A DNA stretch of 36,902 nucleotides from Lentisphaerota bacterium (GTDB lineage: Bacteria > Verrucomicrobiota > Kiritimatiellia > PWTM01): positions 1 through 36,902 of the forward strand of contig VGWF01000036.1 of NCBI GenBank assembly GCA_016873715.1, written 5' to 3'. The notes under the pieces were generated by a model that searched no databases, had not been told where the DNA came from, and worked only from the letters and a program-made list of their open reading frames with translations. This document shows, in pieces, positions 1-36,902 of this stretch. A program made the position numbers and the translations under genes. Within the stretch, counting starts at the first letter, position 1. Each line of letters opens with the position of its first letter.

Positions 1-1
1 C

Positions 2-1336
2 CCCCGCTCGATCGGCGATTGGACCACCCGGATGCCGGGGCGGGGGCCCGCGAACGCCGCCGGCAAGTTCTCCGTCGCCTACGCGAACCTGCACCGCTTC
101 GTGCGGCGCCCGGGCATCGAGAGCGACATCCACCTGTTCGTTCCGATGGAGTGGCACGCGGACACCACCGAACTGGTCGCGATGCTCCGGAAGGGCCACC
201 ACGGCGTGCGCCTGGACGACGAGGCGTGGGACCGGCTGGTCACGTGGATCGATCTCAACGCGCCCTTCCACGGACGGTGGCAGTCGATCGTCGGCTGCGA
301 GACCGCTTGCGCGAAGGAGGAGACGCGCGCCCGGAGGCGGGAGCTTTACGCGGGCCTGTCGGAAAACCACGAGGCGATCGATCTGCCCCCGGTCCGGATC
401 CGAGCCCTCGACCGGGCCGCCGCGCCGCGCCCCGAGGGCGAGACCGCGTGCGCGGGATGGCCCTTCGCCCCGTCCAGCCGGCCGTCCGCGCCCGCGGCGC
501 CGCTGGATCTCGGCGAGGGGGTTTCGCTCGACCTCGTGGCGGTGCCGGGCGGCGCGTTCCTGATGGGGTCGAGGGACGGATTCCCCGACGAGGCCCCCGT
601 GACGCGGGTGGAGGTGAAGCCGTTCACGATCGGGCGGATCGAGGTCACGAACCGCCAGTTCCGCCGCTTCCGCGCGGGGCACGACAGCCGGCGCGAGTCG
701 CGGCACGGCTACCAGTTCGGCGTGACGGGATACGACGTCAACGGGGACGACCTCCCGGTCGTGCGCGTGTCCTGGCTCGAGGCCGTGGCGTTCTGCGAGT
801 GGCTGTCGAAGCAAACCGGCCGGACGGTCCGCCTGCCGACCGAGGCGCAGTGGGAATGGGCCGCGCGGGCGGGGTCGGACCGGCCGTTCTGGTGGGGAGG
901 GCTGGAGGCGGACTTCGCCCCCCATGCCAACCTGGCGGACGTGACGCTGGCCGACTTCTCCGGAGACCCTTACGAGCAGGACCGCGTCAAGGCGCGGCAC
1001 GGCAACCCGGAGAACATCTACGACAACTGGATTCCGCAGATCCCCGGCGTGAACGACGGCGGGTTCCTGACCGAGGCGTCGGGCCGGTGGACGCCGAACC
1101 CGTGGGGCGTGAGCGACCTTCACGGCAACGCCGCGGAGTGGACGCGCTCGAAGGAGGCCGCCTATCCGTACCGCGACGACGACGGACGCAACGCGCCGGG
1201 CGGCGGCGGCTGCCGCATCGTCCGCGGCGGCTCGTGGTACGACCGCCCGAAACACGCGACCGCCTCCTTCCGACGCGCCTACCGGCCGTATCAGCAAGTG
1301 TACAACGTCGGGTTCCGCGTGATCGTGGAAGACTGA
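2..1336 (+). CDS. SUMF1/FGE-like protein with HZS-alpha-type N-terminal domain (5' partial)
   Basis: The reading frame is open to the left edge, so the true start lies outside the window and the first internal ATG (32) is probably not it. The first ~80 visible residues (YANLHRFVRRPG, PMEWHADTTELV, KGHHGV, WDRLVTWIDLNAPFHG) look like the end of the hydrazine-synthase-alpha-like domain that many PVC proteins carry before a SUMF1 domain. From about residue 165 of the ATG-32 frame a complete SUMF1/EgtB/PvdO fold follows, with VPGGAFLMGS, IEVTNRQFRRF, LPTEAQWEWA, HGNAAEWTRS, VRGGSWYDRP and the closing NVGFRV. The catalytic cysteines of true formylglycine-generating enzyme are not obvious, so sulfatase activation should not be assumed. 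A secreted binding or non-haem-iron-like role is possible. Family assignment is confident; function is open. Confidence 0.85.
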   Translation, partial: PRSIGDWTTRMPGRGPANAAGKFSVAYANLHRFVRRPGIESDIHLFVPMEWHADTTELVAMLRKGHHGVRLDDEAWDRLVTWIDLNAPFHGRWQSIVGCETACAKEETRARRRELYAGLSENHEAIDLPPVRIRALDRAAAPRPEGETACAGWPFAPSSRPSAPAAPLDLGEGVSLDLVAVPGGAFLMGSRDGFPDEAPVTRVEVKPFTIGRIEVTNRQFRRFRAGHDSRRESRHGYQFGVTGYDVNGDDLPVVRVSWLEAVAFCEWLSKQTGRTVRLPTEAQWEWAARAGSDRPFWWGGLEADFAPHANLADVTLADFSGDPYEQDRVKARHGNPENIYDNWIPQIPGVNDGGFLTEASGRWTPNPWGVSDLHGNAAEWTRSKEAAYPYRDDDGRNAPGGGGCRIVRGGSWYDRPKHATASFRRAYRPYQQVYNVGFRVIVED

Positions 1337-1404
1337 CGGCGGGCGTCGGAGACCCCCTGCCGGGCGGGAGTGCCTGCCCCGTCACCGCGCCGTTGCCGAA
1401 GGGG

Positions 1405-1465
1405 CGGGCTGCGGCGAGACCGGGCCTCGCGTTCCGCGAGCCGTCCCCCGGTCCCGCGCAGCCCG
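1405..1465. repeat. Long imperfect stem-loop between the SUMF1 gene and the radical SAM gene
   Basis: Three nested inverted segments stack into one structure: CGGGCTGCG (1405-1413) with CGCAGCCCG (1457-1465), ACCGGG (1419-1424) with CCCGGT (1447-1452), and CTCGCG (1426-1431) with CGCGAG (1435-1440) around a 3-nt loop. All three arms pair exactly; short unpaired stretches separate them. No U-run follows, so it is not a standard intrinsic terminator. It could be a transcript-stabilising or attenuating structure or a REP-like palindromic repeat. Confidence 0.6.
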
Positions 1466-1484
1466 GCCCTCCAGCACTCCCGGG

Positions 1485-1519
1485 GTTGGGTTTCGGTCGG
1501 TGGCTGTTGGTGTTGTTGT
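1485..1519 (-). repeat. Short 7-bp periodic repeat, inverted copy, in the leader of the radical SAM gene
   Basis: Read on the plus strand, the bases fall into heptamers such as GTTGGGT, TTCGGTC, GGTGGCT, GTTGGTG and TTGTTGT. On the minus strand they resemble the CAACANC heptamers found inside the downstream gene at 1976-2038. The 12-mer GTTGGGTTTCGG at 1485-1496 is the exact reverse complement of 1982-1993. The block ends about 35 bp before the chosen ATG. Confidence 0.55.
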
Positions 1520-1553
1520 CGGGCGGCCTTCTCAGGCATCATGCGCCGCCGGA

Positions 1554-2804
1554 ATGAAGCCGGATTCCAACGATACGTGGCTCGCGCAGCTGCGCCGCCG
1601 CCTCCGCAGCCCGGAGGAACTGGCGGCGTACCTCGGCGATCGCGCGCTGCCGTCAGGGGCGGCCGTTGCGGGCGCCTGCGAGGCCTGGCCGATGGCGGTG
1701 ACGCCGTACTATGCGTCGCTGATCCGGCGGTGTGCTTCCTCCGATCCGATCCGCCGCCTCTGCGCGGCCGACCCGGCGGAGCTCTCGGGCGGCGACCTCG
1801 ACCCCGACCCGTTCGACGAGGCCGGGCACATGCCGGTCTCCGGCCTCATCCGCCGGTACCGCGACCGCGCCGCGCTGATCGCGACCCGCGAATGCGCCGT
1901 CCTCTGCCGCCACTGCACGCGGAGGAACGAGCTGCGCTCGTTGAACACCGAACATCGAAAGGCGGGCGGCGGAGCCAACAGCCGAAACCCAACACCCAAC
2001 AACCAACATCCAACAGCCAACAGCCAAGAGGCAACGGCGGATGGTAGAGCGGCGGTGGCGGGCGCTTCGGGTTCAGGCCGCAGCTTGAAACTCGAAACGT
2101 GGAGCTTGGAACTCCCGCCCGTCCTCGCCTGGCTCCGCCGCCACCCGGAGGTCCGCGAGATCCTCGTCACGGGAGGCGATCCGCTCGTGCTTTCGACGGC
2201 GCGCCTCGACGCCATCCTGCGCGCGCTCCGGTCGGTGCCTACGATCGAGATCCTCCGCATCGGCACGCGCGTGCCGGTCGTCCTGCCGCAGCGCATCACG
2301 CGCGGCCTCTGCGCGATGCTCCGGCGCCATCATCCCGTCTGGCTGAACACCCACTTCAACCATCCGGCCGAGCTGACGCCCGAGGCGGCGCGCGCCTGCG
2401 AACGCCTTGCCGACGCCGGCATCCCGGTCGGGAACCAGGCCGTCCTCCTGCGCGGCGTCAACGATTCGGTCGACACCCTGGAGGCCCTCTTCCGCGGCCT
2501 CGTGCGGATGCGCGTGCGCCCGTACTACCTGCTGCAGTGCGATCCGGTCCGCGGCACCGCCCACTTCCGCGTCCCCCTGCGGCGCGCGCTGGGGATCGTC
2601 GACGAACTGCGCGCGCGCCTGACCGGCCTGGCCGTGCCGACCTTCGTCGTCGACACGCCGGGAACCGCAGGCAAGATCCCCCTGCTGCCGACCGCGGTCG
2701 TTCGCTGGACCCGCACCGGGGCGATCCTCCGGGGGCCCCGCGGCCGCCGGGTCGAGTACCGCGAGCCGGCCGCGTCGTCCAAGCCTTGGAAGCGCGTTCG
2801 CTGA
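1554..2804 (+). CDS. kamA: Lysine 2,3-aminomutase-like (KamA family) radical SAM/PLP protein with repeat-derived insertion
   Basis: Predicted 416-residue radical SAM, PLP-dependent aminomutase. The [4Fe-4S]/SAM motif is C114-x3-C118-x2-C121 (CAVLCRHC). VTGGDPL, IGTRVPVVLPQRIT and VWLNTHFNHP follow the KamA pattern. Lys374 in the PGTAGKIP segment is the expected PLP lysine. The two Asp positions that recognise the lysine side-chain amine in clostridial enzyme are kept (RGVND, QCDPVRG), favouring lysine over the EpmB substrate; this is inferred. Directly after CRHCTRRNE, residues ~126-186 do not look like the family and are encoded by short-period repeat DNA, yet the frame stays open and the rest of the enzyme is intact. 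ATG 1554 is chosen because an in-frame GTG at 1500 lies inside the leader repeat. The Shine-Dalgarno is weak. The last residues (SSKPWKR) are encoded by a small palindrome. Confidence 0.88.
   Translation: MKPDSNDTWLAQLRRRLRSPEELAAYLGDRALPSGAAVAGACEAWPMAVTPYYASLIRRCASSDPIRRLCAADPAELSGGDLDPDPFDEAGHMPVSGLIRRYRDRAALIATRECAVLCRHCTRRNELRSLNTEHRKAGGGANSRNPTPNNQHPTANSQEATADGRAAVAGASGSGRSLKLETWSLELPPVLAWLRRHPEVREILVTGGDPLVLSTARLDAILRALRSVPTIEILRIGTRVPVVLPQRITRGLCAMLRRHHPVWLNTHFNHPAELTPEAARACERLADAGIPVGNQAVLLRGVNDSVDTLEALFRGLVRMRVRPYYLLQCDPVRGTAHFRVPLRRALGIVDELRARLTGLAVPTFVVDTPGTAGKIPLLPTAVVRWTRTGAILRGPRGRRVEYREPAASSKPWKRVR
1941..1961 (+). repeat. 7-bp periodic repeat, module A (TTGAACA-type)
   Basis: Three consecutive heptamers TTGAACA, CCGAACA and TCGAAAG start the foreign-looking stretch inside the radical SAM gene, 15 bp after the codons for CRHCTRRNE. 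It shares the 7-bp period with modules B and C but has its own unit sequence. Confidence 0.6.
1976..2038 (+). repeat. 7-bp tandem repeat, module B (CAACANC x9)
   Basis: Nine contiguous heptamers, seven of them variants of CAACANC (for example CAACAGC, CAACACC, CAACAAC, CAACATC), lie head to tail. Seven is not a multiple of three, so each unit is read in a different phase. Nine units make 63 bp, which keeps the host frame. The encoded stretch is Asn/Pro/Gln/Thr-rich and low in complexity. Confidence 0.85.
2084..2111 (+). repeat. 7-bp periodic repeat, module C (CTTGAAA-type)
   Basis: Four heptamers CTTGAAA, CTCGAAA, CGTGGAG and CTTGGAA end the inserted block just before the family sequence resumes with LPPVLAWLRRHPEV. 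The spacing unit is again 7 bp although the sequence differs from modules A and B. Confidence 0.6.
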
Positions 2805-2822
2805 GTCCGTCCAAGGATTGGA
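2778..2822. repeat. Pair of TCCAA-N3-TTGGA palindromes around the radical SAM stop codon
   Basis: Two 13-bp palindromes, TCCAAGCCTTGGA (2778-2790, inside the last codons) and TCCAAGGATTGGA (2810-2822, after the stop), share identical 5-bp arms and differ only in the 3-bp centre. The stop codon TGA (2802-2804) lies between them. A cruciform, a weak terminator or a short mobile palindrome are all possible. Confidence 0.6.
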
Positions 2823-2952
2823 AACCCGCGGCGTCCGGTTCCTCCTGTTCGCCCCGGGGCGCGTCGCGTAGGATGGGCGCGACGACGGCCGGGCCGCGAC
2901 CCCGCGGGAGGACGGCGGGCCGGCGGTGCGCGACCTGTGTGGAGGACGACCC

Positions 2953-3891
2953 ATGATGCGGATCCGGACCTGGACGTGGATGTTGCTCCTTGTCGGTTCT
3001 GCGGCGGCTGCGCCTGCGCCGCGCGGGCAGGGGCGCGGCGGTCTCGCCTACCCGCCCGATCTGCCCGGGGCGCGGGCGGAGGTCTACAAGACGGTCGGCG
3101 ACGTGAAGCTGTCCGTCTGGATCCACGAACCGGCGGGCCATCGCGCCGGGGATCGCAAGCCCGCGATCGTCTTCTTCTTCGGAGGCGGGTGGGCGAACGG
3201 CTCGCCGGCTCAGTTCGCCGAGCAGTGCCGTCATTTCGCGTCGCGGGGAATGGTTGCGATGACGGCCGACTACCGCGTGGCCACGCGCCACCAGGCGAAG
3301 GTCGTCGACTGCATCCGCGACGCGAAGTCGGCCATGCGGTGGGTTCGCGCGAACGCCGACCGGCTCGGCATCGATCCGGCCCGGATCGCGGCCGGCGGCG
3401 GGTCGGCCGGGGGACACCTGGCGGCGTGCATGGGCGTGCTTCCGGGGTTTGACGAGCCGGGCGAGGACGCCACGGTGTCCGGCCGCGCCGACGCGATGGT
3501 GCTCTTCAATCCCGCGATGGCCCTGGCGCCGATCGACGGCATCACGACGGACCGCGACCTGTCGGCCTTGGCGGAACGCATCGGCGCGGAGCCGTCGACC
3601 GTCTCGCCGGCCCATCACGTCGGCAAGGGCGCCCCGCCGTGCATCATGTTCTTCGGAACGAAAGACGCGCTTCTCCCCGGCGCCGAGGCCTTCCGCAAGC
3701 GCGCTCGGGAGGCCGGCGGACGGTGCGAGATCGTCACGTACGAGGGCCAGGCCCACGGCTTCTTCAACCACGGTCGCGGCGGGGACGAGTATTTCAAGAA
3801 GACCCTCGCGGAGGCGGACCGCTTCCTCGTGTCGCTCGGATGGCTCAAGGACCCGGCGGCAGGGATCGACGGAAAGGGCGGTGGACAATGA
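2953..3891 (+). CDS. Secreted alpha/beta hydrolase (acetyl-esterase / BD-FAE-like)
   Basis: 312-residue alpha/beta hydrolase, probably a carboxyl or carbohydrate esterase. Residues 1-20 form a signal peptide (basic MMRIR, then a hydrophobic run ending in AAAA). The nucleophile elbow is GGGSAGGH with Ser151. Asp238 (FGTKDAL) and His268 (GQAHGFF) complete the triad, and FFFGGGW near 75-80 is the oxyanion region. This layout fits the hormone-sensitive-lipase/BD-FAE group active on acylated plant or algal glycans; the substrate is inferred. The start is fixed by GGAGGA seven bases upstream of ATG 2953; the next codon is also ATG. The stop overlaps the next start (ATGA), implying translational coupling with the paralogous hydrolase downstream. 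Confidence 0.85.
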   Translation: MMRIRTWTWMLLLVGSAAAAPAPRGQGRGGLAYPPDLPGARAEVYKTVGDVKLSVWIHEPAGHRAGDRKPAIVFFFGGGWANGSPAQFAEQCRHFASRGMVAMTADYRVATRHQAKVVDCIRDAKSAMRWVRANADRLGIDPARIAAGGGSAGGHLAACMGVLPGFDEPGEDATVSGRADAMVLFNPAMALAPIDGITTDRDLSALAERIGAEPSTVSPAHHVGKGAPPCIMFFGTKDALLPGAEAFRKRAREAGGRCEIVTYEGQAHGFFNHGRGGDEYFKKTLAEADRFLVSLGWLKDPAAGIDGKGGGQ

Positions 3892-4829
3892 CCCGCGGGT
3901 GTCACCGTGTGCGACAGGCGGCGGCGGCATTCGTCCTGGCGGCGGGGTGGGGGGCGGCCGCCGAGCCGGCGTTCGAGCGGACGGAGGACGTCATCTACGG
4001 CCGCAAGTACGGAACGGCGCTGACGCTCGATGTCTTCCGGCCGAAGGGGCCCGCGAACGGCGTGGGCATCGTCCAGGTGGTCAGCGGGGGATGGTTCTCG
4101 TCGCACGAGATGGCCGGCGTCGCCACGCGCATGGCTCCGCTGTTCGAGCGGGGCTACACGGTTTTCGCGGTGGTCCACGGCAGCCAGCCGAAGTTCGCGA
4201 TCCCGGAGATCCTCGAGGACATGCACCGCGCGGTCCGCTTCATCCGGGTTCACGCTCGCGAGTACGGGGTGGATCCGGACCGTCTCGGGATCACGGGCGG
4301 TTCCGCGGGCGGACACCTGTCCTTGATGATGGGCACCTGCGGCGCCGAGGGCGATCCGAAGGCGAAGGACCCGGTGGACCGCGAGTCCAGTCGCGTCCAG
4401 GCGGTGGCGTGCTTCTATCCGCCCACGGACTTCCTGAACTTCGGCAAGCCGGGCGAGGATGCGATCGGCCGCGGGATCCTCGCGAGCTTCGCCGGCGCCT
4501 TCGACTTCCGGGAACTCGATCCGGGGTCGCGCAAGCTCGTGCCGGTCACGAACGAGGCGCGCATCGTCGAGATCGGGCGGCAGGTCTCGCCCATCACTCA
4601 CGTCCGTGCGTCCTCCGCGCCGACGCTGATCATCCACGGGGACGCCGATCCCCACGTGCCGATCCAGCAGGCAGAGATCTTCGTCGCGAAGATGAAGGAG
4701 GCCGGCGTCGACGCGAAGCTCGTCGTCAAGCCGGGCGCCAAGCATGGCTGGCCGGACATGGACAAGGATATGGAGCAGATCGCCGACTGGTTCGATGCCC
4801 ACCTCAAGCCGGCCCGGGCCGCGAAGTAG
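3888..4829 (+). CDS. Secreted alpha/beta hydrolase, prolyl-oligopeptidase (S9)-like esterase
   Basis: 313-residue second hydrolase of the cluster, starting inside the stop of the first (ATGA, 3888-3891). An N-terminal hydrophobic segment (about 10-25) ending in AAAEP suggests export. The catalytic elbow is GITGGSAGGH with Ser139. The HGxxDxxVP signature gives Asp254, and His286 sits in AKHGWPD. The core resembles the peptidase S9/dienelactone-hydrolase type of esterase, here more likely acting on carbohydrate esters than on peptides (inference). It shares the overall plan with its upstream neighbour but the two differ clearly in sequence, so they are probably complementary rather than redundant. 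The FAD oxidoreductase gene starts 13 bp downstream. Confidence 0.85.
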   Translation: MTRGCHRVRQAAAAFVLAAGWGAAAEPAFERTEDVIYGRKYGTALTLDVFRPKGPANGVGIVQVVSGGWFSSHEMAGVATRMAPLFERGYTVFAVVHGSQPKFAIPEILEDMHRAVRFIRVHAREYGVDPDRLGITGGSAGGHLSLMMGTCGAEGDPKAKDPVDRESSRVQAVACFYPPTDFLNFGKPGEDAIGRGILASFAGAFDFRELDPGSRKLVPVTNEARIVEIGRQVSPITHVRASSAPTLIIHGDADPHVPIQQAEIFVAKMKEAGVDAKLVVKPGAKHGWPDMDKDMEQIADWFDAHLKPARAAK

Positions 4830-4842
4830 CGCGAGGTTCCCC

Positions 4843-6789
4843 ATGAGCCGGCACCCCGTCATCACGCGACGAACGTTCCTCGGCCGGGCGGTCTCGGGCG
4901 CCACGGCCCTGGCCGTGGGCCGGATTCCGGCCGGCGCGGCGGCGGCCCCGGCGGAGGGGGCCTGTGACGTCCTGGTCTACGGCGCGACCCCCGGCGGCAT
5001 TGCGGCGGCGGTTGCGGCTGCGCGGTCGGGGCGGACCGTCATCCTCGCGGCCCACGAGGACCACATCGGCGGGATCGTCTCGAACGGGCTGACGAACGCC
5101 GATATCGGGAAGAAGCAGGCGGTCGGCGGGCTCTTCCACGAGTTCACGCGGCGCGTGGTCGCGTACTACGAGGCGTTCGACCGCGACGATCCCGCGAAGC
5201 CGAACGTGAAGCTGTGCCGGAACGGCTACTGGTACGAGGCGTCCGTCGCCGAGCGGGTCTTCCGGGAGATGCTCGACGGCGAGGGCGGGCGCATCCGTCT
5301 CCTGCTGGGGCATGAATTGCGGGCGGCGGTGGTCGTGGCCGGCCGGTTGTCGGCCGCGGTCTTCGCGGACGCCGCATCGCCGGGCCGTCCGCTCCGGATC
5401 GCGGCGGCGGCGTTCGTCGATGCGACCTACGAGGGCGATCTCGCCGCGATGGCGGGCGCGCCGTACCGGGTCGGGCGCGAGAGCCGAGACGAGTACGGCG
5501 AGCCGCACGCGGGGCGGATCTACACGCGGTTCGGGACCCGCGAGCCGCTCGAGGGCTCGACGGGCGTGGCGGACGATGCGATCCAGGGGTTCTGCTTCCG
5601 GTTCCACGTCACGAAGGACCCCGCCCGGCGCGTTCCGATCGCGAAGCCCGCCGCGTTCAACCGCGACGATTACCGCCACGTGCTGGAGGACCTGGCGTCC
5701 GGCCGCGCGAGCTTCCGGGACGTCGTGCAGGTCTACCCGATGCCCAACGGCAAGTTCGAGACGAACAGCAACCACCCGCACCCGGTGCGCCGCGTGCCGT
5801 CGGAGTCGTTCGACCTCGCCGAGGAGAACTGGGGATGGCCCGAGGCCACGCCGGCCGCCCGGCGGCGGATCTACGAACGCTACCTCGCTCACAACACCGG
5901 CCTGATGTGGCTGCTCCAGAACGATCCCGCGGTGCCGGAGGCGGTCCGCACCGAGGCCGCGGCCTACGGCTGGCCGCGCGACGAGTGGGCCGGCAACGGC
6001 CACGTGCCGCGGCAGGTCTACGTGCGGCAGGGCCGGCGGATCCTCGGCGACCACGTGCTGACGCAGCGCGACGGCGATCCCGATCCGGCGCTCGAGCGGA
6101 CGCCGGTTCGTCGCGACTCGATCGGCATCCTCGAGTTCGCGTTCGATTCCCACGGCTGCCACAAGTACGACCCGGCGCACCCCGGCGTCCGCGAGGGCTA
6201 CATCTACATCGAGCATCCGCCGCTCCAGGTGCCCTACGGCGTGATCGTCCCGCGCGGGGTGGACGGCCTCCTCGTGCCGGTCGCGTGCTCCTGCAGCCAC
6301 GTCGGCTACAACGCGCTGCGGATGGAACCCGTCTTCATGGCCCTCGGCGAGGCCGCCGGCATCGCGGCGCACGTGGCGATCGCGCGCGGCACGACGGTGC
6401 GCGCCGTGCCGGTCGCCGAGGTGCAGGGGATCCTGGTGTCGCGGCGGGGCGTCATCACGTTCTACTCCGACCTGCCGTTCGACCACCCCCGCTTCGCGGC
6501 GCTCCAGTGGCTCGGCGCGCGCGGGCTGAATCCACGCTACGACGCGACGCCGGACCTGGCGATGACCCGCCGCCACGGCTGGACCAAGCTCGCCCGCATC
6601 CTGGCCGCGGAGGGGCGCGCGTGGACTCCGCCGTCGGACCGCCCCGAGGCCCCGCTCACCGCCGCGGACCTCGACGCCTGGCTGCGTGCCGCGGGCATGG
6701 CCGTTCCCGCCGGTCCGGCCGACCCCGCGACGCTGGCCGGGTTCGCGGAGCGCGTCTTCGCGGCGATGGGCGTGGCGATGGGCGCTTGA
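4843..6789 (+). CDS. Tat-exported FAD-dependent oxidoreductase (FAD_oxidored / xanthan-lyase-associated type)
   Basis: 648 residues. The N-terminus ITRRTFLGRA followed by a hydrophobic stretch and AGAAAAPA is a twin-arginine signal. The dinucleotide-binding motif VYGATPGGIAAAVAAARSGR (45-64) and the HIGGIVSNGLTNADIG segment place it in the FAD_oxidored family common in Planctomycetes, Verrucomicrobia and relatives, where it often neighbours sulfatases and glycosidases. A late segment (LMVPVACSCSHVGYNALRMEPVF-like) matches the second FAD-contacting region. The substrate is unknown; sugar oxidation is a guess from context. ATG 4843 follows GCGAGG. The gene is 13 bp after the second hydrolase, so the three probably form one transcript for extracytoplasmic breakdown of an acylated substrate. 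Confidence 0.83.
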   Translation: MSRHPVITRRTFLGRAVSGATALAVGRIPAGAAAAPAEGACDVLVYGATPGGIAAAVAAARSGRTVILAAHEDHIGGIVSNGLTNADIGKKQAVGGLFHEFTRRVVAYYEAFDRDDPAKPNVKLCRNGYWYEASVAERVFREMLDGEGGRIRLLLGHELRAAVVVAGRLSAAVFADAASPGRPLRIAAAAFVDATYEGDLAAMAGAPYRVGRESRDEYGEPHAGRIYTRFGTREPLEGSTGVADDAIQGFCFRFHVTKDPARRVPIAKPAAFNRDDYRHVLEDLASGRASFRDVVQVYPMPNGKFETNSNHPHPVRRVPSESFDLAEENWGWPEATPAARRRIYERYLAHNTGLMWLLQNDPAVPEAVRTEAAAYGWPRDEWAGNGHVPRQVYVRQGRRILGDHVLTQRDGDPDPALERTPVRRDSIGILEFAFDSHGCHKYDPAHPGVREGYIYIEHPPLQVPYGVIVPRGVDGLLVPVACSCSHVGYNALRMEPVFMALGEAAGIAAHVAIARGTTVRAVPVAEVQGILVSRRGVITFYSDLPFDHPRFAALQWLGARGLNPRYDATPDLAMTRRHGWTKLARILAAEGRAWTPPSDRPEAPLTAADLDAWLRAAGMAVPAGPADPATLAGFAERVFAAMGVAMGA

Positions 6790-6824
6790 ACCCGGCCGCC
6801 GCGTCCAGTATTTTCCTCTTGGCC

Positions 6825-7841
6825 ATGAAGGACAATCAGCAGAGCGGAAGCACGGTGATCCTCAGCGATCGCTGGCGCCTGGCGGCGCTGGATCGCGGCG
6901 AGTGGATGGGGCTCGGGCTGGCGGCCGTGGTGGTGGGCTTCCTCTTCGCGATGTTCCACTTCCTGGGCAACACCGTGGCCGAGGCCGGCGGCCGGTCGGC
7001 CTTCCTGTGGATGTACGCCCGCTGGCAGGACAAGATCTCGTTCGGCGGCGCGGACTACTCGCACGGCTTCATCATCCCGTTCGTCAGCCTCTGGGCGGTG
7101 TGGCACAAGCGGCACGACCTGATGTCCGCGCCCCGGTCGATCAACCCGTCGGGGCTGGCGCTGATCGTGGTGGCCCTGATCCTGCACTGGATCGGGGCGA
7201 AGATGCAGCAGACGCGCGTGTCGCTCGCGGCGCTGATCCTCCTCCTGTGGGCGTTCCCCCTGTATTTCTACGGCTGGCGGTTCGCCCGGCACCTGGTCTT
7301 CCCCGTGTCCTACCTGGTCTTCTGCATTCCGCTCAACTTCCTTGACGTCATCGCGTTTCCGCTCCGCATCTTCGCCACCAACGTCTCCGTGGCGGTGCTC
7401 CACGGCCTGAGCATCGACGTCGTCCAGGTGGGCTCGTCGATCCGTGCCTTCGACGCGATGGGCGCCGAGCGGTGGGGTGTGGACGTGGCCAATCCCTGCA
7501 GCGGCCTGCGCTCGCTTCTGGCCATGACGGCGCTCACCGCGGTCTACGCCTACGTGACGCAGCGCACGCTGCTGAAGCGGTGGGTCCTGTTCCTCAGCTC
7601 GATTCCGCTGGCCATCGCGGGCAACGTCGTCCGCATCATCTTCATCGGTCTGATCGCGGAATCCCTGGGCGAGCGCGTGGCGGTGGGCCTGGTCCACGAC
7701 TACTCCGGCTACGTGGTCTTCACCGTGGCCATCCTGCTCATGGTCAGCGTCGGTTCGGCGCTCAACACGGAGTTCCGGTGGCGATGGGTCGGGCTGGGAA
7801 GGCTGCCGGCCGGGCCGCCCCGGCAGGGGCCGCGGCCGTGA
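6825..7841 (+). CDS. Exosortase (exosortase/archaeosortase family transpeptidase)
   Basis: 338-residue polytopic membrane protein with about eight hydrophobic helices between residues 28 and 312. The exosortase triad is visible: Cys225 in VANPCSGLRSL, Arg270 in GNVVRI and His291 in VHDYSGY. Exosortases cleave C-terminal sorting signals (PEP-CTERM type) and hand proteins to the envelope or exopolysaccharide matrix. The EpsI-type partner starts at the overlapping GTGA, so the two are translationally coupled. No protein in this window has a recognisable PEP-CTERM tail, so the targets must be elsewhere. ATG 6825 gives the basic cytoplasmic start MKDNQQ; the Shine-Dalgarno is poor. Confidence 0.92.
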   Translation: MKDNQQSGSTVILSDRWRLAALDRGEWMGLGLAAVVVGFLFAMFHFLGNTVAEAGGRSAFLWMYARWQDKISFGGADYSHGFIIPFVSLWAVWHKRHDLMSAPRSINPSGLALIVVALILHWIGAKMQQTRVSLAALILLLWAFPLYFYGWRFARHLVFPVSYLVFCIPLNFLDVIAFPLRIFATNVSVAVLHGLSIDVVQVGSSIRAFDAMGAERWGVDVANPCSGLRSLLAMTALTAVYAYVTQRTLLKRWVLFLSSIPLAIAGNVVRIIFIGLIAESLGERVAVGLVHDYSGYVVFTVAILLMVSVGSALNTEFRWRWVGLGRLPAGPPRQGPRP

Positions 7842-8656
7842 GCCGGCAGGTCCGTGCGGTGGTGCCGGTCCTCCTGCTGCTCGTCGCGGCGTGCTGGGCA
7901 CTGAGTTCCTTTGTCGACGTCTCGCTGCAGGACCGGCCCGGCGTGCGGCTCAAGCTCCCGGCGCACCTGGGCGGCTGGGCCGGTCATGAACTCCGCTTCT
8001 GTCACGAGGCCTCCTGCAAGAAGGAGCACCGGTTGGAGGACCTCACGGGCGACCCGACGAAGTGTCCCGCCTGCGGCGGCGGACTGCACGCAATGACGGT
8101 GGAGGAGTACGAGCAGCTCCCGAAGGACACGGAGTTCATCAAGGCCATCTACCAGAGCGGGGCGGGGGAGTCCGTCTACGTCTCCATCGTGCTGACCGGC
8201 CGCGACCGCGAGAGCATCCACCGTCCCGAGCGATGCCTGACCGGGCAGGGGCACACGATCCTGTCGCGCGATGTGCGGGAGTTCCCGATGCAGGGGCGCG
8301 ACCCGCTCAAGGCGATGGTCTTCCTGAACGAGCGGAAGATCGAGACGGCGCAGGGGGCCTACGGGTACCTGTCCTACTACGCCTACTGGTTCGTCGGGCA
8401 GGGGCGGGAGACGCCGGACCACTACATGCGGATGCTCTGGCTGGCGTGGGACCGCGTGGTGCACAGCGTCGCCCACCGGTGGGCCTACATCTCGGTGTCC
8501 GGCCGGCGGGACAAGGACTCGGGCGAGTACCTCCACCAGTTGGGGGATTTCCTGCCGCTCCTGCACGACGCCATCGTCCTCCGCCCGGGGGACGCCGCCC
8601 CGGGCGCGGCGGCTCAGTCGGCCGCCACCCGGAATCCCGTGTCCGCACCGCAGTAG
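7838..8656 (+). CDS. Exosortase-associated EpsI-family protein with Cys4 motif
   Basis: 272 residues, GTG start overlapping the exosortase stop (GTGA). Residues 5-24 form an N-terminal membrane anchor, after which the protein is predicted outside the cytoplasm. The EpsI family signature is present as ESIHRPERCLTGQG (125-138). In many species EpsI is encoded with, or fused to, exosortase and is thought to assist envelope or exopolysaccharide assembly; its exact activity is unknown. An extra element lies between the anchor and the EpsI core: Cys55, Cys60, Cys76 and Cys79 (CHEASC then CPAC), resembling a zinc-ribbon or rubredoxin-like knuckle. The last 43 bp overlap the convergent SUMF1 lipoprotein gene. 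Confidence 0.88.
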   Translation: MSRQVRAVVPVLLLLVAACWALSSFVDVSLQDRPGVRLKLPAHLGGWAGHELRFCHEASCKKEHRLEDLTGDPTKCPACGGGLHAMTVEEYEQLPKDTEFIKAIYQSGAGESVYVSIVLTGRDRESIHRPERCLTGQGHTILSRDVREFPMQGRDPLKAMVFLNERKIETAQGAYGYLSYYAYWFVGQGRETPDHYMRMLWLAWDRVVHSVAHRWAYISVSGRRDKDSGEYLHQLGDFLPLLHDAIVLRPGDAAPGAAAQSAATRNPVSAPQ

Positions 8657-9327
8657 TCCCCGCGGAAGACGAACCGTCGGGCCACCGTCCCCATGGCCGG
8701 GTCGCGCTCCGACCACGCGCCTCCCCGGGCCGGGACGCCGTCCGGCACCTCTCCCGCGCACCACTCGAAGACGTTGCCGGCCATGTCGCGAAGGCCCCGC
8801 GGACCGGCGGGCGTGCTGCCGGCGTTCGCGGGGCCGGTCCGGTTCAGGACGGCGCGTCCGGCTGGATCGCCCCAGCCCCACGGCCACGGTGCGCCACGCA
8901 GACCGCCGCGCGCCGCCGCCTCCCACTCGTCCTCGGTCGGAAGACGGACGGGCACGCCGGCCTTCGACGAGAGCCAGGCGCAGTAGGCTCCGGCCTCCGC
9001 CCGCGTTACGCAGGCGATCGGCCGGCCGGCGCGGCCGGGGGCCGGGGCCCAGCCGCGGCCGCGGCGGACGAGATCCGGGTGCGGGTCCATGACCGGCGTC
9101 GCGCCCGATTCGTCCAGGTAGCGGGCGAACTCGGCGACCGTCGTCTCCCGCGCGGCGATGGAGAAGGCGGACAGCGCCGCCCTGTGCGGAGGATTCCGGG
9201 CCGCCGGGTCGCGGCTGCCCAGGTCGTGGGTTCCGCCGGGGATCCGGACGAGGGGCGGGAGGTCGGAGCCGCCGCAGGCGGCCAGCAGGAGGCCGGCCGC
9301 CGCCGGGAGCCAGGCCGGACCTTTCAT
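8614..9327 (-). CDS. SUMF1-domain lipoprotein
   Basis: 237 residues. A type II signal with lipobox LAAC (Cys18) predicts a lipid-anchored protein. The rest is a SUMF1/FGE-type fold: VRIPGGTHDLGS, ARETTVAEFARYLDE, AGAYCAWLSSKAG, VRLPTEDEWEAAARG, MAGNVFEWCAG, ARGGAWSE and the closing GADTGFRVA. It is shorter than typical FGE and the two active-site cysteines are not evident, so a structural or ligand-binding role is as likely as sulfatase maturation. ATG 9327 overlaps the stop of the upstream DUF6941-like gene (ATGA), so the pair is co-translated. Its 3' end runs 43 bp into the convergent EpsI gene. Confidence 0.82.
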   Translation of the reverse strand: MKGPAWLPAAAGLLLAACGGSDLPPLVRIPGGTHDLGSRDPAARNPPHRAALSAFSIAARETTVAEFARYLDESGATPVMDPHPDLVRRGRGWAPAPGRAGRPIACVTRAEAGAYCAWLSSKAGVPVRLPTEDEWEAAARGGLRGAPWPWGWGDPAGRAVLNRTGPANAGSTPAGPRGLRDMAGNVFEWCAGEVPDGVPARGGAWSERDPAMGTVARRFVFRGDYCGADTGFRVAAD

Positions 9328-9740
9328 GCCGGAGGCGGGGGAGTGGCGCCCTGCGGGGGGACGATCCGCTGCACGCGCAGCGGGAACCGGAGCTTCAGGT
9401 CGCCGTTGAGCAGGATCTCGACCCAGTGGGTGCCCTCGGTTGTGAAGGTCTTGTTGACGAAGATCTCCACGTTCGTGGCGGTGGCCTCCGGGCCGGGGAG
9501 CTGGAAGGCGATGTCCTTCCCGTCGATCACGGGCGTCACCTGGTCGGGGGCCAGGACGCGCGTGTGCTGGAGGAATCCGCCCTCGCCGCTGCACCAGCGC
9601 GTCACCATGAAGAGGCGCGGGTAGACGAGGGGGAACGCCGGAGCGCCGATCGCGTCGAACAGGCCGATCAGGATGAACTTCCCGTTCCGCTCCTGGCGGA
9701 CGTCGTCGCAGAGGAGGCACGATTGGAGATCCGGTGTCAT
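9324..9740 (-). CDS. DUF6941-like small conserved protein
   Basis: 138 residues. The opening SCLLCDDVRQERNGKFILIGLFDAI matches, from memory, the start of the DUF6941 family, whose members begin with a CDDVR motif followed by KxxLIGxFD. It is otherwise beta-rich, with a Pro-rich C-terminus (VPPQGATPPPPA), no signal peptide and no membrane segment. Function unknown. ATG 9740 opens directly on MTPDLQSCLL; it is in-frame with a longer, implausible upstream extension that reads into the argG control region. The stop overlaps the lipoprotein start (ATGA). The upstream 298 bp to argG form a divergent promoter region. Confidence 0.7.
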   Translation of the reverse strand: MTPDLQSCLLCDDVRQERNGKFILIGLFDAIGAPAFPLVYPRLFMVTRWCSGEGGFLQHTRVLAPDQVTPVIDGKDIAFQLPGPEATATNVEIFVNKTFTTEGTHWVEILLNGDLKLRFPLRVQRIVPPQGATPPPPA

Positions 9741-9839
9741 GCCGTCATTGTGCGCCGCGCGCCCGGGCGTTGGCAAACCGGAAAGGGCGCCCGGAACAAC
9801 CCCATCTCGGCGGAACGAGCGCCGGAGGGGCGCGCCTCG

Positions 9840-9867
9840 GCCTCCGTAGCGTCCTCGCGAAGGAGGC
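9840..9867. repeat. GCCTCC/GGAGGC stem-loop in the argG upstream region
   Basis: GCCTCC (9840-9845) pairs with GGAGGC (9862-9867) around a 16-nt loop containing GTAGCGTCCTCGCGAA. The sequence looks like a dispersed palindromic element of GC-rich PVC genomes, but only one copy is present here. It lies in the 298-bp divergent gap between the DUF6941-like gene and argG and is not followed by a T-run. Confidence 0.4.
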
Positions 9868-10038
9868 TCCGCCTGCCACTCGACGCGAAGCGGCGCGGGG
9901 TCGCGGCCGGATCCATGCGCACCCTGCGACGGGTCCCTTCGCGTGGTTCCGGCCCGGCCGGCGATTCGCGGCGGAACCGGGTCTTGAATCCGGGCTGCTG
10001 CGGCGGTACAAGTGCCCGTTCGACACCGGAGAACACGC

Positions 10039-11238
10039 ATGAAGATCGTACTCGCATACTCGGGCGGCCTCGACACGTCGGTGCTGTTGAAGTGGATCAA
10101 GCAGACGTACCGGGCCGAGATGATCGCGTTCTGCGCCGACGTGGGGCAGGAGGAGGAACTCGACGGCCTCGACGCGAAAGCGAAGAAGACCGGCGCGTCG
10201 AAGGTCTACATCGAGGACCTCCGGGCCGAGTTCGCGCGCGATTTCGTCTTCCCGATGCTCCGGGCCGGCGCCGTCTACGAGTCCGGCTACCTGCTCGGCA
10301 CCTCCATCGCGCGGCCGCTGATCGCCAAGCGCATGGTGGAGATCGCGCGGGAGAACAAGGCCCAGGCGATCGCGCATGGCGCGACGGGGAAGGGAAACGA
10401 CCAGGTGCGGTTCGAGCTCACCGCCTTCGCGTTGCAGCCCGACATCCGGATCATTGCGCCGTGGCGCGAGGCGCGGTTCCGGGAGCAGTTCCAGGGCCGG
10501 GCCGACATGATCGCCTATTGCGCGAAGAACCGGATCCCGGTCGAGGCCTCGGCCAGGAAGCCCTATTCGATGGACCGGAACCTCCTTCACATCAGCTACG
10601 AGGGCGGGATCCTCGAGGATCCGTGGAACGAGCCGACGCGGGACATCTTCAAGCTGAGCGTCGATCCCGAGGACGCCCCCGATGCCGCGGAGTGCGTCGA
10701 GATCGAGTTCAAGGCCGGCGATGCGGTCGCGGTCAACGGACGGCGGATGAACCCGCTCAAGGTCATGCAGACCCTCAACAAGCTGGCGGGACGCCACGGC
10801 GTGGGCCGGATCGACCTCGTCGAGAACCGGTTCGTCGGCATGAAGAGCCGCGGCGTCTACGAGACCCCCGCCGGCACCGTGCTGCACCGGGCGCGGGAGG
10901 CGGTGGAGCAGCTCACGATGGACCGCGAGGTGCTGCACCTCCGGAACTCGCTCGTGCCGCGCTACGCCGAGATGGTGTACTACGGGTTCTGGTTCGCCCC
11001 CGAGCGCGAGATGCTGCAGGCGGCGATGGACCGGGCGGCCTCGGTCGTCACGGGCACGGCCCGCGTGAAGCTCTACAAGGGGAACTGCACGGTCGTCGGC
11101 CGGAAGGCGCCGCGGTCCCTCTACAACCCGCACATCGCCTCGTTCGAGGGGGCGGGCGGCTACGACCAGTCCGACGCGACCGGCTTCATCCGGCTGCAGG
11201 CCCTGCGTCTGCGCGCCCGGGCGAGCGCGGGCGGATGA
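10039..11238 (+). CDS. argG: Argininosuccinate synthase
   Basis: 399 residues, the standard size. It joins citrulline and aspartate with ATP to form argininosuccinate, the penultimate step of arginine biosynthesis, in the cytoplasm. The N-terminal ATP pyrophosphatase loop [10 protein letters not shown] is intact (residues 5-14). Other family blocks are present: [32 protein letters not shown], and [25 protein letters not shown] 10039 is the clear start (KIVLAYSGG), preceded by CCGGAGAA. No other arginine gene is nearby, so it seems to be transcribed alone from the divergent gap upstream. A near-tandem octamer repeat follows the stop. Confidence 0.97.
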
Positions 11239-11255
11239 CCGACGGGCGGTCGAAG

Positions 11256-11279
11256 GGATGAACGGATGAGTGGATGAGG
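11256..11279 (+). repeat. GGATGANN octamer repeat downstream of argG
   Basis: Three consecutive octamers GGATGAAC, GGATGAGT and GGATGAGG follow the argG stop by 17 bp; the stop region itself reads GGATGACC. This is a short degenerate 8-bp tandem array with no coding role. Confidence 0.55.
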
Positions 11280-11328
11280 GCCTTCGCCCGCATCCATCCG
11301 GCCTTTCCGCCCTTCGGAGACGAAAAGA

Positions 11329-11358
11329 GCCGGACGGGTGGGTGCGCTCCCGTCCGGC
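11329..11358 (-). terminator. Intrinsic terminator of the porin gene
   Basis: A perfect 10-bp inverted repeat, GCCGGACGGG (11329-11338) and CCCGTCCGGC (11349-11358), has a 10-nt loop. On the minus strand it is followed by CTCTTTTCG, a short T-rich tract, which suits the porin gene ending at 11417. It may also stop argG transcription from the other side. Confidence 0.75.
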
Positions 11359-11416
11359 CCTCGGGATGGCCCGCGCGGTCGTGGGGAGGAGATTCCGCGC
11401 GGGTTTGGGGGCTGCT

Positions 11417-12187
11417 TCAGAATGTGTACGTCGCCGTGATGCCTCCCACGACCGCCTCGGTGTCGTCGTAGCCGATCGCCAGGGCGCCGTCCTCGATGTC
11501 GCTGTCGATCAGCGTCGTGAAGGTCGCCAGCGCGGCCAGCGAGAACTTCTCCGTCACGGCGTACGTCAGCGTCGCGCCGGCGTTGACGTCGTTGACCAGG
11601 TCGTCCTCGACGCCGAAGTAGAACGCGTTGTACTTCTCCGTCCCGTAGCCGATGGAGGCGCTCAGGCCCAGCGTCAGCTTCTCCGCCAGTGCGAAGGAGT
11701 GCGACAGGCCGAAGTTGCCGTAGAGACCTTCCGCGGCGTCGATGTCACCGTAGATCGACAGGGTCGGGTTCAGCAGCGTCTTGCCGACGATCGTCGCGTA
11801 GAACTCCCGCGTGCTGAGGCTGTACGCCGGGAACGTGTACTGGATGAAGCCCAGCGTCAGCCCGATCGGCCCCTCCAGCGGGAGCGCGTAGGACAGCGTC
11901 AGGTCAAGTTCCGTGAACTCGTCCTTGCGCTCCGTCACGAGTGCGCCCATCTCGTCGAAGGCGTTGTTGTTGTCCGTCAGGTCGAGGTTGCCCCACACGT
12001 TGATCGAGAACCCGCTGTCGTCGCTCGCCGTGATGCTCGGCTGCAGGACCGCCTCGTCGCTGTAGTACTGGCCGCGCCACATGTACCCCGACATCGGGCT
12101 CAGAGAGAACGACCCGGTCGCGGCCGCCGCCACGCCCACGCCGCCCGCCATCACCAACCCGGCCACCGTCATCGCTCGCACGTTCAT
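11417..12187 (-). CDS. Putative outer-membrane beta-barrel (porin-like) protein
   Basis: 256 residues. A Sec signal peptide (MNVRAMTVAGLVMAGGVGVAA, cut near AAA-TG) precedes a sequence of alternating polar and hydrophobic strands and Gly/Asp/Asn-rich turns. It ends in ITATYTF with the C-terminal Phe used by the Bam machinery. The start FSLSPMSGYMWRGQYYSDE resembles the opening strand of the TorF-like putative porins (GYxxRG). No enzymatic motif is visible; diffusion or binding at the outer membrane is the likely role. ATG 12187 follows AAGGAAAGG. Regulation looks special: a sigma-54-type promoter lies about 110 bp upstream and a 7-bp inverted repeat lies a further 100 bp up. A strong terminator follows the gene. 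Confidence 0.78.
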   Translation of the reverse strand: MNVRAMTVAGLVMAGGVGVAAAATGSFSLSPMSGYMWRGQYYSDEAVLQPSITASDDSGFSINVWGNLDLTDNNNAFDEMGALVTERKDEFTELDLTLSYALPLEGPIGLTLGFIQYTFPAYSLSTREFYATIVGKTLLNPTLSIYGDIDAAEGLYGNFGLSHSFALAEKLTLGLSASIGYGTEKYNAFYFGVEDDLVNDVNAGATLTYAVTEKFSLAALATFTTLIDSDIEDGALAIGYDDTEAVVGGITATYTF

Positions 12188-12298
12188 CGTCCGATCCCTT
12201 TCCTTCGTTTCGCCCTGTCCGGTCGTTCGGATCCGGGCTCTTGCCTGGCTCGTGCTCCGGCACCCCACCGGAGCTTTCTTTCTGTAGAACCATGGATT

Positions 12299-12314
12299 AG
12301 CACCGGACGTGCCA
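12299..12314 (-). promoter_or_regulatory. Sigma-54 (-24/-12) promoter of the porin gene
   Basis: On the minus strand the bases read TGGCACGTCCGGTGCT, against the consensus TGGCACGN4TTGCW. It matches 11 of 12 fixed positions, with the invariant GG and GC at the right spacing. Transcription would start near 12287, giving a leader of about 100 nt before ATG 12187. Confidence 0.7.
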
Positions 12315-12409
12315 ACAGGATGCCATGGATCGCGGAGAATCGACGGAACACGTTGCGGAACAAGTTGTTATTGGTATTTCGCGCAGCTCTTTCGAGGGTA
12401 CAAGAAGAT

Positions 12410-12437
12410 ATTCGTGACTACCGATGCATACACGAAT
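12410..12437. promoter_or_regulatory. Inverted repeat, candidate enhancer-binding-protein site
   Basis: ATTCGTG (12410-12416) and CACGAAT (12431-12437) form a perfect 7-bp inverted repeat with a 14-bp spacer, in an unusually AT-rich patch. It lies about 123-150 bp upstream of the predicted sigma-54 start, the usual place for a bacterial enhancer-binding protein. The activator is unknown. Confidence 0.5.
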
Positions 12438-12527
12438 GAAGTGACACGATAGCAATATCACACAAATGTTACCAAGTGATGGCAACGGGATGCCGGGCGG
12501 AGGGGAGGGTGGGCATCACGAAGAAGG

Positions 12528-12556
12528 AACGCCCGCCCCCGGGCGGGGCGGGCGTT
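12528..12556 (-). terminator. Intrinsic terminator of nrdJ
   Basis: AACGCCCGCC (12528-12537) pairs exactly with GGCGGGCGTT (12547-12556) around a 9-nt loop, 32 bp after the nrdJ stop. On the minus strand it continues into CCTTCTTCG, a moderately T-rich tail. Confidence 0.75.
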
Positions 12557-12587
12557 GGATCTCACGCTTCGAGGTGCGGGGGCGCCG

Positions 12588-15566
12588 TCAGGAGCAGCCC
12601 ATGGAGTTCCCGCAGTTGTAGCAGCGATAGCAGGCGCCGTTGCGGACGGTGATGGCGCCGCACTGGTCGCAGGCGGGGGCATCTTCCATGAAGTGCTGGA
12701 ACTGCGCGTCGATCCGGCTGGCCTTGACGCTTGCGTGCCGCGCGGCATCGGACGCCTTCTCGGCGGTGGCGGCGGATGCCTGGGGCGCCGGGGCTGCCGG
12801 ATCGGAGGCCTGGGCCGAGGTCGGGTTCGCTTCCTTGTCGGCCGGCTCGTCGCGCTTGTCGAGGAAGGTCTGGCCCATCCAGCGGAAGATATAATCCGTG
12901 AGGGACTTCGCGATCGGGATGTCCGGGTTCTTCGTGAATCCGCTCGGTTCGAAGCGCGAGTGGGCGAACTTCTCGACGAGGGTCTTCACGGGCACGCCGT
13001 ACTGCAGGCACAGGGAGATGGCGGTGCCGAAGGAGTCCATGAGGCCGCCGACGGTGCTGCCCTCCTTGGCCATCGTGATGAACAGCTCGCCCGGCGAGTT
13101 GTCGTCGTAGAGGCCGACGGTGAGATAGCCCTCGTGGCCGGCGATGTCGAACTTGTGGGTGATGGAGCGGCGCGTGGCCGGCATGCGGCGGCGCAGGGGG
13201 CGGGCCTTCGAGCCGTTGCCGCCGGGGGCGGCGTGGGCGGCCGGATCCGGCGCCTTGGCCTTCTCCTTGCCTTCCTTGCTCGTGTTCAGCGGCTGGCTGC
13301 GCTTGCTTCCGTCGCGGTAGATGGCGACGGCCTTCAGGCCGAGCTTCCAGCCGGTCATGTAGGTCTGGGCGATGTCCTCGACCGTCGAGGACTCGGGCAT
13401 GTTGACGGTCTTGGAGATGGCGCCGGAGAGGAACGGCTGCACCGCGCTCATCATGCGCAGGTGGGCGAGGTGGTGGATCGTGCGCTTGCCGTTCTTGGGA
13501 GGGAAGGCGCAGTCGAAGACGGGCAGGTCCTCCTCGCGGAGGCCCGGGGCGCCCTCGATCGTGTCGTGCTTGTCGATGAAGCCGCGGATGGTCTCGACCG
13601 AGGCGTCCTCGTAGCCGAGGCGCCGCAGGGCGCGCGGCACGGTCTGGTTGACGATCTTCATCATGCCGCCGCCGGCGAGGGTCTTGTACTTGACCAGGGC
13701 GATGTCCGGCTCCACGCCGGTCGTGTCGCAGTCCATCATGAACCCGATGGTCCCGGTCGGCGCGAGCACGGTGACCTGCGAGTTGCGGAACCCGTGCGCC
13801 TGGCCGGCGGCCAGCGCGGCCCCGGCGCACTCGATCGCGGCCTCGCGCAGCGGCGCGGGGCAGGATTCCGGGATCGCGTGCGCGGCCCGCCGGTGCATGT
13901 CGATCACGCCCAGCATGGCGTCGCGGTTCTTCTCGTAGCCCTCGAAGGGGCCCTGGTCGGCCGCGATCCGGGCCGAGTGCGTGAAGGCGTGGCAGTGCAT
14001 GACGGCCGTGACGGCCCCGGCCAGCGTGCGGCCCTCGTCGCTGTCGTAGGGCAGCCCCAGCGCCATCAGCATGCAGCCGAGGTTCGCGTAGCCGAGGCCG
14101 AGCGGGCGGTAGCGGTGGCTGTTGAGCGCGATCCGGTCGGTCGGGTAGCTGGAGTTGTCGACCAGGATCTCCTGCGCCGTGATGTAGATCTCGACGGCGG
14201 CCTTGAACCGGTCGACGTCGAACGTGCCGCGCTCGTCGATGAACTTCATCAGGTTCAGCGAGGCGAGGTTGCACGCGCTGTCGTCGAGGAACATGTACTC
14301 GCTGCACGGGTTGCTCGAGTTGATCGAGCCGTCGGTCTTGCACGTGTGCCAGCGCTGGATCGAGTCCTCGTACTGGACGCCCGGATCGCCGCAGGTCCAC
14401 GTGCCCTCGGCGATCCACCGCATCAGGTCGCGCGCCTTGTAGACGGGCCCGGGCTTCGAGGGGTCGGTGACGTACCGGGTCGTCCAGTCGCCGTCCTCCT
14501 CGACCGCCTTCATGAACTCGTCGGTCACGCGGATGCTGAGGTTCTCGTTCTGGAACGCGACCGACCCGTAGGCCTCGCCGTTGAAGTTCCCGGAGTAGCC
14601 CTCCTCGATCAGCGCCCAGGCCTTCTTCTCCTCGCGCTGCTTGGCCTGGATGAACTCCTTGATGTCCGGGTGCCAGACCTTCAGCGTGTTCATCTTCGCG
14701 GCGCGGCGGGTCTTGCCGCCCGACTTCACGACGCTGGCGATCGAGTCGTAGACCTTGAGGAACGACAGCGGACCGCTCGGGCGGCCGCCGCCGCTGAGGC
14801 GCTCGCGCTCGGAGCGGAGCGTGGAGAGGTCCGTGCCGCTGCCGCTGCCGAACTTGAACAGCATCGCCTCGCTGCGGGCGAGGTCCATGATGCTGTCCAT
14901 CGAGTCCTGGACCGACTGGATGAAGCACGCGGAGCACTGCGGGTGCTCGTACTGCGTGTTCGAGCGGCGGACGGCGTTCGCCAGCCTGTCGAAGTGGAAG
15001 TTGCCGGCGGCGCTTTGCTTGCCGACGCCGTAGGCATGGAAGAGCCCGCAGTTGAACCACACGGGCGAGTTGAAGGAGCCGTACTGGTTGACGCACAGGT
15101 ACGCGAGCTCGTTGTAGAACGACTCGCCGTCCTCCGGCGTCTGGAAGTACCCGTCGCGCACGCCCCAGTCGGCGATCGTGCGCACGACGCGGTGGATCAG
15201 CTGGCGCACCGAGCGCTCGCGCTCGGGCGTGCCGTGGGTTCCGTAAAAGTACTTCGACGCGACGACGTTCGTCGCGAGTTGCGACCACGGGGCGGGAACC
15301 TCGATGTTGTCCTGCTCGAAGATGACCTGCCCGCGGTCATCCGTGATCTGGGCCTTGCGGAGATCCCAGTTCACCGCCTCGAACGGGTCGACGCCCGGCG
15401 TCGTGAACACCCTCTTCACCGGAAGCCCCTTCTTCTCGCCGGAAGCCGCCGCCCGCCGGTCGGCGGAAAGGCGCGCTCCCTGTGCCGTCGAAACCCTCGC
15501 AGCCCGGTGGGTCCGCCCCGTCGACTGCACCGAATCCCTGGACTCCAGCATATTCCCGCCCCCCAT
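12588..15566 (-). CDS. nrdJ: Adenosylcobalamin-dependent ribonucleotide reductase (class II)
   Basis: 992 residues from the longest start. It reduces ribonucleotides to deoxyribonucleotides with a B12-generated thiyl radical. Class II hallmarks are FNSPVWFNCG, the glycine-rich FGSGSGTDLSTLRSE, SNPCSEYMFLDDSACNLASLN with the active-site Asn-Cys-Glu group, and LAPTGTIGFMMDCDTTGVEPD. The C-terminal Cys-rich tail (CDQCG and CYRCYNCG) is the zinc-binding/redox tail of bacterial NrdJ. The first ~44 residues are Ser/Arg/Thr-rich and unlike the family. Starts at ATG 15551 (after GGGCGGG) or at GTG 15419 (after GAAGAAGGGG, giving 943 residues beginning near KRVFTTPG) are credible alternatives. A Lys/Ala/Pro-rich linker lies near residues 770-800. 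A terminator follows. Confidence 0.96.
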   Translation of the reverse strand: MGGGNMLESRDSVQSTGRTHRAARVSTAQGARLSADRRAAASGEKKGLPVKRVFTTPGVDPFEAVNWDLRKAQITDDRGQVIFEQDNIEVPAPWSQLATNVVASKYFYGTHGTPERERSVRQLIHRVVRTIADWGVRDGYFQTPEDGESFYNELAYLCVNQYGSFNSPVWFNCGLFHAYGVGKQSAAGNFHFDRLANAVRRSNTQYEHPQCSACFIQSVQDSMDSIMDLARSEAMLFKFGSGSGTDLSTLRSERERLSGGGRPSGPLSFLKVYDSIASVVKSGGKTRRAAKMNTLKVWHPDIKEFIQAKQREEKKAWALIEEGYSGNFNGEAYGSVAFQNENLSIRVTDEFMKAVEEDGDWTTRYVTDPSKPGPVYKARDLMRWIAEGTWTCGDPGVQYEDSIQRWHTCKTDGSINSSNPCSEYMFLDDSACNLASLNLMKFIDERGTFDVDRFKAAVEIYITAQEILVDNSSYPTDRIALNSHRYRPLGLGYANLGCMLMALGLPYDSDEGRTLAGAVTAVMHCHAFTHSARIAADQGPFEGYEKNRDAMLGVIDMHRRAAHAIPESCPAPLREAAIECAGAALAAGQAHGFRNSQVTVLAPTGTIGFMMDCDTTGVEPDIALVKYKTLAGGGMMKIVNQTVPRALRRLGYEDASVETIRGFIDKHDTIEGAPGLREEDLPVFDCAFPPKNGKRTIHHLAHLRMMSAVQPFLSGAISKTVNMPESSTVEDIAQTYMTGWKLGLKAVAIYRDGSKRSQPLNTSKEGKEKAKAPDPAAHAAPGGNGSKARPLRRRMPATRRSITHKFDIAGHEGYLTVGLYDDNSPGELFITMAKEGSTVGGLMDSFGTAISLCLQYGVPVKTLVEKFAHSRFEPSGFTKNPDIPIAKSLTDYIFRWMGQTFLDKRDEPADKEANPTSAQASDPAAPAPQASAATAEKASDAARHASVKASRIDAQFQHFMEDAPACDQCGAITVRNGACYRCYNCGNSMGCS

Positions 15567-15612
15567 CCGTAACCGGTTCCTACACAGGCTATTGAAGCAT
15601 ACTTGAAAACCA

Positions 15613-15664
15613 CTACAGGTTGTTGATAACTTCTGTCACGAGCGAAAATCTACGCCACATCTTG
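15613..15664 (-). promoter_or_regulatory. Candidate pair of NrdR-type boxes upstream of nrdJ
   Basis: Two imperfect matches to the core CwAtATaTwG lie at 15613-15622 (CTACAGGTTG) and 15655-15664 (CCACATCTTG). Each matches 7 of 10 positions and they are 42 bp apart, close to four helical turns, as seen for paired NrdR sites. The second lies inside the palindrome CCACATCTTGTGG (15655-15667). Neither is a strong match. Confidence 0.3.
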
Positions 15665-15679
15665 TGGGGCTCAAGAGAA

Positions 15680-15720
15680 AAAACCGGGGTGGATTGGAAA
15701 GGGGCCACTGGAGCGGTTTT
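15680..15720 (-). terminator. Weak candidate terminator of the PflA-like gene
   Basis: AAAACCG (15680-15686) and CGGTTTT (15714-15720) can pair around a 27-nt loop. On the minus strand the second arm runs into a T6 tract (GGTTTTTTCTC). The loop is long and the stem short, so support is limited. Confidence 0.35.
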
Positions 15721-15756
15721 CGGGGCTCATTTTTTCGCCGGCCGGTGCGGGGGGTA

Positions 15757-16707
15757 TCAGGATGCGCCGGGTCCGGCGGCGCGGTCCCGGTTGCCGCGGA
15801 ACGGGGCGTTGTGCCGGAAATCGGGAGAAAACGCGTCGTCGTCCCGCAGTTCCTGGAGGTAGACCTGGTCGAAGCCGAGATCGGCCACGCAGGCAAGCAC
15901 CTCGTCGTACTCCGGCCGCGCGAGCGGTCGCTGGAGGTCGCCGCGGGACGCGCAGGCGGGCGTGGGGCGGAACTGGCTCATCACGGACAGCGGCAGGTGC
16001 CGCCCGAATTCGCGGCGGAGGGTGCGGAGAACCTCCAGGCTGTTGGCGGTCTCGCCGGGAAGGACGAGGTGGCGGACGAGGACGCCCCGCTCGGCGGTGC
16101 GGGCGCCCGTCGTGTCCCACGGCTCCAGGAAGCCGCGCGCCTCGACCATCGCATGCAGGGCGGACAGGGCGATCTGCGGATAGCGCGAGTCCCCCATGCA
16201 CCGGTGCGCCAGCGCGGGGTCGGCGAACTTGAAATCCGGGAGGAAGATGTCGATGAGGCGCAGGTAGTCCGGGATCCGGTCCGCCCGGTGGTAGCCGGAT
16301 CCGTTGAACAGGAACGGCACGGTCACCCCGGCCTCGCGCAGGCGCCGGCCGAGGTCCGCCACGTGCGGCCAGACGTGGTCGGGCGTGACGAAGTTCACGT
16401 TGTGGACGCCGCCGCGGACCATCGCGAGAACCCGCGCGAAGAGGTCGTCGCTCGACAGCTCCCCGCCCACGTGCTCCACCGAGATCTGCCCGTTCTGGCA
16501 GAAGAAGCAGCCGCTGGAGCAGCCCGTGAAGAAGACCGTGCCGGACCCCCGGGCGCCCGTGAACGAGGGTTCCTCGCCGAAGTGCGGGCCGATGGACGCC
16601 ACGCGCAGCGCCGCCGTCTCGCCGCAGCGGCCCGTGCGGCCCGCCGTGCGGTCGACGCCGCAGTCGCGGGGACACAGCCTGCATTCCCGGTAGGGGGTCG
16701 CATCCAT
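15757..16707 (-). CDS. PflA-like radical SAM protein (COG1313 type)
   Basis: 316 residues. The radical SAM motif is C63-x3-C67-x2-C70 (CSSGCFFCQN). An N-terminal Cys cluster (Cys9, Cys12, Cys16, Cys28) precedes it, as in the pyruvate formate-lyase-activase-related COG1313 family. Later blocks are NVNFVTPDHVWPHV, PFLFNGSGYH and IFLPDFKFADP. The target is unknown; family members are often linked to AmmeMemoRadiSam systems or glycyl-radical activation, and neither partner is visible here. ATG 16707 gives the start MDATPYRECRLCPRDCG. An in-frame upstream extension to 16812 overlaps the divergent promoter and is unlikely. It is transcribed away from the zinc-ribbon/HAD pair and toward nrdJ, but 190 bp separate it from nrdJ. 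Confidence 0.85.
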   Translation of the reverse strand: MDATPYRECRLCPRDCGVDRTAGRTGRCGETAALRVASIGPHFGEEPSFTGARGSGTVFFTGCSSGCFFCQNGQISVEHVGGELSSDDLFARVLAMVRGGVHNVNFVTPDHVWPHVADLGRRLREAGVTVPFLFNGSGYHRADRIPDYLRLIDIFLPDFKFADPALAHRCMGDSRYPQIALSALHAMVEARGFLEPWDTTGARTAERGVLVRHLVLPGETANSLEVLRTLRREFGRHLPLSVMSQFRPTPACASRGDLQRPLARPEYDEVLACVADLGFDQVYLQELRDDDAFSPDFRHNAPFRGNRDRAAGPGAS

Positions 16708-16826
16708 CCCGGCAGTTTGCGTTGTCCGCGGCCCCGGCTCAATCCTGAACGGCGCACGGACGCGGCTTCCGCCGTTGCGCGCGGGGTTCGGGTCCGCTAC
16801 GGTGTCCGGCAAAACCGGGGTGCGTC

Positions 16827-17207
16827 ATGTTCCGTACAAGCATGCTCGATGTCCTCATGGACAGCGCCGCGGCCGTCAGGTCCGCCGCCGGGGAACTGGC
16901 GACCCCGGTCGCGCCGTCCGCGGCGACCGACGCCAAGACGATCGCCCAGGCGGCCCGGGCGGACATCGAGCGCCTGCTGATCCTCACCGAGGCGCTCTGG
17001 CAGATCCTCAAGGAACAGCACGGCTACACCGATTCCGAGCTCTTCCGCCGCATCACGGAGATCGACCTGCGCGACGGCCGTGCCGACGGACGCGTCGCGC
17101 CCTCGCCGCCCCGGACATGCCCGCACTGCGGCCGCGTCATGATCAAGGCCCGCCCCCTCTGCATCTTCTGCGACAAGCCGTCGATGGTGGATCCCTTCGA
17201 GCGATGA
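16827..17207 (+). CDS. Small zinc-ribbon protein of unknown function
   Basis: 126 residues. The first half is helical and Ala-rich; the middle (IERLLILTEALWQILKEQHGYTDSELFRRITEIDLRDG, quoted in part) is a distinctive helical block, and the C-terminus is a zinc ribbon with CPHCG and CIFCD (about residues 99-116). I recall similar proteins in PVC genomes but no assigned role. The ribbon suggests nucleic-acid or protein binding. ATG 16827 starts MFRTSMLDVL. Its stop overlaps the start of the HAD phosphatase (ATGA), so both are probably made together. Confidence 0.75.
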   Translation: MFRTSMLDVLMDSAAAVRSAAGELATPVAPSAATDAKTIAQAARADIERLLILTEALWQILKEQHGYTDSELFRRITEIDLRDGRADGRVAPSPPRTCPHCGRVMIKARPLCIFCDKPSMVDPFER

Positions 17208-17869
17208 CCGGGGGCGATTCCATGCCTCCGGCCCTGCCGGCCTCCTGTCGCCACGTCGTCTGGGACTGGAACGGCACGCTCTTCGACGACGCGTGGCTCT
17301 GCGTCGAGGTGATGGACGGCCTCCTGCGGGCCCGGGGACTCCCGCGCCTGACCGCGGCGCGGTACGCGGAGTTGTTCGACTTCCCCGTCCGCGACTACTA
17401 CGTGCGCCTCGGCTTCGACTTCGTCCGCGATCCGTTCGAGGTCGTCGGGGCCGAGTTCATCCGCATCTACGAGGGGCGCCGGCTCGAATGCGGGCTGCAG
17501 GCCGGCGCCCGCGAGGTGATCGAGGCCGCTCGCGCCGCAGGGATCGGGCAGTCGGTCCTCTCGGCGTACCGCCACGACACGCTCGACGAGCTGCTCCGCC
17601 ACTTCGGCCTCCGGGACCGCTTCGAGCATGTCGTCGGCGGCGACGACATCTACGCCTCCGGCAAGCGCGAGCAGGGGATCGCCCTCCTGCGCCGCCTCGG
17701 GGTTCCGGCGGCGGGCGTGCTCGTCATCGGCGACACCGTCCACGATGCCGAGGTCGCCTCCGCGATGGGGGCGGACTGCGTGCTCGTCCCCTGCGGCCAC
17801 CAGGCGCGCGCCAGGCTCGCCGCGACGGGCGCGTGCGTGATGGATTCGCTCCGCGACTTGATTCCGTAG
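17204..17869 (+). CDS. HAD-superfamily hydrolase (phosphoglycolate-phosphatase-like)
   Basis: 221 residues. HAD motif I is DWNGTLFDD, with nucleophile Asp21 but Asn23 at the usual general-acid Asp position (DxDGT is more common). Motif II is the Ser in LSAYR, motif III the Lys in SGKREQG, and motif IV GDTVHDAEVA. The cap between motifs I and II has the helical layout of phosphoglycolate phosphatase/beta-phosphoglucomutase relatives. The Asn substitution may slow phosphoenzyme breakdown or mark a different subclass. The start overlaps the upstream zinc-ribbon gene (ATGA at 17204). A second ATG at 17222 is possible. A stem-loop follows the stop immediately. Confidence 0.82.
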   Translation: MTGGDSMPPALPASCRHVVWDWNGTLFDDAWLCVEVMDGLLRARGLPRLTAARYAELFDFPVRDYYVRLGFDFVRDPFEVVGAEFIRIYEGRRLECGLQAGAREVIEAARAAGIGQSVLSAYRHDTLDELLRHFGLRDRFEHVVGGDDIYASGKREQGIALLRRLGVPAAGVLVIGDTVHDAEVASAMGADCVLVPCGHQARARLAATGACVMDSLRDLIP

Positions 17870-17895
17870 GCTCCCGCCGTCCCCGGTGCGGGAGC
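17870..17895. terminator. Stem-loop after the HAD gene, probable terminator
   Basis: GCTCCCGC (17870-17877) pairs exactly with GCGGGAGC (17888-17895) around a 10-nt loop, starting at the base after the TAG stop. It lies in the 67-bp convergent gap and could serve both strands. The T-content after it is low. Confidence 0.5.
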
Positions 17896-17936
17896 GTTGC
17901 GCGGGGGCCGCGGCGGGGGGCGGGGGCGGCCGCCGT

Positions 17937-18512
17937 TCAGGCGCCGGCGGCGGCGGGCCGGGCCTGCAGTTCGGCGCGCAGGTGCTGGTAGGCGGTCTGG
18001 TAGCGCGCGCGATCGGCCTCGTCGAACTCGCCCTGGTTCTTCTGCTGCAGCGTGTGGTAGGGCACGTGCATCAGGCGGAGCATCTGCCAGAGGGCGGCGA
18101 GCACCTCGACGGACAGCCGCTGGTAGTTCATGGCCGCCAGGGCGATCTCGTCGGGGCCGATGCCGAGGAACTTGGTCAGGAACGAGTGTTCGTCGGATTC
18201 CAGGTGCGCCTGGTGGTCGAGAAAGGCGTCGGCGGAGCGGACGTTGGCCAGGATCAGGTTGAGGAAGTGGGTGAAGTCCTGCTCGACCGGCGAGACCGCG
18301 CCCCCGCGCGCGGCCAGTTCGGCCTCGCCGAGGGCCTTCTCGAGAAGGTGGATCACGCGGCTGACGTGGTCGATCCGCGCCCCGGTGCCCATGTGCTCGA
18401 GCGGCATGATCAGCATCTCGGTGGCCCGTTCGACACACGCGTCGCGCCGGGCGACGTGCACCGGGCGGTTCCGTCGTGCGATCCCGCGGACCCTGGGGTG
18501 GGTGTCGTTCAC
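17937..18512 (-). CDS. Helical protein of unknown function, divergent to the hydrogenase-like sensor
   Basis: 191 residues from GTG 18512, preceded by GGGGGC; no better ATG is in frame until MLIMPLEHMG near residue 34. The protein is almost all helical and rich in His, Glu and Leu (ACVERATEMLIMPLEHMG, FLDHQAHLESDEH, LMHVPYHTLQQK), with no signal or membrane segment. I do not recognise the family. The repeated His/Glu pairs within helices would allow a metal-binding helical bundle, but there is no clear hemerythrin pattern. It is divergent from the sensor kinase, with 139 bp between the two starts, so shared control is possible. Confidence 0.65.
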   Translation of the reverse strand: MNDTHPRVRGIARRNRPVHVARRDACVERATEMLIMPLEHMGTGARIDHVSRVIHLLEKALGEAELAARGGAVSPVEQDFTHFLNLILANVRSADAFLDHQAHLESDEHSFLTKFLGIGPDEIALAAMNYQRLSVEVLAALWQMLRLMHVPYHTLQQKNQGEFDEADRARYQTAYQHLRAELQARPAAAGA

Positions 18513-18651
18513 GCCCCCATGATGCCCGGCGCCCCGCGGTCCGCAAGCGCAATCGCGGCGGGCCGCCGGGGCCGCCTTGCGTCCGGCCGCGTGTTGGGCG
18601 AGACTGGCCGCGTCCGACGGGCGCCGGGACGGCCGGCCCCGCGGAGGATGC

Positions 18652-20655
18652 ATGAAGGCCGATGCCCAGCTGATCAAGACGATCGGGGAGCGCTGCCGGG
18701 TGTGCTACACCTGCGTGCGCGACTGCCCGGCCAAGGCGATCCGCATCGCCGGAGGCCAGGCGCAGGTCGTGCCCGAGCGGTGCATCGGCTGCGGCAACTG
18801 CTACCGCGTGTGCAGCCAGAGCGCGAAGCAGATCTACGACTCCCGCGACGACGTCCGCGCGATCCTCGACTCCGGCGCCCGCGTCGCGGCGATCGTCGCG
18901 CCGAGTTTCGCGGCCGAGTTCGCCGAGGTCGACCATCGCGACGTGGCGACGATGATCCGGAAGCTCGGGTTCTCGCTCGTGTGCGAGGTTGCGTTCGGCG
19001 CCGACCTCGTCGCCCGGGAGTACCGCCGCCTCCTGGAGACATCGAACGGGAAGCGCTACATCGCCACGACGTGTCCGGCGGTCGTGGCCTACGTCGAGAA
19101 GTACCACGCCGACCTCGTGCCCAGCCTCGCGCCGATCGCCTCGCCGATGATCGCCGAGGCGCGCGCTCTCCGGGCCCTGCACGGGAACGAACTCAAGATC
19201 GTCTTCATCGGCCCCTGCCTCGCCAAGAAGGTCGAGGGCGACGGCAGCGCGACGGGGGAGGGGGAGATCGACGCGGTCCTCACGTTCGTCGAACTGCGCC
19301 TGATGCTCGCCGCCGCCGGGATCGTGCCGGCGGGCGATGCCTCGGGCGACTTCGATCCGCCGCATCCGGGCCTCGGCGCCCTCTTCCCGATCAGCCGCGG
19401 CATGCTGCAGGCCGCGAGCCTCGTCGAGGACCTGCTCAACACCGACGTCGTCGCCGCCGACGGCCGCCCGGGGTTCATGCAGGCGCTCAACGACTTCGCC
19501 GCCGGCGTGCTCGATGCCAAGCTGCTCGAGATCCTCTGCTGCAACGGCTGCGTGATGGGCTCCGGGATGAGCGTCGACACCCCGCTCTTCCGCCGCCGCG
19601 CCGCCGTCAGCCAGTACGTCCGCCGCCGCGTCGCCGGGGGCGACCCCGCGGCCTGCGAGGCCTCGGTCGAACGCTTCAAGGACCTCGACCTCGCCGTCCG
19701 CTTCGCCCCCCAGGAACTGCCGCCCGGCGCCGCGCCGCCGAAGGACCTGCAGTCGATCATGTCGCTGATGGGCAAGATGAACCCGGAGGACGAGCTCAAC
19801 TGCGGCGCCTGCGGTTATCCCACCTGCAGGGACCATGCGGCGGCCATCTACAGCGGACTCGCCGAGAGCGAGATGTGCCTCCCGTACACGATCGACCGCC
19901 TCCGGGAATCGCTCAAGGACCTCAGCGAGTCGAACGCCGAACTGGCGACCACCCGGCAGGCCCTGATCAGCGCCGAGAAGCTCGCCAGCATGGGCCAGCT
20001 CGCCGCCGGAATCGCGCACGAGATCAACAACCCGCTCGGCGTCATCCTGCTCTACGCGAAGCTGCTGCTCCAGGACACGCCGTCCACCAGCGAGCAGCAT
20101 ACCGACGTCTCGTTGATCGCCGAGCAGGCCGAGCGCTGCAAGAAGATCGTGACCGGCCTGCTCAACTTCGCGCGGAAGAACAAGGTCATCCGCCAGCCCG
20201 TCGGCGTGACCGGCCTGATCGACCGCTGCCGCCGGGCCGTGCTGATCCCCGACAACGTTCGCGTCTACGTCCGCCACGAGATGAAGGACGCGGTCGCCGA
20301 GATCGACGAGGACCAGGTCATCCAGGTGCTGACGAACCTCATCGTCAACGCCTGCGAGGCCATGGGCTCCGGCGGCGACCTCACGATCGTGACGTCCGAC
20401 ACGCCGGACGAGGTCCGGGTGGCCGTCCAGGACACCGGCTGCGGCATCGCGCCGCAGAATATCGCGAAGATCTACGAGCCGTTCTTCACCACGAAGCAGA
20501 TCGGCAAGGGCACCGGGCTCGGGCTCGCCGTGACCTACGGCATCGTCAAGATGCACCGCGGCCGCATCGACGTCGTGTCCAACGCCGATCCCGCGAAGGG
20601 ACCGACGGGCACGACGTTCACCGTCACGCTGCCGCGCCGGTCGGAGGAGGGGTGA
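18652..20655 (+). CDS. [FeFe]-hydrogenase-like sensor histidine kinase (putative sensory hydrogenase)
   Basis: 667-residue cytoplasmic protein. Two 4Fe-4S motifs come first (Cys15/18/21/25 and Cys44/47/50/54). An [FeFe]-hydrogenase C-terminal-like domain follows (about 75-330). All four Cys expected to hold the cubane of the H-cluster are present: Cys141 (TTCPA, replacing TSCCPGW), Cys189 (GPCLAKK), Cys296 and Cys300 (LCCNGC). A further FeS motif lies at Cys384/387/392/409 (CGACGYPTC). Then comes a coiled-coil linker, a HisKA domain with His456 (AHEINNPL) and an ATPase domain (NLIVNACEAM, DTGCGIAP, GTGLGLA). This resembles the putatively sensory, kinase-linked group C [FeFe] hydrogenases, which are thought to sense H2 or redox state. 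No maturases are in the window. GGAGG precedes ATG 18652. The next gene starts on the last base of the stop. Confidence 0.88.
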   Translation: MKADAQLIKTIGERCRVCYTCVRDCPAKAIRIAGGQAQVVPERCIGCGNCYRVCSQSAKQIYDSRDDVRAILDSGARVAAIVAPSFAAEFAEVDHRDVATMIRKLGFSLVCEVAFGADLVAREYRRLLETSNGKRYIATTCPAVVAYVEKYHADLVPSLAPIASPMIAEARALRALHGNELKIVFIGPCLAKKVEGDGSATGEGEIDAVLTFVELRLMLAAAGIVPAGDASGDFDPPHPGLGALFPISRGMLQAASLVEDLLNTDVVAADGRPGFMQALNDFAAGVLDAKLLEILCCNGCVMGSGMSVDTPLFRRRAAVSQYVRRRVAGGDPAACEASVERFKDLDLAVRFAPQELPPGAAPPKDLQSIMSLMGKMNPEDELNCGACGYPTCRDHAAAIYSGLAESEMCLPYTIDRLRESLKDLSESNAELATTRQALISAEKLASMGQLAAGIAHEINNPLGVILLYAKLLLQDTPSTSEQHTDVSLIAEQAERCKKIVTGLLNFARKNKVIRQPVGVTGLIDRCRRAVLIPDNVRVYVRHEMKDAVAEIDEDQVIQVLTNLIVNACEAMGSGGDLTIVTSDTPDEVRVAVQDTGCGIAPQNIAKIYEPFFTTKQIGKGTGLGLAVTYGIVKMHRGRIDVVSNADPAKGPTGTTFTVTLPRRSEEG

Positions 20656-21806
20656 TGGAGAGCCTCCGCGTCCTGATCGTCGACGACGAGCCCGGCATGC
20701 GCATGGGCGCGGTCCGCGTCCTGAAGCGCCACACCGTCCGCCTGCCGCACATCGACAGCGAGGTCTCGTTCGAGTGCGACGTCGCCGAAAGCATCGCCGA
20801 GGCGCGCGGGAAGCTCGCGGCGGGAGGATTCGACCTCCTGCTGCTCGACTACAAGCTGCCCGACGGGACCGGGCTCGAACTGCTCCGCGAGATCCAGGAG
20901 CAGCGGATGGACCTGCTGGTGATCATGATCACCGCGTTCGCGTCGCTCGAGGTGGCCGTCAGCGCGACCCGCAACGGCGCGTTCGACTTCCTCTCCAAGC
21001 CCTTCGCCCCCGAGGAACTCGAGAGCATCGTCACCAAGGCGAGCCGCTCGCTGGTCGTCGAACGCGCCGCCCGCCGGATGGCCGAGGAGAAGCGCAAGAT
21101 GCGCCTGCGCTTCCTCTCGGTGCTCGCGCACGAGTTGAAGGCGCCGCTCGGGTCGGTCGAGGGGAACCTGAAGCTGCTCGACCAGAAGATCATGGGGCCG
21201 GACCTGGCGAAATATGAAGTCCAGGTCAAGCGCGCCCTGGCCCGCATCGAGGGCATGCGGAAGCTGATCTTCGACCTTCTGGACCTCACCCGCATCGAGG
21301 CCGGCGAGCGGAAGCGCGAGGTGAAGTCCGTCGATCTCGTCGATGTCGCCCGCACCGCGATCGAGACGATGACGCCCGACGCCGAGGCGCGGCGCATCGC
21401 GATCCGCCTGCAGGCGCCGGAGAGGCTGGACCTCGTCGCGGACCGCAGCGAGATGGAGATCGTCTTCAACAACCTCGTCAGCAATGCCGTGAAGTACAAT
21501 CGCGACGGCGGCTCCGTCGACGTGCGCCTCGCCCGCGGCGACGCCGGCGTCACCCTCGAGGTGCAGGACACCGGCATCGGGATGTCGCAGGCGGAGGCGG
21601 CCCGGCTGTTCGGCGAGTTCGTCCGCATCAAGAACGACAAGACGCGCAACATCTCCGGCAGCGGCCTCGGCCTCTCGACCGTCAGGAAGCTCGCCACCCT
21701 CTACGGCGGCGATGTCGTCGTCCGCAGCGAGCCCGATGTCGGCACCACGTTCACCGTCACCGTCACCGACCAGCCCCTCCCCGCCGCGGCCCCCGCGGCG
21801 ACGTGA
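20655..21806 (+). CDS. Response regulator receiver-histidine kinase protein
   Basis: 383 residues. It begins with a receiver domain: acidic pair in LIVDDEPGM, phospho-acceptor Asp65 (LLLLDYKLPDG), Thr93 and Lys115 (SKPF). A helical linker leads to a HisKA domain with His159 (SVLAHELKAPLGS) and a HATPase domain with NNLVSNAVKYN, DTGIGM and GSGLGLS. There is no DNA-binding output domain. Receiver-first kinases of this kind act as relays: the upstream sensor could phosphorylate Asp65 and so gate the second kinase. The start ATG shares its A with the stop of the sensor gene and follows GGAGGAGGGG, so both are made from one message. The final output regulator is not in the window. A hairpin (21782-21800) lies in the last codons. 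Confidence 0.92.
   Translation: MESLRVLIVDDEPGMRMGAVRVLKRHTVRLPHIDSEVSFECDVAESIAEARGKLAAGGFDLLLLDYKLPDGTGLELLREIQEQRMDLLVIMITAFASLEVAVSATRNGAFDFLSKPFAPEELESIVTKASRSLVVERAARRMAEEKRKMRLRFLSVLAHELKAPLGSVEGNLKLLDQKIMGPDLAKYEVQVKRALARIEGMRKLIFDLLDLTRIEAGERKREVKSVDLVDVARTAIETMTPDAEARRIAIRLQAPERLDLVADRSEMEIVFNNLVSNAVKYNRDGGSVDVRLARGDAGVTLEVQDTGIGMSQAEAARLFGEFVRIKNDKTRNISGSGLGLSTVRKLATLYGGDVVVRSEPDVGTTFTVTVTDQPLPAAAPAAT
21782..21800. other. GC-rich hairpin in the last codons of the receiver-kinase gene
   Basis: CGCCGCGG (21782-21789) pairs with CCGCGGCG (21793-21800) around CCC. It sits within the Ala/Pro-coding tail just before the stop. No T-run follows. It may be chance in GC-rich DNA or part of transcript end formation. 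Confidence 0.3.
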
Positions 21807-22143
21807 GGGGATGACGACGCCGGTCGGTGCTCCCCGGGACCCCGGCGCTCGACGGCCAGCCGCAGGCGCACACGGTCCTTCACGGGTGAGACGAGGAAGG
21901 CCGCCGCGCGGCGTTGTGCTGCGCGCACGATCCGCCCGATCAACGGCTGCCCGCTGGGTACGGTGCCGGCAGCGGCACGCCGATGCGTGACGTGAAGCAG
22001 CGCTTCGATGGGACAGGGAGTCGCCTCTCCGCGCTTCGTTCCTCCGCCCACGCCGTCTCGGCGGGTCCGCCGGGGACGGGGCGCTTCGGGTCCGGCTCGG
22101 TCGACGGTCGCCCCCGATCATGGCGATGCGGAGCGATGGCGGG
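21807..22143. other. Non-coding gap between the receiver-kinase gene and the glycosidase gene
   Basis: 337 bp at a convergent junction. A minus-strand frame (to 22051) stays open with a short segment that could be remnant coding, but I recognise no family in it. A small hairpin GTGCCG-GCAG-CGGCAC lies at 21963-21978. Nothing else can be supported. Confidence 0.5.
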
Positions 22144-23235
22144 TCAAGGGCCAGGCCGCCGGCCTCGGGGTGAACCGCCCCTTGCGTTGGCTTCGAGACG
22201 CCGGTCGTAGGCGGCGAACTCCTCCTTGGAAACGGGGCATTCCTCGAAGATCCTCACCAACTCCAGATACCCGGCACCGTGCCCAATGGCCGCCTCGATC
22301 AACGTTCGCAGATCGCCGATCGTCTCCCGGGTCGTCCCGCGGGGCTGGAGCCCGAAGCTTGCCCCCGAGGCTCGGATCAGGTCGAACATCTTCCAGTAGT
22401 CCGCGCCCAGTTGGGATCGCTCGGAGACGAAGCTGTCGTTCTGGAGATTCAGCCTCGCACCAAGGACTCGCACGGCCTCCTGAATGAACGCCGCCGTATA
22501 CTCCATGTCGGGCTTCCAGGAGTCCCCGGAGTCGGACAGCTCCTGATAGGGATTCAAGGCGATGCCCGAACACGTCCTCTTCCAGAAACGGGCGTGCGTA
22601 TGGAGCGTCTCTCCCTGGGCGGCCTTGTCCAGAGCGGCAGAGAAGCCGGCCTCGCGGAGATTGCGCCGGTTCTGCGGATCCTTCAGCTGTCGCATGAAGG
22701 GCTCGGGCCAGTACGACATGCATCGCGTCATGTCGACGACCGCAAGGGCGGGATGCGAGTCGTAGCGCGCCGCCAACGCCTGTTGCATTCGGGAGTAGGC
22801 TTCGCCGAATCCGGGCGTCCACCATCGTGCGCATGTGCGGCCGCCGACGGCGGCGGGATTGAAGGCCACGCCTGCGGCATCGTACACCGTGACCGTGCCG
22901 ACCTCCGCCTTCAGCCATGCAGGGGAGTTCGCGCCGCACACGACGACGAGACGGATCGACAGTCCCATCTCCTTCGCCTTGCCGAGGGTCGCGTCGATCT
23001 TGCGGAACCCGGGCGCATAATCGCCCGCTGCGGGCTCGAGTTCCTCCCATGGGCACTTGCAGACCATGCAGTTGAAGATCGTCTCCCATCCCTTCGGCGG
23101 AAACCCGAAACACACGAGCCCCGCCGGGGCGGGCTTGATCGGATCGTCTGCGAGGACGAAGGCGGGAACCATGCAAAGCAGGGCCAGGCCCGGAAGAAGG
23201 CGCACAAGGGATCGAGTTGGGAGAAGCATGCTCAT
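22144..23235 (-). CDS. Secreted TIM-barrel glycosidase-like protein
   Basis: 363 residues from ATG 23235 (a second ATG at 23229 is two codons in). The signal peptide (about 1-29, SMLLPTRSLVRLLPGLALLC, then FVLADDP) predicts export. The mature part resembles the catalytic barrel of GH42/GH5-like enzymes: CKCPWEELEPAAGDYAPGFRKID is the typical start where an Ile/Val-x-WxxxEPxxGxY motif would be, followed by GLSIRLVVVCG and SPAWL. The acid and nucleophile cannot be assigned with confidence, and the C-terminus is shorter than in full GH42 enzymes. It may be a divergent or non-catalytic member. It is the last high-GC gene before the compositional junction. Confidence 0.65.
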   Translation of the reverse strand: MSMLLPTRSLVRLLPGLALLCMVPAFVLADDPIKPAPAGLVCFGFPPKGWETIFNCMVCKCPWEELEPAAGDYAPGFRKIDATLGKAKEMGLSIRLVVVCGANSPAWLKAEVGTVTVYDAAGVAFNPAAVGGRTCARWWTPGFGEAYSRMQQALAARYDSHPALAVVDMTRCMSYWPEPFMRQLKDPQNRRNLREAGFSAALDKAAQGETLHTHARFWKRTCSGIALNPYQELSDSGDSWKPDMEYTAAFIQEAVRVLGARLNLQNDSFVSERSQLGADYWKMFDLIRASGASFGLQPRGTTRETIGDLRTLIEAAIGHGAGYLELVRIFEECPVSKEEFAAYDRRLEANARGGSPRGRRPGP

Positions 23236-23610
23236 GATGGGACGCTGGCAGACTACCGCCGGGGGGTCAAGAAGGGCGGCGAAGCGTCTCGGGGGGCTCG
23301 CCGGTCGCGGTTGGCGCCTGCTGTCGCTCGGCTTCCCGCGACGACGATCCGGTGGGGGCGCCGGCCAGCGGCCGGGCTGGACGCCCGGCTCTCCGCCCTG
23401 ACGGGCGCCGCGGCCGCGGGGGCGGTCTTGGCACCGGGCGCCCTGGACGGCCGCCCTCTGGGAACGTGCCGGCCTGCGGCCTTGCGTAACGCCGAGTGCT
23501 CGCCGGCCTGGACGCGAGCCCTCGGCTTCGCGGCCGAAGCCTTCCCCGCCGCCTGGTCTTCGCCGTCTTCCCGCTGCGCGGTCGCTGGCTTCTCTCCCCC
23601 TCCCGGCCCG
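23236..23610. other. GC-rich region without a recognised gene
   Basis: 375 bp between the glycosidase start and the sulfatase fragment. Long frames are open on both strands only because of GC content. One minus-strand frame ending at 23253 is rich in Ala, Lys, Arg and Pro and vaguely like a linker-histone tail, but it has no start and no family match. The glycosidase promoter must lie at the left end. Confidence 0.45.
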
Positions 23611-23886
23611 TTTGTGCTGCAGGAGGAGAAACCCGAGGCGCTCGCCCCCCACTTCGACCAGTGGGCGGGCGGCCCCGGGCAAACCCGCTACGAAACGGCC
23701 GGGAACGAAGGCATCGCGAAGTACGCCGCAAAGTATCCGCACTGCTCGCGGACCTACGGTGCTTGGGCGGAGGATTCCCTGAAAGCGGCCAAGGCGAGCG
23801 GTAAGCCGTTCTGCATGAGTATCAGTTTCAAGGCGCCGCACATGCTGTTCACGTCCGACCCCATCGACTTCTACCCCGTAGACGGT
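23611..23886 (+). pseudogene. Sulfatase fragment (both ends missing)
   Basis: The plus-strand frame encodes about 90 residues typical of the middle of a type I arylsulfatase: HFDQWAGGPGQTRYE, KYAAKYPHCSR and KPFCMSISFKAPH. The N-terminal CxPSR active-site region and the C-terminus are absent. The frame runs on at both ends, but the flanking sequence is not sulfatase-like. A full family member is about 450-550 residues. The fragment stops just where base composition drops, so it looks like debris cut by a recombination or insertion event. Confidence 0.7.
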
Positions 23887-23968
23887 CATGGCGACCGCCA
23901 GCAATGCGGCAAGCTTCTGTTTTTGGGTTTTCCTTCAATGATGGTTGATAATGAAACGACGTTGGGAA

Positions 23969-25930
23969 TCAGTTCATGGTGGCAGGATAAGAGAAGCTCT
24001 TCTTATTGGCATAGCCGAGGGTTTTGCCATCGGGCTGGGTGAAGGTCAGTTTCAAGGTGACTCTGTCATCTGCCTTGAAGGTGGCCATGACTTCTGCGGG
24101 GACGAGGAAACGGACTTGATTGACCTTGTAGGGCTTGCCCAAGGTGGTCAGGGCGTCGCCTTGTTTGTATTCCGCCACGGTCTTCCAGGTGTCTCTTTCG
24201 CACACTTGGACCTTCAGCTTGGTAAAATGGGGCGAAGTGATCTGGACGGCAGTAATGTCGAAAGACTGCGTCCCGAAGGTGTGGGTGATCGAGGCCTCCT
24301 TTTCAGCAGCCGCGGTGGGGAGGACAAGGAGCGCCATCTCTCCCGGCGCCCCATTGTACACCTGCTTATAGACCGGATTGATGGTTGATTTAAAGCCATC
24401 CAGAAGCGGTTGCCAATCGGTGGGATTCACGGAATAGCTCATGTCCGGACGGTGGGTGCGGAAGGCCCCCAGCGGCAGGCCTTCGCTGTTCACGACATTG
24501 TTAGCGGTGTTGTAGATCCAAGCGTAGCGGGCCTCGGTTGGCTTGGCCACCTTGTCGCTCGTCAAGGTCACGGTGTTGCCTTTCGCCGTGGCGGTGGCGG
24601 GAACCCAGACGACCTGAGACTTGCCTTTCTCGTCTTTGGCTTTTGAGCCATCGGTGATTTCAAAACCGGTCAGGGGCTTGCCGTCGCGCGACTTGAGGCC
24701 ATCGCCCACCTGGTCGAACTTGAGTTTGATCGAGGACCCTTCCACCGTCATCGACTTGGATTGGTATTCCGGGCTGGCATGGGCCTTCATCTTGACGCCG
24801 TGGATCGTGCCCAAGGCAAGCAGCGCGCAGCGTTCGCCGGCCTCGCGTTTCTTGACGGGGTGGACGTTGTTGTAATCCGGGTTCAAGTCATTGTTGACGA
24901 TGACGCCCGTGTGGGGGAGTTCCTTGACGGCTTGGTTCATGCCTTCGCACCAAGTGGAAAGCGAATTGTCCGGGAACCAGGAGCAATAGCCCAACTGGAT
25001 GGCGTAGAAGGGGAAGTCGCCCTGCCCCCACGCCTTGCGCCAGCCGCCCACCAAGGCCTTGAAGCGGGCCTTGTAGCGGAAGGTTTCATATTGCAGGCGG
25101 ATGTTGTTTTCACCCTGATACCAGATGACGCCGCGGATGCCGTAGGGGATCAGCGGGTGGATCATGTTGTGGTAGAACTCATGGGTGCCTTCATGGCCTT
25201 CAGTTTCAGGCTCGAAGTCTGCGCCTTCGGGCGCAATCCAGACTTGGGCGGGGGTGCTCCCGCAAGAAGAGGAGATGATGCCCACCGGCACCTTGAGCTC
25301 GGCGCGCAATTTCCTGGCCATGTAGTAGGCCACGGCACTCCAATGCGGTTTGGTGCGGGGATCGCGCCCCTTTTCGGTCACGCTTTCCGGGGAGGCCAAT
25401 TCCCAGTTGGGTTTGTTTTTGGAGAAATCACGGGACACATCGGTCTTGGTGTCATCCAGGCTTTGCACGAGGGAGCGGAGCAACGGGTCGGTGCTGTTGG
25501 CGATCGCTTCCGCCCCGCCCTCGGTTCCATCGAGGCCCATCTGCATGTTGGATTGGCCAGAGCCGAACCAGACTTCGCCCACCACCACATCTTTGAACAC
25601 GGTTTTGTCGGCACCGCAGGTGACGGTCATTTCGCGGCTCTCGGCACTGGCCTCGAGCTTGCCGAGCTTGATCATCCATTTCCCCTTGGCATCGGCCGTG
25701 GCGGACTTGGATTGACCGGCGAAGGCGACCTCTACCTTGGATCCGGGCGCGGCCGTACCCCAGACCGGCACCAGCATGTCGCGCTGGAGCACCATGTGGT
25801 CGGAGAATGGCGAGCCGCCGCGAAGCGCCGCCGCGGCGGCAGCCGGCGCTGGCGCGGCCTGCGCCCATGCATCGGAAATGCTGATGACCACCGACAACAA
25901 CGCCATGAGTGTGCAACTGCGGTTCTTCAT
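23969..25930 (-). CDS. Sialate O-acetylesterase-like secreted SGNH esterase
   Basis: 653 residues. The signal peptide (MKNRSCTLMALLSVVISISDAWAQ, cut near AQA-A) predicts export. GGSPFSDHMVLQRD opens the family domain. The catalytic serine is Ser127 in GSGQSNM; VIWYQGENN is block III of the SGNH fold and NNVHPVKK the His block. Sialate O-acetylesterase and related acetyl-xylan esterases remove O-acetyl groups from sugars. The last ~170 residues form a beta-rich extension (KQVYNGAPGEMALLV onward) of unknown role. ATG 25930 follows GGGAG; ATG 25942 is an alternative. Base composition is lower than in the left genes. The promoter has two copies of ATGAGGCGT. The IS element lies just upstream, between this gene and the glycosidase operon. 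Confidence 0.88.
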   Translation of the reverse strand: MKNRSCTLMALLSVVISISDAWAQAAPAPAAAAAALRGGSPFSDHMVLQRDMLVPVWGTAAPGSKVEVAFAGQSKSATADAKGKWMIKLGKLEASAESREMTVTCGADKTVFKDVVVGEVWFGSGQSNMQMGLDGTEGGAEAIANSTDPLLRSLVQSLDDTKTDVSRDFSKNKPNWELASPESVTEKGRDPRTKPHWSAVAYYMARKLRAELKVPVGIISSSCGSTPAQVWIAPEGADFEPETEGHEGTHEFYHNMIHPLIPYGIRGVIWYQGENNIRLQYETFRYKARFKALVGGWRKAWGQGDFPFYAIQLGYCSWFPDNSLSTWCEGMNQAVKELPHTGVIVNNDLNPDYNNVHPVKKREAGERCALLALGTIHGVKMKAHASPEYQSKSMTVEGSSIKLKFDQVGDGLKSRDGKPLTGFEITDGSKAKDEKGKSQVVWVPATATAKGNTVTLTSDKVAKPTEARYAWIYNTANNVVNSEGLPLGAFRTHRPDMSYSVNPTDWQPLLDGFKSTINPVYKQVYNGAPGEMALLVLPTAAAEKEASITHTFGTQSFDITAVQITSPHFTKLKVQVCERDTWKTVAEYKQGDALTTLGKPYKVNQVRFLVPAEVMATFKADDRVTLKLTFTQPDGKTLGYANKKSFSYPATMN

Positions 25931-26025
25931 GTTCGCTCCCATGTACTTCGAGGTTGTTGCATCATGCACATCTCGCCCTCGTCCTTCGAGCGCGAGAAGA
26001 ACGGGCACCAGACTATGGATGAAGG

Positions 26026-26056
26026 ATGAGGCGTCCATGCCTCACCAATGAGGCGT
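26026..26056. promoter_or_regulatory. Repeated ATGAGGCGT operator-like sites upstream of the esterase gene
   Basis: ATGAGGCGT occurs at 26026-26034 and 26048-26056, with starts 22 bp apart (about two helical turns). A reverse half-site GCCTC (26039-26043) lies between them, so alternative hairpins are possible. The sites are 96-126 bp upstream of ATG 25930. TGAGGCGTCC recurs upstream of the BNR gene (36605-36614). Confidence 0.45.
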
Positions 26057-26094
26057 ATCCCGGGTCGGATCACGAGACGTATTGTAAATGAGTG

Positions 26095-27434
26095 GTTCCT
26101 CGCTGTTTTCAGTGGCTGAGAACGGCCGGTGAGGGCAGTTTGCCGGCGACGAAGTAGAGCATGGTGATCATGTTTCGGACGCTTCGATACCCGCGGGCCT
26201 TGCGGCGGACGGCGGAGAAGACGCTGTTGAGCCCCTCCATGAAAGCGTTGGTCACGCCTTGATCCCAGTGCGCCAGGATACCTGCGATATGCGACTCGAT
26301 CATGTCCGCGACGCGGGCCATGTGATGAAGGAGCCAGCGGCTCGACTTCCGAGCCTCCCGGCGGACCCATCGGCACCATTCTCCGAAGCGCTTGGCCGCC
26401 GCCTCCGCCGTGTCGAGGGTGTAGATCTCCTGGAGCGCCAAGCGCATCTGGTAGGCCCGGCCCGTCTGGAGCATGTCCTGATCGATCTGTCGCAGACGGG
26501 TGCGCTGCTTCCTGCTGAGGTTCTCGGGGTTCTTCAGCCACAGCCAGCGGCCCTTGGCCAGCGCCGTCCGGGCCGCCTCCGTGCCGCTTTGCACTTCGGT
26601 CCGGCGGACGAGATCGACGGTTTGGTTCGCGTGGGCGATCACGTGAATCTTGTCGTAGATGATTCGGGCGTTCCGACAGTAATCGCGGACCCCCTTCGCG
26701 TACGCCTTGCTCATGTCCATCGAGACGTTCGTCAACGCGTGCGGATGGCCGTTGTGCGCCGCCAGGGCCGTCACGAACTCCGCCCACGTCTCGCTGTCCT
26801 TCCCGGGGGTCGCAAACAGCACCGCCTTCTTCACAAGATCCGCGAACACCGTCAGGTATCGATGCCCCTTCGCCCGGGCCATCTCGTCGACGCCCACGCA
26901 GGTCACCTCGGACATATCGACGGCCGCGTACGCTTCCTCGACGTACGCCTGGGCCACCCGCCACATCCGGGTGTCTTGCTCGCCCAGGATCTCGGCCGCC
27001 TTCTTCACGGGCATCTCCCGCATCAGGGTCAGCGCAAAGGCCTCGAACTCCTTCGTGAAGTGCTTCGCCCTACCTTCCCACGGCGGCGTCACGCGCCACA
27101 CCTTGCCGCACGTCGGGCACCGGCCCCGAGGAAGGTCGCAGACGATCTCCGCTTCCTTGTTGAACACGTTCAAATGTCGCCACCGAAGCCCCCGAATGTG
27201 GTCGTGGCAGACCACCCCGCCGCTGCCGTCGTGGGGGCAACGCTCCGTCTCCCAGAGCTTCGGCGTCTCCCGCACATGAAGCTCCAGAACCTTCTTCGCC
27301 TCGTCGAACGTCGCCCGCTCAACCGCCCACGCCTCACCCAGTCCCAACAGCTCGCCAAACAGCCTCTCCGGTGTCGTCATGCCATCGAAACTGCCCGAAA
27401 CCTCTCCCGCTGGCCACTGGAATTAGCGAGGAAC
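26095..27434 (-). mobile_element. ISL3-type insertion sequence
   Basis: A 1.34-kb element bounded by imperfect inverted repeats. The left end (26095-26116) and the reverse complement of the right end (27413-27434) both begin GTTCCTCGCT and end CAGTGGC; 19 of 22 positions agree. One intact transposase gene fills it. I see no clear 8-bp target duplication next to these ends, so the exact tips may differ by a few bases or the insertion may be old. The element lies between the esterase gene and the end of the glycosidase operon and breaks neither. Confidence 0.8.
26109..27380 (-). CDS. ISL3-family transposase
   Basis: 423 residues, complete. An N-terminal zinc-finger-like part (Cys48, Cys58, Cys88 and Cys91; CPTCGKVWRV) binds the ends. 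The DDE catalytic residues are Asp165 (VGVDEMA), Asp222 (SMDMSKAY) and Glu382 (AFMEGLNS, the usual ISL3 N-x-x-x-E-x-x-N arrangement). VFNKEAEIVCDLPRGRCPTCG matches the ISL3 zinc-ribbon region. ATG 27380 is the obvious start. The TGA stop (26109-26111) lies inside the left terminal inverted repeat, so element and gene ends are fused. With an unbroken frame and both ends present, the element may still be active. Confidence 0.93.
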   Translation of the reverse strand: MTTPERLFGELLGLGEAWAVERATFDEAKKVLELHVRETPKLWETERCPHDGSGGVVCHDHIRGLRWRHLNVFNKEAEIVCDLPRGRCPTCGKVWRVTPPWEGRAKHFTKEFEAFALTLMREMPVKKAAEILGEQDTRMWRVAQAYVEEAYAAVDMSEVTCVGVDEMARAKGHRYLTVFADLVKKAVLFATPGKDSETWAEFVTALAAHNGHPHALTNVSMDMSKAYAKGVRDYCRNARIIYDKIHVIAHANQTVDLVRRTEVQSGTEAARTALAKGRWLWLKNPENLSRKQRTRLRQIDQDMLQTGRAYQMRLALQEIYTLDTAEAAAKRFGEWCRWVRREARKSSRWLLHHMARVADMIESHIAGILAHWDQGVTNAFMEGLNSVFSAVRRKARGYRSVRNMITMLYFVAGKLPSPAVLSH

Positions 27435-27481
27435 AATTGGGTGGTCGGATAGAGAATGAAGTGGGAATTGTCATGGGTAAG

Positions 27482-29326
27482 TTAGTCCTTCGCCAGGCTC
27501 ATTGCCCAGTCTTCGTTGGCCGTGGGGAATGCAGGCAGTTTGATTTGTCCATGTGCGTTGGCGATGAGTGTGCCGGGGCCGGCGTTGGTCCAGGCGCCGG
27601 TGCGCGGGTTGAACCACCGTGCTGTGTAAGCCGCATCGGGCAGCGCGCCGGACAGGCTCTCCTTGCCGTCGCGCTCAAAATACAGTTTGAACAGCGTCCG
27701 GTCATCGGTGCGCAGGCAATAGGCCCAGTGCTTCGTGCTGTTCCAGGCGGGTGACAGGAGTTCCTTGTGCGGGACCAAATCCTGGTAGCGCGCGCCGTGT
27801 GTGAGCATGAAGGTGCGCGCGTGTTGCGTTTCGTTCGCGTTCGTCCACAACACGGACACCCACATCAACGGATGCTTCCCGTGCGTGCCCGGTGGCAAGT
27901 CGCTTGTCTCGCGGACGGCGCGGGTCTGGCCCATCGCCTCGTACACCACGCCGCCCAGCCCGCCCCGCAGCAGGCAGGAATACATTGTGCGGCGGTTTTC
28001 CCAGGCTTCCTTGGCGCTGTCGTCCGCCACAAACCACGGCTCTTGGTTGAAGATGGGGATCGGGTTCGACAAGTTCCACATCGTCTCGATCAGGTCCGAG
28101 GCCGTGTGGTCGCGAGGCGTGTTGCCCACAGTGTGCATCGTGAGCCACGGCGCTTTGTCCGTGTGCCCGAAGCGCTCGTAGGTCGAACGATTGATGCACG
28201 TGGCCACCGGTTGGTCGAACGGTGGCCGTCCGTATTTCGCGTGGTGAAGATCAATGGGCACGCGCAGGTCGGCGGCGCCGAGCGGGGCGTTGTAAACGTC
28301 GAGGTGGATCGGGCTGAAGATGACGCTGTTGGCCTGGTAGCGGTTGTAGATGTATCGGATGTAGTGGAACATCGCGTTCTTTGCCGGATCGGTGCTGGTG
28401 AGGTGATGGTAGCCCTTGAACGCGCCCATGATGTCCCGGCGGAGCGTTTCGAGGAAGATGACGAAGCCCTGCGCGTTGGCGTAATCCAGTTTCTTGTCGA
28501 GGTAACGGAAGTAGGAAGGATTGAGGCGGTCGAAGTCGGGCGAGACGTTCTCAAAGCCCTTCGACTTGCCGAGAAACAGGAACGGGCGCTCGCCGTCTTC
28601 GTTGAGCATCGTTTCGGGCCGGTTCAAGCCCGCGTGTTCCCACGCCAGGCGCAGGCACACGCCGCCCTGGTCGTAGAGGTCCTGCGGATGACCGTCTTCG
28701 AAGGACCAGGAGGGAAACGAGGAGATCACGGTGATGTTGTTGAAGCCCTGCCGCTGGCGGAATTTGATCCAGTCCTTGAAGCCGCCTTCGGGCGTGCCGA
28801 CGGAGTAGTCGGTGTCCTCGTCGCGCCAGCGGTAGCGGCTCGAACTGGCCGCCGCCATCCAATCGCCGACGATGAAATATGGCGTGCCGTCCGCGTATTG
28901 CAGCGCGCGGCCGTTCGGCGTGGAGCGGATGAAGCCGCGGCGATTCGGGTTGGCCTGCTTCTCTGCTTCCGTCCAAGCCACGGCAGTGAAGGAAGCGGAC
29001 TTCCCGTTCAGCCCGGCGTCGTCCTGATTGGAGCCGCTCCGCCAAGTCCACTCGCCCGGCGCGGTGGCGACGACCCGCACCCGATAAGTCCGCCCGCCAT
29101 CCCAGAAACCATAACAGCGTTTGCTGAAACCCGGTCCTTTCAGATCCACCCAGACGTCCACGTCGAAGTAGGCGTTGGCATAGGTTTTTGCCGCCGTCAG
29201 AACGATTTCCGTTTTTTCCCACCGATGCAGTGCGCCGTGAGCCGAAGACACGAACCATAACAGGCCGGCGAGAACCAATGGCGTGCAGCGATACCAGCCT
29301 GACACCAAGACCGGATTCAGGGTCAT
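27482..29326 (-). CDS. DUF5060/DUF4038 secreted glycoside hydrolase (apiosidase-like)
   Basis: 614 residues, signal peptide about 1-31. Domains in order: DUF5060 beta-sandwich (about 35-115, HRWEKTEIVLTA, WVDLKGPGFSKRCYGFWDGG, GEWTWRSGSN); a DUF4038 TIM barrel (about 135-500, beginning ADGTPYFIVGDWMAAA), the fold of GH140 apiosidase-like enzymes; and a C-terminal beta domain like the PF12904 collagen-binding-type module (about 515-614, TARWFNPRTGAW). It probably hydrolyses side chains of pectin or a related plant polysaccharide; the substrate is inferred. The start is firm: AAGGAGG lies 8 bp before ATG 29326, which overlaps the upstream stop (ATGA). It is the last gene of the probable operon, 47 bp from the IS. 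Confidence 0.85.
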   Translation of the reverse strand: MTLNPVLVSGWYRCTPLVLAGLLWFVSSAHGALHRWEKTEIVLTAAKTYANAYFDVDVWVDLKGPGFSKRCYGFWDGGRTYRVRVVATAPGEWTWRSGSNQDDAGLNGKSASFTAVAWTEAEKQANPNRRGFIRSTPNGRALQYADGTPYFIVGDWMAAASSSRYRWRDEDTDYSVGTPEGGFKDWIKFRQRQGFNNITVISSFPSWSFEDGHPQDLYDQGGVCLRLAWEHAGLNRPETMLNEDGERPFLFLGKSKGFENVSPDFDRLNPSYFRYLDKKLDYANAQGFVIFLETLRRDIMGAFKGYHHLTSTDPAKNAMFHYIRYIYNRYQANSVIFSPIHLDVYNAPLGAADLRVPIDLHHAKYGRPPFDQPVATCINRSTYERFGHTDKAPWLTMHTVGNTPRDHTASDLIETMWNLSNPIPIFNQEPWFVADDSAKEAWENRRTMYSCLLRGGLGGVVYEAMGQTRAVRETSDLPPGTHGKHPLMWVSVLWTNANETQHARTFMLTHGARYQDLVPHKELLSPAWNSTKHWAYCLRTDDRTLFKLYFERDGKESLSGALPDAAYTARWFNPRTGAWTNAGPGTLIANAHGQIKLPAFPTANEDWAMSLAKD

Positions 29327-31422
29327 CGTGAAACCTCCTTCTGGGTGGTCCCCCATTCGAGCTTGGCGATCCGGATGCCTTTGAGGCTCGGCAGCAGGCT
29401 GGCGATGTAGGTCTGGCCTTCGTGTTCGATAATCTCGGGCGCCGCCACCGGCAGTGTGCCGACGAGGAACCGGTCGTCGTGAATCCCGAAGTTCGCGGGA
29501 TCCTTCGAAGCGTAAACGGTGGTTCTGCCGGGATTCCCGTAGGCCTGCGTCCGGAACAGATAATAGTAGCCGGAGGTTGCGTAATACCACACAAACGGGC
29601 ACTCCGCCGACGTAAAACCCGTTCCGGTCTTGCCACCGAAAGCCACCGTCCTTGCTTCGCTCCAGCGGCTCAGATCCTTGGAAGTGCGAACATCGACGCG
29701 GCCGTTGGAACGCTGCGGGGAACAGCAGTAGTACAAGTGGTAAGCCGGGCCGATCGGGATGACCATTGGATCGCGGATGTAGTTGGTGTTGTCTTCGGCG
29801 AACAGGCCAGACTGGCCGTCGGCTCCCATCACGCGGGCAAAGGTCTTGCCGTCCTTGCTCGTCGCCCGGCAGATCTTCGAGACGCGAAAACCGCTGTCTT
29901 TGACCCACGCCCCGTAAAACAGGTCGTACTCGCCTCCGATCTGCCGCACGAAAGGCGACCAGATGCTGCCCACGTCTTCGCCGCAGCGCGGATCGGCTTG
30001 CAGGGCGATCCCCATCGGCTTCCAGTCGGGGTCGGTGAGCCGAGGGCCTTCCCAGCGGAAGAACAGCCGCGAGGACACGGTCGCCCCAGGGATGCGGGTC
30101 TTTCGTATGCAGGACCATAACTGCCAGGTGCCGTCCGCCGCCTGCCAGATGGAAAAATCCACGGGCTGTTGTTGGGGGTCGTTCAGATCGCCGAGGTCCG
30201 GGTTGCCGGCCACCGTCCACCAATCCCCGAAGATGCGCGGCATGAGCGGCGCGGTGGCTTTCGCTTCGGGGGCGGCGGTCGATGTCGGTGGCGTCGGCTC
30301 ACGTGAAGTGACCCTCGGTGGAGGATCCGTTGGCAGTGTTGCCGTTGTCTCCGGATCCGCGCTCCACGTTCCCGCCGCCGCATCCACATTCCAGTTCGAA
30401 TACCACTTCAGGAGCGGCTCGTCGCCTTTCCACTCGAGGGGCAGCCAGACGTTTTTCCCAATGCCCAACTTGGTCCGTTGCGACCAGCGGTCGCCGCCCC
30501 AGAGGACAAAAGAGCCCGCGCGGCCCCGAACCTCGAAGAGGAAATCGTTCTGGGCGTTGAAGCAGTCCTTCGACACGGGCTCGCTCTTCACCGTCCTGAA
30601 CGGCGTCCACGGCCCTTCGATCTTCTCCGCGGTGGCGAAGGAGGTCGGCGATCCGTTCCAGGCCGAACCGCCCACGCCGTGGCCGGAGACGAAGAGCCAG
30701 TACCGGCCCTTGAGCCTGATGAGGTAGGGGGCCTCGCGGGCCACGCCGGTGAGAGGGATCTCGCAGATCGCGCGATCCACTTTCAGATAATCCGGAGTCA
30801 GCCGGGTGATCATGATGTTGCGATGCGGCTTGTGCTGATCATGGGCCGAGACGACATAGGCTTGGCCATCGGTATCCTGGAAGGCGGCGAGATCGCGATG
30901 ATAGTCGGTGCCGGGGCTCGCGCCCGCCGGAAGCATCTCGTGACCGAGGTGGGTGAAGTCGCCGGTGGGCGTATCGCTGGTGAAGAAGGATACGCCCCCG
31001 GTGACGCGCGGCTGCCCGGGGATGGACGGGTCGTCCACCGGCAGGATGTGCTTGCCGATCATCACGTACTTCTTCGTGGCCGCGTTGTAGATCACATGGA
31101 GTCGGTCCGGGACAATGAGTGTCAGGTTGGTCATGTCCCGCGTGTAAATGTGGTTCTCGAATTTCCACGACGCCAAAACCCGCGACGAATAGCAGGTGAT
31201 GGTGTCTTTGCGGTTATCACCCGGGTGGTCCCCCCAGCCGTAGAAATAGAACGTGTCCCCAAACTTGGCGAGATTGCCGCCTTGGCACATGATCTCCTCG
31301 CCGCGGTCGTCCTTCCAGACGGTGTCGTTGCGGATCGGAACACCGCCAGCACAGATCGGTGCGGCAAACCACAGCAACACCATGGCTGCAGGTGCCAAAC
31401 GATTGGTTGCCCGCGTTCCCAT
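29323..31422 (-). CDS. Double five-bladed-propeller GH43-like protein
   Basis: 699 residues with a signal peptide (about 1-26). The first propeller (about 30-345) is GH43-like: GEEIMCQGGNLAKFGDTFYFYGWG, HRDLAAFQDTDGQAYVV and REAPYLIRLKGRYWLFVSG, where Glu230 in EAPYL is the usual general acid. A Pro/Thr-rich linker (about 355-395) leads to a second propeller (about 398-690), also GH43/GH32-like (IRDPMVIPIGPAYHLYYC). Fusion of two such propellers is uncommon; one may bind rather than cut. GH43 enzymes act on arabinan, xylan or galactan. ATG 31422 follows AGGAAAAC. It is 17 bp after the GH9 gene and overlaps the next gene by ATGA. Confidence 0.82.
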   Translation of the reverse strand: MGTRATNRLAPAAMVLLWFAAPICAGGVPIRNDTVWKDDRGEEIMCQGGNLAKFGDTFYFYGWGDHPGDNRKDTITCYSSRVLASWKFENHIYTRDMTNLTLIVPDRLHVIYNAATKKYVMIGKHILPVDDPSIPGQPRVTGGVSFFTSDTPTGDFTHLGHEMLPAGASPGTDYHRDLAAFQDTDGQAYVVSAHDQHKPHRNIMITRLTPDYLKVDRAICEIPLTGVAREAPYLIRLKGRYWLFVSGHGVGGSAWNGSPTSFATAEKIEGPWTPFRTVKSEPVSKDCFNAQNDFLFEVRGRAGSFVLWGGDRWSQRTKLGIGKNVWLPLEWKGDEPLLKWYSNWNVDAAAGTWSADPETTATLPTDPPPRVTSREPTPPTSTAAPEAKATAPLMPRIFGDWWTVAGNPDLGDLNDPQQQPVDFSIWQAADGTWQLWSCIRKTRIPGATVSSRLFFRWEGPRLTDPDWKPMGIALQADPRCGEDVGSIWSPFVRQIGGEYDLFYGAWVKDSGFRVSKICRATSKDGKTFARVMGADGQSGLFAEDNTNYIRDPMVIPIGPAYHLYYCCSPQRSNGRVDVRTSKDLSRWSEARTVAFGGKTGTGFTSAECPFVWYYATSGYYYLFRTQAYGNPGRTTVYASKDPANFGIHDDRFLVGTLPVAAPEIIEHEGQTYIASLLPSLKGIRIAKLEWGTTQKEVSR

Positions 31423-31439
31423 GGTGTTTTCCTGTTCTC

Positions 31440-33812
31440 TCAACGCTCTAGCGGATTGGGTTTCGAGCCATGGGGAATCGTGCCGGCTTGCTTCTCCAAA
31501 GCGTAGAGCGTGGCGTAGGTCATCGCGGCCGGCGCCAGAGTCTGGGGGACGGTGAACTCGCTGTAGACTTCGGCACCATCCCCGAAGACGTCGCGCCAAC
31601 AGCGGTGCTTGGGCCAGGCGCCCCACCAATCGGGGCGCGGTGGGCCGATGCCGTAGAGGCTGATCCCGCGCACGGTCTTGCCGCCCAGATCCTCCGCCGG
31701 TTGTTCGTAAAGGAAGGGACTGATCTCCGGTCGCCGCGGGTAGCGGTAGCCCATGCCCGTGATGAAGGTCTGCGAGCGCGGGTTACAGCCCAGATGCCAA
31801 TCGGCCAACAGACTCATGGTGTCGAGATACCTCGGGTCCTTGGTCAGTCCGTAAGCGAGTACCATGTCCGTGCGGATGCCCTGCATGGACCCCCACCAAC
31901 CGCACCCGTTGTCGGTCGGCCAATAGGACATCCGGTACGGCGTGGCGGACGTCTTCTTGACGACATCGCCGAAGCTTGAAACCAAGTCATTCCGGTACTT
32001 CTCCCGCATGGCTGGTTCGGCGGCGTCGGCGTTGACGAACGCCCACACCCGCTGCTGCGCGTAGCGCCAGTTCATCCGGTTCATGTGCTTCTGGTCGGTC
32101 GCCTTGATGAAGGCCATGTACTCCGGCTTGCCCGTGGCGCGCAGCAACTCGGCGGCCGCCCAGAGACAGCAGCCCTTCCACGCTCCATCATCCTTCCAGT
32201 CCTTGGGCTTCTTGATCTTCACCTTGTCGGTTGAGTACTCCATCCAGACTCGTTCCGGCGTGTGGGTCGAGGCGTAGGCGAAGGCCTTCTGTGCGGCCGC
32301 CAGGTAACGATCCGCCTTCGCGGCATCGAACTTCCGGATGACGCGGGAGTATGAAGCCGCCACGGCGGCGAAGGTCGGCGTGGACTCGTCCTTTGGCGGC
32401 AGAATGGTGTAGGGCGGAACCACTCGCTCGCCCTTCTCCCACCCCCAATGGCTGTAGCCGTTCTCGATGTTCTGGCTGATGCCATCCTGCATGTTGCCGC
32501 GCCCCAGCGGCACCGCGCCGTTGGGATACTGCAATTCGAGGAATCCCAGCAGGCACCATTCGGCCTCGTCGAGAATGTCCGGGATGCGGTTGCCGCTCTC
32601 CGGCAGGTCCAGGTCGCGGTCGGCAAAGGCTTCCGGAAACAGGTCGAAGAGCGTGATCAGTTCGCTGGTGGCGAGCAAGTGGCCCGTGAACGAATCGAAA
32701 TCGGCCGCATCGTGGCAACATCCGCGAAAGTGCCGGGGTTTGTCATCCGGTCCCGGCGGCGGAATCCTCTTCGGATCCCGGTTCTTCTCGGTGGGACAAA
32801 GCGTTTCGGGAGCGAAGTAGCCGTTCTCGTAGATGATGGTGTGGCAGGCCGGTTTCTTGACCCACGTCCACGGCTCCTTGAACTCCTGGCCGCAGCGCTG
32901 GTGGAAGAACGCGCGCAGCGTGTGGTAGTAGAGCGCTTGGATGCCCGCCCCGCCGACCTCCAACGGGTCCGAGCAGCCCAAGCCGGGAATGCGGATGTGA
33001 TAACGGCCCACAGGCAGGGCCGCGATGTCCATCTCGTAGATCTCCTCGCCGGCAACGCTGGCCGTCATTTCGTCGCCCGCCCGCAGTTTCACCTCGCCCG
33101 TGAGCGCGGTCATCCCCGTCTTCTCGTCGATGACCTCGAACTTCTTGAAGGCCGCGTAATCCACCTTCCCCTTGTTGCCCGCCCACCAGCCGAGATAGGC
33201 GTACCGCTGCTTCGCGAGCGAACTGTAGGCGACCTGGTTGATCTTGATCGCCTTGGTCGGAGTCTTGGAGTCGTCGTAATCCAGCGTGCCGGAGCAAACC
33301 AAACCCGCCGCGCGCTCGCCGCTCGGCTGCACCTCGATGGTGTAGCGGTGTCCTGATTTCATCGGCTTGGGCAGGAACAGGAAGCAGTCGCTGTGGAAGA
33401 TCGTACACTTGGGCAACGTCTTGCTATCGATGACGCCGTTGCGGCCCTCATAGGTGCATTGGCCGACATCGACTGGACGCACCGGCGTCTTGAAGTCCGG
33501 ATCGGTGGGGCTGGCGATGGTGAACGCCTCCGGCTTGGAGTACGGAACCAGCACCTCGGCGTGCCGGTTGACGACCGAGTCCAGGATGTACATCGTGGGC
33601 GCGATCGCCCGGGTGATGCCGGCGTCAAGGGTCACGGAGATGATGTCGGCGCGGGTCAATTCGACGGCGCGGACACCCTTGAGCCAGCCGGCTTGGATGG
33701 CCCGCTCGCAGAGGTCCTTGCGTTGTTGAGGCGTGACCGGCGTGTCCGCCGCCGGCAGGCTCGTGACCGACAACAACAGGCAGATGATGCTGATGGTGTG
33801 AATTGTTTTCAT
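31440..33812 (-). CDS. Secreted glycoside hydrolase family 9 protein
   Basis: 790 residues, signal peptide about 1-22. Residues ~55-180 form an extra N-terminal domain of unknown type. An Ig-like CelD-N domain (about 186-285, AIKINQVAYSSLAKQRYAYLG) precedes an alpha/alpha-barrel GH9 catalytic domain (about 290-785). The GH9 aspartates are present as DAAD (Asp368 and Asp371; DAGD is usual), and Glu752 in VYSEFTV is the probable acid. RSQTFITGMGYRYPRRPE stands where the GH9 His/Arg substrate segment lies. GH9 members are endoglucanases or exo-acting glucosidases, so a beta-glucan or xyloglucan backbone is plausible. ATG 33812 starts MKTIHTISII. A 147-bp gap separates it from the PQQ gene; the next gene follows after 17 bp. 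Confidence 0.88.
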   Translation of the reverse strand: MKTIHTISIICLLLSVTSLPAADTPVTPQQRKDLCERAIQAGWLKGVRAVELTRADIISVTLDAGITRAIAPTMYILDSVVNRHAEVLVPYSKPEAFTIASPTDPDFKTPVRPVDVGQCTYEGRNGVIDSKTLPKCTIFHSDCFLFLPKPMKSGHRYTIEVQPSGERAAGLVCSGTLDYDDSKTPTKAIKINQVAYSSLAKQRYAYLGWWAGNKGKVDYAAFKKFEVIDEKTGMTALTGEVKLRAGDEMTASVAGEEIYEMDIAALPVGRYHIRIPGLGCSDPLEVGGAGIQALYYHTLRAFFHQRCGQEFKEPWTWVKKPACHTIIYENGYFAPETLCPTEKNRDPKRIPPPGPDDKPRHFRGCCHDAADFDSFTGHLLATSELITLFDLFPEAFADRDLDLPESGNRIPDILDEAEWCLLGFLELQYPNGAVPLGRGNMQDGISQNIENGYSHWGWEKGERVVPPYTILPPKDESTPTFAAVAASYSRVIRKFDAAKADRYLAAAQKAFAYASTHTPERVWMEYSTDKVKIKKPKDWKDDGAWKGCCLWAAAELLRATGKPEYMAFIKATDQKHMNRMNWRYAQQRVWAFVNADAAEPAMREKYRNDLVSSFGDVVKKTSATPYRMSYWPTDNGCGWWGSMQGIRTDMVLAYGLTKDPRYLDTMSLLADWHLGCNPRSQTFITGMGYRYPRRPEISPFLYEQPAEDLGGKTVRGISLYGIGPPRPDWWGAWPKHRCWRDVFGDGAEVYSEFTVPQTLAPAAMTYATLYALEKQAGTIPHGSKPNPLER

Positions 33813-33959
33813 TGTACTATGGCAGTCAGCACGGCCAGCAGGAGTCCCGCTCTCTCCGCCAATCTACCGAGACCCTCAATTGGCTTCGTTGCGTAAGCCC
33901 TCATGATGTGGCTTCTCCTTTGACGGTAGTGAATCAGGTATCAGGTTCGCGGGAACATC

Positions 33960-35252
33960 TCATTTCCCATTCCCGATGCAGTAGACGCTCTTCAGTCCGA
34001 CGAGGAACAGCCGCCCCTGGGCCACGGCGGGCGAGGGATGGTTGCCGTCGTCCAGATCGTTGACGGCCAGAACTTGAAACTCGGGGCCGGACTGGATCAC
34101 GTAGCTCTTCCCGGCGGAGGCGAAATAGAGACGCCCGTTACCATCCGTGATCGGACTGGCCCACTTCGTGGAGAGCCCGTCCAGCCGCTCCGAATAGACC
34201 TGTTCTCCCGTCGATGTTGCCCAGCACTTGAGCACGCCCGAGCCCGTCAGACGATACACGTGAGGGCCGACGATGATGGGCGAACTGACCCCGTCGGCCT
34301 TCGCGGTCCAGCGGGTATGTGTTGCAGAGACGTCGCCCGTGCCGCTGGGGTCCACGGCCACGCCCTTCCCGCCTCGCCCGCTGTCGAAGTACACGATCCC
34401 CGCTCCGAACGCGGGCGACGACGAGTCGCCCGCACCCCGGCACCACCACAGCGGCTGGCCGGTGGCCGGGTCCAAGCTTCGCAGCGCGTTTTCCTTCTCC
34501 GCCATCCCCGAGGCCAACACCAGCAACTGGGGCTTCTCCTTCACCGGGATGACGACGGGGGTGCTGTGGCCGAATCCCATGTCCGCGTACTTCTGCTGCC
34601 ACTTCAACTCGCCGGTTGCCTTGTCGAGGGCGCTCACGTTGGAACCGCCGTTCATCGCGTTCAACAAGATCACGGTATCCTGGTACAGGATCGGACTGCC
34701 GCCCATCATCACGTCGAAGGAGTATGGGACAATCTCTTTGCGCCAAACGATCTTCCCCTGAAAATCCAGGGCCGCGATGACCGCGGAACCGAAGACGCAG
34801 TAGACGAGCTTGCCGTCGGTGACGGGCGTCGGTGCGGCGTAGCCGCCGCCGGGCTTGTCGCCGGCGTTGTTCCGCTTCCAGGGCCCCGGTGGCACGATCG
34901 TGTCCCACACCAGTTTTCCATCCGCGACCCGGTAGCAGGCGACATGGTGATCAGGGATCACCCCGGACTGCGTGGCGCCATCCGCCGGCCATTTGGCGGT
35001 GCAAACAAACACGGAGTCGCCCCAGACGATCGGACTGGCGTGCCCCGCGCCGATGAGCGGGCTCTTCCAGAGGACGTTCTCATTGGAAGGGCCGCCCCAC
35101 TGGAGAGGCAGATTCTTCTCCCCGGTGTAACCCAGCCCGGTTGGGCCGCGAAACTGCGGCCAGTTCCCTGCGGGTTCATCAGCGGTCACGCCGGTGGTGG
35201 CGGTCAGCGCCAGCAGCAAGAGCGTGCCCGTTGCCAGTCTCTGAAGGGACAT
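33960..35252 (-). CDS. Secreted PQQ-like (BamB-type) beta-propeller protein
   Basis: 430 residues, signal peptide about 1-24 (MSLQRLATGTLLLLALTATTGVTA). GNWPQFRGPTGLGYT at the mature N-terminus is the hallmark of the outer-membrane PQQ-propeller family abundant in Planctomycetes and Verrucomicrobia. Repeats such as VACYRVADGKLVWD, IAALDFQGKIVWRKE, VSALDKATGELKWQQK and LRSLDPATGQPLWW are propeller blades with the usual W motif. There is no quinoprotein-dehydrogenase active site, so a scaffold or binding role is likely. It sits 70 bp after the BNR gene and is probably transcribed with it. Confidence 0.88.
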   Translation of the reverse strand: MSLQRLATGTLLLLALTATTGVTADEPAGNWPQFRGPTGLGYTGEKNLPLQWGGPSNENVLWKSPLIGAGHASPIVWGDSVFVCTAKWPADGATQSGVIPDHHVACYRVADGKLVWDTIVPPGPWKRNNAGDKPGGGYAAPTPVTDGKLVYCVFGSAVIAALDFQGKIVWRKEIVPYSFDVMMGGSPILYQDTVILLNAMNGGSNVSALDKATGELKWQQKYADMGFGHSTPVVIPVKEKPQLLVLASGMAEKENALRSLDPATGQPLWWCRGAGDSSSPAFGAGIVYFDSGRGGKGVAVDPSGTGDVSATHTRWTAKADGVSSPIIVGPHVYRLTGSGVLKCWATSTGEQVYSERLDGLSTKWASPITDGNGRLYFASAGKSYVIQSGPEFQVLAVNDLDDGNHPSPAVAQGRLFLVGLKSVYCIGNGK

Positions 35253-35322
35253 GGCCTATGCGATCGTGTTGGTTCGCATGATTCGCTCTGTGGTTCTGTA
35301 GCTTCTGGCTGAGTGTGTTTCG

Positions 35323-36549
35323 CTATAGCGCCGCGGACGTCGATCCCAATTGCAGCTTCCAGACGTCTCCGCCGAAAAGGCTCGAGTAGAGGATGTTCCG
35401 CTCCGCGTCCCAGCCGAAATACCAGAGGGCCCCACGCCAGTGGCGACCATCGGCGGGGCGACAGGTTCTTTCGTTCGTCGGCGCGCCCCACGCATCGGGA
35501 GCGTCGCCGAAGAACGGCGCCACCTGGGTCCACGACTGGCCGCCGTTCCGGGTGATGGAGTATCCATCTATGTACGAAACCACCATCATCTCCTGTTCGT
35601 TCCTGCCGAAGTACGGGCCGAACACGATGTTCGCGATCGGCGATCCGCACACGCTCCAGGTCATCCCGCGGTCGCGCGAGACCACGACGCCCTCCTTCGC
35701 CGCCCAGTAGATATTGGGTCCGTAATGCACCGGACATGTGCCATGCAGGGTATAGTCCCCGACCTTGGTCCAGGTCTGCCCGAAATCCGTGCTGCGAAGA
35801 ATGCCCGGCTGCGGCATGTCTCCTTTCGCCGGTTCCTCCCCTCGGAGCAGGGTGGTCGCGTCGGCGACGCCAGTGCGCATCCAGCGCCTCGTGTCTTTCA
35901 AGAGGGGGCCGGACCAATCCCACGTTTCGCCTCCATCGGACGTCTGCACAAACATGCCACCCACCATTTCCCCATGGTGCAGGAAGCCCAGGATGGTCTT
36001 CACCGGCGTGTTGACCGAAAGGTCCATGTCCGCCGCGAAGATCGTCACGTCATCCCGGACCGGAGCTGAATCCTTCCGGGTGACCATCACATTGGGGCGT
36101 TTGACTTGCACCCAGGACTTGCCCAGGTCCGCGGAAACCGCAATGGGACCATCCAGCACCAGGCCCAAGCGATCCGGGTAGTACATCTTCAAGCTCAGCG
36201 AAGACTGGGCGACCCCCTTCATCCACGGCTCGCCATACTTGGTCCATGAGACGCCTTGATCGGTGCTCCGGTACATGCCCCTCTCGTTGTTCGTTACGAG
36301 CACCTCGCCGCTGGGTAGGACGAGCATCCCTTGGAAGCGCGTCATATAGACAGCCCCCAATCTCGGGTTTCCGCTGCTATCCTTTCCTTCCACTTTTCGT
36401 TGATCGAGGCCGTTAGCCTTGACGAACTCGGCCGTGATGTTCTGCCACTCGGTTGCGGGCGCGGCGCCCGCCGGCGGCTCCTCCGCCTGGAGACTCGTGA
36501 ACAACAACAGGCTGGTGAAGCTGAGGGTGATGGCGTTGATCGCGTTCAT
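35323..36549 (-). CDS. Secreted BNR/Asp-box propeller (exo-alpha-sialidase-like)
   Basis: 408 residues, signal peptide about 1-22. At least six Asp-box motifs (S/T-x-D-x-G-x-T/S-W) are visible: STDQGVSW, SADLGKSW, TSDGGETW, STDFGQTW, SRDRGMTW and TRNGGQSW. This gives a sialidase/BNR-type propeller. The sialidase arginine triad cannot be assigned from sequence alone, so enzymatic activity is not assured; many such PVC proteins are only annotated as WD40/YVTN/BNR-like. ATG 36549 follows GGAAAGGAAAGC. It is the first gene of the probable five-gene operon and has TGAGGCGTCC upstream at 36605-36614. Confidence 0.82.
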   Translation of the reverse strand: MNAINAITLSFTSLLLFTSLQAEEPPAGAAPATEWQNITAEFVKANGLDQRKVEGKDSSGNPRLGAVYMTRFQGMLVLPSGEVLVTNNERGMYRSTDQGVSWTKYGEPWMKGVAQSSLSLKMYYPDRLGLVLDGPIAVSADLGKSWVQVKRPNVMVTRKDSAPVRDDVTIFAADMDLSVNTPVKTILGFLHHGEMVGGMFVQTSDGGETWDWSGPLLKDTRRWMRTGVADATTLLRGEEPAKGDMPQPGILRSTDFGQTWTKVGDYTLHGTCPVHYGPNIYWAAKEGVVVSRDRGMTWSVCGSPIANIVFGPYFGRNEQEMMVVSYIDGYSITRNGGQSWTQVAPFFGDAPDAWGAPTNERTCRPADGRHWRGALWYFGWDAERNILYSSLFGGDVWKLQLGSTSAAL

Positions 36550-36604
36550 GCTTTCCTTTCCTGCTTTCACTGGATGGTCTTCATGGTTCCGCTTGCGGAT
36601 CGAG

Positions 36605-36614
36605 TGAGGCGTCC
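36605..36614. promoter_or_regulatory. TGAGGCGTCC site upstream of the BNR gene
   Basis: The 10-mer TGAGGCGTCC, 56-65 bp upstream of ATG 36549, is identical to 26027-26036 upstream of the esterase gene. Both lie in the control region of a minus-strand transcription unit of the same functional island. Confidence 0.4.
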
Positions 36615-36850
36615 GAAATCTCAAGGCGCGCCTCGGGAGAATAGCAGGCGACACAGATGAGGAACACACGGCCCGGCACGCACGGCGGTCGCCGCGGCAC
36701 ATCACGTTGGTTCGCGGCCCCAGGGTTTTCCAACCTGATCTTGCGCGCCACGCTCCGCCTTTTACGGCGCAGCCATCACCCGCTGCAACCTGATAAGAAA
36801 TAGTACCATATGCTCGGTAGGTAGCGCTTGCTCCCTCCGTTTTCCGTCTT
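36615..36850. other. Intergenic region upstream of the probable glycosidase operon
   Basis: Apart from the TGAGGCGTCC site just before it, the gap from 36550 to 36850 holds no clear gene. It contains an AT-richer patch (about 36,790-36,820) that could hold the operon promoter on the minus strand; no good -35/-10 pair stands out. Confidence 0.45.
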
Positions 36851-36902
36851 CTATGTAGCATCCTCCTCTCTGTCCTTCAAGAGCTCGTCGAGTCTGGTGC
36901 CC
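36851..36902 (-). CDS. Possible C-terminus of a gene entering from the right edge
   Basis: On the minus strand, 17 codons are open from the right edge to a TAG at 36853-36851, ending LDELLKDREEDAT. The charged, helix-like tail looks like real protein, but it is too short to identify. Confidence 0.25.
   Translation of the reverse strand, partial: GTRLDELLKDREEDAT

Follow-up and report, generated by a model that had tools for sequence, protein, structure and literature searches.

HydS-HK, an [FeFe]-hydrogenase-type sensor histidine kinase, and REC-HK, a receiver-gated histidine kinase, are encoded by adjacent genes of a Lentisphaerota bacterium and form a real, intact and conserved pair that probably senses hydrogen or redox state. 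Relatives from about 20 phyla have this pair too, mostly within a hydrogenase operon. We consider it rather likely that the two proteins act together as a relay of two kinases that senses H2 or redox state and serves hydrogen metabolism. We know of no demonstrated signalling path for H2 sensing by [FeFe] hydrogenases despite years of proposals, and neither TmHydS nor TamHydS, both characterised, has a fused kinase. Here the sensor, its kinase and the kinase that regularly comes next are encoded together, so that phosphotransfer under H2 is directly assayable with soluble proteins. If true, the relay would account for the way in which many uncultured anaerobes adjust their hydrogenase levels to H2.

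Domain make-up of the two kinases

The window, that is, the whole stretch of DNA analysed (36,902 nt), comprises positions 1-36,902 of contig VGWF01000036.1 (GCA_016873715.1). Both open frames (Table 1) have exactly the coordinates given by an earlier sequence-only reading, and they overlap by one base (TGATG; stop 20653-20655, start 20655-20657). A scan for sigma-70 promoters and terminators, uninformative at this G+C, returned none.

Table 1. Features of the HydS-HK/REC-HK gene pair (window coordinates).
Feature	Position	Strand	Remarks
HydS-HK	18652..20655	+	667 aa
Two N-terminal [4Fe-4S] ferredoxin motifs, residues 12-57	18685..18822	+	Pfam Fer4
H-domain Fe_hyd_lg_C, residues 77-303	18880..19560	+	PF02906 E 1.1e-41, conservation, AlphaFold/Foldseek
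L3 cubane motif C297-x-G-C300	19540..19551	+	one residue shorter than CxxxC
C-terminal Cx2Cx4Cx16C [4Fe-4S] motif, residues 382-411	19795..19884	+	FeS PF04060
Short helical linker where PAS would sit, residues 412-446	19885..19989	+	no PAS; model
ZraS/NtrB-like kinase core	19990..20640	+	HisKA 447-509, HATPase_c 552-663; ZraS best PDB match
Phospho-acceptor His456 of HydS-HK	20017-20019	+
REC-HK	20655..21806	+	383 aa
REC of REC-HK, residues 6-126	20670..21032	+	PF00072 E 5.8e-23
Phospho-acceptor Asp65 of REC-HK	20847-20849	+
DHp and ATPase domains of REC-HK, HisKA 150-217, HATPase 263-371	21102..21767	+	PF00512, PF02518
His159 of REC-HK	21129-21131	+

Pfam reproduced, with hits over their cut-offs, the make-up that had been proposed for HydS-HK (a Fer4 pair, an H-domain, a further FeS motif and a complete kinase) and showed REC, HisKA and HATPase only in REC-HK, in keeping with its description as a receiver joined to a second histidine kinase with no output domain. 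The three phospho-sites, His456, Asp65 and His159, had also been named correctly.

A Pfam scan of the whole HydS-HK protein detected no PAS domain, and the C-terminal cluster is fused directly to HisKA. As there is no PAS between them, the C-terminal [4Fe-4S] domain directly abuts the DHp helix. The AlphaFold model of HydS-HK (pLDDT 78) places helices at residues 410-427 and 436-458 around the linker, both with low confidence, as is the whole of residues 427-460; in Foldseek the model matched the hydrogenases of D. desulfuricans, CpI and HydABC as well as the kinase ZraS.

In the model of REC-HK (pLDDT 85), a single helix spanning residues 119-176 carries α5 of the receiver into the DHp helix. 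The six best PDB matches were all LvrB chains, aligned over about 400 columns; at a TM of 0.36, this match is one of fold and domain order, not of rigid superposition. REC-HK has the composition of an LvrB-class REC-controlled kinase, with REC, DHp and CA domains alone and both Asp and His intact. The receiver residues D10, D11 and D65 are retained in 76/76 relatives, and H159 in all 74 sequences that reach this position.

The H-cluster site and its sensory relatives

The conservation of HydS-HK residues is far above chance, and each of 91 relatives retains every ligand. Invariant are the eight ferredoxin cysteines (15, 18, 21, 25, 44, 47, 50 and 54, all within residues 15-54), the four cubane cysteines (C141, C189, C297 and C300) and the four cysteines of the C-terminal motif, whose Cx2Cx4Cx16C spacing is exact in HydS-HK and in 91/91 relatives. 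His456 and Glu457 of the kinase are equally invariant (91/91), as are the residues of the [2Fe] pocket (A83, P84, S85, S164, P165, G187 and K192; 91/91), which, from an alignment of motifs and from what is established for CpI, we take to be the equivalents of the CpI positions. The sequence-only reading had noted all four cubane cysteines of the H-cluster; they are indeed present, but the last pair forms a CxxC and not the canonical CxxxC.

Three further positions deviate from the CpI type: that of C299 is T140 in HydS-HK and never Cys in the 91 sequences, that of M353 is G187 and Gly in all 91, and that of M497 is Leu in 90/91. Together with the shortened L3 loop, these changes would fit an H-domain devoid of an H-cluster and a HydS-HK that, as a kinase of a general FeS type, senses redox state or O2 via its [4Fe-4S] clusters only. 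We regard this as quite improbable because the invariance of A83-P84-S85, S164-P165 and K192 is difficult to account for if there is no [2Fe] subcluster, maturases are encoded in the host genome and in the same operon in many relatives, and the changes at C299 and M353 are normal in the active TmHydS and TamHydS (PMC8163306, PMC10055695).

HydS-HK is set apart from catalytic enzymes by its scores against the NCBIfam models of group A (TIGR02512, 79.5 bits, below the cut-off of 405.95) and group B1 (170 bits vs 450), and it carries the motifs TTCP, GPC and CNGC where group A has TSCCP, MPC and CxGGC. A tree of H-domains, built without TmHydS, TamHydS or the named C1/C2/C3 references of HydDB, supports group A (100/100), a sensory clade with CxxxC (97/87) and a clade of HydS kinases (96/95); the last contains a Bacteroidota branch without the kinase H-box. 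CxxxC is found in the L3 loop of group A and of the other sensory clade, and within the HydS clade only in the loci L054 and L126. The residue preceding the first L3 cysteine is C, A, S, F or L in the HydS clade, and because this position varies, the extra cysteine before C297 of HydS-HK is not a conserved ligand. A search of open-licence papers found no description of the one-residue L3 deletion of this clade. With the CxxC loop, nature provides a variant of the cradle that surrounds the H-cluster.

With its four cubane ligands, Cx2Cx4Cx16C motif, lost C299 and altered M353, HydS-HK displays the features of group C sensory enzymes. The PAS subtype M2f of this group was rejected since Pfam shows no PAS after the C-terminal cluster, whereas HydS-HK may well belong to the wider group C, for which a kinase-bearing C3 type has been published (PMC11406978). 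The putative group C assignment draws on these sequence features and on the published C3 status of kinase-bearing relatives.

Gene neighbourhood and the hydrogenases of the host

A close HydS-HK relative (52-77% identity, kinase-length frames) is encoded in 16 of 388 phylum genomes, the host's own included. Below 52% there is a gap, followed by sensory-type hydrogenases at ≤41% identity with frames of mostly 570-600 aa. REC-HK lies downstream in 14 of the 15 other phylum relatives, in some cases separated by a single small gene, and the 15th ends at a contig edge. Further relatives were taken from named genomes as the best 80 of 581 confirmed candidates, from about 20 phyla, and the HydS-HK family is therefore larger than this sample. 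After duplicate removal the set, drawn partly from these best 80 of 581, comprised 90 loci.

Where at least 2.5 kb of downstream sequence is available, REC-HK follows HydS-HK in 63 of 68 loci, which rules out a chance adjacency of two genes and upholds the proposed [H-cluster-His] plus [Asp-His] layout as a unit. The same count contradicts the view that the Asp-gated kinase is unusual here: it regularly accompanies the sensor and belongs to a described class, with LvrA-LvrB as experimental precedent. HydA is directly upstream of HydS-HK in 65 of the 80 loci with at least 2.5 kb of upstream sequence. The commonest order, found in many phyla, is Rex-HydC-HydB-HydA-HydS-sREC-RK, where sREC is a small single-domain REC and RK is REC-HK; in many loci HydE, HydG and HydF come next in varying order.

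The host assembly (5.1 Mb, 289 contigs, 97.6% complete) contains two Fe_hyd_lg_C proteins, HydS-HK and a HydA with canonical motifs (TSCCP, MPC and ACRGGC). This HydA comes after HydC- and HydB-like genes on contig C71, with Rex transcribed away from them. HydG and HydF on contig C73 and HydE on C31 each score above the curated cut-off. The maturases and the catalytic hydrogenase that the sequence-only reading had suggested looking for are thus all in the genome, and, with HydE, HydF, HydG and the HydABC operon present, the H-cluster can be built in the host. An absence of maturases combined with a loss of H-cluster residues in homologues, named by that reading as an argument against H2 sensing, is not what we see: HydEFG are present and the ligands are kept in 91/91 relatives.

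In the host's family the pair is separate from HydABC and has no small REC at its locus. The same detached pair occurs in five relatives of the family, and a sixth ends at a contig edge. The arrangement of genes suggests that the module is a hydrogenase regulatory unit that was later split from its operon in this family. The detachment in these five relatives and the neighbours of the pair in the window (ribonucleotide reductase, radical SAM proteins and glycan-degradation genes, with no hydrogenase gene elsewhere in the window) could also speak for a decayed or repurposed pair that has split from HydABC, lost hydrogenase regulation and been kept for another process. This is again quite improbable, as no family member shows a broken frame or a lost functional residue and all seven genomes of the family retain a REC of the [NiFe] hydrogenase operon type.

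That REC is found in the host on contig C47, where a single-domain REC overlaps the end of a maturation protease gene behind hoxU-hoxY-hoxH. It is the best match (37%) to the small REC in the host genome but was rejected as its ortholog, being of a different REC subfamily. C47-type RECs occur in 14 of the 388 phylum genomes, ten of which are among the 16 with the sensor kinase (Fisher p 4e-13, with kinship ignored, seven being of one family), and at locus L105 such a REC lies directly after HydF. The C47 REC behind hoxH and the protease is possibly a receiver of REC-HK in the host, although the 36 receiver domains of the host genome count against fixing it as the target.

Phosphotransfer route and comparison with known systems

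The idea of regulators conserved with the pair held for the small single-domain REC, present in 55 of the 68 loci with at least 2.5 kb downstream, but not for DNA-binding output regulators. Clustering of all other ORFs across the loci yielded no conserved DNA-binding output except Rex, which has no receiver; all that it returned were lineage-specific and aspartase-like genes and, at 21 loci, a second family of single-domain RECs. The small REC may be a further target of HydS-HK.

Covariation was assessed by mutual information in eight tests on about 60-75 sequences. The DHp specificity columns of HydS shared more mutual information than random columns with α1 of REC-HK (p 0.03-0.06) and were also above random with α1 and β5-α5 of the small REC (p 0.01-0.04). 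The DHp of REC-HK gave no signal above random columns against the small REC, and the top covarying pairs overall were not enriched at the REC-HK interface. Distance correlation and mutual information were both weak and made no decision between the two receivers; at most, the mutual information hints that HydS-HK might talk to both.

The data could accordingly be read as a branched system, in which HydS-HK phosphorylates the small REC and REC-HK in parallel while REC-HK is mainly a phosphatase or acts on an unrelated receiver. The frequency of the small REC, its covariation with HydS DHp columns, at least as good as that of the REC-HK receiver, and the description of LvrA-LvrB itself as a branched pathway (PMC5863495) favour such a scheme. 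We nevertheless find it unlikely, considering that the covariation is weak and that the host's family has REC-HK but no local small REC, making the pair the minimal conserved unit there.

For the two-kinase relay that we prefer, we propose the following route. HydEFG would install the H-cluster in HydS-HK. A change in the C-terminal [4Fe-4S] domain, brought about by turnover of H2 or by the redox state of H-cluster and FeS chain, would then set His456 autophosphorylation via the adjoining DHp helix. The C-terminal cluster of TamHydS (group D) does not respond to H2 (PMC13104023), which disfavours simple electron transfer to this cluster as the signal. The phosphoryl group would pass from His456 to Asp65 of REC-HK, as in LvrA-LvrB, and phosphorylation of Asp65 would close the coiled coil of the REC-to-DHp helix and switch on His159; both the transfer and the activation are supported by an anatomy that is the same as in LvrA-LvrB. 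His159 would phosphorylate a separate receiver, with the single-domain RECs of hydrogenase operons as candidates: the module's small REC in most relatives and possibly the C47 REC in the host. The end effect would probably be a tuned expression or activity of [FeFe] and [NiFe] hydrogenases. The invariant ligands and phospho-sites, the maturases and the conserved operon speak for the relay. The L3 loop that is one residue short, the lack of operon linkage and of a local small REC in the host's family, the weak covariation and the 36 receiver domains of the genome count against it.

More tentatively, and with more doubt than confidence, the scheme might be extended to an H2-sensing phosphorelay of HydS kinase, single-domain REC and REC-gated kinase that, across about 20 phyla, would control operons for bifurcating [FeFe] hydrogenases, with an H-cluster in a CxxC L3 loop and PAS-free, direct coupling of the C-terminal cluster to the kinase. 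A constant sensor/REC/receiver-kinase module of this kind was not described in the open-licence papers searched.

Both parts of the pair have published counterparts: BfuT is a sensory hydrogenase with a kinase domain that is encoded next to HydABC, and LvrB is a kinase gated by a receiver. HydDB also includes a putative group C with a kinase link (PMC5037454). BfuT, encoded beside an A3 hydrogenase in the sub-type V BfuABC clusters of Hydrogenedentota and assigned to HydDB C3, is also known from Caldithrix and Bacteroidota (PMC11406978). The HydS relatives are likewise kinase-bearing sensory [FeFe]-hydrogenases next to a group A3 bifurcating hydrogenase, and their clade includes members from Calditrichota, Hydrogenedentota and Bacteroidota; the host's family differs in having the pair away from BfuABC. 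In PMC11406978 we found no mention of a REC-HK partner or of a CxxC loop, and its main text has none of the terms 'response regulator', 'receiver' and 'Rex'.

HydS-HK shares with TmHydS (PMC10055695) the H-domain, two N-terminal clusters, the Cx2Cx4Cx16C motif, the loss of C299 and the exchange of M353 for Gly, but in TmHydS the C-terminal cluster is followed by a PAS domain, where HydS-HK has its kinase at once, and M497 is replaced by Ser instead of Leu. The PAS-free cluster layout and the exchange of M497 for Leu are those of group D TamHydS, whose gene is upstream of a bifurcating hydrogenase and adjoins a kinase-like ATPase gene (PMC8163306, PMC13104023), a setting comparable to that of HydS; TamHydS differs in its M353 position (Ser, not Gly) and in having no kinase fused to it.

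In the LvrA-LvrB system of Leptospira, LvrB becomes a stronger autokinase when LvrA has phosphorylated it (PMC5863495), and phosphorylation of the LvrB REC builds a coiled coil (PMC13269768); the second kinase is thus switched on by way of its receiver Asp. Unlike HydS-HK, LvrA is a hybrid kinase that senses by PAS and has no hydrogenase domain, and the LvrB partner LvrC is a REC-Bergerat anti-sigma factor, of which no counterpart is conserved at HydS loci. Common to both systems (PMC5863495, PMC13269768) is an operon that couples a sensor kinase to a REC-DHp-CA kinase without a DNA-binding domain.

Sensory hydrogenases lacking the kinase H-box, and L3 spacing

In the upstream parts of the Bacteroidota loci L127, L128, L132 and L134-L137, a second sensory hydrogenase is encoded on the opposite strand, and the kinase H-box is absent from it. 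The protein branches within the kinase clade, which suggests that its kinase was lost and that its output runs via a phosphatase. A gene identified by eye as PP2C/SpoIIE-like phosphatase adjoins the hydrogenase gene in several of these loci. In the clade, which typically carries CxxC in the H-cluster loop L3, two members (loci L054 and L126) have CxxxC spacing (CDGAC and CKGGC, respectively).

Genes around the pair in the window

The frame divergent from the pair has no match in Pfam; the actual start of this frame probably falls close to 18416, which would leave about 235 bp of intergenic DNA before the pair. The radical SAM gene contains nine in-frame copies of the 7-bp repeat AGCCAAC shortly 3′ of its CxxxCxxC motif, and similar peptide runs occur in further contigs of the same genome.

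Coordinates of features in the window and in other contigs of the same genome
Feature	Location	Strand	Context
Lysine-aminomutase-like radical SAM gene	window 1500-2804		
AGCCAAC repeat run	window 1973-2035		within the radical SAM gene
Divergent frame	window 17937-18416	-	upstream of the pair
ISL3-family transposase	window 26109-27380	-	downstream of the pair, among carbohydrate-degradation genes
HATPase_c protein, 211 aa	L013:3041-3676		contig C71, flanked by HydC- and HydB-type genes
Small protein	L014:4258-4533		contig C73
HoxEF-like, HoxU, HoxY, HoxH, maturation protease, single-domain receiver (one run)	L149:4905-10469		contig C47

Hydrogenase loci elsewhere in the genome

The HATPase_c protein of the hydrogenase operon has no HisKA match. 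The small protein, which by eye may resemble the TM1266 hydrogenase-system regulator, is encoded in the neighbourhood of HydF/HydG and of a pyruvate:ferredoxin oxidoreductase-like gene. In the hox run, the start of the single-domain receiver gene overlaps the protease stop, and the whole arrangement recurs in locus L061 and in several phylum mates.
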